33,649 bases of DNA from positions 1 to 33,649 of the forward strand of contig SLED01000158.1 of assembly GCA_007124945.1 (NCBI GenBank), written 5' to 3'. Shown here in pieces: positions 1 to 33,649 of this stretch. How positions within the stretch are numbered: position 1 is the first letter of the stretch; the number at the start of each line of letters is the position of its first letter. The notes under the pieces were generated by a model. That model saw nothing but the letters and a program-made list of their open reading frames with translations, searched no databases and was not told the origin of the DNA. The DNA comes from Salinibacteraceae bacterium. Its GTDB lineage: Bacteria > Bacteroidota > Rhodothermia > Rhodothermales > Salinibacteraceae. A program made the position numbers and the translations under genes.

Positions 1-427
1 CCAACGTCCACCTGAAGCGGCAGGCGAGCCGTGTCAACATGTGCTGTCAGCTTAGCTCGCACCCCGTCGTACTCCGCCTGATCACGAATCAAGCGAATGG
101 CGACGCTCTCTGCATCGAAAAGCACGCCATCGTTAACTACATCGACTTTGCATATATCCCTGAACACCTCGGCGAGCACCTCAATCCGTGGCGTGCCAAG
201 CCCAGGAGATCCAAGTCGCGCGTCATCCGGTGCGATTCGCCGTGCCAGACTACAAAGGCGTAGGCTCCCTTCAAAACGAACTGCTCTCGTCTTGCCGACT
301 GGCTGATGCGATACAGAAATCGCTCAAGCGCATAGCGCGTGAGAAGCACCTGATAATCTTCTCCGCGCTCACGTGCACGGTTCAGGAGGCGCTGCCGGAC
401 AGAGGCTGCCACGTTGGATACACTCAT
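1..427 (-). pseudogene. AbiEii-type nucleotidyltransferase toxin, frameshifted and cut by the window edge
   Basis: This gene encodes the toxin half of an AbiE (type IV-like) toxin-antitoxin pair; the family are nucleotidyltransferase-fold toxins. Visible in the first 76 residues are a helical N-terminus, then FVLKGAYAFVVWHGE and RMTRDLDLLG, which match the family's lysine-glycine and D-x-D nucleotidyltransferase motifs. After LLG the frame runs into a stop at about 137. The neighbouring frame continues with GTPRIEVLAEVFRDIC, then a stretch typical of the family (SVAIRLIRDQAEYDGVR), and ends in LQVDVG at the window edge. A one-base deletion near 198-200 (TT-GGC where TTC-GGC is expected) explains both frames. 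The start ATG overlaps the antitoxin stop by four bases (ATGA), so the two were translationally coupled. The remaining C-terminus lies outside the window. A sequencing error cannot be excluded. Confidence 0.82.
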
Positions 428-1023
428 GCTACTGCCTCCATGTACGGGCGAATGACCGTTTGCACCCGGCAGATGCCGGCAAAGCGCCAGAGCTCGTCCA
501 TGGATCCTCCCTGCTGGTAAAAATCACGCAGCGCCTCGATGGCTACATGGAGCCCCAGCTTGCTCCTGAATTTAAAGCAGTCGGCTACGGTCTTGGCCGG
601 AGTATATACTTTCACGGGGACTTTCTCGATGGTGTGCTCCTCAACGCCTGCCTCTCGCGCCACGCCGGACATTCGCACGACCTCTATTGAGAGGTGCTCG
701 ACCTTCGGGGTTCGATCATCCTGATCTATAGCAATCCAGATCTGGTGGGGGTTCTGTGTCGTTAGCTCGTGAAAGCGAAGGGCAGACAGCAGACAAATCA
801 CACCGTGCGGGACGCGCTTGGCCACTACGGCAAGTGAATGCTGAGCCGTAATCTTGTGATCGATGTGCTGATACAGACCGCGCCCAAGACGGACAAGTTC
901 GCCGCGCTCTTCGAGGCGGTAGACGTATTTGTGCGGTATGTTGTAGGCATCAAGGTCGCGAAGGCGAAGAATACCTCTTTCGTGAGCCAGTCTCGATAGT
1001 CTGTCTACCTTTGTCTCCGACAT
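424..1023 (-). CDS. AbiEi-family antitoxin / transcriptional regulator
   Basis: About 199 residues. The N-terminal ~60 residues (LSRLAHERGILRLRDLDAYN, then YVYRLEERGELVRLGRGLY) form the winged-helix DNA-binding domain of AbiEi-type antitoxins. The C-terminal part (VPVKVYTPAKTVADCFKFRS) is the family's antitoxin domain. Characterised members neutralise the AbiEii nucleotidyltransferase and repress their own promoter through inverted repeats; such repeats are present just upstream (1024-1107). The gene overlaps the toxin by four bases. A TTG at 1035 would add four residues (MYRF), but the ATG at 1023 is preferred because the outer operator arm ends right before it. The antitoxin looks intact although the toxin is broken, a common state of decaying toxin-antitoxin loci. 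Confidence 0.87.
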   Translation of the reverse strand: MSETKVDRLSRLAHERGILRLRDLDAYNIPHKYVYRLEERGELVRLGRGLYQHIDHKITAQHSLAVVAKRVPHGVICLLSALRFHELTTQNPHQIWIAIDQDDRTPKVEHLSIEVVRMSGVAREAGVEEHTIEKVPVKVYTPAKTVADCFKFRSKLGLHVAIEALRDFYQQGGSMDELWRFAGICRVQTVIRPYMEAVA

Positions 1024-1107
1024 GAACCTGTACAACGCCTGTCAAATGGTGCTGATAGATAAACCTGCTTATCTACGTTATTTGACACCCCCTCTCTATA
1101 CAGGTTC
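1024..1107 (-). promoter_or_regulatory. nested inverted repeats upstream of the abiE pair, probable autoregulatory operator
   Basis: Three pairs of inverted repeats share nearly the same centre. The outer pair is GAACCTGTA (1024-1032) with TACAGGTTC (1099-1107). The middle pair is GTCAAAT (1041-1047) with ATTTGAC (1080-1086). The inner pair is TAGATAA (1056-1062) with TTATCTA (1069-1075). Outer and inner pairs are both centred on 1065.5, the middle one on 1063.5. The block ends immediately before the antitoxin ATG. AbiEi proteins are known to bind inverted repeats in their own promoter, so this is the likely operator. The exact promoter hexamers were not fixed. Confidence 0.7.
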
Positions 1108-1259
1108 CTGGGCTGCGGTGTAAAGCCTGCTCAGAAAACGCAGGGAAAAGGACTCAGAACCTAACACTACTCAATTGATCAGGACCTGACAAACGCAACT
1201 CAACACACTCAGCGGTCTTCGCCCAGGAACCAGCCCAATCGCGAACACAACCAAAACAG

Positions 1260-1346
1260 TACCGGGAGCGGGACTCGAACCCGCACGGAGGGTTACCCTC
1301 CAACGGATTTTAAGTCCGTTGCGTCTACCAATTCCGCCATCCCGGC
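1260..1346 (-). tRNA. tRNA-Leu (anticodon TAA)
   Basis: The minus strand folds as a class II tRNA of 87 nt. The 5' strand of the acceptor stem is GCCGGGA, pairing with TCCCGGT with a terminal G-U, and the discriminator is A73 at 1260. The anticodon arm is ACGGA-CTTAAAA-TCCGT, giving anticodon TAA. The variable arm is long (GGAGGGTAACCCTCC) and the T-arm contains GGTTCGAGTCC. CCA is not encoded. Long variable arm, A73 and anticodon agree on leucine. Confidence 0.96.
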
Positions 1347-1363
1347 AGTACGGAGGGAGCGAT

Positions 1364-1392
1364 AAACTATCGACTACTGCCCGCGTTAGCAA
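1364..1392 (-). promoter_or_regulatory. promoter of tRNA-Leu(TAA)
   Basis: On the minus strand TTGCTA (1387-1392) and TAGTTT (1364-1369) are separated by 17 bases, and the -10 element ends 17 bases before the tRNA 5' end. The other tRNA-Leu gene in the window has the same 17-base distance, which supports both calls. Confidence 0.5.
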
Positions 1393-1483
1393 GGGCCTTG
1401 CCGAAGAAGCACGCTTTTCTCAAAGACTGCCTAAACGCCCACGGCGAGGATCGTTTCCGCCTTATGCTACCTTCGCAATACGC

Positions 1484-2281
1484 ATGACTGACCGTTCCCC
1501 GTTACCGCTTGAAGCGCTACAACAACACGCCCAGCAGGCCGCCTTGCGTTCTCACGTGCCGTACTCCGGGCGTGAGGAAGGAGCCGTCCTGTTACTTTCG
1601 GACGGTACGTGGGTCCCTGGTGTACGCGTGGAGAGCGCAACGTTTTCCCTGTTGATTCCGGCGTTGCTCGGGGCGCTTACGATTGCCACCGCCTCCGGCC
1701 GGCGCGACGTCGTCGCCGCGGTACAAACCCGGACGATGCGTGAGGACGAGGCCCTGATCATCCATCAGGGACTGCCCGTGTCCTTCCGACGGGCTGCGGA
1801 GGGTCTTGCGCTGGTCACGACGAGCGAGCTCCCCGCTGTCGGCAACCAGCTGGACCCGCGCCTCGACGACGCCCTGACTGAAATGGAGGAAGCAGGCATC
1901 ACGCTTGCCCGGCGCATCGCAAAGCGAGCCCACGTGCCGGACTCCGATTTTCCCGTCGGATGCGTGCTGCAGACCACCAGCGGCGACCTCCTCCCCGGTG
2001 TGAACGTAGAGCATCCTGACTGGTCGCGCATTCTCTGTGCGGAGCGCACTGCCATCAGCATGGCCATCACGTACGGGCTGATTCCGGAGCGGCTCTATCT
2101 CACGTGCCTTAAAGACGAGACGGGGAGCCCCTGTGGCGCCTGTCGACAGATTCTGGTTGAGCATGCGCCGACCCTGCCCATCCATATGGACCGCGGAGCC
2201 GCCCCTGCCGAACACACAATAGCCTCGGATTTGCTTCCCGGCGCCTTCCGCGGAGATGCGCTCACCGCCCCCTCCGCATAA
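1484..2281 (+). CDS. cdd: cytidine deaminase with two CDA repeats, the first one degenerate
   Basis: 265 residues. Cytidine deaminase hydrolyses (deoxy)cytidine to (deoxy)uridine in pyrimidine salvage using one zinc. The C-terminal domain (about 135-256) is complete: GVNVEH, CAE (185-187; C185 ligand, E187 proton shuttle) and PCGACRQ (216-222; C217 and C220 ligands), then a closing LLPGAF. The N-terminal domain (about 8-80) keeps the fold signature HVPYSGREEGAVLLL and GVRVESATFSL, but has LIPALLGA where TICAERxA is expected and no later PCxxC, so it cannot bind zinc. E. coli Cdd also has two repeats, but there the C-terminal one is inactive; here the order is reversed. The ATG at 1484 is chosen because the upstream ATG at 1319 lies inside the tRNA gene. 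The exchanger gene follows after 3 bases. Confidence 0.88.
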   Translation: MTDRSPLPLEALQQHAQQAALRSHVPYSGREEGAVLLLSDGTWVPGVRVESATFSLLIPALLGALTIATASGRRDVVAAVQTRTMREDEALIIHQGLPVSFRRAAEGLALVTTSELPAVGNQLDPRLDDALTEMEEAGITLARRIAKRAHVPDSDFPVGCVLQTTSGDLLPGVNVEHPDWSRILCAERTAISMAITYGLIPERLYLTCLKDETGSPCGACRQILVEHAPTLPIHMDRGAAPAEHTIASDLLPGAFRGDALTAPSA

Positions 2282-2284
2282 CCT

Positions 2285-3265
2285 ATGCTCCTCTACGTAC
2301 TCGCGCTGATAGCCGGACTGGCAGCCCTCTATTACGGTGCGGAGTGGCTTGTCAACGGTTCGGTAGATATCGCGCTGCGCTACGGCATACGGCGGGCGGT
2401 TATCGGCATCACCATCGTGGCGCTCGGCACCTCCATGCCAGAGTTTGTAATCACGCTCATCGCGGTGGTGGAAAACGCTCACGACCTGGGCGTGGGTAAC
2501 ATTGTTGGCTCCAACATCAGTAACATCGGTTTCATTCTCGGCCTGGCAGCGCTCCTTGCTCCCATCCGCCTCACACCCACACTTCTCCGGCGGGAGTATC
2601 TGCTAATGATGATCGTTTTGATCGGGTTTTACTGGTTGATCCTGGATGGACAGCTTGGCCGGGTCGATGGCATCGTGCTCGTATTAGCACTGGTTGGCTT
2701 TCTCTATTTCCTCTTCAAACGCAGACGCCCGGCGTCTGAGGTAGCGCGGCCCGCGGAGGGCTCCGGATCGCCCTCCAACACGCCCAACCGCAGCACCGAA
2801 CATCGCAATACGATGCTTCGCAACCTCTCCCTCACGCTCGGTGGCATGGTGGCCCTCGCTGCAGGCGCGCAGGCCGTTGTCTACGGCGGCACTGGCATCG
2901 CTGAGGCCCTGGGCGTCGATGCGCTCATTATCGGGCTCTCTGTCGTTGCCATCGGTAGTAGCCTGCCCGAGCTCGCCGCTTCGCTTGTCTCCATAGCCCG
3001 CGACGAGATGGACGTATCGGTGGGCAACATCGTTGGCAGCAACCTGCTGAACATCGCGTTTGTGATGGGCATCGTCGCCATCATCCAACCTACTCCCGTG
3101 TCGGACGCGGTCGTACACCTCCATGCCCCGATTATGCTCGGCATCTGTGCGATATTGCCGCTGCTGGCTATCCGTGGTGGCTACGTGAAACGCTGGGGCG
3201 GCGCGTTCCTTCTCCTTGCATACAGCTCTTACCTGACGATGCTTGCACTCCCCTACCTCCTCTGA
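2285..3265 (+). CDS. calcium/sodium antiporter, CaCA family (YrbG-like)
   Basis: 326 residues, inner membrane. Members exchange Ca2+ for Na+ or H+. Two inverted alpha-repeats are clear. The first (about 40-90) has ALGTSMPEF and GNIVGSNISNIGFILG; the second (about 215-262) has AIGSSLPEL and GNIVGSNLLNIAFVMG. The Glu of each PE motif and the GNxxGSN asparagines are the expected cation ligands. About ten hydrophobic segments are present, and the two halves are joined by a charged loop (about 140-175) rich in R, P and S. Length fits the family (310-360). It starts 3 bases after the cytidine deaminase stop, so it is probably co-transcribed, without obvious functional link. Confidence 0.92.
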   Translation: MLLYVLALIAGLAALYYGAEWLVNGSVDIALRYGIRRAVIGITIVALGTSMPEFVITLIAVVENAHDLGVGNIVGSNISNIGFILGLAALLAPIRLTPTLLRREYLLMMIVLIGFYWLILDGQLGRVDGIVLVLALVGFLYFLFKRRRPASEVARPAEGSGSPSNTPNRSTEHRNTMLRNLSLTLGGMVALAAGAQAVVYGGTGIAEALGVDALIIGLSVVAIGSSLPELAASLVSIARDEMDVSVGNIVGSNLLNIAFVMGIVAIIQPTPVSDAVVHLHAPIMLGICAILPLLAIRGGYVKRWGGAFLLLAYSSYLTMLALPYLL

Positions 3266-3346
3266 TGCGTTCCTGGAGGATCCATTGCCCGGTGCGGCGC
3301 GTGCACGATACGCACTAACTTTTCATCGCACCTCACGCGTGAGGCC

Positions 3347-5497
3347 ATGTCGTTCTCGCTCGGGTATTCCCCCATCCTCTTGCTGCTGAGCCTGCTGATA
3401 GCAGGAGGACTCACGTTCTGGATGTATCAAACTGCTGCACACACCGTTACGGGCTGGCAACGCCGAGGAATGATGGGGCTGCGGTTTTTTGCGCTTGCCA
3501 TCCTCCTGTTTTTGCTGATGGAGCCCATCTGGCAACGCATCACAGAACATTCCCAGCCGCCCGTGCTGGCTGTACTGCTCGATAACAGCCTTAGCTTGAG
3601 CGATCAATCCGCGGACGATGAGGATGACCCGCGACACTTCCCGGATCAGGTCCGATCGGTTGTTGATGCCCTCCCAGCCATCGATGGCGAGTTTCGGTTC
3701 TTTTCCTTCGGGTCGGAGGTCAATTCACTTGGATCCGATGCGTCCTCGGCGTCCGGTGCCCTGTCCTTTGATGAGGAACGTACCGACATATCAGCCGGGC
3801 TCCAGGGCGTACGCGACCGGCTTTCAACCGACAACCTGCAGGGCGTGCTGGTTGTCTCTGACGGTCTCTACAACACTGGACGCAACCCCCTGAACGTCGC
3901 CGAGCGCTATCCTCACGCTATCCATACGGTTGTCGTAGGCGATACAACGGAGCAACGCGACGTACTCGTTCAGCGGGCTTCTACCAACGAGATCGCTTAC
4001 GTGGACGTAGAGCAGCCAGTTGAGGCAACCATTCGTGCTACTGGAGCTCGTGCCGAGACAGTGACGGTTTCGCTACGTGACGGTGACGCAATCCTCGACG
4101 AAGAAAGCATCACGCTGCCTGAAGGCAACGGCGAACGCACGGTCAGCCTTTCATTTACGCCGAGCGAAGAGGGTCTGAAGCAGCTTGACGTTGTGGTTTC
4201 CGGTATTGAAGCGCAGATCACCGATCGAAACAATCGTCGCTCCGTCGGCACCCAGGTGCTGGAGCGTCGCCGCCAGGTTCTACTGGTAAGCGGCGGCCCT
4301 ACGCCCACCATGGGCGCCGTGCGGCGCGTGCTGGAGGCCGATGAAGACGTGGAGGTGCAAACCTTCACGCAGCGCACGGCCACGTCGTTTTACGAAGGCG
4401 ATCTGCCCGAAACCCTCGACGAGAAGAGCCTGGTGATACTGCTCGGTTTTCCCTCTTCGGCCACCTCCCCTGAACTCGTGGATCGGCTACAGCAAGCCGT
4501 CGAGGATGGGCTACCCCTGCTCTACATCCACTCCAGACATGGCGCGCTCGACCAGGTGGCGACGACCCTGGGCGACTGGCTTCCGGTGTCGCTTGATACG
4601 GCCAGTGGCTCACAAGAAGCACGCGTTGAAGTCACTGCTGCCGGTCGTGGCCACTCCGTACTTGAAGGCCTCTCCGATGAAATTGCGGCGATGGATCGGT
4701 TGCCGCCACTACGCGCTGCAGGTGGAACCTGGGAAGAAACTCCAGATGCCCGTACGCTACTGGAACTCGCCGGCGAGAACCAGCCGCTGCTGACCGTCCG
4801 CTCCCGGGCGGGTCATCGCTCTGCTACATGGCTCGGGTCTAATCTGTGGGACTGGTTCACGCTGCCGGAAGAGTTGGCCGAACTGGACGCACTCGCGCCC
4901 ACCCTCACCTCAAACCTGGTGGAGTGGCTTGCCACCGACGAGGATGACCGCCTCGTGCGGGTTTCGCCCACCGAGCTCGAATTCACGGGCTCGGAGTCGG
5001 TGACGTTCGAGGGTGAGGTGTACAACGAAAGCCTGAACCCCGTCAGCGATGCGACGGTACGCCTCGAAATAGAGGACCAGGCCGGAGACACCTTTCCCTA
5101 CACCATGGAAGCACTTGGTAACGGGCAGTACAGGCTCGATGCCGGGACGCTTCCCGAAGGCCGCTACTCCTACCGCGCCACCGCCACGCGCGATGAAACG
5201 GAGTTCGGCACCGACGCGGGCAACTTTCAGGTGGAGCAGTCCGTGCTGGAATTTCTGCAAACCCGCGCTGATGCACCGTTCATGCGCCAGCTTGCAAACC
5301 GATCAGGCGGCACATTCTTTATTCCGGAAGATGTTGAACGCCTCGCCGACATTCTGGATGAGGATTCTGGCTTTTCAGCTAAAGAACAAACCCTTCGCAC
5401 CGAAACTCCGCTTTGGCATCTGCCCTGGCTGATGCTTCTCGCGGTCCTTCTTCTGGCTGCCGAGTGGGCGTGGCGGAAGCGGGCAGGACTCGTTTAA
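3347..5497 (+). CDS. membrane-anchored VWA-like protein (BatA-like architecture)
   Basis: 716 residues. Two N-terminal membrane helices (about 8-25 and 42-60) are followed by a von Willebrand A-like domain from about 73 to 200. This domain has a MIDAS-like DNSLS (D79, S81, S83), a likely MIDAS threonine in ERTDIS (about 146) and VVSDG (about 170). Extended beta-rich domains follow, including an Ig-like segment near 535-630 and a glutamine-amidotransferase-like Rossmann segment (about 310-420, RRQVLLVSGG and LVILLGFPS). One C-terminal helix (about 688-708) is followed by RKRAG. Proteins of this layout are common in Bacteroidota and Planctomycetes; their exact role is not established. The bulk is probably periplasmic. 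It stands 81 bases after the exchanger on the same strand. Confidence 0.72.
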   Translation: MSFSLGYSPILLLLSLLIAGGLTFWMYQTAAHTVTGWQRRGMMGLRFFALAILLFLLMEPIWQRITEHSQPPVLAVLLDNSLSLSDQSADDEDDPRHFPDQVRSVVDALPAIDGEFRFFSFGSEVNSLGSDASSASGALSFDEERTDISAGLQGVRDRLSTDNLQGVLVVSDGLYNTGRNPLNVAERYPHAIHTVVVGDTTEQRDVLVQRASTNEIAYVDVEQPVEATIRATGARAETVTVSLRDGDAILDEESITLPEGNGERTVSLSFTPSEEGLKQLDVVVSGIEAQITDRNNRRSVGTQVLERRRQVLLVSGGPTPTMGAVRRVLEADEDVEVQTFTQRTATSFYEGDLPETLDEKSLVILLGFPSSATSPELVDRLQQAVEDGLPLLYIHSRHGALDQVATTLGDWLPVSLDTASGSQEARVEVTAAGRGHSVLEGLSDEIAAMDRLPPLRAAGGTWEETPDARTLLELAGENQPLLTVRSRAGHRSATWLGSNLWDWFTLPEELAELDALAPTLTSNLVEWLATDEDDRLVRVSPTELEFTGSESVTFEGEVYNESLNPVSDATVRLEIEDQAGDTFPYTMEALGNGQYRLDAGTLPEGRYSYRATATRDETEFGTDAGNFQVEQSVLEFLQTRADAPFMRQLANRSGGTFFIPEDVERLADILDEDSGFSAKEQTLRTETPLWHLPWLMLLAVLLLAAEWAWRKRAGLV

Positions 5498-5629
5498 GCA
5501 GCAAGACTCTGAACAACACCGACTACCCGACTCCTTCGTAACCGGAAGATTATGATTGGTCCCAACTCGTATTCAGCATGTCCGTAGAACGCCGACGGTA
5601 CAGACAACCATATTCTTAATTCCTCCTCT

Positions 5630-6871
5630 ATGGATCCCGATGTAGCTACACGACCGATGCCGGTCAGTCAACTTGGAGAGATCACGTCTCTCAGCACCCT
5701 GCCGGACGAGTTTACGCCCTTTCTCAGAAGTATTCGGCGCCACCTGCATCGAAATCCGGAGGTGGGGTTTCAGGAGACGGAAACGTCGGCGTTTATTCGG
5801 GAAACGCTGGAGTCGAATGGGCTGAAGGTGCATGGCCCCATTGCTGAAACCGGGCTCTACGTTGATATTCAGGGAAAAGACACAGGGCGTACGGTTGGAT
5901 ATCGGGCCGACATTGACGCGCTCCCGCAGCAAGATATGAAGCGCGTGCCGTACGCGTCTATTAATGATGGTGTTGCTCATCTTTGCGGACATGATGCACA
6001 CACCACGATTGCCATCGGAACCGCACTGCTGCTCGACTCTCTGCGTGATGAAATAGAGGGCACGGTCCGCGTATTCTTTCAGCCAAACGAGGAGGGCATG
6101 CCCAGCGGTGCTCCCCGCATGATTGACGACGGGGTGCTGGAAGGCGTAGAGGCCGTCTACGCGGTGCACGTGGACCCCACGATAGAACTGGGCCGCTACG
6201 GATTGATCGAAGGTGCAGCAACCGCCTCGGCTGATCGGTTCACCATCACCATCACCGCCCCCAGCAGCGGGCACTCCGCGCGCCCGCACGAATCCGTTGA
6301 TACGCTCTGGGTGAGCACGCTGATGCTGAACACGCTGTATCAGTTGATCGGCCGCACCAGCGATCCGCGCCTTGCCGCGGTAATCACACCCACTTGGATC
6401 AGCGGTGGTGAAGCCTACAATGTGATTCCGCAGCAGGTAAAGATTGGCGGGACCCTACGCTGTCAGAGCCTGGCTGACCGTGAGCGCTTGATTCGCAAGA
6501 TCAAGCAGATCGTATCGCAAACGGTAGGCGTGCACGGTGCAGCAGCCGAGATTAAAGTGGACACCGGCTCCCCACCGGTCTTAAATGACGAGCGGCTCAT
6601 CGACTATGTAAGAGCTACCGTCAAGGAGTTGCACGGCGCAAGCGCGATCTACGACATTGATTTGCCCAGCATGGGGGCTGAGGACTTCGCGCACTACCTC
6701 TCACATGTGCCGGGTGCACTCGTCCGCGTGGGCACCGCTTCGGGACCCGAAACACGCTATCCCCTTCACGACTGCAACTTCGACATCGACGAGCGGGCGC
6801 TGGCCCCAGCCTCACAGCTTTTGACCGGTGTTCTTATGCGCCATCTGGAGCACCCACCTGTCCACTCGTAG
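5630..6871 (+). CDS. M20D-family amidohydrolase (N-acyl amino acid hydrolase / HipO-like)
   Basis: 413 residues, cytoplasmic, no signal peptide. Members hydrolyse the amide of N-acylated amino acids (hippurate, IAA conjugates, N-acetyl diaminopimelate) with two metal ions. Seen: RRHLHRNPEVGFQE (37-49), GYRADIDALP (90-99), CGHDAHTT (119-126; C119 and H121 ligands), FFQPNEEG (149-156), YAVHVDP (177-183; H180), the lid/dimerisation domain with SGHSARPHESVD, MGAEDFAHYL near 340, and a closing LHDCNFDIDERAL. QPNEEG replaces the usual QPAEEG and HVDP the usual HVWP; neither removes a ligand. The substrate cannot be assigned. The start could instead be the Met at residue 10, since the first ten residues are not part of the fold. 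Confidence 0.9.
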   Translation: MDPDVATRPMPVSQLGEITSLSTLPDEFTPFLRSIRRHLHRNPEVGFQETETSAFIRETLESNGLKVHGPIAETGLYVDIQGKDTGRTVGYRADIDALPQQDMKRVPYASINDGVAHLCGHDAHTTIAIGTALLLDSLRDEIEGTVRVFFQPNEEGMPSGAPRMIDDGVLEGVEAVYAVHVDPTIELGRYGLIEGAATASADRFTITITAPSSGHSARPHESVDTLWVSTLMLNTLYQLIGRTSDPRLAAVITPTWISGGEAYNVIPQQVKIGGTLRCQSLADRERLIRKIKQIVSQTVGVHGAAAEIKVDTGSPPVLNDERLIDYVRATVKELHGASAIYDIDLPSMGAEDFAHYLSHVPGALVRVGTASGPETRYPLHDCNFDIDERALAPASQLLTGVLMRHLEHPPVHS

Positions 6872-6949
6872 CGTAATATCAACGCGCGACTTGCGGATAT
6901 CCCGAATAAGCGAGTACTTGACTCGCAACCAACCATCCGGGATTCTGCC

Positions 6950-8800
6950 ATGCGCATCTGTGTAGCAGTCCTCCTTTTCTTCCTTCTGTGCCCCGACGCC
7001 TCCGGACAGGTGTCGTGGAGCGATGACTTTTCCGACGGTGACCTTACGCAGGATCCCGAATGGATGGGTACGGTCGACCGCTGGACCATCGATGTGCTTG
7101 AGGACATCCCTGCACTTCGCACCAACGGGGTGGCAGAAGCGGACACGGTTTTTCTCGCAACGGAGTCACCGATTAGCTTTGGCGAATGGCAGTTTCGCTT
7201 CGCCCATGTGGATGTTAACCTGAGCATCTTTAATGGAGCACGCATCTTCCTCATCGCTGATACGCCCACGCTCGATGGGCCGGTGTTGGGGTACTATCTT
7301 CAATTTGGAACCAACAACAGTAACGAGGTGCGCCTATACCGTATTGATGGCGATCCCGCTACGCAGCGGGTGGAGCTCGGTCGGAGCGATCCCATACTCG
7401 ACGGGTTCGACAATACGCTTGATGTTGTCGTAAGTCGCTCCCAGGATAACCAATGGCAGGTGTTTGCCAATGGCGCTTTGCTGTTTGAGGCAGAAGACGA
7501 TACGTATGCGTTCGGCCAGTACTTTGGCGTCTGGGCGAAGCACACGGCCTCGGCCCCCACGAATCTATACTTCGCTGACTTCGCGGTGAGTGGCGCTACC
7601 GGCCCTGTAGATGATCAGCCATTCGAGATCACCGGCGTGGACCAGATCGAGCCAGCGGCGCTGGAAGTTGCTACTACCGTTCCGGTTGATATCGCATCCC
7701 TGAGCCCCGCCGATATTTCACTCGATTCGGGCGCCCAGGCCTCCTCTATCGCCGCCAGCACCGAGTTAAATCAGTTCCAGGTGAGTTTCCCGGGACCCGT
7801 GGATGCGTCTTCCTTGATGGTGGCGTCACTTCGAGATTTCGCCGGGCGTGAACTGGTGGACACGGTGACTCCTATCGCCCGCTGGCCGGCGCCGGGCGAT
7901 CTGAAGATCAACGAAATCATGTACAACCCGCGGGTCGATCGCTTCGACCCGACACCGGATCAGCCATCTTACGTGGAGCTCGTTAACACCAGCGACGAGA
8001 CGCTCACACTCCGGCATCTTCGGTGGGCTGGGCGTATCGATGCAGCTGGCGAAGCAGACACCCTGCACGTGGGCCGCCCCTTTACCTCGGTTCGGCCCGA
8101 TGGCTTCGTGGTGGTTGCTGCCGAGCCAGACGGGGACGAGGTGCTCTACGAAACCCGTCTGTACCAGGCTTTTCCGTCCTTTCCCTGGGCTGCCCCCGAT
8201 GTGACACTGCTGCCCCTCCACCGCGCCACCCTCGGACTCCGAAATGCGGGCGACCGTATTGCGCTCTATGGTGCGGGTCCGGAACGCCTCGACGAAGTGG
8301 AGTACGGCCCTGAATGGCATCACCCTGGCGTCTCGGTAACGGCGGGGCGTGCGCTGGAGCGGCTCAGCATCCATCGCCCGTCCAACGAGCCGCAGAACTG
8401 GACCACATCCGTAGATGAGGCGGGCGGCACACCCGGCCTGCCCAACAGCGTTCGCACCCGCCCTCCCACCGAGCTCCCCGATGAAGCGCTTGCGGTCCAC
8501 CCCTCACCATTTTTCCCTGAAGGAAGCGGTGAAGATCGGCTTGCTGTCATACAGTACCGGCTACAGCAGCCTGTGAGCAGCATTCGCGTCCGCATTTTCG
8601 ACCGAAACGGGCGCCTGGTCCGTACACTCAAAGAAGCGACGCTCTCTGCCGAAACAGGAGAACTCATCTGGGACGGCCTGGATGACAAAGGCCGCCGGCT
8701 CCGCATCGGGCCCTACATCGTACATCTGGAAGCAATGGACGAAATAACCGGAACGGTGGAAATGCATCGGGCCCCCGTGGTACTTGCGCGCCCCCTGTAG
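6950..8800 (+). CDS. secreted lamin-tail-domain protein with C-terminal FlgD-like Ig fold
   Basis: 616 residues. A Sec signal peptide covers about 1-20 (RICVAVLLFFLLCPDASG, likely cleaved before QVSWSD). A concanavalin-like jelly-roll segment spans about 24-215 (FSDGDL, then NNSNEVRLYRIDGD and FGVWAKHTAS). A bacterial Ig-like linker covers about 222-310, and a lamin-tail domain about 315-500 (LKINEIMYNP, YVELVNTSDETLTL). The end (about 540-605) is a FlgD-like Ig module: VRIFDRNGRLVRTL, WDGLDDKGRRLRIGPYIVHL. Such modules often close secreted Bacteroidota proteins and lie where a type IX sorting signal would be expected, but no canonical sorting motif was identified. Probably an extracellular or surface protein; ligand unknown. 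Confidence 0.85.
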   Translation: MRICVAVLLFFLLCPDASGQVSWSDDFSDGDLTQDPEWMGTVDRWTIDVLEDIPALRTNGVAEADTVFLATESPISFGEWQFRFAHVDVNLSIFNGARIFLIADTPTLDGPVLGYYLQFGTNNSNEVRLYRIDGDPATQRVELGRSDPILDGFDNTLDVVVSRSQDNQWQVFANGALLFEAEDDTYAFGQYFGVWAKHTASAPTNLYFADFAVSGATGPVDDQPFEITGVDQIEPAALEVATTVPVDIASLSPADISLDSGAQASSIAASTELNQFQVSFPGPVDASSLMVASLRDFAGRELVDTVTPIARWPAPGDLKINEIMYNPRVDRFDPTPDQPSYVELVNTSDETLTLRHLRWAGRIDAAGEADTLHVGRPFTSVRPDGFVVVAAEPDGDEVLYETRLYQAFPSFPWAAPDVTLLPLHRATLGLRNAGDRIALYGAGPERLDEVEYGPEWHHPGVSVTAGRALERLSIHRPSNEPQNWTTSVDEAGGTPGLPNSVRTRPPTELPDEALAVHPSPFFPEGSGEDRLAVIQYRLQQPVSSIRVRIFDRNGRLVRTLKEATLSAETGELIWDGLDDKGRRLRIGPYIVHLEAMDEITGTVEMHRAPVVLARPL

Positions 8801-8886
8801 CGCACCGGTCGTAGCGGCACAGCCAGTGTCACTAAAGAGGAACAGCCCAATAGTGGGGTCGTTCGTACTTCTGAACGTTTCGAACG

Positions 8887-8915
8887 GGCGCGCTTCCCCT
8901 CCGCGCCTTCTTTTT
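8887..8915 (+). terminator. intrinsic terminator after the lamin-tail gene
   Basis: GGCGCG (8887-8892) pairs with CGCGCC (8902-8907) around a 9-base loop, followed by TTCTTTTT. It lies 86 bases after the lamin-tail stop and 23 bases before the Fe-S carrier ATG, so it separates the two transcription units or attenuates the downstream gene. Confidence 0.6.
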
Positions 8916-8938
8916 GCAAGCAAACATCTCTTGATTGC

Positions 8939-9298
8939 ATGGCTGTTGCCGACGTAAAAAAAGGCCCTTCCGCCCCAATCGACTTAAGTAACCGCGCAGC
9001 GGACGCCATCCGAAAAATAATGCAGACAAAGGACCTGCCTGATGGCTATGGTCTTCGGGTTGGTGTACGTGGAGGCGGCTGTTCGGGGATGAGCTATATT
9101 CTCGGCTTCGACCGACTTCGCGATGAGGATAAAGCGTATGAGGTGGACGGCATCCCAATCTACGTGGACAAGCGCCACGGCCTCTACCTTATGGGGACGA
9201 CCGTGGACTACCACGACGGACTAAATGCGCGAGGCTTTACGTTCGAAAATCCGAATGCAACTGAAACATGTGGGTGTGGCAGTAGCTTTGCTGCGTAA
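8939..9298 (+). CDS. A-type iron-sulfur cluster carrier (IscA/SufA/ErpA family)
   Basis: 119 residues, cytoplasmic. A-type carriers receive Fe-S clusters from the scaffold and pass them to apo-enzymes. The three conserved cysteines are present: C48 in GGGCSGMSY and C111 and C113 in the C-terminal ETCGCGSSF. Length (105-125 usual) and the FENPNA motif before the CGC also fit. The basic/polar N-terminal extension (MAVADVKKG) is slightly longer than in the shortest homologues. No other isc or suf genes are adjacent, so the assignment to IscA, SufA or ErpA is not possible from context. It follows a terminator and probably has its own promoter or read-through transcription. Confidence 0.93.
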   Translation: MAVADVKKGPSAPIDLSNRAADAIRKIMQTKDLPDGYGLRVGVRGGGCSGMSYILGFDRLRDEDKAYEVDGIPIYVDKRHGLYLMGTTVDYHDGLNARGFTFENPNATETCGCGSSFAA

Positions 9299-9576
9299 CC
9301 TATCGGGCCACGCTCGTATGTGAAAGTGCGCATCCGCGTAGTAACGCGTGGTCGGCATGGCGTAACCATTCAGTTGAGTATCCGGCCGAAGCTGGCCTGG
9401 ACGTGATGAAGGCGGCACAGGGAGGAACTGTGCTGAAAAGGCTCGGGTACATTTGAACAGTGCAACACGCGCGATGCTTATCCGGCAGCATAATTGCATC
9501 GCAACTGTTTCACGATGCGGCACTGAAGTCAGGATCCGCTTATTTTGCAGACTAACGCAGGTAACCCGCTTTGAGT
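9299..9576 (+). other. intergenic region upstream of clpC
   Basis: No gene is supported here. It holds a hairpin with GCACAG (9415-9420) and CTGTGC (9428-9433) around GGAGGAA, and an AT-rich TTATTTTG block (9540-9547) about 30 bases before the clpC ATG that could belong to its promoter. No CIRCE or CtsR-like box was recognised. Confidence 0.35.
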
Positions 9577-12234
<2,658 letters not shown>

Positions 12235-12261
12235 ATGTCCGAGGCACCACAAACGTAAACG

Positions 12262-12300
12262 AAAGCGTCCATTAGTCACCCGACTGATGGGCGCTTTTTT
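12262..12300 (+). terminator. intrinsic terminator of clpC
   Basis: AAAGCGTCCATTAGT pairs with ACTGATGGGCGCTTT (two G-U pairs) around a 5-base loop and runs into TTTTTT at 12295-12300. The convergent gene ends at 12299, inside this structure. On the minus strand the hairpin lacks a T-run, so it mainly serves clpC. Confidence 0.88.
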
Positions 12301-12973
12301 ATGTAGCATTTTCCCGAAGTGAGAGCCCGATCCCGGTCATCGGTCCGACCGCCCTTGTATCCTCCACCCTAAACGGAACCGGTCTGGAGAAACCCGGTCC
12401 AGCAGCCACAAAGGTGTGGAATTCTCCATGTTCGCCACATGGATCAACGTCGCCCGGCAGCTTCTCCAGAAAACCGTGATCGAAATTGGTGCCCAGCAGG
12501 CACGCCGGTATTCTCTCTTCATCGATACTGGTGATGACCACGCGAAAACCGTCGTCGATAACCCTGTGGGCAAGATCCATCGTGTCGTTACTCCAGATCG
12601 GGAAAAGAGGCGTGGCACCAGCACGTTGAATTACGCCTTCGCGATAGCTGCGGACATCTTCAAGATGCAGATCTCCCGCGGCCACGTAGCTCACGCCTTC
12701 GTTAATCAGCGGCTGTAGGGCACCGGCAAAGAGCCGCTCGTACATTTCGTTGCTGGCACCACGTGGCTGCTGCATCGAAATTAGTGGGAGGCCCAGTGAT
12801 TCTGCCTGTGCCCGGATCATCGACTCCGGAGTGCCGTGCATCGTGATCTCATTTTCTGGCTCCCAGAACGTAGAAAGCAACGCGCGCACTCGAACATCTG
12901 CTCGCTCCTGCAAGGCGCGGAGTGCCATCATTGCATCTTTACCTCCGCTCCACAAGACGACCACATTCTTCAT
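12299..12973 (-). CDS. Dph6-related ATP pyrophosphatase (diphthine-ammonia ligase family)
   Basis: 224 residues, cytoplasmic. The family has the N-type ATP pyrophosphatase (PP-loop) fold. Eukaryotic and archaeal Dph6 amidate diphthine on EF-2, but bacteria lack diphthamide, so the bacterial substrate is unknown. Seen: PP-loop LWSGGKDAMMAL (7-18, with A instead of the usual S after KD), the family block EITMHGTPESMIRAQAESLGLP, YVAAGDLHLEDVR, LFPIW and the C-terminal signature CGEHGEFHTFV. No C-terminal RidA-like domains are present, unlike in eukaryotic Dph6. It is convergent with clpC and divergent from tyrA (67 bases between them). Confidence 0.85.
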   Translation of the reverse strand: MKNVVVLWSGGKDAMMALRALQERADVRVRALLSTFWEPENEITMHGTPESMIRAQAESLGLPLISMQQPRGASNEMYERLFAGALQPLINEGVSYVAAGDLHLEDVRSYREGVIQRAGATPLFPIWSNDTMDLAHRVIDDGFRVVITSIDEERIPACLLGTNFDHGFLEKLPGDVDPCGEHGEFHTFVAAGPGFSRPVPFRVEDTRAVGPMTGIGLSLRENAT

Positions 12974-13040
12974 TGTGCGTTGTTACGGCATCTCATAGGT
13001 TACCTCGACGCGCGAACTCATTCACACCTGTTGCTCCGGC

Positions 13041-14129
13041 ATGATCCGCAACATCACCATTATCGGAACCGGTCTGATCGGCGGCTCACTCGGGCTGGCA
13101 TGGAAAGCTGCGCGGGAAGAACTCCAGATTACCGGACTTGATGGTGCGGAGGTGTTGGATAAAGCCCTCAACCGGGGGGCTATTGACAAGGCAGCTGCCT
13201 CACTTGAAGGCGCCGTCGAGAATGCTGATCTGATTGTTCTGGCAACGCCACTGGCTCCGATGGTCCGGCTGTTAACGGAGGTGGCCCCGCTCGTCAGCGA
13301 CGGAATGATCATTACCGACGTCGGCTCTGTCAAGCGGCCTATCGTTGAACACGCGTGGGAGACCCTGCCCGACACGGTGACCTTTGTTGGAGGCCACCCG
13401 ATGGCAGGTAGTGAACGCGGAGGCATTGAGGCGGCCGATCGACTGCTTTTCGAGAATGCCACGTACGTCCTGTGCCCGCCCGAGGACGACGGCTTGCCGG
13501 CTGAGCTCATCGAGCTGATAGAAAGCACCGGCGCTCGGATTCGTCCCATGGCCCCAGACCGACACGACCAGGTGGCGGCTACCGTGAGCCATCTTCCCCA
13601 GCTTGCCGCAGTAGCACTGGCCGGCTATGCCGGGCAACGGCAGGAGCTGGACGCTGCCACCCTTGAGCTCGCTGCAGGCGGTTTCCGCGACCTCACCCGA
13701 GTTGCCTCCTCCCCTTTTGAGATGTGGCGGGACATCCTTACGGCCAATCAGGGGCCTGTCCTGGATGCGCTCGGCGGATTTGCTGCTACCATCCGTACGA
13801 TTCGCAACCGCCTCATTGAGGGCGACACCGAAGAGCTCGCTGCGCTCTTCGATCAGGCCGATGAAGCCCGTACCGCTATTCCCCCACGAGGAAAAGGCTT
13901 TCTCGAACCACTTGCCGATCTGTACGTCAGGGCTGAAGACCGCCCGGGTGAACTCGTCACCCTCACGACGACCCTCGCCGACAACGAAATCAACATAAAA
14001 GAAATCGAGCTCCTGCGCGTTCGCGAGGGTACCGATGGGACGTTCCGGCTCTCCTTTAGAGATACACCGACAGCTGAACGTGCAGCCTCACTGCTTGAAG
14101 AAGCTGGCTTCTCCACCACACTGCCATAA
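13041..14129 (+). CDS. tyrA: prephenate dehydrogenase with ACT domain
   Basis: 362 residues. It oxidatively decarboxylates prephenate to 4-hydroxyphenylpyruvate for tyrosine synthesis. Domains: NAD(P)-binding Rossmann fold at the N-terminus (IGTGLIGGSLGLAW, about 7-20; D34 in TGLDG suggests NAD preference), then LIVLATPL, ITDVGSVK and the catalytic FVGGHPMAGSERGG (His in GGHPMAG). An all-helical dimerisation domain follows, with DRHDQVAATVSHLPQ. A C-terminal ACT domain (about 290-362, LADLYVRAEDRPGELVTLT) suggests tyrosine feedback control. There is no chorismate mutase domain. It stands 69 bases before gcvT on the same strand. Confidence 0.95.
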   Translation: MIRNITIIGTGLIGGSLGLAWKAAREELQITGLDGAEVLDKALNRGAIDKAAASLEGAVENADLIVLATPLAPMVRLLTEVAPLVSDGMIITDVGSVKRPIVEHAWETLPDTVTFVGGHPMAGSERGGIEAADRLLFENATYVLCPPEDDGLPAELIELIESTGARIRPMAPDRHDQVAATVSHLPQLAAVALAGYAGQRQELDAATLELAAGGFRDLTRVASSPFEMWRDILTANQGPVLDALGGFAATIRTIRNRLIEGDTEELAALFDQADEARTAIPPRGKGFLEPLADLYVRAEDRPGELVTLTTTLADNEINIKEIELLRVREGTDGTFRLSFRDTPTAERAASLLEEAGFSTTLP

Positions 14130-14197
14130 GGCACCTCGCCGTCGGTAATCCGTTTTCGCCGACGAATCATTCCCCAACTTCAGTAGACGCGCCGCCC

Positions 14198-15310
14198 ATG
14201 ACCGATCAGTTGAAGAAAACGCCGCTTCATGATACGCACGTTGCCCTTGGAGCCCGCATGATGGGGTTCGGCGGCTATGATATGCCTGTACAGTATTCAG
14301 GTATCATCGACGAACACATGGCCGTGCGTGAGCGAGCCGGGCTCTTTGATGTTAGCCACATGGGCGAGGTGATGGTGCGCGGCCCCAAAGCGTTCGACTT
14401 TCTGCAGCATCTTGTCACCAACGATGTGAGCAAGCTATACGATGGCCGTGCGCTCTACACAGTAATGTGCAACGAAGCCGGTGGCGTGGTTGACGATCTG
14501 CTCGTCTACCGCGTACACAGCGAAGAGTACATGCTGGTCATTAACGCGGCCAACCGCGAGAAGGACGTCGAATGGATGAGGACCCATAATCCGATGGATG
14601 CTGAGCTTGCAGATCTGTCGGATGAGATTGCGCTGCTCGCCATTCAAGGACCCGAGGCCATTGAGCTTGTACAGTCACTTACCGACGAGCCGGTCAGCGA
14701 TCTGAAATTCTACCACTTTCTTGAGGCCCGCGAGGGCGGGTTTCAAGGCGTCGACTGGGCGCTTCTCTCCCGCACCGGATACACGGGTGAACCCGGACTT
14801 GAGGTCTACTGTAAGGCGAGCGATGCTCCCGAGCTCTGGGAGCGGCTGCTTGATGCTGGAGAAGATCGCGGGCTGCTTCCCTGCGGCCTGGGTGCACGAG
14901 ACACGCTTCGCCTTGAGGCAGGGCTCTGCCTCTACGGCAATGACCTGGATGAAGAAACGAATCCCCTGGCTGCCGGACTCGGTTGGCTGATTAAGCTCGA
15001 TAAAGGTCCTTTCATCGGAAAGGAAGCACTTGCCGAAATTAAAGAGCAGGGACCGGCCGAGAAGCTCGTTGGTTTTGTGATGAACGAACGCGGTATTCCG
15101 CGCACGGGCTATGCGCTACAGAATGCATCCGAGAAGATCATCGGTCGCGTAACGAGCGGCTCACAATCCCCCGTACTGGAGGCCGGGATCGGCCTCGGAT
15201 ACGTGCAAAACGACGCGGCATACACCGCACCGGGAGCCACCGTGCACGTTAGCATGCGCGGTCGTCCCCGAAAGGCAACCGTTACAAAGCCTCCCTTTCA
15301 CAAGAAATAA
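14198..15310 (+). CDS. gcvT: aminomethyltransferase, glycine cleavage T protein
   Basis: 370 residues. GcvT transfers the aminomethyl group from lipoylated H protein to tetrahydrofolate, giving 5,10-methylene-THF and ammonia. Family blocks seen: [24 protein letters not shown] near the N-terminus, [14 protein letters not shown] (about 49-62), the VTNDV region, [35 protein letters not shown] with the folate-pocket glutamate, [20 protein letters not shown], and a C-terminal barrel with [20 protein letters not shown]. Length is normal (360-375). No gcvH or gcvP is adjacent in this window. Confidence 0.96.
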
Positions 15311-15419
15311 CCGGCATTCTGCGGGCTACGCAATCGTCCGTGTGGTATCTTGTACCGCGCTCAGGCATCGTCCCATAGTTAACCGGAGTCTACCCACCTT
15401 TACCCTACTCCCACCTTCG

Positions 15420-16160
15420 ATGGATATCGACGTATTTCTTACAAGTCAGGGCGTATCCGAGGAGGACGTCCGTGGTCGAACGGTGGTGATCATCGACGTG
15501 CTGCGGGCTTCGTCGACGATACTTACCGCACTCCACCACGGAGCACGGGCCGTGATTCCCGTTCCTGATATGGAGGAAGCCGGTCGCATAGCATCCAACA
15601 TGGATCCGTCGGTGTACCTCCTTGGAGGCGAGCGTAAAGGCGATCGCATTGACGGCTATCACCTTGGGAATTCACCTCTGGAGTACACCGAGGAGCAGGT
15701 TACGGGTAAGACCATCATTTTGAATACAACCAACGGCACCGTAGCGATCGGACGCGCTGAAGGTGCCGCTTATCTGACGGTGGGTTCATTTCTGAACGCC
15801 TCAGCTGTCGTGGATTTCATACGGGAGAAAGAGAAAGACGCCACGCTAATCTGCGCCGGGCACCAGCAACGGGCTTCGCTGGAAGACACCCTGTGTGCCG
15901 GCCTGCTGCTGGATAAACTGTGGAATGGGGAACGACGCGGCGGCATTTCGGATACCGCTCATATCGCCCACACGCAATACGTGCAGGATGTTAACACTCT
16001 GCAGCACACGCTGCGTAGTGGTGCGCATGCTCGCGCGCTGCAATCTAAAGGGTACGAGGCAGATGTAGAATACGCCGTTCAGCAAGATTCGGTACCGCTC
16101 GTACCCGACTATATCGACAACCGCCTTGTAGCACCCCCCAGAGCATCGGGCGGGAAGTAA
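15420..16160 (+). CDS. comB: ComB-family phosphatase (2-phosphosulfolactate phosphatase-like)
   Basis: 246 residues. The family's characterised archaeal member hydrolyses 2-phosphosulfolactate in coenzyme M synthesis; many bacteria without coenzyme M carry homologues of uncertain role. Seen: TVVIIDVLRASSTILTALHHGA (near 23-44), LLGGERKGDRIDGYHLGNSPLEY (near 76-98), IILNTTNGTVAI, and a CAGHQQRASLEDTLCAG block. The ATG at 15420 is chosen because MDIDVFL is the family start. A GTG at 15342 would add 26 residues of no family character. No other coenzyme M or sulfonate genes are visible, so the substrate is open. Confidence 0.86.
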   Translation: MDIDVFLTSQGVSEEDVRGRTVVIIDVLRASSTILTALHHGARAVIPVPDMEEAGRIASNMDPSVYLLGGERKGDRIDGYHLGNSPLEYTEEQVTGKTIILNTTNGTVAIGRAEGAAYLTVGSFLNASAVVDFIREKEKDATLICAGHQQRASLEDTLCAGLLLDKLWNGERRGGISDTAHIAHTQYVQDVNTLQHTLRSGAHARALQSKGYEADVEYAVQQDSVPLVPDYIDNRLVAPPRASGGK

Positions 16161-16174
16161 CACTCTCCCGTCGG

Positions 16175-16205
16175 TTGGAATGCTGAACTCTGCGTTGTAC
16201 CTTTG
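16175..16205 (+). promoter_or_regulatory. Bacteroidota-type promoter upstream of ftsK
   Basis: TTG (16175-16177) and TACCTTTG (16198-16205) are spaced by 20 bases, matching the TTTG-N19/20-TAnnTTTG promoter of Bacteroidota. The -7 element ends 5 bases before the ftsK ATG, so the transcript would start at or very near the start codon. Confidence 0.55.
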
Positions 16206-16210
16206 AGGAC

Positions 16211-18757
16211 ATGGCTGCTCGCAAAAAAAGTAAAAATGATTCTGGCGGAGGCTTTATCTCCGATCAGCGCAGGCTGGAGATTCTCGGCCTGCTGATTATG
16301 GGTCTGGCTCTGCTGCTCTCTCTTGCAGTGGTTACCTACAGCCCCGCCGATGATGAACTGCTCGCCGACACGTCCATCTGGGCGGCACTCAGTCCGGGTG
16401 GCGGTGGCGACGTGCATAACTGGGGCGGCCACCTTGGGGCGCTGATAGCAAGCGCGCTCGTACCCAGCTTTCTCGGGTACTGCTCGATGATTCTCCTCGG
16501 GCTTCTCTTCGCCTGGGGATATGTCACATTCCGGAACCGGAAAACCGTCTACCTCCCGCTACTTACGGTGCTATTGGGCGTCGGGGCGTTCATTGTGGCG
16601 ACTGTAATCGGGTGGTTCGGCCAGAGCCTCACCGCTGATGTCCACGCCTGGAGCGGGGCCCTTGGCTACGGTCTGGCTGGATGGCTGCAGCACGTACTCG
16701 GCGCTGTGGGCTCGTTCCTTATCCTTGGCCTTCTTCTGCTCGTTACTCTGCTGATGATCGTGGATCACGATATCCAGCGCTCGATCGACCGACTGGAGAA
16801 CGGCTTTTCCGCTCTGCGCGACGGCTTCTCGTCGTGGACGGAGAATATCAAGGAGCGCCAGGCAGAGCGCCGTCAGGAACGCGCCGAAGCACGTAAAGAG
16901 CGGCGCGAAGACAAACAATCTGAGCAAAAGGACGCTACCACTCCTGCCTCATCCGAGCCGGAGCGCAAGCGCACTTCCTCATCCGCTGCGCCTGATCGCA
17001 CCGATGCAGACTTTCAGCCCTACCGCGGTGGCCCCAGGGTCAACGATCTCTACCGACCCGATTCTGATAGCAAGCCGTCTCAGCCCTCTCCTCCATCGGA
17101 GACCCCACGCCCGGCACCTGCTACCTCCTCATCCAACGGTACCGCTGAGTCTGCACCCGAGGAGACCCAGAGTGCAGAGGACGATGGGCTCGAGCTCAAG
17201 GTCCATGAGCGTGTCGAAGAAGAGAAAGCGGAGAAGCAGCTTCGGGCGGAAGATGCGCCGTCCGATCAGGCACCATACGCGTTTCCTGCGCTTGATCTTC
17301 TGGACGAGCCGGACTACAAAGGACCCCGCGTCGATCAGCAGGAGCTGGAGCAAAACAAGGACACGCTGCTGGATAAACTGGAGACCTACAATATCGAGAT
17401 CTCCAACATCGAAGCCATTCCGGGCCCTACAGTAACCCGTTATGAGCTCACGCCGGCGCCGGGCGTCAAGGTTAGCCGCATCAAGTCGCTTGAGGACGAC
17501 CTCGCGATGGCGATGGCGGCGCAGAGCATCCGCATGATCGCACCGATTCCCGGTAAGTCGGCAGTAGGTGTAGAGGTCCCCAACCGCAACCGGGAGCTCG
17601 TTCGCATCCACGATATCATCTCGACGGCGAAGTTTCAGGAGTCGAAGCACTTGCTACCCATCGCGATGGGTAAGACCATTGAGGGCGAGGTGTACCTGAT
17701 TGACCTCGCCAAGATGCCGCACTTGCTAATTGCAGGCGCCACCGGTTCGGGTAAATCGGTCGGATTGAACAACCTGATCATCGGGCTGATCTATGCCTGT
17801 CACCCACGCGATCTGAAGTTCGTGATGATCGATCCCAAGAAAATTGAGTTGCAGCAGTACGGCGGACTGATCGAGCACTATCTCGCTATTCCGGATGACC
17901 TGGAAGATCCGATTACGACTGACTTTGAGGAGGCGCTGGGCGTTCTCAAAAGCTGTGAGAAGGAGATGGAGCGACGGTACGACCTGCTCTCGAAAGGTAG
18001 CGCGCGTTCCATCACCGAGTACAACCAGCGCATTGCTGATGGCAAGCTCGACACCGACGATGACCATAAGCATCTGCCCTACATCGTGGTAGTGGTTGAT
18101 GAACTCGCCGACCTGATGATGACCGCGGGCAAGGACATTGAAGGGCCCATCACACGCCTGGCACAGATGGCCCGTGCCGTGGGCATCCACCTTGTGCTCG
18201 CCACGCAACGACCGTCCACCGACGTTATCACTGGTCTGATCAAGGCCAACTTCCCCGCACGCATCGCCTATCAGGTGCCCTCGCGGATAGACTCTCGTAC
18301 AATCCTGGACGTGGGCGGCGCCGAAGGGTTGGTCGGAAATGGTGATATGCTCTACATGCGCGGCAACTTCTTGACCCGCCTCCAGGCGCCCTTTATCTCC
18401 GGCGAAGAGGTAAATCGCGTGGTAGACCATGTCGCATCGCAAACGCGCCGCGGGCCATACCTCCTTCCTCCTGCTGAAGAAAACACGGACAGCGAGCTTG
18501 CGACTGCGCTCGGCGTCGAAGACACCGACGAGCTGTTCGACAAAGCAGCCCGCATCATCGTGCAGCATCAGCAAGGCTCCGTTTCGTTGCTGCAGCGCAA
18601 ACTGGCCGTCGGATACACGCGTGCGGCCCGCATCGTCGATCAGCTTGAAGAAGCCGGCGTGGTGGGCCCGTTTGTGGGCTCGAAAGCTCGCGATGTGCTG
18701 GTCGGAGATCTTGACGAACTCAACGACTTCCTGAACGCCCGACAAGAGGATTCCTGA
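16211..18757 (+). CDS. ftsK: DNA translocase FtsK
   Basis: 848 residues. FtsK pumps chromosomal DNA through the closing septum and helps dimer resolution. Seen: an N-terminal membrane domain with about four helices (roughly 22-45, 78-102, 113-137 and 155-185); a charged, Pro/Ser-rich linker (about 215-350); the alpha domain (LETYNIEISN, PGPTVTRYEL); the beta motor with Walker A GATGSGKS (509-516), FVMIDPKKIELQQY and the DELADLMM Walker B; TQRPSTDVITGLIKANFPARIAYQV; and the C-terminal gamma winged helix (about 770-845, VSLLQRKLAVGYTRAARIVDQLEEAG) that reads KOPS-type polar sequences. The linker is moderate in length. purK starts 6 bases after the stop, so it is likely co-transcribed. Confidence 0.97.
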   Translation: MAARKKSKNDSGGGFISDQRRLEILGLLIMGLALLLSLAVVTYSPADDELLADTSIWAALSPGGGGDVHNWGGHLGALIASALVPSFLGYCSMILLGLLFAWGYVTFRNRKTVYLPLLTVLLGVGAFIVATVIGWFGQSLTADVHAWSGALGYGLAGWLQHVLGAVGSFLILGLLLLVTLLMIVDHDIQRSIDRLENGFSALRDGFSSWTENIKERQAERRQERAEARKERREDKQSEQKDATTPASSEPERKRTSSSAAPDRTDADFQPYRGGPRVNDLYRPDSDSKPSQPSPPSETPRPAPATSSSNGTAESAPEETQSAEDDGLELKVHERVEEEKAEKQLRAEDAPSDQAPYAFPALDLLDEPDYKGPRVDQQELEQNKDTLLDKLETYNIEISNIEAIPGPTVTRYELTPAPGVKVSRIKSLEDDLAMAMAAQSIRMIAPIPGKSAVGVEVPNRNRELVRIHDIISTAKFQESKHLLPIAMGKTIEGEVYLIDLAKMPHLLIAGATGSGKSVGLNNLIIGLIYACHPRDLKFVMIDPKKIELQQYGGLIEHYLAIPDDLEDPITTDFEEALGVLKSCEKEMERRYDLLSKGSARSITEYNQRIADGKLDTDDDHKHLPYIVVVVDELADLMMTAGKDIEGPITRLAQMARAVGIHLVLATQRPSTDVITGLIKANFPARIAYQVPSRIDSRTILDVGGAEGLVGNGDMLYMRGNFLTRLQAPFISGEEVNRVVDHVASQTRRGPYLLPPAEENTDSELATALGVEDTDELFDKAARIIVQHQQGSVSLLQRKLAVGYTRAARIVDQLEEAGVVGPFVGSKARDVLVGDLDELNDFLNARQEDS

Positions 18758-18763
18758 CGCTAC

Positions 18764-19909
18764 ATGCCGACCTTCACCGACGACCACTTCCCCACCCTCG
18801 GTATCCTTGGAGGCGGACAACTGGGCCGCATGTTGGCTCTGGCAGCAATTCCGATGGGGGTACACGTTCGCCTGCTCTCACCCAAACCCGCGGGTCCCAT
18901 GCGGGATGTTGGGGAAGCCATCGTGGCTGACTGGAACGATCCTGACGTCCTCCGCGATTTCGCTGCACCCTGCGATGCAGTAACGGTTGAAAGTGAATGG
19001 GCACCTGCTGACCGGCTGTTGGACGCCATGCCCGAAGCGGTCGTCTGGCCTCGCCCGGAGACGATCAACCTGATTCGCCACAAGGGCACGCAGAAGGAAG
19101 CCCTCCGCGATGCCGGCCTCCCGATGCCTTCGTTTGAACGATGCACTACCGTGGAGGAAGCCATCAGTGCTGCGAACCAGTTTGGCTTCCCCGCCCTCCT
19201 GAAGCAATTTGAGGGCTCATACGATGGCTATGGTAACGCTACGGTTCGCTCGGAGGAGGATATCCGCGCAGCGTGGAGCGACCTTGCGGCAGAAGACGGG
19301 CTGCTCGTGGAGGCCTTTGCCCCGTTCGTGCGTGAACTCGCCGTTCTGATCGCCCGTCGACCCGACGGGGACAGCGTCACCTATCCCGTAGCCTTTACGC
19401 TGCAGGAGGATCACCGGTGCAAACGGGTTGAGGTACCTGCCACCGTTTCAGATAGTGTATGGCGAAAAGCACAAGAAGTGGCGCGCGAGGCCGTTGAAGT
19501 GGTAAATGGCGTGGGTATAACAGCGGTAGAACTTTTCGAGATGGCAGATGGGAACGTTCTCGTAAATGAACTCGCTCCACGCCCGCATAATACGGGCCAC
19601 TATTCCATTGAAGGGTGCGTGACCTCCCAGTTTGAGAATCACGTGCGGGCTGTACTCGGTCTGCCCCTGGCCAGTCCGGAGCTGCGCGACCCCGTGGCGG
19701 TTATGACTAACGTGCTCGGTATGCGCGAAGGCCTTGCCCGGCCGGAGGGCTGGCGCGAAGCGCTGGGCGTGCCCGGTGCTGCCGTTCATATTTACGGCAA
19801 GCCCGATGTGCGCCCCGAGCGCAAACTCGGCCATGTGACGGTTACCGGTCGTGACCGAGCATCCGTGCGCGCACGCGCCGAACGAGCAGCCGAGTACCTC
19901 AAGTTGTAG
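18764..19909 (+). CDS. purK: N5-carboxyaminoimidazole ribonucleotide synthase
   Basis: 381 residues. PurK makes N5-CAIR from AIR, bicarbonate and ATP in purine synthesis. It has the ATP-grasp layout: LGILGGGQLGRMLALAA (about 9-25), VESEWAPADRLLDA, RHKGTQKEALRDAGLP, FPALLKQFEGSYDGYGN (ATP lysine), a central hinge with VEAFAPFVRELAVLIAR, and the ATP/metal region ELFEMADGNVLVNELAPRPHNTGHYSIEGC. Start immediately after ftsK; the partner purE follows 91 bases later. Confidence 0.96.
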   Translation: MPTFTDDHFPTLGILGGGQLGRMLALAAIPMGVHVRLLSPKPAGPMRDVGEAIVADWNDPDVLRDFAAPCDAVTVESEWAPADRLLDAMPEAVVWPRPETINLIRHKGTQKEALRDAGLPMPSFERCTTVEEAISAANQFGFPALLKQFEGSYDGYGNATVRSEEDIRAAWSDLAAEDGLLVEAFAPFVRELAVLIARRPDGDSVTYPVAFTLQEDHRCKRVEVPATVSDSVWRKAQEVAREAVEVVNGVGITAVELFEMADGNVLVNELAPRPHNTGHYSIEGCVTSQFENHVRAVLGLPLASPELRDPVAVMTNVLGMREGLARPEGWREALGVPGAAVHIYGKPDVRPERKLGHVTVTGRDRASVRARAERAAEYLKL

Positions 19910-20000
19910 ATTAGCGTGCCACCAAAATGCAACGCGGGAGTGCGTCTAAAAACCCCAAACTATGAGTGAGCCACATCACAGCTTATCCACCTCTTTATCC

Positions 20001-20495
20001 ATGTCTTCCCCGATCGTAGGCGTTGCCATGGGCAGCGAGTCAGACCTTCCGACCATGCAAGACGCGGTTGATGTACTGCGTGAGTTCGAAGTGCCGTTTG
20101 AGGTACGCGTGCTCTCCGCCCACCGTACACCGAAGCGGATGCTATCCTACGCGGAGCAAGCCCGAGGGCGTGGTCTTAAAGTTCTGATCGGAGGGGCAGG
20201 TGGTGCCGCCCACTTGCCGGGCATGATGGCAGCGGCAACCACGCTGCCTGTGATTGGTGTCCCCGTCAAATCAAGCAAGCTCAGTGGTATGGACTCCCTC
20301 CTCTCCGTCGTTCAGATGCCGAAGGGCGTCCCCGTGGCGACTGTCGCCATCGACGGCGCCGCAAACGCCGCCCTGCTGGCCATCCAGATCCTTTCCGTCA
20401 GCGACTCCGCACTATCCCGAAAGCTTGACGAGTACAAGGAGAACCTGATCCAGAAAGTCGACGGGATGGATGCGCGGGTACAGGACGTGACGTAA
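20001..20495 (+). CDS. purE: N5-carboxyaminoimidazole ribonucleotide mutase
   Basis: 164 residues. PurE (class I) moves the carboxyl of N5-CAIR to C4, giving CAIR, the step after PurK. Seen: [13 protein letters not shown] at the N-terminus, [15 protein letters not shown] (catalytic His in SAHRTP), [18 protein letters not shown] and [32 protein letters not shown]. The [11 protein letters not shown] loop and the PurK partner mark the class I mutase. The ATG at 20001 gives the usual length. An ATG at 19962 would add 13 residues ([13 protein letters not shown]) of low complexity. Confidence 0.93.
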
Positions 20496-20550
20496 ATCGA
20501 CACGCATGAGGTCGTACGCCCCTATCTCGAAACGGTGCGCCCGAATGGCG

Positions 20551-21090
20551 CTATTGCAGGGCTGCAACAGCATCAACCGTTTCTCTTACCTCGGCTTCAT
20601 CGTTGATTATACTCGGTGCGATTCGGGCATAAGAGACGTGATAGGGAGTTGTGCTGGCGATAACACCTCTCTCACGTAGATGCGCTACAACCTGCTGCGG
20701 GTCGATGCCATCGACCTCGAAGCAGATCATACCCGATGAGAGTTGTGGGCTCATGGGTGTACGCAACGTCACGTTGGATAGCTCTGCAAGCAATTCTTTC
20801 GCCATCGTATTGAGCCCGTGTACCCGTTTCACTACCCGATCCTTGCCGATCTATCGATGAAACTCGAACGCTTCTGCCACGGCCCATCGGTGTTCATAGG
20901 CGTGAAAGCCTCCCGGGGTAAAACGATCGCCCGCTGAAATATCGTCCGGGGATGAAAGGCCCAGCCAGGCAGAATAAGCGCTCCAGCTAAAGCTGGGAAT
21001 TACCGGTGCTACAACCTCCCATGCCTCCGGCCGCCCCCAGATGATTCCGGTGCCGTGCGGCCGCAGCGTGTATGGTGTCTCAGCTGGCAT
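20551..21090 (-). pseudogene. C-terminal remnant of a class V (PLP) aminotransferase with an in-frame TAG
   Basis: The reading frame from 21090 to 20551 is one continuous fold interrupted by a single TAG at 20851-20853. Upstream of it: LRPHGTGIIWGRPEAWE, FTPGGFHAYEHRWAVAEAF. Downstream: IGKDRVVKRVHGLN, GMICFEVDGIDPQQVVAHL and YHVSYARIAPSIINDEAEV. This is the C-terminal small domain of a class V aminotransferase (isopenicillin-N-epimerase/cysteine-desulfurase-like). The N-terminal large domain with the PLP lysine is missing: just before LRPHGTG, where the Lys-containing motif is expected, the sequence turns into the neighbouring dehydrogenase-like gene. TAG for TGG (Trp) is the likeliest change. 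It cannot be active as a transaminase. Confidence 0.8.
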
Positions 21091-21978
21091 TCACCCTTGC
21101 AGCAGCCTGCCCGACGGCCCGCTGTGCCAGCGGCTGATCCCGAAGTCTGCTCGCGGTAAAGTTGGGCGTCTTCGTTTCCACCAGTTCGTGAATTGCGTCA
21201 ATCGCAGCCGCCGCTACACCGATGGACACCGTGGTCTCGCCCAGAACAGCTGACAGTGAAAACATCCGGTAGAGCGGCCCCTCGAAACCAGGGCCTGATG
21301 CTCCAATGGACCGATTGGCAAGACTCGACGATCGGGAACGAACTGGTCGGTAACAGCCACGTCCGCCGACCCCGTACCTCTCATACCCATAGTGTGCCAC
21401 GTATCAAAGATCTTGATGTCTTCCTGTGGTACGAAGAAACCGTATGCGGTAGGCTGACCGGAGTCGGGGTCCAGTACCGGCTCACCACCCTCCGCCTCCA
21501 GTGCCGGAATCCAGATCCAGTGTGCGTTGTGGCACCCGCTCACAAACGGCTGGCGGGCCGTCACCTTCCAACCACCATCCACCCGCTCTCCGGTACCTGG
21601 CGGAAAGAATCCCCCGGCCGCCGTCGTCGGACCGTCAGTCAGCAGTTCCTGCGCCCGCTCCTCCGGGAGCCATGCCGCAAAGCACGCGATCCCCTGGTTC
21701 ATCACCAGATTCCATCCGGCGGCAGAGTCGACCCGTGTCACTGCCTCCCAGACGCGCATGACGTCAGTGATCGGAAGTTCGTGACCACCATAGGCCTTTG
21801 GAGCCAGCAACCCGAAGAGCCCTGCGTCAAACATGGCATCAAACGTGCCCTGTGGAAGCTTGCGTTCTGACTCAGCCTAGTCAGCATGCTCCTCCAGCAC
21901 CGGGCGGATGTGCTCGAATGCTTCGCGGAGTTCTGTGGCAACACCATTCGTCGACCCTTCCGCTATCAGCATCTTCAT
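21080..21978 (-). pseudogene. decayed acyl-CoA-dehydrogenase-like flavoprotein (group D monooxygenase type)
   Basis: The minus strand reads from ATG at 21978 (MKMLIAEGSTNGVATEL) through FEHIRPVLEEHAD, meets TAG at 21877-21879 (probably CAG, Gln, originally) and continues in frame as AESERKLPQGTFDAMFDAGLFGLLAPKAYGG. Further blocks: GWKVTARQPFVSGCHNAHW, WHTMGMRGTGSADV and VPDRRVLPI, typical of the acyl-CoA dehydrogenase superfamily members related to HpaB/HsaA-like hydroxylases. A frameshift near 21270-21310 moves the frame to GPGFEGPLYRMFSLSAVLG. The protein then stops at 21080 after QAAARVNAS, about 90 residues short of a normal C-terminus, exactly where the aminotransferase remnant begins. 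Three separate lesions make it a pseudogene. Confidence 0.83.
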
Positions 21979-22396
21979 GGCTTACTCCCTTATCGATGAA
22001 CGATGGTTTGCCGGGATTGTGTTGGAGAATCCAATTGCTACCTTCATCCGGCCCACAGAAGCACTTCGTGCGCATAATCCTCTTCGTCCCACGCCGCGAA
22101 CGTACAACTTCCATTGATGCCGTACACGTATCGATTGCAACCCTCAGCGTGACATACACCCCGCGTCCACGTGGGCGCTGTGAGCTGAAACACGCGCCCC
22201 GAAGATGCGGGTATCCACACAACTTCAAACAATGCAAGCGTTCCCTAACACTTCTGTTAGCCAGAAAGCAGCGCTAACCCGATCATCTCCGGCTCGGGAT
22301 TCATCCCTCCCTCATGATCCGGAGGGCGTGCAGCCTGCCCCTTTCGAGCCCTACGAATGGAATCTCCGTCGCAAAAAGTTCGGCACGAACCAGCTC
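21979..22396. other. intergenic stretch between pseudogenes and the DprA-like gene
   Basis: No gene is supported. Short frames on the minus strand (for example 22044-22232, which has clustered Cys residues) match nothing I recognise. GTTAGC (22256-22261) and GCTAAC (22273-22278) form a weak hairpin downstream of the DprA-like stop, without a T-run. Confidence 0.3.
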
Positions 22397-23794
22397 TTAT
22401 CCCTGGGAAAACAGATCTCGTCCCTGAGAGGTGGTATTATTCTCTGCCGGAGCGCCACGTTGCGCTCGTCCAGACTCGGTCGACTCTTCCTGCCGGGCAT
22501 GCTGCTCGGACACCCGGTAAAGGACCGGCCGCTCGCTTCGCTCGGCCAGTCCCTTTTCTACCGCCTTCATTAACCAGCTTCGGATTTGTCCGAGCTGTGC
22601 ATCTGCAAAATGCTCCTGAATATCTCGTTCCCCTTGCGGCTCTTGCAGAACTGACTTAAGCGCCGGCCAGACGAGCGGAAGGAGCTCGGGCTTCTCGCCT
22701 TCGGCCCGACATCGGACCAGATACTCCTTGTATTCCTCGAAGACAGCCGCCGATGCATCCGCACTCTCAGTATCACTGTCTTTCTGGTGGCCGTTAATCA
22801 GTGCATCTGCAAGGGTAGGTTCCTCGTTAAGGGCGGAAGGCGTCTCCAGCCACGATGCGAGATCAAAATCGTCGCGTAGCAGTCGGCGGTCGATCGGGAT
22901 ACCTCCCTGCTCGATCAACGCGCGGTTGCCTTCGGGAAGCGGCGGCTCCGCAAGCACGAAAAGAGGTACCCACCGGTGCCGCAGGTTTTCGGTGGCGCCT
23001 GCCCACGTCCCGCCGCTGCCTTTAGCCGAGTGGGCGACGAGCGTACCGTCGCTGAGCGAATACACATGCTTGTTGCGATCCATCGCTTTCCAGACGGCGA
23101 ACCGAGAATCAGGGTGATAAGCTGACACCAGTACCAGCCGCCCTTCCATCAGGGCGGATCGATATTTCTTGGCCGTGGCCGCTCTGCCCAGTCCGTTGGC
23201 CAGTGCGCCGACCACCGTACCCCCTCCCTCCAGCGCCGCCTCCATCGCCTCGCCATCGACCCCACGAGCGCCGCCAGAAATTACCTGAACACCCTGCCGC
23301 GCGCAGCGAGAAGCCATATCGCGTACGTATGCGAGCGCACTGCCGTCGGCATCACGCGATCCAACGATGCTGAGGCCTCCTCGGTTGAGTAACTCCTGCG
23401 GGCCTACACCCCACAGGATCGGTGGTGCCTTGTGCTGAAGCCGACGGCGCAACCGCACGGGATAATTCGCATCAGAGCGTGCCAGCAACCAGCCTCCCTG
23501 ATTGGTCCAGGTCTCGACCGCCATTGCCATGGCTGTACTCCGCCTTAGCAGCGCATGCAATCGTTCACGATTGACCTTCTGTGCCCCGTCGAAAGCTTTC
23601 AGCTTCTCCCGCCCCTCTTCCCGGAGCAGCGAGGCGGGCCGAAGGTCCTGGTGTCGCAGCCATTCCGCCACCGCATTGTACTCCGCGAGTGACAGGGGCT
23701 TGGCCGACTTATCACTCTCGTGCTTGCCGAAGCGGCCGCAGAGCAAAATGATGGCTTGCGCATCCGGCTCCAGAATATGAGATGATGTCTGCAT
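22397..23794 (-). CDS. DprA/Smf-like protein of a RecQ-phosphoribosyltransferase operon (ShosA-like)
   Basis: 465 residues, cytoplasmic. The central Rossmann domain (about 125-285) carries the DprA signature: ILWGVGPQELL, LSIVGSRDAD (GSR at 145-147), QVISGGARGVDGEAMEAAL (173-180 replaces the SGLARGID of canonical DprA), and a late block KAMDRNKHVYSLSDG where DprA has a comparable RNR motif. An N-terminal helical domain (about 10-100, with PLSLAEYNAVAEWL) resembles the SAM-like part of Smf proteins. A ~100-residue charged linker and a winged-helix-like end (about 385-430, SWLMKAVEKGLAERS) follow. It starts 2 bases after the helicase stop. DprA proteins bind ssDNA in transformation; here the pairing with a PRTase points instead to a ShosTA-like defence or toxin-antitoxin role, where the DprA homologue is the antitoxin (inference). 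Confidence 0.83.
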   Translation of the reverse strand: MQTSSHILEPDAQAIILLCGRFGKHESDKSAKPLSLAEYNAVAEWLRHQDLRPASLLREEGREKLKAFDGAQKVNRERLHALLRRSTAMAMAVETWTNQGGWLLARSDANYPVRLRRRLQHKAPPILWGVGPQELLNRGGLSIVGSRDADGSALAYVRDMASRCARQGVQVISGGARGVDGEAMEAALEGGGTVVGALANGLGRAATAKKYRSALMEGRLVLVSAYHPDSRFAVWKAMDRNKHVYSLSDGTLVAHSAKGSGGTWAGATENLRHRWVPLFVLAEPPLPEGNRALIEQGGIPIDRRLLRDDFDLASWLETPSALNEEPTLADALINGHQKDSDTESADASAAVFEEYKEYLVRCRAEGEKPELLPLVWPALKSVLQEPQGERDIQEHFADAQLGQIRSWLMKAVEKGLAERSERPVLYRVSEQHARQEESTESGRAQRGAPAENNTTSQGRDLFSQG

Positions 23795-23796
23795 AA

Positions 23797-25902
23797 CTAC
23801 GTGGACGTCGGGGTTGTCGTTGCCAGAACCATGGGAAATACGGGGCCACTACCTGCTTCACGCAGAAGGGCGGTGATTACCGTGAGCGTCCACCGTGAGT
23901 AGACGGTGTCATCGACGAGTAAGACAGGACCTGCATTTACAGGATGACTTTCGACCTGAAAAACACCGTCCAAATTACGCGTCTGCTGATGCGAGTTCTC
24001 CATCTGCTTCTGCGGCTTGTTGTCACGGACTTTTCGAACGCAGTCCACAAACGGCAGGTTCAGTGCTTCAGCAAGCCGTCGAGCGTAGTCCGGCACGAGA
24101 TGGGGACGCTTGTGAGAGGGAACGAACGTCACCCACGTCGGAAAGGGATCGGGTTGCCAGCGCTCCTGGATCATGGCTCGAGCAGCTCCCACGAGGCGGT
24201 CATCAAAGGCGCCTACCACTTGCTTTCCATGCTTCACGATCTGGCCCCAGCCGGCATCGCCCCAGATCGATAGTGCGCGGCCTTGCTCCGCCTTATGCGT
24301 ATCGCTCATGGTACTCTTCCAGCCATGCGACGAAAGCGCATCCGTATGCGGCCATTGCTTACGAGGATGAATTACAACCTCGCTGCGCTGCAAGAACAAC
24401 GCCGCCTCCCTGGCGATCGTCTCGTCAAAGGCAACGGGAATCAACGGACGGCCATTACATGATGCACACTGCCCGCATGGCTTCGCATGAGGATCGTCCA
24501 GTGCCTCCTGTAAAAACTGCATGAGGCAACCATCGTGCTCCATGTAGCGCTGCATCTCGGCCTGCTCCTGGCGCCGGATTCTGGTGATCAGCTGTACCTT
24601 CTCTCGGTCCGGCTGGTATGGAACCGCCGTGCGATACCAGCGACTGCCCCGCTTGACGACAGGCGAGGGCGATCGCACAGAGAGCAGCTTAAGCACATGC
24701 TGGATTTGCTTGCGGCGGAGATTAACCTGTCGCTCTATCTCCGTCACCTTCAGGCCGTTACCGTCCAGCAGCGCTCCCAGCACCTGCTCAACATGCCCTT
24801 CGGCAGGAAAGGACTTGCGAATGAAATAATCGATGATGTCATCATCTTCCGAGCCGTGCAGAAGAATCCCGTGTGCAGAGTTTCCATCACGCCCTGCACG
24901 TCCAACCTGCTGATAGTAATGTACCACAGAGCCGGGCCGCTGGTAATGAATTACGAAACTAAGATCCGGTTTGTCGAAGCCCATTCCAAGGGCAACGGTA
25001 GCGACCAGCGCCTTCACTTCATTGTTCAGGAGTGCCTGCTCCCGGGCTATACGTTCCTCCGTATCCAGCTGTCCGGAGTAGGCATGCGCGTCGATCCCCT
25101 GCAACTGGAGCCACTCCGCCACGCGCTCGGCGTCGCGAACGGTGAGGGTGTAGATGATGCCGCTTCCGGGCAGGTCCGGCAGATGCTGGGCGAGCCATGC
25201 AAGCCGGGCCGTGGGGCTGGGCATGGCGACGTTTTGCAGGCGGAGACTTGCGCGCGCCAGTGGTCCTCTCGATATATCAACGTTGTGCCCAATCTGCGTA
25301 GCTACGTCTTCTACCACGCGGTCATTCGCCGTGGCGGTGGTGGTAAGGATGGGCATATTGCCCGGCATGGCCTGGAGCACGCGGACAATGCGCAGATAAT
25401 CGGGGCGAAAGTCATGGCCCCAGTCGGAGATGCAGTGCGCCTCGTCGACCACGAAAAGGCCGACGCGATCGGCAAGGGCAGCCAGCACGTCTTGCCGAAA
25501 AGATTCGTTGGCAAGCCGCTCCGGAGATATCAAAAGAATGTCGACTTTATCCTCTCGGATGCCGCGCTCGATACGGCGCCACGCGTCGGTGTTAGTAGAG
25601 TTGATGGTCTCTGCACGGATACCAATGCGCCCGGCCGCTTCGATCTGATTCCGCATAAGCGCAAGTAGAGGAGAAATCAGGATGGTCGGCCCCTCCCCCT
25701 GATCGCGCAGCAGCCGCGTGGCCAGGAAGTACACCATGCTCTTCCCCCACCCGGTTCGGCGCACCAGAAGAAGCCGTTTTCTATCGAAGACCAGACTGCG
25801 GATGGCCTCCCACTGACCGTCCCTGAACTGCGCCGTCGGAATACCAAGCGCCTGCCGGAGATATCCAAGTGCCCGAGCGTGAGGGCCTGTAGCCAGTTCC
25901 AT
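23797..25902 (-). CDS. RecQ-family helicase fused to a ComF/ShosT-like phosphoribosyltransferase
   Basis: 701 residues. Helicase core: Q-motif-like FRDGQ (27-31), Walker A RTGWGKS (49-55, in place of the usual PTGGGKS), DEAHCISDWGHDFRPDY (153-169, with the RecQ aromatic loop), TTTATAND (187-194) and QQVGRAGRDG (331-340). A RecQ-C-terminal-like winged region (about 370-450) and a four-cysteine zinc site (C459, C476, C479, C482; CGQCASC) follow. No HRDC domain is present. The last ~120 residues are a type I phosphoribosyltransferase fold: VTFVPSHKRPHLVPDYARRLAEAL (591-613) and the PRPP-loop-like VLLVDDTVYSRWTLTV (660-675), whose TGxT phosphate loop is changed to YSRWT. The fusion, and the DprA-like gene 2 bases downstream, argue against a housekeeping RecQ and for a defence function. 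Confidence 0.88.
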   Translation of the reverse strand: MELATGPHARALGYLRQALGIPTAQFRDGQWEAIRSLVFDRKRLLLVRRTGWGKSMVYFLATRLLRDQGEGPTILISPLLALMRNQIEAAGRIGIRAETINSTNTDAWRRIERGIREDKVDILLISPERLANESFRQDVLAALADRVGLFVVDEAHCISDWGHDFRPDYLRIVRVLQAMPGNMPILTTTATANDRVVEDVATQIGHNVDISRGPLARASLRLQNVAMPSPTARLAWLAQHLPDLPGSGIIYTLTVRDAERVAEWLQLQGIDAHAYSGQLDTEERIAREQALLNNEVKALVATVALGMGFDKPDLSFVIHYQRPGSVVHYYQQVGRAGRDGNSAHGILLHGSEDDDIIDYFIRKSFPAEGHVEQVLGALLDGNGLKVTEIERQVNLRRKQIQHVLKLLSVRSPSPVVKRGSRWYRTAVPYQPDREKVQLITRIRRQEQAEMQRYMEHDGCLMQFLQEALDDPHAKPCGQCASCNGRPLIPVAFDETIAREAALFLQRSEVVIHPRKQWPHTDALSSHGWKSTMSDTHKAEQGRALSIWGDAGWGQIVKHGKQVVGAFDDRLVGAARAMIQERWQPDPFPTWVTFVPSHKRPHLVPDYARRLAEALNLPFVDCVRKVRDNKPQKQMENSHQQTRNLDGVFQVESHPVNAGPVLLVDDTVYSRWTLTVITALLREAGSGPVFPMVLATTTPTST

Positions 25903-26586
25903 AGCAATTCCTGAAAGGCTATTACATGTTCATAACAGCCAGGAATATCCTAATTTCCACCCAAAGATGCTTGTCCTCGCAGTAATCAGCATTATGAAGT
26001 GCTATACATACATCACGAATCTTGATACGACCGGCACCGTCAAGCCGACTATTTCTTTACAATGGCAGCGAGAGTTTTCAAGAGGTGCGGTTGGACGAGG
26101 CTCCGAGCTTACTGATAGCGACGGAGTGCTCTTCGAACAGAATAGCCAGGTTTCCAGCCGTCGAAGGTGGTCTGTCCGCCGTCGAAACTCATCTCCAACT
26201 GACGACCCTGTAGGGGTTGGAGCTGAAGGTGCTCGTTAGAAGCCTGGAGGCGCATGGGAGCGCATCAATTGTCGGGGGGTGAGATGTTTGGCGATAAGAC
26301 CTTAGCAGCCAGCCCTTCAAGGGTCTTGTATCTTGCTTAAAGAGGTGCCTATCTTTGCTCTCTCGATTCACGCGTGCCATGAAAACGAGGTTGAGCCCGT
26401 GTAGCGTGTGTGCCCGCCATATCTTGCGCGACTCCGCTGGCACATTCGAACTGGGACCTCTGAAGCAAGCACCCACCCATCGGATCAGGGTAGAAAGGAG
26501 CCTCGAAAACAGATTTCCTGCGTCTTCATCGCAGTGCTCTCCAGCGCTCGTATAAAGGAAAGACCTTTGCACTTTTCTTTATACCA
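25903..26586. other. long intergenic region between the RecQ-PRTase gene and tRNA-Leu
   Basis: No protein gene is supported; small frames on both strands lack family resemblance. It must hold the promoter of the RecQ-PRTase operon (minus, just after 25903), though no clear TAnnTTTG element was found there. A good plus-strand promoter motif lies at 26325-26357. What it would transcribe (26363-26590) is unknown: either a small RNA or a short peptide beginning MKTRLSPCSVC at 26377. Confidence 0.4.
26325..26357 (+). promoter_or_regulatory. orphan Bacteroidota-type promoter
   Basis: TATCTTTG (26350-26357) is a perfect TAnnTTTG -7 element with CTTG at 26325-26328 placed 21 bases upstream. No recognisable gene follows within 300 bases on this strand. 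Confidence 0.4.
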
Positions 26587-26638
26587 CAAAAAAAGGCTTC
26601 CCCTATCCCCTTGCTTTAAAAGGGTTTAGAAGAAGCCT
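26587..26638 (-). terminator. terminator of tRNA-Leu(CAG)
   Basis: On the minus strand AGGCTTC (26632-26638) pairs with GAAGCCT (26594-26600), and the second arm runs directly into TTTTTTT (26587-26594). The loop is 31 bases and contains a smaller CCCTT/AAGGG pairing. It starts 5 bases after the tRNA 3' end. Confidence 0.8.
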
Positions 26639-26642
26639 GCAG

Positions 26643-26726
26643 TGCCCTGGAGAGGAGTCGAACCTCCACGAGCATTAGCTCACAGCATCCTGAATGCTGC
26701 GCGTCTACCAGTTCCGCCACCAGGGC
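26643..26726 (-). tRNA. tRNA-Leu (anticodon CAG)
   Basis: 84 nt class II tRNA on the minus strand. Acceptor stem GCCCTGG pairs with CCAGGGC; A73 is at 26643. D-arm GCGGAACTGGTAGACGC is leucine-typical. The anticodon loop TTCAGGA gives anticodon CAG, closed by GCAGCA/TGCTGT. The long variable arm (TGAGCTAATGCTCG) and GGTTCGACTCC T-arm complete it. CCA is not encoded. Confidence 0.96.
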
Positions 26727-26743
26727 TCGTGTGTAAGGATCGC

Positions 26744-26773
26744 AATATACGATACCACCCTCCCCGAGTTCAA
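26744..26773 (-). promoter_or_regulatory. promoter of tRNA-Leu(CAG)
   Basis: On the minus strand TTGAAC (26768-26773) and TATATT (26744-26749) are separated by 18 bases. The -10 element ends 17 bases before the tRNA, as at the tRNA-Leu(TAA) gene. Confidence 0.6.
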
Positions 26774-26896
26774 GGGGGTGTGCATCTCCACCGTCGTTTC
26801 ATGAATAGCGGTTCCTTTAGCGTCTGAGCGGCATCGAGACCTGCGTGAGCGGGGGATGATGCGTTGGAGAAGTTGGCAGCATCGTTTTCACTCATA

Positions 26897-27233
26897 TGTC
26901 CTTCTGAGGAGCCTGCGACGGCCGAAGAGCCTCTCGCGAGAAGCGCCCGCCTGGAATCAGGACCGGAGCTCCCGGAAGGGACCGAGACGGTCTCGCTGGT
27001 GCGTTCGAGCCGAGATGGTTGGAACGAGGGTAAACGAATTTTTCCTTTTGGTAGCCTGTCACCTCACTAATCATGGTAAGGTTATTCAGGCCGATAACCC
27101 GCCGCTTCGCTCCCAGTGCTCTGATGCCACACCGCACCGGCGAGATTCTTCGCTTCGTTCAGAATGATGGGAATTGATGGGTTAATGCCACCCCTCTCCA
27201 CCCGCGTCATTCCGAGGGAGCCGCGCCGACCGA
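26897..27233. repeat. cluster of interspersed palindromic repeat fragments (MITE/REP-like)
   Basis: Three pieces of one repeat family lie here. The first (26897-26940, plus) runs TCCTTCTGAGGAG, then GCGAC, GAAGAG and CTCGCGAG. The second (27139-27168, minus orientation) starts GGCGAGATTCTTCG and ends TCGTTCAGAATGA. The third (27206-27233, plus) reads GTCATTCCGAGGGAGCCGCG. The first two face each other, giving imperfect terminal inverted repeats of a ~270-base element with no gene inside. A related copy lies at 33226-33288. Such TCATTCTGAGCGAAGCGAAG-type elements are widespread in many bacterial phyla. Between them no coding sequence is seen. Confidence 0.65.
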
Positions 27234-27307
27234 ATGTGAAACACCCGCGTACCGGTATGCTTCCGATATCGCAGAGCTTGTATCTGCTAACTGATTTCCC
27301 GAGATGG

Positions 27308-27856
27308 ATGACAGTGCTGCACAACATTCTTCCTGTGGCTGTTGCCATCTTCCTTCTCACAACGCCGCCAGTCGACGCGTATCCTGACCCCGAGGAGGGT
27401 GTGCGCGCAGAAATACTATATCAGGTGGATGATGTCTACGAGAAGATGATAGCACTTGCCGAAACCCTGCCCTCCGAGATGTACGAGTGGCGCCCGGATG
27501 AGGACACGCGCTTGGTCAGCGAGGTCTTTGCACACATCGTGGAGTCAAACTACTTCCTGGTGGATCTGGCAGGCGCGTCCATCCCGGTTGACTATGAGGC
27601 CATCGACTGGGAGGGCGGGGTTACTAACAGGCGTGAGATCATCGAAGCCCTCGAAACCTCACACCACATCACCCGAAAAGGGATTACGTCGATTAGCGAG
27701 GCAACCATGGATAGCAAAGTAGACTGGTTCGATCTTTCCTTTGAGAACACGGTCCGCGGAACGTTAATCCACCTGGTCAAGCACACGTTCGAACATCACG
27801 GGCAGATCGTGGCCTATGCGCGAATGAACGATGTCGTGCCGCCGTGGAGTCGGTGA
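27308..27856 (+). CDS. exported DinB-fold protein
   Basis: 182 residues. An N-terminal signal peptide (about 1-24, VLHNILPVAVAIFLLTTPPVDA, likely cleaved before YPDPEEG) precedes a DinB four-helix bundle (about 30-182). Candidate metal ligands are H76 (SEVFAHIVESNY) and H159 and H163/H164 (VKHTFEHHGQIVAYARM), the pattern of DinB/YfiT metal-dependent proteins. Family members include thiol-dependent S-transferases, but the function of exported ones is unknown. The ATG at 27308 is chosen because it begins the signal peptide; longer frames upstream run into repeat DNA. It is convergent with the transporter gene. Confidence 0.8.
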   Translation: MTVLHNILPVAVAIFLLTTPPVDAYPDPEEGVRAEILYQVDDVYEKMIALAETLPSEMYEWRPDEDTRLVSEVFAHIVESNYFLVDLAGASIPVDYEAIDWEGGVTNRREIIEALETSHHITRKGITSISEATMDSKVDWFDLSFENTVRGTLIHLVKHTFEHHGQIVAYARMNDVVPPWSR

Positions 27857-27919
27857 GTCCTTCGGCTTTACGCCTCTCCCACGAGGGAATTCGTGCCCGC
27901 ACGACGGCTTGCCCCCCCA

Positions 27920-27950
27920 GTCGCTGGCGCGACAGCCCCCTCAAGGGGGC
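27920..27950. repeat. double hairpin between convergent genes
   Basis: GTCGC-TGGC-GCGAC (27920-27933) is followed by GCCCCCT-CA-AGGGGGC (27935-27950). Both stems are perfect. The block lies in the 170-base gap between two convergent genes and could stop transcription from both sides or be a REP-type repeat. No T-run follows on either strand. Confidence 0.55.
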
Positions 27951-28026
27951 GGTTTGTGGTGCACAACTGAAAGTCTTCCCGCCGTGCATGACAGAAGCCG
28001 CCAATCCACCGTGTTTCATGCATGAG

Positions 28027-29229
28027 CTAAACCCCAACCTGCGTCCACACCCACCAGAGCGTCCGCCCTCCAAGTCCGGCGCAGATGAGCACCACGATAA
28101 TCCCGAGTCCGTAGTACCACCGCGGTAGGTACACGACTTCCTGCCGTAGCGACAGGTACAGCATGAACCCGGCTATGAGCGGCAGTAGCAGGCCATTGGC
28201 AGCCTGCGCGGCGATGATGGCAGCCAGCGGCGACCAGTCGCCGAGTGCAAACACGAGTCCGGTGAGGATGACGGATCCCCACACGAGACGGTAGCGCCAG
28301 TCAGTGACGTCCTCCGACCAGCCGAAGATCTCGCGGATACCCGCCGCAGCGGCCAGCGGCGCGGTCATCGCGGAGGTGATACCGGCCGCGAAAAGCCCGA
28401 TGCCGAAGCACAACTGCGCAGCCGTACCAGCCACCGGCTCCAGCAGCACCGTGAACGCTTCCACATCATCAGCAGCCGCATCCGTGCCGAAGAGCGTGGC
28501 GCCTGCCGCCAGTATCGAAAATGAGATCACGCCGCCAATCGGCAAGCAGAGCGCCATCCCCTGTAGTTCGCGACTCCAGGCAGAGGGACGGTCGTCCGCA
28601 TCCTGCCAGTACGCTTTCGCTGCCGAGGGATGCAGGAAGAGGTTGTACGTGACGATGGTGGTGCCGAGCAGCGCTATCACGGTGAGTAGGCTTCCCTCCG
28701 GCACAGACGGAACCAGCAGCCCGCTCAGTGCCGCCGACCAGTCGACGGGCGCCAGCATCATGCCGATCACGAACAGGATGCTCATCAGCACCACGAGCAC
28801 TGTGAAGAGGCGCACGATAATCCGCAAATCAAACAGCAATATGATTCCTGCAATAACGGCAATTAACACGACCAGGCCCCGGATGGGTACACCTCCGTTG
28901 GCCAGTGCTGAGATTCCGGAGGCCGCGCCGAGCAGATTGCCCGTCTCAAACGCGGCCGTGCCCACCCAGAGGCCGAGCACCACCAGTCCGAACGCCACCG
29001 CCCGAGCCACACGTCCCTCCAGCGTGTTGCGCAACGCCTCGCCCAGCCCCTGCCCCGCCAGGATGCCGGTGGACGCGGTGAACGACTGCAGCACGAACGT
29101 CGCAGCCGTGGCGAAGAGCAGCACCCAGCCGAGCGCATACCCGAACTCGACGCCGGCGGCAGCGCAGGTCAGCACCGTACCCGGACCCACGAACGCAGCG
29201 ACGACAATCGACGAGGTACCAAGGCGCAT
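28027..29229 (-). CDS. NRAMP-fold transporter lacking the canonical metal-site residues
   Basis: 400 residues, about eleven membrane helices (LeuT fold). The alignment to NRAMP is clear: helix 1 TSSIVVAAFVGPGTVLTCAA and helix 6 LLGTTIVTYNLFLHPSAAKAYW. Canonical metal transporters have DPGN in helix 1 and MPHN in helix 6; here these are GPGT (15-18) and VTYN (193-196), so the Asp, Asn and Met ligands of the transition-metal site are all absent. Transport of Mn2+ or Fe2+ is therefore unlikely. It is divergent from the 5-oxoprolinase-like gene across 74 bases. B. subtilis YcsG, another NRAMP-family protein, sits in the pxpABC (5-oxoprolinase) operon, so a role in uptake of 5-oxoproline or a related lactam is plausible (inference). 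Confidence 0.85.
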   Translation of the reverse strand: MRLGTSSIVVAAFVGPGTVLTCAAAGVEFGYALGWVLLFATAATFVLQSFTASTGILAGQGLGEALRNTLEGRVARAVAFGLVVLGLWVGTAAFETGNLLGAASGISALANGGVPIRGLVVLIAVIAGIILLFDLRIIVRLFTVLVVLMSILFVIGMMLAPVDWSAALSGLLVPSVPEGSLLTVIALLGTTIVTYNLFLHPSAAKAYWQDADDRPSAWSRELQGMALCLPIGGVISFSILAAGATLFGTDAAADDVEAFTVLLEPVAGTAAQLCFGIGLFAAGITSAMTAPLAAAAGIREIFGWSEDVTDWRYRLVWGSVILTGLVFALGDWSPLAAIIAAQAANGLLLPLIAGFMLYLSLRQEVVYLPRWYYGLGIIVVLICAGLGGRTLWWVWTQVGV

Positions 29230-29303
29230 GGTGGACTTTGGCGTGGCAATTTAGGATTGTGACGACGGCGCTGTGACGCGCCCGGCGCAAGCCGCCTCGC
29301 AAA

Positions 29304-32300
29304 ATGCAACATCCGCAGCCCGAAATCCACATGGCCGACCGGTGGCAGTTCTGGATCGACCGCGGCGGCACGTTCACCGACCTGGTCGCCCGCGAGCCCG
29401 ACGGCAGCCTCCACATCCACAAGGAGCCCTCGGAGCAGCCTGGCGATGGCGACGCCGCGCTGATCGGCATCCGCAAACTGCTCGATCTACCACCCGGCGC
29501 CCCCCTTCCTTCCGATCGGATTGCCAGCATCCGCATGGGTACGACGGTGGCTACCAATGCACTACTGGAGCGAAGAGGCACGCCGACGGTGTTTGTGACA
29601 ACCGAGGGCCACGCCGACGTGCTTCGCATCGGCACGCAGCAGCGACCCGATATCTTCGCGCGGCACATCGTTCGGCCTGATCCGCTCTACGATGTCGTCG
29701 TGGAGGTGCCCGAGCGCATCGCCGCCGATGGCACGGTGCTCAGAGATCTGGATGAGGACACTACCCGGCACCATCTCCAGCAGGCATTCGGCGATGGCTG
29801 CCGTGCCTGCGCCATCGCTCTCCTTCACGGATACCGGTTCTCCGATCATGAAAAGCGCGTGGCCGAGATCGCCGGGTCGATCGGTTTCGAGCAGATCAGC
29901 ACGTCGCATGAAGTGAGCCCGCTGCTGCGCATCGTGCCCCGTGGCGAGACCACGGTCGTGGACGCCTACGTCGCGCCGGTTCTTCGCAGATATATCGACC
30001 GCGTGGAGGATTCACTGGGCGGGGTAAAGCTTCAGATCATGCAGTCGAACGGGGGCCTTGCCGATGCCGAGGTGGTGCGCGGAAAGGATACGCTGCTCTC
30101 AGGACCCGCGGGCGGCATCGTCGGTGCGGTGCGGGCGTGTGGCGAAGCAGGCTACGACAAGCTCATCAGCTTCGATATGGGCGGCACCTCGACCGACGTG
30201 GCCCACTACGCCGGCTCGCTCGAACGTGAGGAGGAGGTAACCATCGAAGGCGCGACCGTCCGTGCGCCTGTGCTCGCCATCCACACGGTAGCAGCAGGCG
30301 GCGGGTCGGTAGTGGACGTGGTAGACGGTCGGTATCGCGTGGGTCCAGAATCAGCGGGCGCCGTGCCGGGTCCCGCGGCGTACGGACGGGGCGGGCCGCT
30401 CACCATCACCGACTGCAACGTGCTCCTCGGCCGCGTACAGCCCGATTATTTTCCGGAGGTCTTCGGTCCGGGGGGCGATGCGCCGCTGGATGTGCAGGCC
30501 GCGAAGGATGGCTTCCAGGCCCTTCTCCAGAAAACACCGAACGCCCGCTCGGCCGAGGAGATGGCAGAGGGGTTTGTTGATGTCGCCACCGAGCGCATGG
30601 CGCAGGCGATTCGCAAAATTTCTCTGGAGAAGGGCCATGACATCGCGGGCTACACGCTGTGCTGCTTCGGCGGTGCAGGTGGACAGCATGCGTGCCGGAT
30701 GGCGGAGGCACTGGACCTTGACCGCATTCTGATCCACCCCTGTGCGGGCGTGCTGTCGGCGTACGGCATAGGCCACGCAGATCAGCGAACGGTCCGCGAA
30801 CAGTCGATTGAGGAACCGCTCGCCGGAGTTTCACACCGCCAGCTTCAGAAACGAGCGGCCGCACTTGAAACAGACGCGCGGCGGACCGTCGACGTTGCTG
30901 ATGCTCACGACAACCTTTCTGTCTATCACCGGGCGCGCCTGCGGTACGATGGCACAGACACCACGCTGACCGTACCGCTCGGCCCGATCGGCGAACTGCG
31001 CGATGCCTTCACCAGAGCCCACCAACAGCGGTTCGGATTTGTGCACGAGAATCGCCCGGTGACCGTCGCGGCGCTTGAGGTGGAGGTTATCCGGCGCACT
31101 CCCACCGCCGGTCTCCCCCGCCCTGACGCTGCACGTGAGGGTCCACCCAGGCCGGCCCGTACCGTGCGCATGTTCGCCGACGGCGCGTGGCGTGACACCT
31201 CCCTCTACCAGCGTGAGGCGCTGCAGCCCGGTGACAAGATCGCAGGACCGGCGATCATTGCTGAAGCCACCAGCACTACGGTTGTGGAGCCGGGATGGAA
31301 CGCGAGGGTGAACGCCAGCGGGCATCTCGTGCTCACGCCAGGCGAAACCTCATCGGGCCCCGCTCGAACGGCCAGCGTGAACGAGTTGCCCAACCCGGTG
31401 CAGCTTGCGCTTTTCCATCACCGGTTTCAGGCGATCGCCGAGCAGATGGGCACGACGCTGCAGCAGACGGCCCACTCGGTCAACATTCGCGAGCGACTCG
31501 ATTTCTCGTGCGCCGTGTTCGATGGTGAAGGACAGCTCGTGGCCAACGCGCCACACATCCCCGTGCATCTGGGCTCGATGAGTGCCAGCGTGCAACACGT
31601 GATCGCCTCGCAGGCAGGCAAGATGGCGCCAGGCGATGCGTTCGTCCTGAACAACCCCTACCGGGGCGGCACCCATCTGCCGGATGTCACCGTCGTTTCG
31701 CCTGTTTTTTTGGAAGATGACACGCCCACCTTCTTCGTCGCCTCCCGCGGTCACCATGCCGACATCGGCGGCCACACGCCGGGCTCCATGCCACCCGACA
31801 GCACCCATATCGATGAGGAGGGTGTGCTGATCGACTGCCTTCCGCTGGTGCGAGGAGCGAAATTTCAGGAAGATGCCTGGTCGAGCGTGTTGCGAGCTGG
31901 CCGCTACCCGGCGCGCAATCCGGCGCAGAACACCGCCGATGTGCAGGCGCAGCTCGCTGCCAACGCGCAGGGCGTGCAGGCGCTGGAGGATCTGGTGGAG
32001 GTGCACGGCCGGGAGGTCGCTACCGCGTACATGCAGCACATGCAGGATCATGCCGAGGCGGCGGTGCGCCGGGCGATCGCGCATCTGGAGGATGGCTCGT
32101 TTGAAGTAGCGCTTGATGAGGGTGCGCGGATTCGGGCCGGCATCGCCGTTGATCGTGAGGAGCGGTCGGCCCGCATCGACTTTACGGGGACCTCGCCGCA
32201 GGTGCCCAGCAACTTCAACGCGCCAACGGCCATCACGCAGGCGGCGGTGCTGTACGTTTTCCGCACGCTTGTTGATGAAGACCTCCCGCTGAACGCCGGA

Positions 32301-32918
32301 TGCCTCCATCCTCTGGAGATCGTCGTGCCCGAGCGGTCGCTCCTCAACCCGGAGCATCCGGCCGCCGTTGTGGCCGGCAACGTGGACACGTCGCAGCTCA
32401 TCACCGATGCGCTCTACGGCGCGCTTGGCGTACTGGCCGGCTCGCAGGGCACGATGAACAACTTCACCTTCGGCAACGACGCCCATCAGTATTACGAGAC
32501 AATCTGCGGCGGCACGGGCGCAGGTCCCGACCACCCCGGCGCCTCCGCGGTGCACAGTCACATGACGAACTCGCGCCTGACGGCCGTGGAGGTGCTCGAA
32601 GCGCGCTTTCCCGTGCGGGTGGAGCGATTCGAGATCCGCCGGGGAAGTGGTGGGGAGGGGCGTTTTTCGGGTGGCAACGGCGTCCGACGCGAGATCCGTT
32701 TCCTCGAACCGATGACCGCCGCCATCATCTCCAGCCGCCGCACCACTGCGCCCTTCGGCCTCCAGGGCGGCTCCGACGGCGCACCCGGACGCAACGCCCT
32801 CATCCGTGCCGACGGCACAAGAGAAGCTCTCGCCGGCACAGCCGTCGTCTCCGTAGATGCAGGCGACACATTCGTCATCGAGACACCGGGCGGCGGTGGG
32901 TACGGCGCGCCCGGGTGA
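29304..32918 (+). CDS. fused 5-oxoprolinase / hydantoinase (HyuA-HyuB)
   Basis: 1204 residues, cytoplasmic. OPLAH-type enzymes use ATP to open 5-oxo-L-proline to glutamate; relatives act on hydantoins. The A half (about 10-680) has the actin-like ATPase motifs: WIDRGGTFTDLVA (about 14-27), ASIRMGTTVATNALLERRG, IMQSNGGLAD, LLSGPAGGIVGAVRA, ISFDMGGTSTDVA and CCFGGAGGQHACRMAEAL. The B half (about 690-1200) begins NPVQLALFHHRFQAIAEQMG and holds RERLDFSCAVFDGEG, HIPVHLGSM, LNNPYRGGTHLPDVTVV and RGHHADIGGHTPGSMPP. Length resembles eukaryotic OPLAH, where both halves are fused; many bacteria keep hyuA and hyuB separate. A Met at 29331 (MADRWQFW) could be the real start, since the preceding nine residues are not conserved. 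Confidence 0.9.
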   Translation: MQHPQPEIHMADRWQFWIDRGGTFTDLVAREPDGSLHIHKEPSEQPGDGDAALIGIRKLLDLPPGAPLPSDRIASIRMGTTVATNALLERRGTPTVFVTTEGHADVLRIGTQQRPDIFARHIVRPDPLYDVVVEVPERIAADGTVLRDLDEDTTRHHLQQAFGDGCRACAIALLHGYRFSDHEKRVAEIAGSIGFEQISTSHEVSPLLRIVPRGETTVVDAYVAPVLRRYIDRVEDSLGGVKLQIMQSNGGLADAEVVRGKDTLLSGPAGGIVGAVRACGEAGYDKLISFDMGGTSTDVAHYAGSLEREEEVTIEGATVRAPVLAIHTVAAGGGSVVDVVDGRYRVGPESAGAVPGPAAYGRGGPLTITDCNVLLGRVQPDYFPEVFGPGGDAPLDVQAAKDGFQALLQKTPNARSAEEMAEGFVDVATERMAQAIRKISLEKGHDIAGYTLCCFGGAGGQHACRMAEALDLDRILIHPCAGVLSAYGIGHADQRTVREQSIEEPLAGVSHRQLQKRAAALETDARRTVDVADAHDNLSVYHRARLRYDGTDTTLTVPLGPIGELRDAFTRAHQQRFGFVHENRPVTVAALEVEVIRRTPTAGLPRPDAAREGPPRPARTVRMFADGAWRDTSLYQREALQPGDKIAGPAIIAEATSTTVVEPGWNARVNASGHLVLTPGETSSGPARTASVNELPNPVQLALFHHRFQAIAEQMGTTLQQTAHSVNIRERLDFSCAVFDGEGQLVANAPHIPVHLGSMSASVQHVIASQAGKMAPGDAFVLNNPYRGGTHLPDVTVVSPVFLEDDTPTFFVASRGHHADIGGHTPGSMPPDSTHIDEEGVLIDCLPLVRGAKFQEDAWSSVLRAGRYPARNPAQNTADVQAQLAANAQGVQALEDLVEVHGREVATAYMQHMQDHAEAAVRRAIAHLEDGSFEVALDEGARIRAGIAVDREERSARIDFTGTSPQVPSNFNAPTAITQAAVLYVFRTLVDEDLPLNAGCLHPLEIVVPERSLLNPEHPAAVVAGNVDTSQLITDALYGALGVLAGSQGTMNNFTFGNDAHQYYETICGGTGAGPDHPGASAVHSHMTNSRLTAVEVLEARFPVRVERFEIRRGSGGEGRFSGGNGVRREIRFLEPMTAAIISSRRTTAPFGLQGGSDGAPGRNALIRADGTREALAGTAVVSVDAGDTFVIETPGGGGYGAPG

Positions 32919-33225
32919 GAAGGGTACCGACCCGCGCGAAGGTGCACCGTTGGTGGATTCATGCAAGCGACGAAATGAAGTTCAACTACTACCCAACGGT
33001 CCGGTCGGCAGTAGACCTGACTCCACCTGTGCTCTCCCAACCATCGTCTTCGACTCGATCGAGGATCCATCCGACACTTCGTCCAACACATTCGGCTCCG
33101 CGAATAGAGCCACCACACGGGACGTCATCGACCGATCGTCGCGTAGGGCCGGGCCCGTCCTGCTGGTGCTGCGGTCCGGCCATGACCGACAGAGCGAGAA
33201 ACCCGCTCTGATATCATATCGCGAG

Positions 33226-33288
33226 GGCGAGATTCCTCGTTCGGGGTCGAGGACAGGCCTTCACTCGCTTCACTCGTTCAGAATGACA
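33226..33288 (-). repeat. second copy of the interspersed palindromic repeat
   Basis: GGCGAGATTC (33226-33235) and TCGTTCAGAATGA (33274-33286) are identical to the ends of the copy at 27139-27168. Here a 38-base spacer separates them, against 6 bases in the other copy, so the two represent different internal states of one element. Confidence 0.65.
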
Positions 33289-33354
33289 AGTATGAAGCCT
33301 TGGCGCTATTCCTAAAGCACCTGTCAGAATTCGCTGAGCAGTGCGAATGATAGG

Positions 33355-33372
33355 GCGAGGCTCCAGCCTCGC
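33355..33372. repeat. perfect short hairpin
   Basis: GCGAGGCTCCAGCCTCGC is a perfect 7-base-pair stem with a TCCA loop (eight pairs if the loop is counted as CC), in otherwise featureless DNA. Confidence 0.45.
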
Positions 33373-33649
33373 TAACTCCATCGGAAATCAAACGCTACAA
33401 ACCAACGAAGCTGAATCAGCAATCCGAGACATCGGTCCGGGACGGCCCTTATGGTGCGTTCCGACCGGGACGGACGGAACGAGCAGTCCGAGTGGTTCAA
33501 CCACTAACAACGCGCTGCAAATCGTCCGAGGTGCGTTCCGGGAAGCGACCGGCCGAGATGAACAGCTTGAAACGGCGTAGTCTAAGCCCGCTCGGCAATG
33601 CGGTCTACAACCGGCACCTCCTCTGCCCCAGCACATTGCACCCCAACCG

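Follow-up and report, generated by a model that had tools for sequence, protein, structure and literature searches.

A decaying and probably transferred pair of metabolic genes joined by a deletion in a Salinibacteraceae genome

The window analysed here is a stretch of 33,649 nucleotides from a Salinibacteraceae bacterium (GCA_007124945.1, contig SLED01000158.1). Between positions 21978 and 20551 of its minus strand lie pieces that resemble two different metabolic enzymes, which raises the question of whether they form a gene, a fusion of genes or the remains of genes. Read in the direction of coding, an HsaA-type monooxygenase-like gene, of which the first 306 of some 402 codons survive, runs into the last 169 codons of a PvdN-like aminotransferase gene, and the 475 retained codons (306 + 169) carry three premature stops, one frame change and one deletion junction. 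The locus has the properties by which bacterial pseudogenes are recognized, namely homology to functional families, disabled frames and uninterrupted relatives elsewhere, and the Pfam and NCBIfam matches show that both remnants are true homologues and exclude chance frames. Very probably, the two are metabolic genes that came in as a pair by horizontal transfer, were joined by a deletion and are now decaying. An initial annotation had described two fused pseudogenes with one TAG in each; the fusion, both TAG codons and the frame change hold, and the junction coordinates and the TGG origin proposed for one of the stops had to be given up.

The first remnant starts with an ATG at 21976-21978 and comprises the N-terminal 229 codons of an HsaA/acyl-CoA-dehydrogenase-type monooxygenase-like gene (21292-21978, minus strand), whose otherwise open frame is interrupted by a TAG at 21877-21879. 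The same gene continues in another frame for about 77 codons (21059-21289, minus strand), as identified by tblastn and by alignment with two homologues: one on L058, a contig of a Balneolaceae MAG (SKRC01000232.1, contained in genome G183 with a 100% match over 321 aa), and one in genome G187, which is uninterrupted and 402 aa long from its ATG. With the L058 protein as query, frame -2 gives 64% identity as far as 21292 and frame -1 the same value from 21289 onwards, so that the frameshift suspected near 21270-21310 is real and lies at 21289-21292. The shifted part contains a third premature stop that had been overlooked, an in-frame TGA at 21080-21082, and homology in frame -1 passes this codon and reaches about 21059. 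The first part matches the Pfam family Acyl-CoA_dh_N (E 1.1e-9) and the shifted second part Acyl-CoA_dh_2 (E 7.6e-7). In NCBIfam the remnant matches HsaA (E 7.3e-33) with 113.9 bits, below the curated equivalog cut-off of 450 bits. Activity in the HsaA group depends on its C-terminal domain. Compared with G187, the last ~95 residues of the protein are absent from the window. G187 itself matches the flavin monooxygenases of the HsaA / p-hydroxyphenylacetate hydroxylase C2 group (PDB 2rfq, 3afe, 2jbr; Rv3094c, 7f72) over most of its length, although at 179.2 bits it too is far under the cut-off; the window copy differs from that group further in being broken and in having no C-terminus.

The second remnant (20554-21060, minus strand) derives from a class V, PvdN-like aminotransferase gene and retains its C-terminal end, with homology extending from 21060 to 20557. 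It stops with a TAG at 20551-20553, where the family naturally ends, and has a premature TAG at 20851-20853 within an otherwise open minus-strand frame. It matches Aminotran_5 in Pfam (E 9.5e-8) and PvdN in NCBIfam (E 7.6e-36); in the equivalog comparison, for which the remnant only was scanned, it scores 123.7 bits against a curated cut-off of 650. An uninterrupted homologue (L075, genome G080) matches the PLP enzyme PvdN (PDB 5i90, 5hh9) over residues 12-428 of 432 (E 1.1e-110), in contrast to the 169 codons left in the window. For reference we used 16 uninterrupted aminotransferase frames, which measure 395-481 codons from one stop or contig end to the next, two of them cut N-terminally by contig ends; a 234-aa frame from G190 was left out. 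All 16 contain an HKW segment (THKW in 15, AHKW in one), which we take to be the site of the PLP lysine, and this segment is gone from the window remnant. Since the monooxygenase is without its C-terminal end and the aminotransferase without the HKW segment, neither remnant is predicted to be able to yield a complete enzyme, and both have presumably lost all function.

The deletion scar had been placed at 21085-21105. What looks like the end of the monooxygenase gene at that point is the premature TGA, and the junction therefore moves to about 21056-21064: compared with the L058 monooxygenase and the intact aminotransferases, monooxygenase homology extends to about 21059 and aminotransferase homology begins at about 21060. 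The two homologies meet within a G+C-rich stretch (21056-21064, minus strand) in which the few junction bases match either gene, so that the exact point is ambiguous over about 9 bases. Because these bases fit both genes, a deletion at short homology would suit as the joining event. A single deletion would have taken the last ~95 codons of the monooxygenase and the first ~60% of the aminotransferase and joined the ends within this stretch; in the order of lesions that we infer, two further stops and the frame change would then have arisen in the monooxygenase remnant and one stop in the aminotransferase remnant.

Both TAG codons had been explained by single transitions, from TGG and from CAG. 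A TGG origin of the TAG at 20851-20853 is unsupported, as none of the 16 homologues has tryptophan there (they have A, D, E, K, N, Q, R or T, and L058 has K). At the TAG at 21877-21879, G187, the sole uninterrupted close relative aligned, has valine, and an origin from CAG (Gln) was not borne out. As TAG accounts for two of the three premature stops, one may ask whether it is reassigned or read through and the genes are functional. In a genome recoded in this way TAG would be unused as an ordinary gene end, and here it is a normal stop, terminating five of the 18 window genes checked as well as the aminotransferase remnant at its natural end. Moreover, TAG as a sense codon leaves the TGA, the frame change and the missing parts unexplained. 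Recoding was rejected on these grounds; applied to the entire locus it is refuted by the truncations and the change of frame, and we regard its probability as negligible.

The monooxygenase is rare among relatives. Of 244 class genomes, three have a match at E<=1e-30, namely G183, G187 and the window's own. At E<=1e-40 the gene occurs in one of 114 genomes of the order and one of 395 sampled genomes of the phylum, each time the window's own, with G183 and G187 absent from the matches. Weaker matches to its N-terminal part (25-34% identity), found in 56 of 60 relatives including the window's own genome, look like other members of the family. The aminotransferase C-terminus is found in 17 of the 244 class genomes at E<=1e-15. 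The window's own genome, which is 86% complete, contains no other close copy of either gene, nor was the missing N-terminal part of the aminotransferase found elsewhere in it; the aminotransferase search returned from this genome three class V-type frames without stops at 28-29% identity.

L058 carries the two genes in the same order as the window. Its monooxygenase, the start of which is cut by the contig end, has a complete C-terminus, and the aminotransferase C-terminus (142 codons, L058:986-1411, plus strand) begins about 20 bases after the monooxygenase stop. The frame of this fragment is open; none of the start codons ATG, GTG and TTG lies close to where it begins, and the first one in frame is internal, at 1127. 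It is followed by a 285-aa frame and then by an aldo/keto reductase gene that shares 68% identity with its G187 counterpart. On another contig of G183 a second aminotransferase frame, 413 codons long, reaches the contig end. In G187 the aldo/keto reductase gene directly follows the monooxygenase gene, and the 16.7-kb contig contains no aminotransferase; the G187 reductase has no significant match within the window. None of the three class genomes with the monooxygenase shows it beside a full-length aminotransferase.

We also looked for the same fusion in relatives, which would have made it a conserved gene. L058 keeps the neighbours, and the junction differs. The fusion is not a conserved gene, because the L058 aminotransferase is cut at another point and the L058 monooxygenase is C-terminally complete; a conserved fusion gene was rejected for this reason. 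As the two junctions differ, the aminotransferase was truncated separately in both lineages.

Divergence by codon position bears on the age of the decay. Between the window and L058, the fractions of differing first, second and third positions are 0.244/0.151/0.578 for the monooxygenase (225 codons) and 0.214/0.150/0.564 for the aminotransferase (140 codons). Three comparisons between the L058 fragment and uninterrupted aminotransferases give second-position differences of 0.199-0.233 and third-position differences of 0.579-0.690; second-position differences between the window and L058 are thus no higher than those of the fragment against uninterrupted genes. The window remnant alters three of 36 columns that are invariant in the 16 aminotransferases, one of them in common with L058, and in a leave-one-out control each of the 16 alters 0-4 of 36-40 such columns. 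Monooxygenase changes confined to one lineage number 33/23/57 by codon position in the window, 12/11/39 in G187 and 18/11/30 in L058; those of the window are less skewed than those of G187, which partly speaks against recent inactivation, and resemble those of L058, counts that are compatible with or without a short neutral phase of the monooxygenase and neither prove nor exclude one. Codon positions and invariant columns together indicate that purifying selection acted on both genes during almost the whole of this divergence, and that inactivation is recent. Together with the gene order of L058 and the comparison with relatives that carry uninterrupted genes (the G187 monooxygenase and the 16 aminotransferase frames), this divergence makes two adjacent genes, fused by deletion and recently inactivated, the best reading, as the initial annotation had it.

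A purely vertical, local history is unsupported given the three of 244 class genomes with the monooxygenase and the presence of tyrS after purE in genomes of the same genus. An 18-row tree groups the aminotransferase remnants of the window and L058 as sisters with support of 94/96, just below the starred level (94 vs 95); G006 and G012, of the same family as the window, carry other copies of the aminotransferase. With the same neighbours in the same order, sister aminotransferases in two families and so few class genomes with the monooxygenase, the pair is best read as shared and would have moved horizontally, a reading that rests on the patchy distribution and this one tree. Patchy distribution within the clade is expected of failed transfers, and is seen here also in the two same-genus genomes, which give no match. 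Among 72,556 plasmid records, 34 match the L058 monooxygenase, all at less than 60% identity (28.1-34.3% among the 20 listed); a plasmid origin was rejected, with no close source among these records.

To the left of the remnants lies purE, an open frame on the plus strand (19962-20495). In the same-genus genomes G001 and G002 a convergent tyrS follows purE, the G001 gene being 95% identical to that of G002 over 177 residues to the contig end. Neither DNA searches nor protein searches at their thresholds found the pseudogenes in these two genomes, which are 90% and 88% complete. The right flank of the window (22397-25902, minus strand) is occupied by two intact genes identified with PADLOC: a PsyrA-like gene of the DprA type (22397-23794, 465 aa, E 7.9e-128) and a PsyrT-like DEAD-box helicase gene (23797-25902, 701 aa, E 1.7e-295), both minus strand. 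PMC8790059 lists PsyrTA among validated toxin-antitoxin families, its toxin being a helicase of the RecQ type. The pair also occurs in G005 (59% and 72%), and G002 has the start of a PsyrT-like gene (80%) at a contig end. The site beside purE is, to judge from these genomes, variable. The comparison gave no clean insertion at purE: the right flank differs too, and the PsyrT-like gene of G002 is cut by the contig end.

Farther along, a tRNA-Leu (CAG) gene (26642-26726, minus strand) lies about 740 bases upstream of the PsyrT-like gene and is a possible integration landmark. Short stretches at 26971-27234 and 27896-27962 recur at 74-94% identity on nine other contigs of the same genome and are probably a dispersed repeat family; no repeats were found within 26700-28060 itself. 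A 103-aa open frame (26856-27167, plus strand) overlaps a dispersed repeat stretch and has no Pfam or PADLOC match.

Could the organism itself carry intact genes, with the stops, frame change and junction introduced by errors of metagenome assembly or consensus? The genome is in 415 contigs and 85.78% complete, so errors of this sort are conceivable. They would have had to produce, within 1.4 kb, four frame-breaking lesions that differ in kind and a junction of unrelated sequence, and L058, which comes from another genome, likewise carries a truncated member of the pair. The 18 flanking genes checked are open, a weak control since they were chosen among listed open frames. We consider an assembly or consensus error very unlikely.

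A conserved fusion or a retained fragment, in which the C-terminal piece of the aminotransferase is functional by itself, has several observations in its favour: two distant genomes have the piece after the monooxygenase, L058 keeps it as an uninterrupted frame of 142 aa, and the window and L058 pieces differ mainly at third codon positions. That skew is equally expected if both fragments were intact genes until recently. The junctions of the two are not alike, the L058 piece lacks an early start codon, an in-frame TAG interrupts the window copy, which stands behind a broken gene, and G187 has the monooxygenase without an aminotransferase on its 16.7-kb contig; retention of a functional fragment is accordingly highly improbable. 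The truncation of the aminotransferase more than once within the pair is a sign that counts against accidental loss, being less neatly explained by pure accident. That two lineages cut it back because loss of the PLP enzyme from a two-gene unit is repeatedly favoured, or because the fragment has a use, seems to us a most doubtful proposition.

Decay after transfer is in keeping with what has been reported for prokaryotes: according to Liu et al. 2004 (PMC522871), the share of potential horizontal transfers is higher by a factor of 2.3 in pseudogenes than in genes. The locus fits this pattern, resembling its failed-transfer pseudogenes in being disabled homologues of known genes with a patchy distribution, stops and a frame change. 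It differs in that two genes are joined by one deletion; otherwise we see no substantial difference from the cases treated there.

Overall, this is an ordinary and recent case of bacterial gene decay, with no wider mechanistic consequence apparent. For annotation, it means that the short frames of a mechanical frame list at this locus (93, 106, 206 and 225 aa) are not genes. It is also an instance of a metabolic gene pair, probably transferred, that did not succeed and is undergoing deletion, next to a defence pair and at a site where close relatives differ.

Follow-up and report, generated by a model that had tools for sequence, protein, structure and literature searches.

The window, meaning the whole 33,649-nucleotide stretch analysed here (contig SLED01000158.1 of a Salinibacteraceae genome of 3.3 Mb that is 86% complete), carries two intact, same-strand open reading frames, psyrT (rqlH) and psyrA (rqlI), in which all motifs are kept (Table 1). 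The two genes meet in a TAG-TT-ATG junction with a 2 bp gap, which confirms the DprA/Smf-like gene that had been placed two bases after the helicase gene from the sequence alone (Pfam 2.7e-35). A promoter scan at the locus returned no excess above shuffles, and a terminator scan returned a weak one.

Table 1. Features of the psyrTA locus and of tandem psyrA-like genes in a related genus (coordinates of the window, or of the named locus where one is given)
Feature	Coordinates	Strand	Description and evidence
psyrT (rqlH)	23797..25902	-	RecQ-family helicase-PRTase fusion, 701 aa, predicted toxin; PADLOC, NCBIfam, AlphaFold2
RecQ helicase core, residues 10-365	24808..25875	-	Pfam DEAD and Helicase_C, NCBIfam RecQ family, Foldseek
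Four-Cys (zinc-type) site C459, C476, C479, C482	24457..24528	-	Sequence and alignment consensus
PRTase domain, residues 538-697	23812..24291	-	Pribosyltran in homologues, PDB profile matches, alpha/beta order of the model
PRPP-binding loop LVDDTVYSRWT, residues 662-672	23887..23919	-	Alignment of 43 homologues
psyrA (rqlI)	22397..23794	-	DprA-like predicted antitoxin, 465 aa; PADLOC, AlphaFold2
DprA Rossmann-like (SLOG) domain, residues 98-272	22979..23503	-	Pfam DNA_processg_A 2.7e-35, Foldseek
C-terminal winged-helix-like segment, residues about 372-430	22505..22681	-	Secondary structure of the model
tRNA-Leu(CAG)	26642-26726		
Tandem psyrA-like genes, L115	6004-6882 and 6987-8177	-	
Tandem psyrA-like genes, L116	11214-12584 and 12505-13476	+	
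Tandem psyrA-like genes, L100	8045-9196 and 9210-10139	+	

The N-terminal part of PsyrT is a RecQ-type helicase core followed by a four-Cys site, as had been read from the letters and is now borne out by Pfam, NCBIfam and the alignment. The AlphaFold2 model of the whole of PsyrT (pLDDT 89.3) matches RecQ, BLM and RECQL5 structures in Foldseek, with only RecQ-type helicases among the best 50 listed. The Walker A motif reads R-TGWGK-S (residues 49-55, TGWGK at 50-54) and the DEAH box occupies residues 153-156; K54 and D153-H156 are invariant across the 43 aligned homologues. The RTGWGKS sequence had been called atypical, and while the sequence itself stands, TGWGK is invariant in all 43 homologues and is therefore a signature of the family.

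The C-terminal domain of PsyrT is PRTase-like, judging from profiles and the structural model. The window domain itself gives a weak match to Pfam Pribosyltran (E 0.002, under the gathering score), the same family being matched by 36 of the 43 homologous domains (best 6e-9), and a profile built from these 43 domains aligns across the PRPP loop with PDB entries for PRPP synthetases (1.6e-5) and PurF-type amidophosphoribosyltransferases. Within that loop there is no variation at D664, S669 or W671, and D665 and T672 occur in 42 of the 43 homologues. The NCBIfam GntX (ComFC-type) model matches residues 607-687, and the AlphaFold2 model shows, at pLDDT mostly above 90, alternating strands and helices ending in LLVDD and then a helix. 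As Foldseek on the whole protein has only RecQ-type helicases among the best 50 listed, the assignment of the PRTase fold draws on profiles and on the order of secondary-structure elements rather than on a structural hit. The homologue Pfam matches, the PDB profile matches and the conserved loop thus support the PRTase-like domain with VLLVDD proposed by the sequence-only reading; the extent of the domain, at about 538-697, somewhat exceeds the residues 585-701 assigned to it.

The PsyrA model (pLDDT 88.7) matches DprA (3maj, 3uqz) and ShosA (8zva) structures in Foldseek, and Pfam helix-turn-helix domains are matched at the C-terminus in some homologues only.

Both proteins match PADLOC models nearly end to end, PsyrT at 979.8 bits (residues 9-697 of 701 against positions 6-685 of 689) and PsyrA at 425 bits (residues 8-428 of 465 against positions 3-396 of 398), and the pair is on this ground assigned to PsyrTA/RqlHI. 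Its architecture agrees: a helicase and a C-terminal PRTase are joined in a single protein, a DprA-family partner follows directly downstream, and the helicase Walker A lysine, the DEAH box and the acidic residues of the PRPP loop are intact. PsyrTA, a system of both PADLOC and DefenseFinder, was described as a toxin-antitoxin system of Pseudomonas syringae (Sberro et al. 2013, as reported in PMC4670107 and PMC8790059) and has the same RecQ-PRTase toxin followed by a DprA-family antitoxin; nothing of substance differs in the window pair beyond sequence divergence and host. The same pair is reported from extraintestinal E. coli as RqlH/RqlI (PMC4670107), an orthologous pair with the order, spacing and motif positions seen here. 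A pair from an E. coli plasmid, standing in for RqlH/RqlI and arranged in the same order, shares 55% identity with the window pair in the toxin and 36% in the antitoxin. This stand-in lies on the conjugative plasmid NZ_OX030731.1 (locus L117, 2992-6509), flanked by hsdS and hsdR inside a type I restriction-modification operon. The locus is thus almost certainly an intact PsyrTA (RqlHI) toxin-antitoxin operon, a candidate anti-phage system predicted to be active in this host.

ShosTA, which combines a PRTase with a DprA-like protein and protects against T7 and lambda, has already been grouped with syrTA and rqlHI as DprA-antitoxin systems by Rousset et al. (PMC9122126). The relatedness to ShosTA put forward earlier therefore holds as to kind, a PRTase toxin with a DprA-like antitoxin, and is echoed in the match of PsyrA to the ShosA structure; the idea of a new, helicase-bearing extension of ShosTA gives way to the described PsyrTA/RqlHI. 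Membership of ShosTA itself was rejected, for ShosT has no RecQ helicase whereas the PRTase of the window is fused to a RecQ core, and the best ShosA model reaches 70.5 bits on PsyrA (PADLOC) against 425 for the PsyrA model. No ShosT model appears among the best 25 PADLOC matches listed for PsyrT. The look of novelty given by the raw sequence is thereby corrected: the helicase-PRTase and DprA operon is an established system across many phyla, of which the window pair is an ordinary new copy rather than a novel ShosTA-derived combination. What this copy adds is a host lineage, together with a relative (73%/59%) within the same family.

Leaving the window out, 81 homologous loci extend far enough beyond PsyrT for the linkage to be judged, and in 66 of them PsyrA lies directly downstream. 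This count comprises 60 linked and 15 unlinked loci among 80 PsyrT homologues of public genomes (the other five lie on contigs that end too early) and six of six linked loci in relatives. Nine of the 15 unlinked loci offer 4.8-6 kb of sequence downstream, and most of these nine are from Actinomycetota, in agreement with published observations that Gram-positive bacteria often carry RqlH alone; a toxin-antitoxin pairing is therefore not a necessary feature of the family. Among 59 relatives the distribution is patchy, with full-length PsyrT in six (46-73% identity) and a contig-end fragment in one further relative, a congener (80% identity over 88 residues). In that congener (G002, contig C77, locus L132) the start of the PsyrT gene occupies 2-262 at the contig end, beside a gene for an Xre/MbcA/ParS-type antitoxin (489-1178). 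Synonymous sites are saturated between the window pair and the copy in G005 (dN/dS comparison), and no full-length PsyrT was found in the phage records searched.

The operon had been thought to lie between a decayed locus and a tRNA gene, as accessory loci often do. Decayed remains are present in the window at 20500-22000 on the minus strand, where a kynureninase-like class-V aminotransferase can be traced along with an acyl-CoA dehydrogenase split between two frames, and so is a tRNA-Leu, but neither a defence-island setting nor a tRNA-borne element emerges. The window contains no defence genes; the neighbours encode a ClpC-type ATPase, prephenate dehydrogenase, GcvT, FtsK, PurK, PurE and DinB-like, Nramp and 5-oxoprolinase-type proteins, and this housekeeping company rules out a defence island in the window, in line with the under-representation of PsyrTA in defence islands in a metagenome survey (PMC10924106). 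FtsK, PurK and PurE lie to the left of the operon, in an order kept in the congeners G001 and G002, and no PsyrTA follows them in the congener sequence fetched (0.7 kb of contig remaining in G001, 12 kb in G002). The tRNA-Leu with about 80 bp of its 5' flank (26642-26806) is 83% identical in two congeners, and in G002, which has sequence beyond, homology ends at the tRNA 3' end, which fits a break point there. Rfam elements in the window are confined to tRNAs. An island borne by the tRNA was considered and found unsupported, the homology break being accompanied by no att-like repeat and no integrase.

Much of what can be said about mechanism comes from the E. coli orthologue. RqlH genotoxicity is reported to need the PRTase domain and the PRPP-loop acid D663, the PRTase alone being insufficient, and to increase in the helicase-dead variants K49A and D148A; RqlI is reported to bind RqlH and to relieve toxicity without its HTH (PMC4670107). 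The helicase of the orthologue therefore restrains the PRTase, so that the helicase, proposed earlier as an added DNA sensor, is not merely a sensor. The companion proposal of a PRTase effector restrained by the DprA-like protein fits the PRTase-dependent genotoxicity and the binding and restraint by RqlI. K54, D153 and D664/D665 of the window protein correspond to RqlH K49, D148 and D663. For ShosT, in turn, a review describes phosphoribosyltransferase as well as pyrophosphatase activity, with disturbed purine metabolism as the outcome and phage T7 Gp0.7 as the trigger (PMC12593503, citing Pu et al. 2025). Taken together, the RqlH mutants, the matching residues and the ShosT activity lead us to expect a DNA-engaging, PRPP-using toxin in PsyrT.

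In the proposed mechanism, PsyrA, a DprA-family protein of ssDNA-binding type made from the same operon, would bind PsyrT and hold it in check, restraint being shared with PsyrT's own helicase, and the helicase/DprA part would most likely engage DNA ends, forks or ssDNA. Infection or damage, the presumed trigger, may then disturb this restraint, and the freed PRTase could act with PRPP on a nucleotide, base or DNA substrate; damage to the nucleotide pool or to DNA would induce SOS and filamentation and stop the cell before the phage multiplies. Toxicity, neutralisation and interaction are thus predicted for the window copy from the E. coli orthologue, and phage defence is likewise suggested by analogy. 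A bolder version, which we advance tentatively and consider rather improbable, is that PsyrTA acts as a genome-integrity sensor: while bound to normal DNA, RecQ and DprA would keep the PRTase inactive, and phage-made ends or ssDNA would set it free to corrupt purine nucleotides, as is reported for ShosT. If true, this would give the family as a whole a new mechanism, the window locus being one more example; the PRTase substrate and the trigger are questions for the entire PsyrTA/ShosTA group.

Other readings of the pair differ widely in plausibility. That it is simply the genome's ordinary RecQ and DprA can practically be dismissed: both proteins belong to those superfamilies, which, like that of ComFA/ComFC, are common ground with housekeeping genes, but a better DprA match lies on contig C390 (248 bits, against 124 for the window protein), two other RecQ-family helicases are encoded on C327 and C368, and equivalog scores are low (292 against a cut-off of 640 for TIGR01389, RecQ; 94.5 against 191 for TIGR00732, DprA). 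With separate DprA and RecQ genes present, the pair is therefore neither the housekeeping set nor, as the sequence-only reading had left open, the sole RecQ and DprA of the genome. A selfish addiction module or mobile-element relic at tRNA-Leu with no current role is quite improbable; the end of congener homology at the tRNA, the plasmid copies and a truncated integrase beside the G005 copy speak for it, yet no repeat of the tRNA region of at least 11 bases occurs elsewhere in the window, no integrase gene does either, and the intact reading frames and motifs point the other way.

Weightier, if still on the doubtful side, is the view that the pair serves DNA repair or recombination as an accessory module, in which the helicase would remodel forks, the DprA-like protein would load RecA and the PRTase would modify DNA or nucleotides, toxicity arising only from imbalance. 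Russell and Mulvey prefer to see the two proteins cooperating on DNA, solo RqlH/PsyrT is found in many Actinomycetota, and a native-host study recorded no protection by PsyrTA against its phages on overexpression, together with a growth defect (PMC12409345). Against this stand the patchy distribution among relatives, the inclusion of the family in defence databases, the copy inside a type I restriction operon, and the protection that the ShosTA-like DprA-PRTase pair gives against T7 and lambda. The reading of the locus as a PsyrTA toxin-antitoxin operon and candidate anti-phage system is the one preferred here.

Several related loci deserve mention. In the closest relative, G005 (locus L111), the truncated tyrosine integrase (8203-8778, minus strand, 192 aa) lies directly upstream of PsyrTA. 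The plasmids NZ_CP008875.1 and NZ_CP011565.1 of the archaeon Halanaeroarchaeum sulfurireducens carry a full-length PsyrT homologue (46%). In the related genus g23, PsyrT is followed by two tandem, divergent PsyrA-like genes (L115, L116 and L100; Table 1), and at least two adjacent PsyrA-like genes occur in all six g23 species sampled. First copies are 40-49% identical to one another and second copies, which are shorter (293-323 aa), 47-57%; identity between first and second copies, at 29-37%, is below these values, and the PsyrA duplication is therefore old. This arrangement is possibly a three-gene variant of PsyrTA.
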